A stretch of 10,105 nt of DNA from the NCBI GenBank assembly GCA_031284665.1, contig JAITXR010000255.1, positions 1 to 10,105 on the forward strand. The letters are read 5' to 3'. This document shows positions 1 through 10,105 of the stretch, piece by piece. The stretch comes from Paludibacter sp. (GTDB lineage: Bacteria > Bacteroidota > Bacteroidia > Bacteroidales > Paludibacteraceae). A program made the position numbers and the translations under genes. The notes below the pieces were generated by a model. The model worked only from the letters and a program-made list of their open reading frames with translations. It had not been told where the DNA came from and did not search any database. The stretch's first letter is position 1. The number at the start of each line of letters is the position of its first letter.

Positions 1-2
1 GA

Positions 3-244
3 TTATACTGTTAACTCAATATCCTCTTTCATTTGAGTGGAAATTTTCAGAATTTCGGCAAAAAGCAAACTTACAACTCCAAAAAACAACGGCATATAAT
101 CGCCCATTGGCATACGGAAAACTATGTTGTAATCGGCAAGTTGAATTAAATTTTGGGCATCCACAGTCGAGAAAATATTTGAAAACAATGTTATAGAAAA
201 GAGCACGATGAGTGAAATTTCTATTTTGCGAATGTGTTTAGCAT
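3..244 (-). pseudogene. DUF2975-like small membrane protein, frameshifted near its start
   Basis: Read from the stop upward, the frame encodes about 80 residues with two hydrophobic segments and ends in QMKEDIELTV, which resembles the acidic E/D-x-D-L-T-I/V tail of DUF2975 membrane proteins. The frame has no ATG of its own (only a GTG at 206). The ATG at 244-242 opens MLNTFAK and then hits TAG at 223-221. Adding one A to the run of four at 227-224 (minus strand) joins this start to the downstream frame, giving MLNTFAKIEISLIVLF, a natural membrane-protein start. A promoter ends just upstream of that ATG, which supports it. The product would match only the C-terminal half of the roughly 150-aa family. 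DUF2975 genes are commonly followed by a small Cro/CI-type regulator, which would lie off the left edge. The frameshift could be a real mutation, an assembly error or slippage. The family call is from memory of the tail motif and is moderate. Confidence 0.5.
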
Positions 245-269
245 AAATAATTTATCGTTTTTCGATGTG

Positions 270-302
270 CAAAGATAAATACTATTTTTTGATAAAAGCA
301 AA
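270..302 (-). promoter_or_regulatory. Bacteroidota-type promoter for the DUF2975-like gene
   Basis: On the minus strand TTTGC (302-298) is followed after 20 bases by TATCTTTG (277-270), matching the Bacteroidota primary sigma pattern TTTG-N17-23-TAnnTTTG. Transcription would begin near 263, about 20 bases before the ATG at 244. This supports that ATG as the original start. Confidence 0.5.
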
Positions 303-450
303 TTATTTATCGAAACCCAACAAGATACATTGTTTTTAACTATTTTTAAGAATTTTCAATCAAAAATTCCATATTTTGAGAGATTATATATCTCGAAAAT
401 ATAGAATTTATACAGAAAAACAACAATTAAGAAAATTTGTGGTGATATTT

Positions 451-498
451 TATAATCAGCCATAAGTATATAAAAAAACATAGTTATGGCTGATTATA
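451..498. repeat. 15-bp perfect inverted repeat
   Basis: TATAATCAGCCATAA at 451-465 is repeated exactly in inverse at 484-498, with an 18-base AT-rich loop. No T-run follows on either strand, so it is not a clear intrinsic terminator. It could be an operator, a small mobile-element remnant or the end of a lost gene. The function is unknown. Confidence 0.7.
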
Positions 499-511
499 GA
501 AACAAAAACAC

Positions 512-546
512 AAAAAATACAGCGCATTTTTGCAGTTTGCGCTGTA
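512..546 (-). terminator. Intrinsic terminator of the GH35 remnant
   Basis: TACAGCGCA (518-526) and TGCGCTGTA (538-546) form a 9-bp GC-containing perfect stem with an 11-base loop. On the minus strand it is followed by TTTTTT (517-512) and more T-rich sequence. It begins 17 bases after the minus-strand stop at 563-565, the expected place for a terminator of the gene whose remains lie at 563-739. Confidence 0.7.
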
Positions 547-562
547 TAAATATGCCCATTTT

Positions 563-739
563 TTACAATTTAAACGGACTTGTTTTGAGATAAATCCTAA
601 AATCTTTAATCATTGCAGGCTTGTTTGTTTCGGCGCGAGGCAAATACTCAAAGCCGCTAATGGTTTTGCTTTCGATACGATGCTCCCAATACTCCTGCGG
701 AATACGCGGATAATGGATTTCAACCGCTTTAATCGCAAT
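563..739 (-). pseudogene. Remnant of a GH35 beta-galactosidase with a large internal deletion
   Basis: The minus frame has no start codon at its head and is closed upstream by TAA (742-740). It begins AIKAVEIHYPRIPQEYWEHRI, matching the N-terminal catalytic-domain motif of Bacteroidota GH35 beta-galactosidases (family form EIHYPRIP.EYWEHRIKMCKALGMN). Directly after this it reads SKTISGFEYLPRAE and then MIKDFRIYLKTSPFKL with a stop, which matches the F5/8-type (discoidin-like) C-terminal end of the same enzymes. The family is usually around 700-800 aa, so most of the gene is missing and the junction lies near 668-677. The active-site glutamates are absent, so the product cannot be an enzyme. 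The in-frame join suggests one deletion, followed by loss of the 5' end. Family recognition is from memory of GH35 sequences. Confidence 0.7.
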
Positions 740-881
740 TTACATTTTTTTATTTTCTATCCGACTGTGCAATTTCTTCAATAGGAATATATTAACATAG
801 AATTATCTAAAAATTGTGGATTTATATTGTTTTTACGTAAATAATACTTCTCACAGCCATTTTATTTATTTATTTTTTTGT

Positions 882-920
882 TATTTTTGTCGTTCGGTAA
901 TGTTTTATTTTATACTTTTG
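882..920 (+). promoter_or_regulatory. Candidate promoter for the PASTA gene
   Basis: TTTG at 886-889 and TACTTTTG at 913-920 are separated by 23 bases, within the Bacteroidota TTTG / TAnnTTTG range, and would place initiation near 927, 20 bases before the ATG at 947. TATTTTTG at 882-889 could itself be a -7 box, but it lacks a clear -33 partner. The upstream half belongs to a 34-base segment that recurs before the ECF sigma gene. Confidence 0.35.
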
Positions 921-946
921 ACTTTTTATTTCAAAAGCAAATAATT

Positions 947-1774
947 ATGAATTTTAATAAGTTTTGGAAAGAAAGCACGTTAGGTTTTATCCTTAAAAAT
1001 CTTTTATTAGCAATAGTTCTCTCTTTTGTGCTGGGTGGACTTACGTTGTTTTTAATAAGCAAATATACTCATCATGGTGAAACAGAAGTAATTCCCAACC
1101 TTAAAGGATTGTATTCCGAAGAGGCAGAAGTTTTACTCAAAAATCACGGATTATATCTCGAAATAATCGACTCGGTATATGATATAAAGCAGTCGCCGGG
1201 GATAATTATTGAGCAAATACCATCTATAAATTCAATAATTAAGCGTAATCGTCCGGTATTTGTGATTATTAATGCTCGACAAGTTCGCCAAATTCCTTTG
1301 CCGGATATTAACGATGTGTCGTATCGCCAAGCAACAGCAATGCTTAACTCCGTAGGATTACAAGCCGGAAATATTGAATATTCGCCGTCGGAATATCAGG
1401 ATTTGGTAATTTCGGTTAAGTACAAAGGTTTGCCAATTGCTGCCGGAACACGACTGCCGGAGGGTAGCATCATAGTATTAGTGGTAGGTAGCGGGGCTGG
1501 CGGCGAAAATTCTTTTGCTCCATCGCTCATTGGGCTTGCACTCGAAGAAGGACGTAACACCGCACTGTCGGGAAGTATGATAGTTGGCGCAATTAACTAC
1601 GACATCCCGCCCGACGGCAACGAAAACGACTACATTATATATAGCCAACGACCCAGAGCCGGACATCCAGCCTACGTCGGAGGGCGAATAGATGTGTGGC
1701 TCAGCCGCGACCGCACAAAACTTGACACCGATAGACCGGATAATGACGATGATGATGTCGAAGAATTTTTCTGA
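947..1774 (+). CDS. Membrane-anchored PASTA-domain protein
   Basis: This 275-aa protein has a short basic N-terminus, one membrane helix (about residues 15-38) and an external part made of three PASTA repeats. These run roughly 46-110 (starting VIPNLKGL, ending VFVIIN), 115-182 (starting PLPDINDVS, ending IIVLVVG) and 190-253 (starting FAPSLIGL, ending IDVWLS). It ends in an acidic tail, DNDDDDVEEFF. PASTA domains bind peptidoglycan or uncrosslinked muropeptides in other bacteria. No kinase or transpeptidase domain is attached here, so a role in sensing or binding cell wall is inferred only. The start at 947 is chosen over the upstream in-frame ATG at 878 because it gives a normal N-in signal-anchor and sits in an A-rich ATAATTATG context. 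The stop is 13 bp before rluD, so the two are probably co-transcribed; in many Bacteroidota this pair precedes a D-Ala-D-Ala ligase gene. Confidence 0.85.
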   Translation: MNFNKFWKESTLGFILKNLLLAIVLSFVLGGLTLFLISKYTHHGETEVIPNLKGLYSEEAEVLLKNHGLYLEIIDSVYDIKQSPGIIIEQIPSINSIIKRNRPVFVIINARQVRQIPLPDINDVSYRQATAMLNSVGLQAGNIEYSPSEYQDLVISVKYKGLPIAAGTRLPEGSIIVLVVGSGAGGENSFAPSLIGLALEEGRNTALSGSMIVGAINYDIPPDGNENDYIIYSQRPRAGHPAYVGGRIDVWLSRDRTKLDTDRPDNDDDDVEEFF

Positions 1775-1787
1775 AAATAACGCTTTT

Positions 1788-2855
1788 ATGGCAGACGAAG
1801 AATATATCGATGAATTTGAAAACGATGATTTGCAGTCGGAAACGAACGATAATCTATTTGAACGTTACCGATTTGTAGTTGACAAAGGGCAATCTATGCT
1901 CCGTATCGACAAATATCTGACGGATAAAATGGCAAACGTGTCGCGTAATCGCATTCAAGATGCCGCCGAGGCAGGATGCATCAGGGTGAACGATGCGGTT
2001 GTGAAATCGAATTACCGTGTCAAACCTCTTGATTTGATTACGATTTTTCTCGGTACTCCGGCTGTTGATTATCACATTGTAGCACAGCCAATTCCACTAA
2101 ATATATCTTACGAGGACGAAGATATTCTTTTGATAAACAAGCAAGCAGGGTTGGTAGTTCATCCGGGCGTTGGAAATCACGACGGAACGCTGCTGAATGC
2201 TTTGGCTTGGCACTTGAAAGACGACAAAAATATTGACCTCAACAATCCAAGTATAGGGCTTGTGCATCGTATCGATAAAAATACTTCCGGTTTACTGTTA
2301 ATTGCCAAAACCCCCGAGGCGAAATCATATTTGGGAAAACAATTTTACGAAAAAACTACTTCGCGGCTCTATCAGGCACTTGTGTGGGGCAATGTGAAAA
2401 ACAACGAAGGTACAATTACCGGCGACCTTGCCCGCGACCCGCGCGACCGCTTGCAATTCACCGTTTTCCCCGAAGGTGAAAATCCATTTGCAAAACACGC
2501 AGTTACACATTATCGAGTAATAGAGCGTTTGGGATATGTTACTCTTGTGGAGTGCAGGCTCGAAACAGGGCGCACACATCAAATTCGAGTTCATATGAAA
2601 CATATCGGTCATCCGCTTTTCAACGACGAGCGTTACGGTGGCAATGTGATACTCAAAGGCACTACCGCAGCGCATTACAAATCGTTTATTAAAAACTGTT
2701 TTAACACTTGCCCGCGTCAAGCATTGCATGCCAAAACTTTGGGATTTGTGCATCCGCGTACAAAGCAAATAATGAATTTTGAATGTCCACTTCCGCCGGA
2801 TATGAGCGAATTGATAAGCCAATGGCGCGAATATTCCAACGAATATCTTTCTTAA
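1788..2855 (+). CDS. rluD: RluD-type 23S rRNA pseudouridine synthase
   Basis: This 355-aa protein belongs to the RluA/RluD family, which turns specific uridines of large-subunit rRNA into pseudouridine (in E. coli RluD, the helix 69 sites). An acidic N-terminal tail (1-25) leads into an S4 RNA-binding domain (about 37-85, MLRIDKYL through VKSNYRVKP). The synthase domain carries the catalytic loop GLVHRIDKNTSG with Asp163 as nucleophile, then GRTHQIRVH at 261-269 and HPLFNDERYGG. Length and domain order are normal. The start at 1788 follows the PASTA stop by 13 bases; in-frame ATGs further upstream (1692, 1743-1755) lie inside the PASTA gene and only add a poor leader. The family is certain; assignment to RluD rather than RluA/RluC rests on the S4 domain and the PASTA neighbour. 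Confidence 0.88.
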   Translation: MADEEYIDEFENDDLQSETNDNLFERYRFVVDKGQSMLRIDKYLTDKMANVSRNRIQDAAEAGCIRVNDAVVKSNYRVKPLDLITIFLGTPAVDYHIVAQPIPLNISYEDEDILLINKQAGLVVHPGVGNHDGTLLNALAWHLKDDKNIDLNNPSIGLVHRIDKNTSGLLLIAKTPEAKSYLGKQFYEKTTSRLYQALVWGNVKNNEGTITGDLARDPRDRLQFTVFPEGENPFAKHAVTHYRVIERLGYVTLVECRLETGRTHQIRVHMKHIGHPLFNDERYGGNVILKGTTAAHYKSFIKNCFNTCPRQALHAKTLGFVHPRTKQIMNFECPLPPDMSELISQWREYSNEYLS

Positions 2856-2858
2856 TAA

Positions 2859-2896
2859 ATGATTAGTGATAAATGGTTAATGGTTAATATAAAGAA
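2859..2896. repeat. Degenerate 7-bp tandem repeat after the rluD stop
   Basis: Starting a few bases after the rluD stop, the sequence reads as heptamers AATGATT, AGTGATA, AATGGTT, AATGGTT and then AATATAAAG. A 7-base period shifts the frame at each unit, so stop codons appear in all three frames. A similar array follows the degQ stop on the opposite strand. Confidence 0.55.
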
Positions 2897-2972
2897 AACA
2901 TTCCATAGATTTTGCCCTGACGTGTCGGAAAATATTATTAACAAAGATAAGACACTTAATTCTACAAATTCC

Positions 2973-3019
2973 AAAATCCTGATTCAGACAATATGAAATC
3001 TGAAAACAGGATTTTTTTT
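2973..3019 (+). terminator. Intrinsic terminator downstream of rluD
   Basis: AAAATCCTG (2973-2981) pairs with CAGGATTTT (3007-3015), and an inner TTCAGA (2983-2988) pairs with TCTGAA (2999-3004), separated by a small asymmetric bulge. A run of eight T (3012-3019) follows. This should end the PASTA-rluD transcript and insulate the sigma-factor locus. Confidence 0.75.
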
Positions 3020-3046
3020 GTTATTTTTGTTGTTCAGTAAAATTTT
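3013..3046 (+). repeat. 34-base leader segment shared with the PASTA gene
   Basis: These 34 bases match 873-906 at 30 positions (differences at 3031, 3036, 3041 and 3042). Both copies contain TTATTTTTGT followed by GTTC and GTAA, and both lie 60-100 bases before a start codon. The shared core includes TATTTTTG, a -7-like box. The copies may be promoter elements or copies of a short dispersed repeat. Confidence 0.5.
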
Positions 3047-3108
3047 TTTGATTTTCTTGCAACGAAACTGCAACAAATTGCATCTATATAATAAAACAAG
3101 TTTTTTTA

Positions 3109-3633
3109 ATGCCGCTAATTGAATTAATCGAAGGTTGCCGACAAAACAAACATTTGGCACAACGAACGCTGTATGAGCAGTTTGCTCCTGCAATGTTAAG
3201 TTTGTGTGTGCGATATATCGGCGACTACGAAATAGCCCGCGATGCCCTGCAAGAAGGCTTTGTCAAGGTTTTTTCAAAAATTGACGATTATAATGGCAAT
3301 GGCTCATTTGAAGGATGGATGCGGAAAATAATCGTAAATACGGTACTTGAAATGTTGAGAAAAAGCAGATTGAAAAACAATGTCGATATTGCTGAAATTG
3401 AAATTGAAAATTCCGATATTTCGGCATTTGAAAAACTTTCGGCTGAGGACTTGTTAAATTTGATAGCCTCGCTGCCCGATTCTTTTCGCGTAATATTTAA
3501 TCTACACGCCGTAGAAGAATATTCGCACAAGGAAATAGGCGAAATGCTTAAAATAAAAGAAGTTACAGTGCGTTCAAACTATTTTAGAGCAAGGGAAATA
3601 TTAAGAAAAAAATGTATAGAAATCTACAATTAA
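3109..3633 (+). CDS. ECF-family RNA polymerase sigma factor (Das-like)
   Basis: This 174-aa two-domain sigma-70 family protein has region 2 at about residues 20-85 (YEQFAPAMLSLCVRYIGD, DALQEGFVKVF, SFEGWMRKIIVNT) and region 4 at about 118-167 (LPDSFRVIFNLHAVEEYSHKEIGEML plus the helix-turn-helix VTVRSNYFRAREILRKK). Regions 1 and 3 are absent, as expected for ECF factors. It should direct RNA polymerase to a small set of envelope-related promoters and be held inactive by the membrane protein encoded next (4064-5287). In B. thetaiotaomicron the sigma factors paired with such partners are called Das and belong to ECF21; membership here is inferred from the partner, not computed. A GAAAC at 3064-3068 followed by TCTATA at 3083-3088 might be an autoregulated ECF promoter, but this is weak. 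The ATG at 3109 gives a normal-length start. Confidence 0.9.
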   Translation: MPLIELIEGCRQNKHLAQRTLYEQFAPAMLSLCVRYIGDYEIARDALQEGFVKVFSKIDDYNGNGSFEGWMRKIIVNTVLEMLRKSRLKNNVDIAEIEIENSDISAFEKLSAEDLLNLIASLPDSFRVIFNLHAVEEYSHKEIGEMLKIKEVTVRSNYFRAREILRKKCIEIYN

Positions 3634-3664
3634 AAATAATTTGAAATCAGTAAGTTTGTTTTAA

Positions 3665-3925
3665 ATGAAAAATTTGAATGCTTTGCATAGCCCCGATAGT
3701 TATCGGATAGTTTTGTTTTTGGATTGTTCCCTCGATAAATCGGGACACATCCGCGACATATCAGGACAGGTACATGACATATTAGGACAGGTCGAAAATA
3801 CTTCAATATTTGAACTGCCGCTTGATTTAACAAAGATGAAGGACTGCAGTTGTTGTCCTCATAATTACAGGGAAAAGTTTATCCCGTACTGTCAGGACAG
3901 CAATCCGGAAGAGTTTTATAATTGA
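3665..3925 (+). CDS. Small cysteine-containing ORF of doubtful coding status
   Basis: An 86-codon open frame lies between the sigma factor and its partner. It starts 32 bases after the sigma stop in a plausible TTTTAAATG context. Its middle (GHIRDIS, GQVHDIL, GQVENTS) is simply the translation of a 21-bp tandem repeat, and its first third crosses a palindrome, so those parts are probably not protein-derived. The last 29 codons from the ATG at 3835 (MKDCSCCPHN to EEFYN) look more protein-like, with three clustered cysteines and a fourth later. I recognise no family. It could be a small regulator, a gene remnant extended by repeats, or non-coding spacer. Confidence 0.25.
   Translation: MKNLNALHSPDSYRIVLFLDCSLDKSGHIRDISGQVHDILGQVENTSIFELPLDLTKMKDCSCCPHNYREKFIPYCQDSNPEEFYN
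3693..3793. repeat. Palindrome and 21-bp tandem repeat in the sigma/anti-sigma spacer
   Basis: CCGATA-GT-TATCGG at 3693-3706 is a small palindrome. From 3741 a 21-base unit repeats about 2.5 times (3741-3761, 3762-3782, 3783-3793), sharing GGACA near the start of each unit and GACATAT at the end of the first two; units 1 and 2 match at 15 of 21 positions. Repeats of this kind look like intergenic repeat material rather than coding sequence. Confidence 0.6.
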
Positions 3926-3943
3926 AATTAAGCCTCATACAGT

Positions 3944-4013
3944 TTAAAAACCTGTTAGGGTTAGAAGATATAATTCTTGAAATATTTACAGATTTAAAAC
4001 CTTAATAGGGTTA
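3944..4013. repeat. Two TTTAAAACC..TTAGGGTTA dispersed repeats
   Basis: The copies are at 3944-3963 (TTTAAAAACCTGTTAGGGTT) and 3993-4013 (TTTAAAACC TTAATAGGG TTA). A third relative at 7824-7842 forms one half of a larger palindrome. None overlaps a credible gene. They look like members of a short AT-rich intergenic repeat family. Confidence 0.6.
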
Positions 4014-4063
4014 AAACGCATTGTTTATTTAACAATATCGAAAAAAATATTTATTTACTAAAA

Positions 4064-5287
4064 ATGAGTAAAGCAACAAACATATTTAGCGAAAAACTAA
4101 AAAATCACGAAATGCCCATTGACGACAGTTTTTGGGCTGATATGGAAAAACGCTTGGATTCACAACATCGGAAACCTGCGCCGATTTGGTTGTGGGCTGG
4201 AGGAATAGCGGCATCGCTGGCTGTGATTTTAACATTGTATCCGTTAATGAAAACAGAAAATATTTCGCCAATCGTAGCCGAAATAATTGAAACACAAGAG
4301 GTGAACAATCCTGTTGAAAATTTGCTTGCTGAAAATACAAATAAAAAGGCTGACAGCGAAAATGTATCAAGCCGCAACAAACGAAAAAATATTGTTACAG
4401 AACATTATCCTGATACAATATTATGCGATTTCTCAATTACTATTCCCGAAACATCAAAATCCGAAAATCCGACAAACACAGCAGCCGAAGAAAAAACGCA
4501 AAGTAAAAATTCGCTTAAAGAATTGACTGCCAAAACAAATACGCCGGCAAAGGAAACAAATAAAAATGTTTACAAAGCAAAAAAAACAAAACAGCCATTT
4601 TCAATTGCTTTGGCGGCAAATTACAGTTCGGGTACAAGTAGCAGCGGGGGAAATTCGCCTGACAAATTCGCTGTGGCAAACACAAGTTTGTATGGTATTC
4701 AAAGATTAGCGGCTGAGGTTAGCGACGAAATGAATATTGACCAAATTTTAGAGCAATATCCCGACGAAAATCACTTGCCACCGCTGTCGATTAGTATTTC
4801 GCTGCGGAAAAACCTGAATAGCCGTTTTGCCCTCGAAACCGGATTGACTTACAGTTATTTACACTCAATTTACAACAACGACGAAACTTGGGGAAACGAC
4901 TCTTGGATACACGACCGCGCTACGCTGACACAGCATTATCTTGGCATTCCGCTCAATCTTATTACAAATATTATCTCAAACAAAGCGTGGAATATGTACG
5001 TTTCGCTTGGTGGAATGGTGGAAAAAGGTTTGTGGCTCGAATACAACCGAACGCAAACATATTCGTATTCCGAACAAGTTTATAATCAACATTTTCAGGA
5101 TAAAGTGCAAGGTGTTCAATGGTCAGTAGCCGCTGCGGTGGGGGCATCTTACAATTTGTCGAAAAATTTCTCGCTTTATTTAGAGCCGAAAATAAATTAT
5201 TATTTCGATTGCAAACAACCACAAAGTTTCCGAACAGCAAGTCCTCTAAATCTGGGCTTAAACGCCGGAATAAGAGTGGAAATTTAA
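4064..5287 (+). CDS. Dual membrane-spanning anti-sigma protein (Dma-like) with C-terminal outer-membrane beta-barrel
   Basis: This 407-aa protein has four visible parts. A cytoplasmic N-terminus (1-40) contains FSEKLKNHEMPIDDSFWADMEKRL split as a short helix pair, the W-x-x-(I/M)-E-x-x-L pattern of Bacteroidota anti-sigma tails. One membrane helix follows (41-62, IWLWAGGIAASLAVILTLYP). Residues 63-177 form a polar Asn/Lys/Thr/Glu-rich linker long enough to cross the periplasm. Residues 178-407 have alternating amphipathic strands (SIALAANYSS, LSISISLRKN, FALETGLTYSYL, WNMYVSLGGMV, VQWSVAAAVGASYNL, FSLYLEPKINYYF, LNLGLNAGIRVEI), as in OMP_b-brl_2-type eight-stranded barrels. There is no cleavable signal peptide. 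The same layout defines the Dma proteins of B. thetaiotaomicron, which span both membranes, restrain an ECF sigma factor and affect vesicle formation. Here it would inhibit the sigma factor encoded at 3109-3633 and sense outer-membrane state. The residues contacting sigma are inferred. Confidence 0.82.
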   Translation: MSKATNIFSEKLKNHEMPIDDSFWADMEKRLDSQHRKPAPIWLWAGGIAASLAVILTLYPLMKTENISPIVAEIIETQEVNNPVENLLAENTNKKADSENVSSRNKRKNIVTEHYPDTILCDFSITIPETSKSENPTNTAAEEKTQSKNSLKELTAKTNTPAKETNKNVYKAKKTKQPFSIALAANYSSGTSSSGGNSPDKFAVANTSLYGIQRLAAEVSDEMNIDQILEQYPDENHLPPLSISISLRKNLNSRFALETGLTYSYLHSIYNNDETWGNDSWIHDRATLTQHYLGIPLNLITNIISNKAWNMYVSLGGMVEKGLWLEYNRTQTYSYSEQVYNQHFQDKVQGVQWSVAAAVGASYNLSKNFSLYLEPKINYYFDCKQPQSFRTASPLNLGLNAGIRVEI

Positions 5288-5330
5288 TAAAATTACGAAA
5301 TTGCTATAACTATTTAATAATAAAACAATT

Positions 5331-6614
5331 ATGAAAAAACTTTACTTTTTATTTTTAGCCATTTTCGCTGGACTAATATTTATTTCTTGCGATAAAAGTT
5401 ACACCGAAACTGTAACTTATCAAATCAATGAGCCGATACTTATGAGTACATCCGATTTACGCTCGTCAGTAAAAGTTACGTCAACAACCAATAAAATAGA
5501 AAATTACGGTAAAATTTGCTTTTACAAAAATTTTCTCTACATTGCCGAAACCGGCAAAGGCATTCACATTATTAACAACACTAATCCTGCACAGCCGTCA
5601 GTTGTCGGTTTTATCGAACTTTTAGGCAATTACGATATGGCTATCCGCAACAACACGCTTTATGCCGATATGCTTACTAACCTCGTGTGGTTCGACATTA
5701 GCAACCCAAGTGCGCCTGTAGCAGCCGGATGTATGGCAAATGCCTTCCCAGCATTTTTGCCTCCCTGCGACAATGGATATGGCTACGATTACAATCTGGT
5801 TTATGCCTTGCAGCACAATAGCGACAGTGTGATTGTGGGCTGGAACACGGTGGAACGAACAGAGGATGTAACCCGTTATCGCGAATCGTGGTGGGGTGGA
5901 ATTTGGAATAAAAGCGAACTTTATACTGCTGTCCCTTTGACAGATAGCGGCAATTCAACAGGAGTAAACGGCTCAATGTCGAGTTTTGCGCTTTATAATG
6001 ATTATTTATATTCGGTAATGAACAATAAAATGACGGTAATTTCGCTCACAGGTGCAGAACCGAAAATTGCAGCCGACAATATTTATATCGGATATAATGT
6101 TGAAACAATTTTCAGTTACAAAAACGCAATGTTTATGGGCACACCAACCGGATTACTAATTTATTCGGTAACTAACCCGATACATCCTGTTTTGTGTTCG
6201 CAAATTTCGCACGTTTACGGCTGCGACCCGGTAGTGGTGGAAAACGATTTGGCGTATGTTACGGTACATTCGGGCAATACTTGCGGACAAAACGATAACG
6301 AATTGTTTGTGATAGATGTTTCGGATATTAGAAGTCCGCAGCAACTTGTAAGTTACAAAATGACTTCACCAAAAGGGCTTGGAATCGACAATGGCACTCT
6401 GTTTGTGTGCGACAACGGATTGAAAATATTCAATGCCGAAAATCCTCAAACCATCATTGCAAATCAACTTGCACATTATACAGGAATGAACGGTTACGAT
6501 GTTATTCCATTCAACGATGTGTTAATGATGATAGCCGAAGATGGTCTATATCAGTACAATTACAGTGATTTAAATCACATTCAATTAATCAGCAAATTAA
6601 AATTTAACAATTAA
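5331..6614 (+). CDS. LVIVD-repeat lipoprotein, predicted beta-propeller
   Basis: This 427-aa secreted lipoprotein has a lipobox LIFISC with the lipid-carrying Cys20 after a basic, hydrophobic leader. The mature part holds degenerate repeats of the LVIVD type: a hydrophobic 'what it shows' strand, then L-x-V-[FIV]-D-[IV]-S-[ND]-P-x-x-P. Clear units are GIHIINNTNPAQP near 77-89, LVWFDISNPSAP near 118-129, LLIYSVTNPIHP near 265-276 and LFVIDVSDIRSP near 325-336, with weaker units between and after. Such proteins are thought to fold as beta-propellers; no enzymatic motif is visible, so a binding or scaffold role at the envelope is inferred. The gene starts 43 bases after the Dma-like gene with no terminator between, in the same AAAACAATTATG context as the next gene. 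It is probably co-transcribed and may be a target or sensor component of the sigma system. Confidence 0.8.
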   Translation: MKKLYFLFLAIFAGLIFISCDKSYTETVTYQINEPILMSTSDLRSSVKVTSTTNKIENYGKICFYKNFLYIAETGKGIHIINNTNPAQPSVVGFIELLGNYDMAIRNNTLYADMLTNLVWFDISNPSAPVAAGCMANAFPAFLPPCDNGYGYDYNLVYALQHNSDSVIVGWNTVERTEDVTRYRESWWGGIWNKSELYTAVPLTDSGNSTGVNGSMSSFALYNDYLYSVMNNKMTVISLTGAEPKIAADNIYIGYNVETIFSYKNAMFMGTPTGLLIYSVTNPIHPVLCSQISHVYGCDPVVVENDLAYVTVHSGNTCGQNDNELFVIDVSDIRSPQQLVSYKMTSPKGLGIDNGTLFVCDNGLKIFNAENPQTIIANQLAHYTGMNGYDVIPFNDVLMMIAEDGLYQYNYSDLNHIQLISKLKFNN

Positions 6615-6633
6615 TTATTCACTTAAAACAATT

Positions 6634-7377
6634 ATGAAAACTATTATCAAAACATTTATCACTCTGGCGGCAATTACCTTAATGTTCGCCTCCTGCAACA
6701 AAGCGGATGACAAAAAAAACACTATGTATCAGGCTATTGTAACTGTCGAAAACCCTGACAGCACAACAACATTTTACCTGAAAACCGAAAATCAATTACG
6801 CTTGTTTACAAAAACAACAAGTTTTATTCCTGCCAACGGCTCGCGCTTGTTTGTTTATTTTACAATTGTAGAAGAAATGCCCGAAGGCAGCAATTATGAT
6901 TACGAAGTGGCACTGCAAGGTTACGAAGATATTCTCACAAAAGAAATTTTCAATATTACACCCGAGGCTCAGGACAGCATTGGTAATGACCCTATCGAAA
7001 TATCAAACCTTTGGATAGCAAGCAATTACCTGACGGTTGAATTTATGGTTTATCGTTCTAATTTGCCAATTTCGCATTATATCAATCTTGTAGCCGACAG
7101 TTCAAAACATTATGACGACTCGGCTGTTCATTTGGAATTGCGCCACAATGCACGAAACGATTATCCTGATTTTCGCTCATTTAGTTTGGCATCGTTCAAT
7201 CTTTTGCCACTAAAAGAAAATGCCGAAGGTGATTCGATAACGCTTGTCATTCACAGTAAAGAGTATGTAAATTCGGAGAAAGACCGCACTATTGTCTATA
7301 AATTCTCATCTGAATTGAATCAAACACGAAAATTCGACAACAATTATATTTTCCCCTCATCTGCCATGATAAAATAA
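6634..7377 (+). CDS. NigD-like lipoprotein
   Basis: This 247-aa lipoprotein has a lipobox FASC (lipidated Cys21). It shows the NigD-like two-domain plan: an N-terminal OB-like part (about 28-115, YQAIVTVENPDSTTTFYLKT through YEVALQGYEDILTKEI) and a C-terminal beta-sandwich (about 122-235). The latter contains the family motif region IEISNLWIASNYLTVEF, SHYINLV and LELRHNARNDYPDF. NigD-like proteins are common in Bacteroidales but have no settled biochemical role; the name comes from the nig (nigrescin) gene cluster of Prevotella. The residues after the lipid cysteine (NKADDKK) resemble a lipoprotein surface-export signal, so the protein may face outward. It lies 19 bases after the LVIVD gene and is followed by a strong terminator, making it the last gene of the sigma/Dma unit. 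Confidence 0.78.
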   Translation: MKTIIKTFITLAAITLMFASCNKADDKKNTMYQAIVTVENPDSTTTFYLKTENQLRLFTKTTSFIPANGSRLFVYFTIVEEMPEGSNYDYEVALQGYEDILTKEIFNITPEAQDSIGNDPIEISNLWIASNYLTVEFMVYRSNLPISHYINLVADSSKHYDDSAVHLELRHNARNDYPDFRSFSLASFNLLPLKENAEGDSITLVIHSKEYVNSEKDRTIVYKFSSELNQTRKFDNNYIFPSSAMIK

Positions 7378-7410
7378 ACCTTTTCTGTGAAAAATTATTT
7401 TGTTGTCGAT

Positions 7411-7451
7411 AAGGAATTTGAACACCGGGATAGTTCAAATTCCTTTCTTTT
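7411..7451 (+). terminator. Intrinsic terminator of the sigma/Dma operon
   Basis: AAGGAATTTGAAC (7411-7423) pairs perfectly with GTTCAAATTCCTT (7433-7445) across a 9-base loop. TTCTTTTT follows (7444-7451). It sits 33 bases after the NigD-like stop and should end the unit. Confidence 0.75.
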
Positions 7452-7455
7452 TGTG

Positions 7456-7463
7456 TAATTTTG
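7456..7463 (+). promoter_or_regulatory. Possible -7 box upstream of the BFD-like gene
   Basis: TAATTTTG matches TAnnTTTG and is followed by C, as is common. No convincing TTTG was found 17-23 bases upstream, where the terminator stem lies, and the start codon is 110 bases away with a palindromic repeat in between. Weak support. Confidence 0.25.
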
Positions 7464-7486
7464 CGGCAAGTTTGAATGTTTGAATG

Positions 7487-7514
7487 GTAGAGACAAGGCA
7501 TGCCTTGTCTGTAC
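7487..7514. repeat. Palindromic intergenic repeat
   Basis: Positions 7491-7510 are a perfect 20-base palindrome (arm AGACAAGGCA). Three further flanking pairs (7487-7489 with 7512-7514) match after one mismatch. It is not followed by a T-run. It resembles the palindromic GAGACAAGGCATGCC-type repeats scattered in Bacteroidota and some cyanobacterial genomes, recalled from memory. Confidence 0.65.
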
Positions 7515-7572
7515 AGTTACCTAATTAGTAGTTTTGTCCTTATTCTTTGCTCTTATCAATTATCCATTATTT

Positions 7573-7773
7573 ATGTTTTCCAATCCAATAATATGCCCAT
7601 GTCTGGGTTTGCTAAAATCTGATATTGAAGACGTTATACGTTCAAAATCATTAACCACCGTATCCGAAATAAGCCACTCCATCGGGGCAGGCTCAATTTG
7701 CGGTGCATGCCTCAGCGATTTGCAGGAAATTTTAGACGAAGTTAATAGGGGAGGAGCGAGTAGCAAAATATGA
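7573..7773 (+). CDS. BFD-like [2Fe-2S]-binding small protein
   Basis: This 66-aa protein has the bacterioferritin-associated ferredoxin pattern: Cys8-x-Cys10, 32 residues, then Cys43-x-x-Cys46 (ICPCLG and GAGSICGACLSDLQEIL). The four cysteines would hold a [2Fe-2S] cluster, and the spacing matches E. coli Bfd within one residue. Bfd reduces bacterioferritin to release iron; stand-alone domains of this type also serve as small electron carriers, and no bacterioferritin gene is visible nearby, so the partner is unknown. The ATG at 7573 is preferred over an in-frame ATG at 7534 because the family begins just before the first cysteine. It lies between a palindromic repeat upstream and a CCTGTTAGGG palindrome downstream and appears monocistronic. 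Confidence 0.75.
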   Translation: MFSNPIICPCLGLLKSDIEDVIRSKSLTTVSEISHSIGAGSICGACLSDLQEILDEVNRGGASSKI

Positions 7774-7809
7774 GACGAGTACACAGCCGCAAATATTCTA
7801 CAAAAACTA

Positions 7810-7841
7810 ACCCTAACAGGGGTTTTAAACCCTGTTAGGGT
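7810..7841. repeat. CCCTGTTAGGG inverted-repeat element
   Basis: ACCCTAACAGGG (7810-7821) and CCCTGTTAGGGT (7830-7841) are exact inverse copies around GTTTTAAA. It lies 37 bases after the BFD-like stop. The right arm with its AAA flank matches the two copies in the sigma/Dma spacer. Without a T-run on either strand it is not a canonical terminator, though its stem could stop transcripts converging from both sides. Confidence 0.65.
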
Positions 7842-7933
7842 AATCCGTTTCTTATCATCTTAATCCCTAAAATCAGGAAAATCAAAGTTTAGGCAAAAAA
7901 GCAATGCCGGACTGATGTTGCTGTTATCGTTCT

Positions 7934-7965
7934 TTAATTATCAATTATCAATTGTCAATTAACCA
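7934..7965. repeat. Degenerate 7-bp tandem repeat after the degQ stop
   Basis: On the plus strand TTAATTA, TCAATTA, TCAATTG and TCAATTA follow one another at 7-base steps, then ACCATTATT leads to the minus-strand stop of the protease gene. Read in the protease sense, this is TAATGG..AATTGAC..AATTGAT..AATTGAT..AATTAAAG. The composition and position are like the array after rluD, which also ends in AAAG. Confidence 0.6.
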
Positions 7966-9459
7966 TTATTTCCCCATTGGCACATTGTAAATCACAATTT
8001 TGCCATTTTGATACATACCGGCAATACTGAACATTTTAACTCTATCGTCGCTTTGCTGCACTTCGTCGAAAATGGATTGAATATCTTCGATAGAGCGAAT
8101 TGCCTGATTGTTGATTTTGATAATAATAAAGCCTGTCCGAACTCCGTTTTGTTGCAATTTCCCGCTTTTGAGCGACTTTATTTCCACACCATAAGGCAGG
8201 TTAAGTTTTGCCATTGTTTTGTCGTCAATTTCCTTAAATTCAGCACCAAGCACATCTAAACTGTTTTCGTCTTGTGATAATAAATTGGTATTATCGCGAC
8301 TGTTTTTGAGTTCGGTTTTGAAAGTTAATTTTTTATCGCCACGCAGTACTTGTACATTTATTTTATCGCCCGGACTGAATCGCCCAATTTGTTCTTGCAA
8401 GTGCGACGAAGACTTTATTTTTTCGCCATTAATTTCGGTAATTACATCTCCGTTTTTGATACCTGCCGTTTCGGCAGCACTGTTTTTCACAACCTCATTA
8501 ACATAAGCACCTTCCATTGTTTTAAGGTCGTGTTCTTTGGCAAGTTCGTTGTCAATATCGCGCATACTTACGCCGAGCAAAGCGCGTTGAACAATGCCGT
8601 ATTGGCGAATGTCGGTAACAACTTTGCTCACAATTGATGTTGGAACAGCAAATCCATAACCTTCGTATCTGCCGCTGTTAGAGGCAATTGCAGTGTTAAT
8701 GCCTATAAGTTCGCCTCTGGTATTTACCAATGCGCCGCCGCTATTTCCCGGATTTATGGCAGCGTCGGTTTGAATAAACGATTCAATTTTCATCGGTGCG
8801 CCAAGTATGCCAATTTGTCGCTGTTTTGCGCTTACAATACCTGCCGTTACGGTTGACGTTAAATTAAATGGATTGCCGATTGCCAGCACCCATTCGCCTA
8901 CGCGGAGCGAATCGCTACTGCCAAAATTGATTATAGGTAAACCGCTGGCTTCGATTTTGATTAGTGCAATGTCGGTATTTGGGTCAGTACCAACGAGTTT
9001 GGCATCAAAACTGCGATTGTCGTTAAGGGTTACTTCAATCACTTTGGCGCGGTCGATAACGTGATTGTTGGTAACAATATAACCGTCGCTCGAAATTATT
9101 ACGCCTGAGCCTGCACCTTCCTGCATTGGCGTTTCCTGCCGTTGCTGCTGCTGCGGACGACCAAAAAAGTATTCAAACAATGGGTCGGAAGGAAAGTTGT
9201 AGCCACGAGTTGCCATTGGCGTTTTTACTTTTACGTGAACTACTGCGTGAATACTGCGCTCGGCAGCAAGCGTAAAATCGTTTTCGAGCGCACTCGGCAC
9301 TTTGGTAAATGCGGCATATTGCGCCGGCGCGGACTGAGCAGATGACTGAACGATAAGTGATTTTTTTATAATGTTGCTTGTTACAACACTTGATACAATG
9401 CTAATAATAATAACGCCGGTAAGTATGCCAACGGTTTTTAATGATTTTCTTGTAGTCAT
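7966..9459 (-). CDS. degQ: Do/DegQ-family periplasmic serine protease-chaperone
   Basis: This 497-aa HtrA-family protein degrades or refolds damaged envelope proteins. The N-terminus (basic residues then a hydrophobic stretch, about 9-30) is a signal anchor or signal peptide. The trypsin-like domain has the full catalytic triad: His133 in VTNNHVID, Asp163 in NTDIALIKI and Ser240 in NPGNSGGAL, preceded by the Gln-rich loop RPQQQQRQE (101-109). Two PDZ domains follow: one at about 293-385 (LLGVSMRDID, GIKNGDVITEINGEKI), another at about 400-495 (VLGAEFKEID, VRTGFIIIKINNQAI). Two PDZ domains and overall length fit Do/DegP/DegQ rather than DegS. The ATG at 9459 gives a complete N-terminal signal. 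A -7-like TAATTTTG lies upstream. It is transcribed towards the BFD-like gene and away from the outer-membrane gene at 9780. Substrates are unknown; DegP versus DegQ naming is arbitrary here. Confidence 0.92.
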   Translation of the reverse strand: MTTRKSLKTVGILTGVIIISIVSSVVTSNIIKKSLIVQSSAQSAPAQYAAFTKVPSALENDFTLAAERSIHAVVHVKVKTPMATRGYNFPSDPLFEYFFGRPQQQQRQETPMQEGAGSGVIISSDGYIVTNNHVIDRAKVIEVTLNDNRSFDAKLVGTDPNTDIALIKIEASGLPIINFGSSDSLRVGEWVLAIGNPFNLTSTVTAGIVSAKQRQIGILGAPMKIESFIQTDAAINPGNSGGALVNTRGELIGINTAIASNSGRYEGYGFAVPTSIVSKVVTDIRQYGIVQRALLGVSMRDIDNELAKEHDLKTMEGAYVNEVVKNSAAETAGIKNGDVITEINGEKIKSSSHLQEQIGRFSPGDKINVQVLRGDKKLTFKTELKNSRDNTNLLSQDENSLDVLGAEFKEIDDKTMAKLNLPYGVEIKSLKSGKLQQNGVRTGFIIIKINNQAIRSIEDIQSIFDEVQQSDDRVKMFSIAGMYQNGKIVIYNVPMGK

Positions 9460-9502
9460 AATTTGTTTTGATTTAATGTTTGTGATTTAGTTTTTATAGC
9501 GA

Positions 9503-9528
9503 CAAAATTAACTCAAATTTTATTCCAA
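9503..9528 (-). promoter_or_regulatory. Candidate promoter of degQ
   Basis: On the minus strand TAATTTTG (9510-9503) matches TAnnTTTG and is followed by T. The only nearby TTG (9528-9526) leaves a short 15-base spacer, so the -33 element is weak. Initiation would be near 9496, giving a leader of about 37 bases. Confidence 0.35.
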
Positions 9529-9559
9529 TTAGTATGTGTCAGTACGTGTTTTGTCGAAA

Positions 9560-9594
9560 TTTAACGTTGATTATTTTGTGTTTAACGACGATTA
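9560..9594. promoter_or_regulatory. Phased direct repeat, possible operator
   Basis: TTTAACGTTGATTA at 9560-9573 and TTTAACGACGATTA at 9581-9594 differ at two positions and are 21 bases apart, two helical turns. This is typical of a site for a dimeric regulator bound on one DNA face, and it lies upstream of both divergent genes. No regulator is identified. Confidence 0.4.
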
Positions 9595-9597
9595 ACA

Positions 9598-9637
9598 AAT
9601 AGTAAAGTTTGAATCTTTGTAAACTTTACAAACTATT
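9598..9637. repeat. Bulged inverted repeat in the degQ upstream spacer
   Basis: GTAAAGTTT (9602-9610) pairs with AAACTTTAC (9621-9629) over a 10-base loop. AATAG before it matches CTATT after it (9633-9637) across a small insertion in the right arm. No T-run follows on either strand, so a regulatory rather than terminator role is more likely. Confidence 0.5.
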
Positions 9638-9779
9638 AAGAATAACATCTGAAAATACAAAATTTATTAAAAAATTAAACCAATAATTGTTTATCTTGTC
9701 AGATATTTCATACTTTGTTAATAGAGTACTTTTTTATTAGGTATTAGTTTTTTAGATATTAAAATTTTATCGAAACATT

Positions 9780-10105
9780 ATGATTCGCAAAATCACATTA
9801 TTTTTCCTCGTAACTCTCTCTGTATGTGCGAGCGCAGTAGCGCAATACAGCATCAAATCCAGCGTTTGGGACGACAAAAACGGAATGGCTGTCGAATTGG
9901 CAAACGTTCAATTACTATCCGCCAAAGATTCTGCATACGCTGCAGGAGCAAAAACCGATTCTCGCGGCGAGTTTGTGCTTTCAAAAGTAAAACCCGGCAA
10001 CTACATTATTATTGTCAGTTCGGTAGGTTACATCAAACAAACAAGTAATATCACATTGACTAACAAGGATTTGGTACTGAAACGCATCAGCCTTGTCGAA
10101 AATGT
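9780..10105 (+). CDS. Outer-membrane receptor-type protein, N-terminal part (CarboxypepD-regulatory-like domain), cut by the window edge
   Basis: The 108 visible codons begin with a Sec signal peptide (basic start, hydrophobic core FFLVTLSVCASA, likely cleavage after AVA at residue 21). They continue into a CarboxypepD-regulatory-like/CNA-B-type beta-sandwich of about 24-105: an AVELANVQLLS strand, TDSRGEFVLSKVKPGNY and IIIVSSVGY, the classic 'TDxxGxFxLxxVxxGxYxLxxSxxGY' pattern. In Bacteroidota this domain commonly precedes the plug and barrel of TonB-dependent receptors or OMP_b-brl_3-type outer-membrane proteins. The rest lies beyond 10105, so the plug and barrel are not seen and a different extracellular protein remains possible. 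The gene is divergent from degQ. The start is the first ATG of the frame and gives a complete signal peptide. Confidence 0.75.
   Translation, partial: MIRKITLFFLVTLSVCASAVAQYSIKSSVWDDKNGMAVELANVQLLSAKDSAYAAGAKTDSRGEFVLSKVKPGNYIIIVSSVGYIKQTSNITLTNKDLVLKRISLVEN

What the first reader, a model, noticed from the sequence alone, without database searches (positions are those of the whole stretch)
3109..7452. Das/Dma-type trans-envelope sigma-factor locus with two lipoprotein genes attached
An ECF sigma factor is paired with a single protein that shows an anti-sigma-like cytoplasmic tail, one inner-membrane helix, a roughly 115-residue disordered-looking periplasmic linker and a C-terminal outer-membrane beta-barrel. 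Established knowledge: in B. thetaiotaomicron such dual membrane-spanning anti-sigma (Dma) proteins control ECF21-family Das sigma factors and outer-membrane vesiculation. The LVIVD-repeat and NigD-like lipoproteins are directly downstream, with 43- and 19-base gaps, a shared AAAACAATTATG start context and one terminal hairpin. Inference: they are regulon output or ligand-sensing partners of the barrel. Their combination with Dma may be undescribed.
Basis: partly seen in the sequence, partly recalled or inferred. Interest (0 to 1): 0.75.

Follow-up and report, generated by a model that had tools for sequence, protein, structure and literature searches.

The report
Self-controlled surface-lipoprotein operon, Dma type
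A bacterium of the Bacteroidales group carries a switch protein that seems to span both of its membranes, and comparison with related genomes suggests that the switch turns on a recurring set of surface proteins through one recognisable promoter sequence.

Summary
In detail: an ECF sigma gene, a Dma-type anti-sigma gene, an LVIVD beta-propeller lipoprotein gene, a NigD lipoprotein gene and a terminator hairpin. New here: (1) The pair lies in a supported clade apart from the Dma2-type and NigD-linked (EcfO/Dma1-like) loci. (2) 71 of 74 testable loci of this LVIVD subfamily have Dma upstream, sometimes with a serpin between; among clade members found through Dma alone, 10 of 16 have LVIVD. LVIVD plus NigD was seen only here and in one relative. 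(3) A promoter motif, TGCAAC-N17-CATC, stands before sigma in 59 of 63 clade members (3058-3084 here) but not before Dma (0/65), LVIVD (0/62), serpin (0/22) or linked NigD (0/4): one self-activated promoter probably drives the operon. (4) NigD genes elsewhere in relatives carry the motif: 16 of 40 against 1 of 275 other genes, all 16 in genomes with a Dma match. Four of 23 detached LVIVD genes carry it too. The lipoproteins are best read as regulon output. Dma control of NigD is published; the LVIVD and serpin links were not met in the library searched. Signal, sigma binding and vesiculation are untested.

The parts
3056..3090 (+). Predicted sigma-dependent (autoregulatory) promoter; core TGCAAC-N17-CATC at 3058-3084
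   Evidence: 20.7 bits with the profile from 58 relatives (the window among them); next best place in the whole window 3.4 bits; pattern match
3109..3633 (+). ECF sigma factor, 174 aa (Das/EcfO type)
   Evidence: PF04542, PF08281; 39% identity to the sigma factors of a Dma2-type and a NigD-linked locus of Bacteroides sp. 519
3634..4063 (.). 430-base sigma-Dma gap holding repeats dispersed in the genome (palindrome 3691-3706; repeat stretches about 3711-3751 and 3919-4018)
   Evidence: 15 places with the palindrome at up to 1 mismatch, this one included, control 0; 16 further matches to parts of the gap, with 40 of 106 candidates scored; gap sizes in relatives
4064..5287 (+). Dma-type anti-sigma: cytoplasmic helices (aa 1-40), membrane helix (41-61), disordered linker (62-178), outer-membrane barrel (179-407)
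   Evidence: model mc4e43f737e44, mean pLDDT 72; PF13568; OmpA barrels head the Foldseek list
5331..6614 (+). LVIVD-repeat beta-propeller lipoprotein, 427 aa, lipobox Cys20
   Evidence: PF08309; model mean pLDDT 87, pTM 0.83, about seven blades by my count of its strands; Cys20 invariant in 43 aligned sequences
6634..7377 (+). NigD-family lipoprotein, 247 aa
   Evidence: PF17415, PF12667; NF051862; solved relatives 4pqx, 4j8q, 3k6o, 3qwn
7411..7445 (+). Terminator-like hairpin closing the operon
   Evidence: 13-bp stem, -16.1 kcal/mol, z -3.47

Best explanation
A self-amplifying trans-envelope switch. The Dma-type protein is anchored in both membranes and holds the ECF sigma factor at the inner membrane with its N-terminal helices. 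A change felt by the barrel (most likely outer-membrane or surface stress) frees the sigma factor. The sigma factor then reads the TGCAAC-N17-CATC promoter at 3058-3084, in front of its own gene, and transcribes sigma, Dma, LVIVD propeller and NigD as one message ending at the hairpin at 7411-7445. The output is a set of surface lipoproteins that remodels or shields the outer membrane. In related genomes members of the same set (LVIVD, NigD, sometimes a serpin, other small lipoproteins) are in this operon or scattered, often under the same promoter motif. Shown here computationally: homology, architecture, conserved gene order, the promoter motif and its distribution. Inferred: sigma binding, release by signal, surface exposure, shielding and vesiculation.
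For: Dma architecture. Sigma directly upstream on the same strand in 48 of 48 full-length Dma genes surveyed, plus sigma-Dma fusions in L080 and L206. LVIVD: 71 of 74 loci with enough upstream DNA have Dma upstream, 55 within 400 bases. Promoter dyad GCAAC-N17-CATC exact in 58 of 107 sigma upstream regions; the best dyad in five shuffles reached 7. By profile: 59/63 in the window's clade, 14/15 and 10/10 in two other groups of rows, 1/535 shuffled regions, and none before Dma 0/65, LVIVD 0/62, serpin 0/22, linked NigD 0/4. Unlinked NigD: 16/40 over 10 bits against 1/275 neighbouring genes, Fisher p 3e-15. Within the window's family, by my hand count over with L257 added: 16/17 unlinked NigD genes in genomes with a Dma match have the motif, 0/9 in genomes without (p 3e-6; by genus 7/8 against 0/5, p 0.005). 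Detached LVIVD genes with the motif: L146, L159, L165, L166. Linked NigD of this clade form one group (support 95) near motif-bearing unlinked NigD. Published precedent: Dma1/Das1 and EcfO/Reo drive nigD genes.
Against: No expression, binding or localisation data. The 430-base repeat-holding gap, with a weak hairpin at 3693-3706 (fold z -1.38), could uncouple Dma and the lipoproteins from sigma in this one genome. 24 of 40 unlinked NigD genes fall below 10 bits (23 if L257 is counted as motif-bearing), 11 of them in genomes with a Dma match. 19 of 23 LVIVD loci away from Dma lack the motif, among them G002's 58%-identical one; and two of the four that have it (L165 in G128, L166 in G104) are in genomes not among the 47 with a Dma match, though a weak sigma-Dma pair shows in G128 (L164). 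The motif is weak or different in the Dma1/Dma2-type clade (6/19), so carrying functions over from B. thetaiotaomicron is uncertain. One partial Dma-like ORF (L078) has no sigma gene beside it. The profile was built from the sigma upstream regions, so its counts before sigma are partly circular; its counts before NigD and LVIVD are not.
Confidence: 0.78

Rival explanations
1. The LVIVD propeller is not mainly output but a co-receptor or negative-feedback partner of the Dma barrel: as a lipoprotein in the outer membrane it binds a ligand or the barrel and sets the trigger point, while NigD and serpin are the output.
For: This LVIVD subfamily is tied closely to Dma (71/74 loci), while of 52 NigD places in the relatives 10 lie beside Dma (samples differ). 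LVIVD presence is clustered on the sigma-Dma tree, 7 label changes against 34 in shuffles. An operon product made only on activation suits feedback.
Against: Six of the 65 clade members lack LVIVD within 3.5 kb: two carry NigD instead (L038, L043), two a serpin (L036, L037; L036 at a contig end), two neither (L031 with 1.6 kb of contig left, L033); of the 16 members found through Dma alone, 10 have it. LVIVD also occurs detached with the motif (L146, L159, L165, L166), as output genes do. G002 has a 58%-identical LVIVD and no Dma match.
Confidence: 0.25
2. The lipoproteins are simply neighbours kept together by chance or by a housekeeping transcript, with no sigma-dependent control.
For: Sigma-70-like matches in the region are at the chance level (17 found, 16.4 expected), so such a promoter can be neither shown nor excluded. 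A stretch before sigma repeats one before the PASTA gene (873 and 3013, 86%) and resembles a Bacteroidota housekeeping promoter (recalled), so basal transcription is likely.
Against: Gene order recurs across many genera, and the motif stands before detached NigD and some detached LVIVD genes.
Confidence: 0.06
3. The locus is the straight counterpart of Das1/Dma1 or EcfO/Reo, with the same regulon and vesiculation role.
For: Same architecture; 30% identity over residues 138-404 and 39% sigma identity to a NigD-linked Dma locus of Bacteroides sp. 519; a NigD gene present.
Against: The tree puts the window in a separate supported clade (65 rows, 100) from the clade with the NigD-linked and Dma2-type loci (19 rows, 96) (quick tree, unrooted). 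Bacteroides sp. 519 has an LVIVD-type locus besides those two. The promoter motif differs.
Confidence: 0.12

Closest known systems
Das2-Dma2 of B. thetaiotaomicron (BT_1559-BT_1558) with BT_1557 (DUF4943) and BT_1556 (DUF4858), PMC13088901
   Same: ECF sigma plus dual-membrane anti-sigma; neighbouring genes induced when Dma2 is removed (passages). The same operon type was recognised in Bacteroides sp. 519 (L202: DUF4943, DUF4858); 25% identity over nearly the whole Dma
   Different: Other cargo genes, separate tree clade, weak TGCAAC-CATC motif (5.7 bits)
EcfO-Reo (Phocaeicola vulgatus M0N98_03761-03760; nigD M0N98_03762 next to it by locus number; PMC9308784, PMC13114119) and Das1-Dma1 with nigD1 BT_4005 (PMC13088901)
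   Same: Same architecture; NigD lipoproteins as regulon output (passages)
   Different: L203, taken here as this type by its layout, has a divergent NigD gene, no LVIVD gene in the fetched 10 kb and a different promoter (-3.5 bits); the published sequences themselves could not be compared
Dma3-type sigma-Dma fusion (described in PMC13088901, passage)
   Same: One-protein version of the same switch; seen here in Parabacteroides goldsteinii L206 (549 aa) and in L080 (601 aa)
   Different: Fused, not two genes
LVIVD-repeat beta-propeller proteins (PF08309) and BamB
   Same: Propeller fold; BamB, a lipoprotein propeller, heads the Foldseek list
   Different: About 10% identity and rmsd 5-15 A to BamB, so only the fold class is shown

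Membership tests
Dma (dual membrane-spanning anti-sigma) | N-terminal cytoplasmic anti-sigma domain, membrane helix, long disordered tether, C-terminal barrel (as described in PMC13088901) | tested here: met
   AlphaFold model, PF13568; sigma binding itself not tested
Dma (dual membrane-spanning anti-sigma) | Encoded next to its ECF sigma factor | tested here: met
   Window; 48 of 48 full-length Dma genes in the survey
Dma (dual membrane-spanning anti-sigma) | Sequence homology to a recognised Dma | tested here: met
   Dma2-type protein of Bacteroides sp. 519, recognised by its DUF4943 and DUF4858 neighbours: 25% identity, E 8e-30; the B. thetaiotaomicron sequences were not at hand
Dma (dual membrane-spanning anti-sigma) | Inhibits its sigma factor | not testable with these tools
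   No co-fold or assay available
ECF21 sigma factors | Match to the ECF21 group profile | not tested
   No ECF classification library offered; 39% identity to sigma factors of Dma2-type and NigD-linked loci is only a lead
NigD lipoproteins | NigD_C and NigD_N domains over cut-off; lipobox | tested here: met
   96.8 bits against 22.6 and 26.2 against 24.3, NF051862; lipobox Cys21 read from the sequence
LVIVD-repeat proteins | PF08309 over cut-off, propeller fold | tested here: met
BamB-like assembly lipoprotein | Close structural match to BamB | tested here: inconclusive
   Top of the Foldseek list but rmsd 5-15 A
Vesiculation regulator like Dma1/Dma2 | Loss raises outer-membrane vesicle yield | not testable with these tools
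   Needs experiment

The most novel reading that the evidence does not exclude
A Bacteroidales-wide branch of dual-membrane switches governs a previously unrecognised surface-defence regulon (beta-propeller, NigD, lipoprotein serpin, small lipoproteins) through one promoter code, TGCAAC-N17-CATC. Its hallmark propeller lipoprotein sits at the outer membrane with the Dma barrel and helps set or reset the trigger.
Probability: 0.3. Interest if true: 0.78.

Novelty: new variant of a known kind. Interest (0 to 1): 0.6.

Why it matters
What NigD proteins do, and what induces EcfO/Reo in the gut, are called open in the passages read (PMC13088901, PMC13114119). A promoter motif that can be searched in genomes, plus a recurring partner gene, turns this into direct tests. 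[quoted passage not shown] It also shows genes that lie in the operon in some genomes and under their own copy of the motif in others.

Tried and rejected
Rejected: the shared AAAACAATTATG start context as evidence of coupling (nearly the same before HtrA). Rejected: the 86-aa ORF at 3665-3925 as a gene (no Pfam hit; it overlaps dispersed repeats). Sigma-70-like promoter scan: at the chance level. PDB sequence search with the Dma alignment: no match at E 0.01. LVIVD alignment against PDB sequences: two weak matches, both named haloalkylphosphorus hydrolase. Wider regulon in the window's own genome: the loose pattern matches 12 times against 3 for its control; two sites besides the window's score over 20 bits (C50, 26.9; C55, 23.5), both near contig ends, so their target genes are cut off or missing. 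BamB as a specific relative: not among the 50 rows that VIA-align shows, which excludes nothing. Pfam names for lipoproteins after Dma in loci without LVIVD or NigD: none for the five scanned. The sigma profile took up one sigma-Dma fusion (L080) and then also hit Dma ORFs; each ORF was given its best-scoring label. Rows dropped: the tree used 109 of 120 sigma-Dma pairs (6 near-identical, 5 without a separate sigma ORF). Many tree rows came from the LVIVD search, so 59 of 65 is not a free frequency; members of that clade found through Dma alone have LVIVD in 10 of 16 (my count). The structure alignments held 51 and 43 sequences, of 63 Dma and 74 LVIVD listed plus the window. Of 52 NigD places I tested 40; of the other 12, 10 lie beside a Dma gene and two were not fetched (G065, G145). 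Absence of LVIVD rests on fetched stretches; L031, L036, L048, L056 and some others have little downstream DNA. 'Genome with Dma' means a match, a one-sequence search of draft genomes.
Full report
OBSERVATION. Family searches give an ECF sigma factor, an outer-membrane barrel at the C-terminus of the 407-aa protein, LVIVD repeats and NigD domains. The AlphaFold model of the 407-aa protein, made with 51 aligned sequences, has helices 3-14 and 21-35, a helix 41-61 of membrane-spanning length, a low-confidence stretch of about 117 residues and a barrel that is confident from about residue 231; OmpA barrels head its Foldseek list. A strong hairpin closes the operon.

SURVEY BY DMA. The Dma protein finds matches in 47 of 150 related genomes. 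I fetched 51 stretches around these matches and labelled neighbours with profiles grown from the window genes. All 48 full-length Dma genes (350-560 aa), the window included, have a sigma gene directly upstream on the same strand; 12 have LVIVD, 11 NigD and 6 a serpin nearby. Four further loci were short, cut or fused: L073, L075, L078 (a partial Dma with no sigma gene seen) and L080, a sigma-Dma fusion. LVIVD and NigD together occur only in the window and in L041, in different order. G078 and Paludibacter sp. UBA5753 share a contig of the same length and content (L039, L086), so the window's family is probably that of Paludibacter (inference).

SURVEY BY LVIVD. At least five of these contigs are also in the Dma survey. 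Six loci have too little upstream DNA. Of the other 74, 71 have a Dma gene upstream on the same strand, 55 within 400 bases. In 14 of the 16 wider gaps a serpin gene lies between (Pfam PF00079 at 379.1 and 370.5 bits for the two scanned); in one it is NigD (L147), in one only an antisense ORF (L155). Serpin genes, at least one of them partial, occur in 19 of the 80 loci. Twenty further LVIVD loci from the 150 relatives have no close sigma-Dma pair in the fetched stretch (L164 has a weak one). All but G002's are under 50% identical to the window's, so the tie is to one LVIVD subfamily. The best 120 of 1572 protein relatives bear no functional name.

TREE. In a tree of 109 sigma-Dma pairs the window lies in a 65-row clade (support 100), 59 of whose members have LVIVD. 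Many rows came in through the LVIVD search; of the 16 members found through Dma alone, 10 have LVIVD. Loci like the published kinds lie in another clade of 19 (support 96): L203, with a divergent NigD gene, taken as EcfO/Dma1-type by its layout, and L202, a Dma2-type locus by its DUF4943 and DUF4858 neighbours. LVIVD presence needs 7 changes against 34 on shuffled labels. This is a quick tree; the root is not inferred.

PROMOTER. Upstream of sigma, GCAAC-N17-CATC is exact in 58 of 107 loci, while the best dyad in each of five shuffles reached 5-7. A profile from these sites finds one strong place in the window, 3056-3090 (20.7 bits, next 3.4). It is found before sigma in 59/63 of the window's clade, 14/15 of a second clade, 10/10 of the remaining rows and 6/19 of the Dma1/2-type clade, and in 1 of 535 shuffled regions. 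Within the clade's operons it is absent before Dma (0/65), LVIVD (0/62), serpin (0/22) and NigD (0/4). The operon therefore most likely has a single sigma-dependent promoter, self-activated.

REGULON IN TRANS. The profile was made without NigD or LVIVD upstream regions, so these are independent tests. Of 40 NigD genes away from Dma, 16 have a site over 10 bits (13 over 12) against 1 of 275 neighbouring genes (0 over 12). Counting L257, whose start was miscalled, all 17 motif-bearing genes are in genomes where one search found a Dma match; of the 23 without motif, 11 are in such genomes and 12 are not (p 0.0003). Within the window's family the figures are 16/17 against 0/9 (p 3e-6), by genus 7/8 against 0/5 (p 0.005). 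Relatedness is not fully removed by this. Detached LVIVD genes with the motif: 2 of the 3 loci without Dma upstream (L146, L159, about 25 bits) and 2 of 20 in the relatives (L165 22.4, L166 15.2 bits); 19 of 23 lack it, and L165 and L166 are in genomes without a Dma match. In eight genomes a stricter pattern matches 30 times against 6 for the backward control. Genes next downstream include three sigma genes of such loci, two NigD and six other lipoproteins (lipobox by eye); for the other 19 sites I saw no such gene. One of the six is another propeller; the five others reach no Pfam cut-off. The NigD genes inside operons of this clade form one group (support 95) near motif-bearing detached NigD genes (wider group 82, not resolved), which fits a single move into the operon.

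MECHANISM. From this and the published Dma and EcfO/Reo work, the switch is held off by Dma and turned on by a signal at the barrel; it then amplifies itself and makes surface lipoproteins. Which signal, and what the lipoproteins do, are inferred only. In P. vulgatus the pair is induced by antibacterial toxins, with envelope stress as the likely signal, and in B. fragilis by oxygen (PMC9308784, PMC13114119; passages). NigD1 is needed for extra vesicles in the dma1 mutant (PMC13088901, passages). A protective surface coat is my reading of the serpin and NigD content.

ODDITY. Here sigma and Dma are 430 bases apart, second largest of 109. The gap carries repeats dispersed in this genome and a weak hairpin followed by T's, which may have loosened the coupling in this strain.

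LITERATURE. Seen as abstract and passages: PMC13088901; as passages only: PMC13114119, PMC9308784, PMC12596196, PMC8999054, PMC4404884. The founding papers (PMC10927553, PMC3536166) were not held, so I cannot say whether they mention LVIVD genes. Searches with NigD, LVIVD, Dma1, Das1, ECF21, EcfO, serpin and related terms listed no paper that by title or start of abstract links LVIVD or serpin genes to these pairs; several listings were capped (for example 12 of 1641), and full texts were not gone through.

VERDICT. A real, recurring module: a new variant of the Dma kind with a predicted regulon and promoter. The family is known; the LVIVD and serpin partners, the promoter motif and the in-operon or scattered regulon logic appear new as far as the searches reach.

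Noticed in passing
window 3634-4063 and 7808-7845: Dispersed intergenic repeats of this genome: a CCCCGATAGTTATCGG palindrome (15 places with at most one mismatch, control 0) and a CCTGTTAGGGTT-type repeat, the latter also forming a strong hairpin at about 7810-7841 (z -5.12).
   Followed up: partly
window 873-909 and 3013-3049: A 37-base stretch before the PASTA-protein gene is 86% identical to one before the sigma gene; it resembles a Bacteroidota housekeeping promoter (TAnnTTTG, recalled), suggesting a second, basal promoter for sigma.
   Followed up: no
L044, L083: Operon expansions: L044 has two LVIVD and two serpin genes after one Dma; L083 has two serpins and a small lipoprotein between Dma and LVIVD.
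   Followed up: no
L246 (Parabacteroides sp. PFB2-10), 1557-2825: A 423-aa lipoprotein with PD40/WD40-like propeller repeats directly behind a 26.9-bit copy of the promoter motif: a second propeller type in the predicted regulon.
   Followed up: no
G000:C50:313-339 and G000:C55:9809-9835: Two further strong copies of the motif in the window's own genome, both near contig ends; the first precedes a cut-off ORF with a signal-peptide-like start.
   Followed up: partly
L085, L093, L099, L104, L083: A family of about 150-aa lipoproteins, four of them with a conserved NYGTSFGEC- or SYGTSFGMC-like stretch, recurs between Dma and LVIVD; the two scanned have no Pfam match.
   Followed up: partly
window 7534-7773: A small BFD-like [2Fe-2S] ORF (PF04324) between the operon and the HtrA gene.
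   Followed up: no
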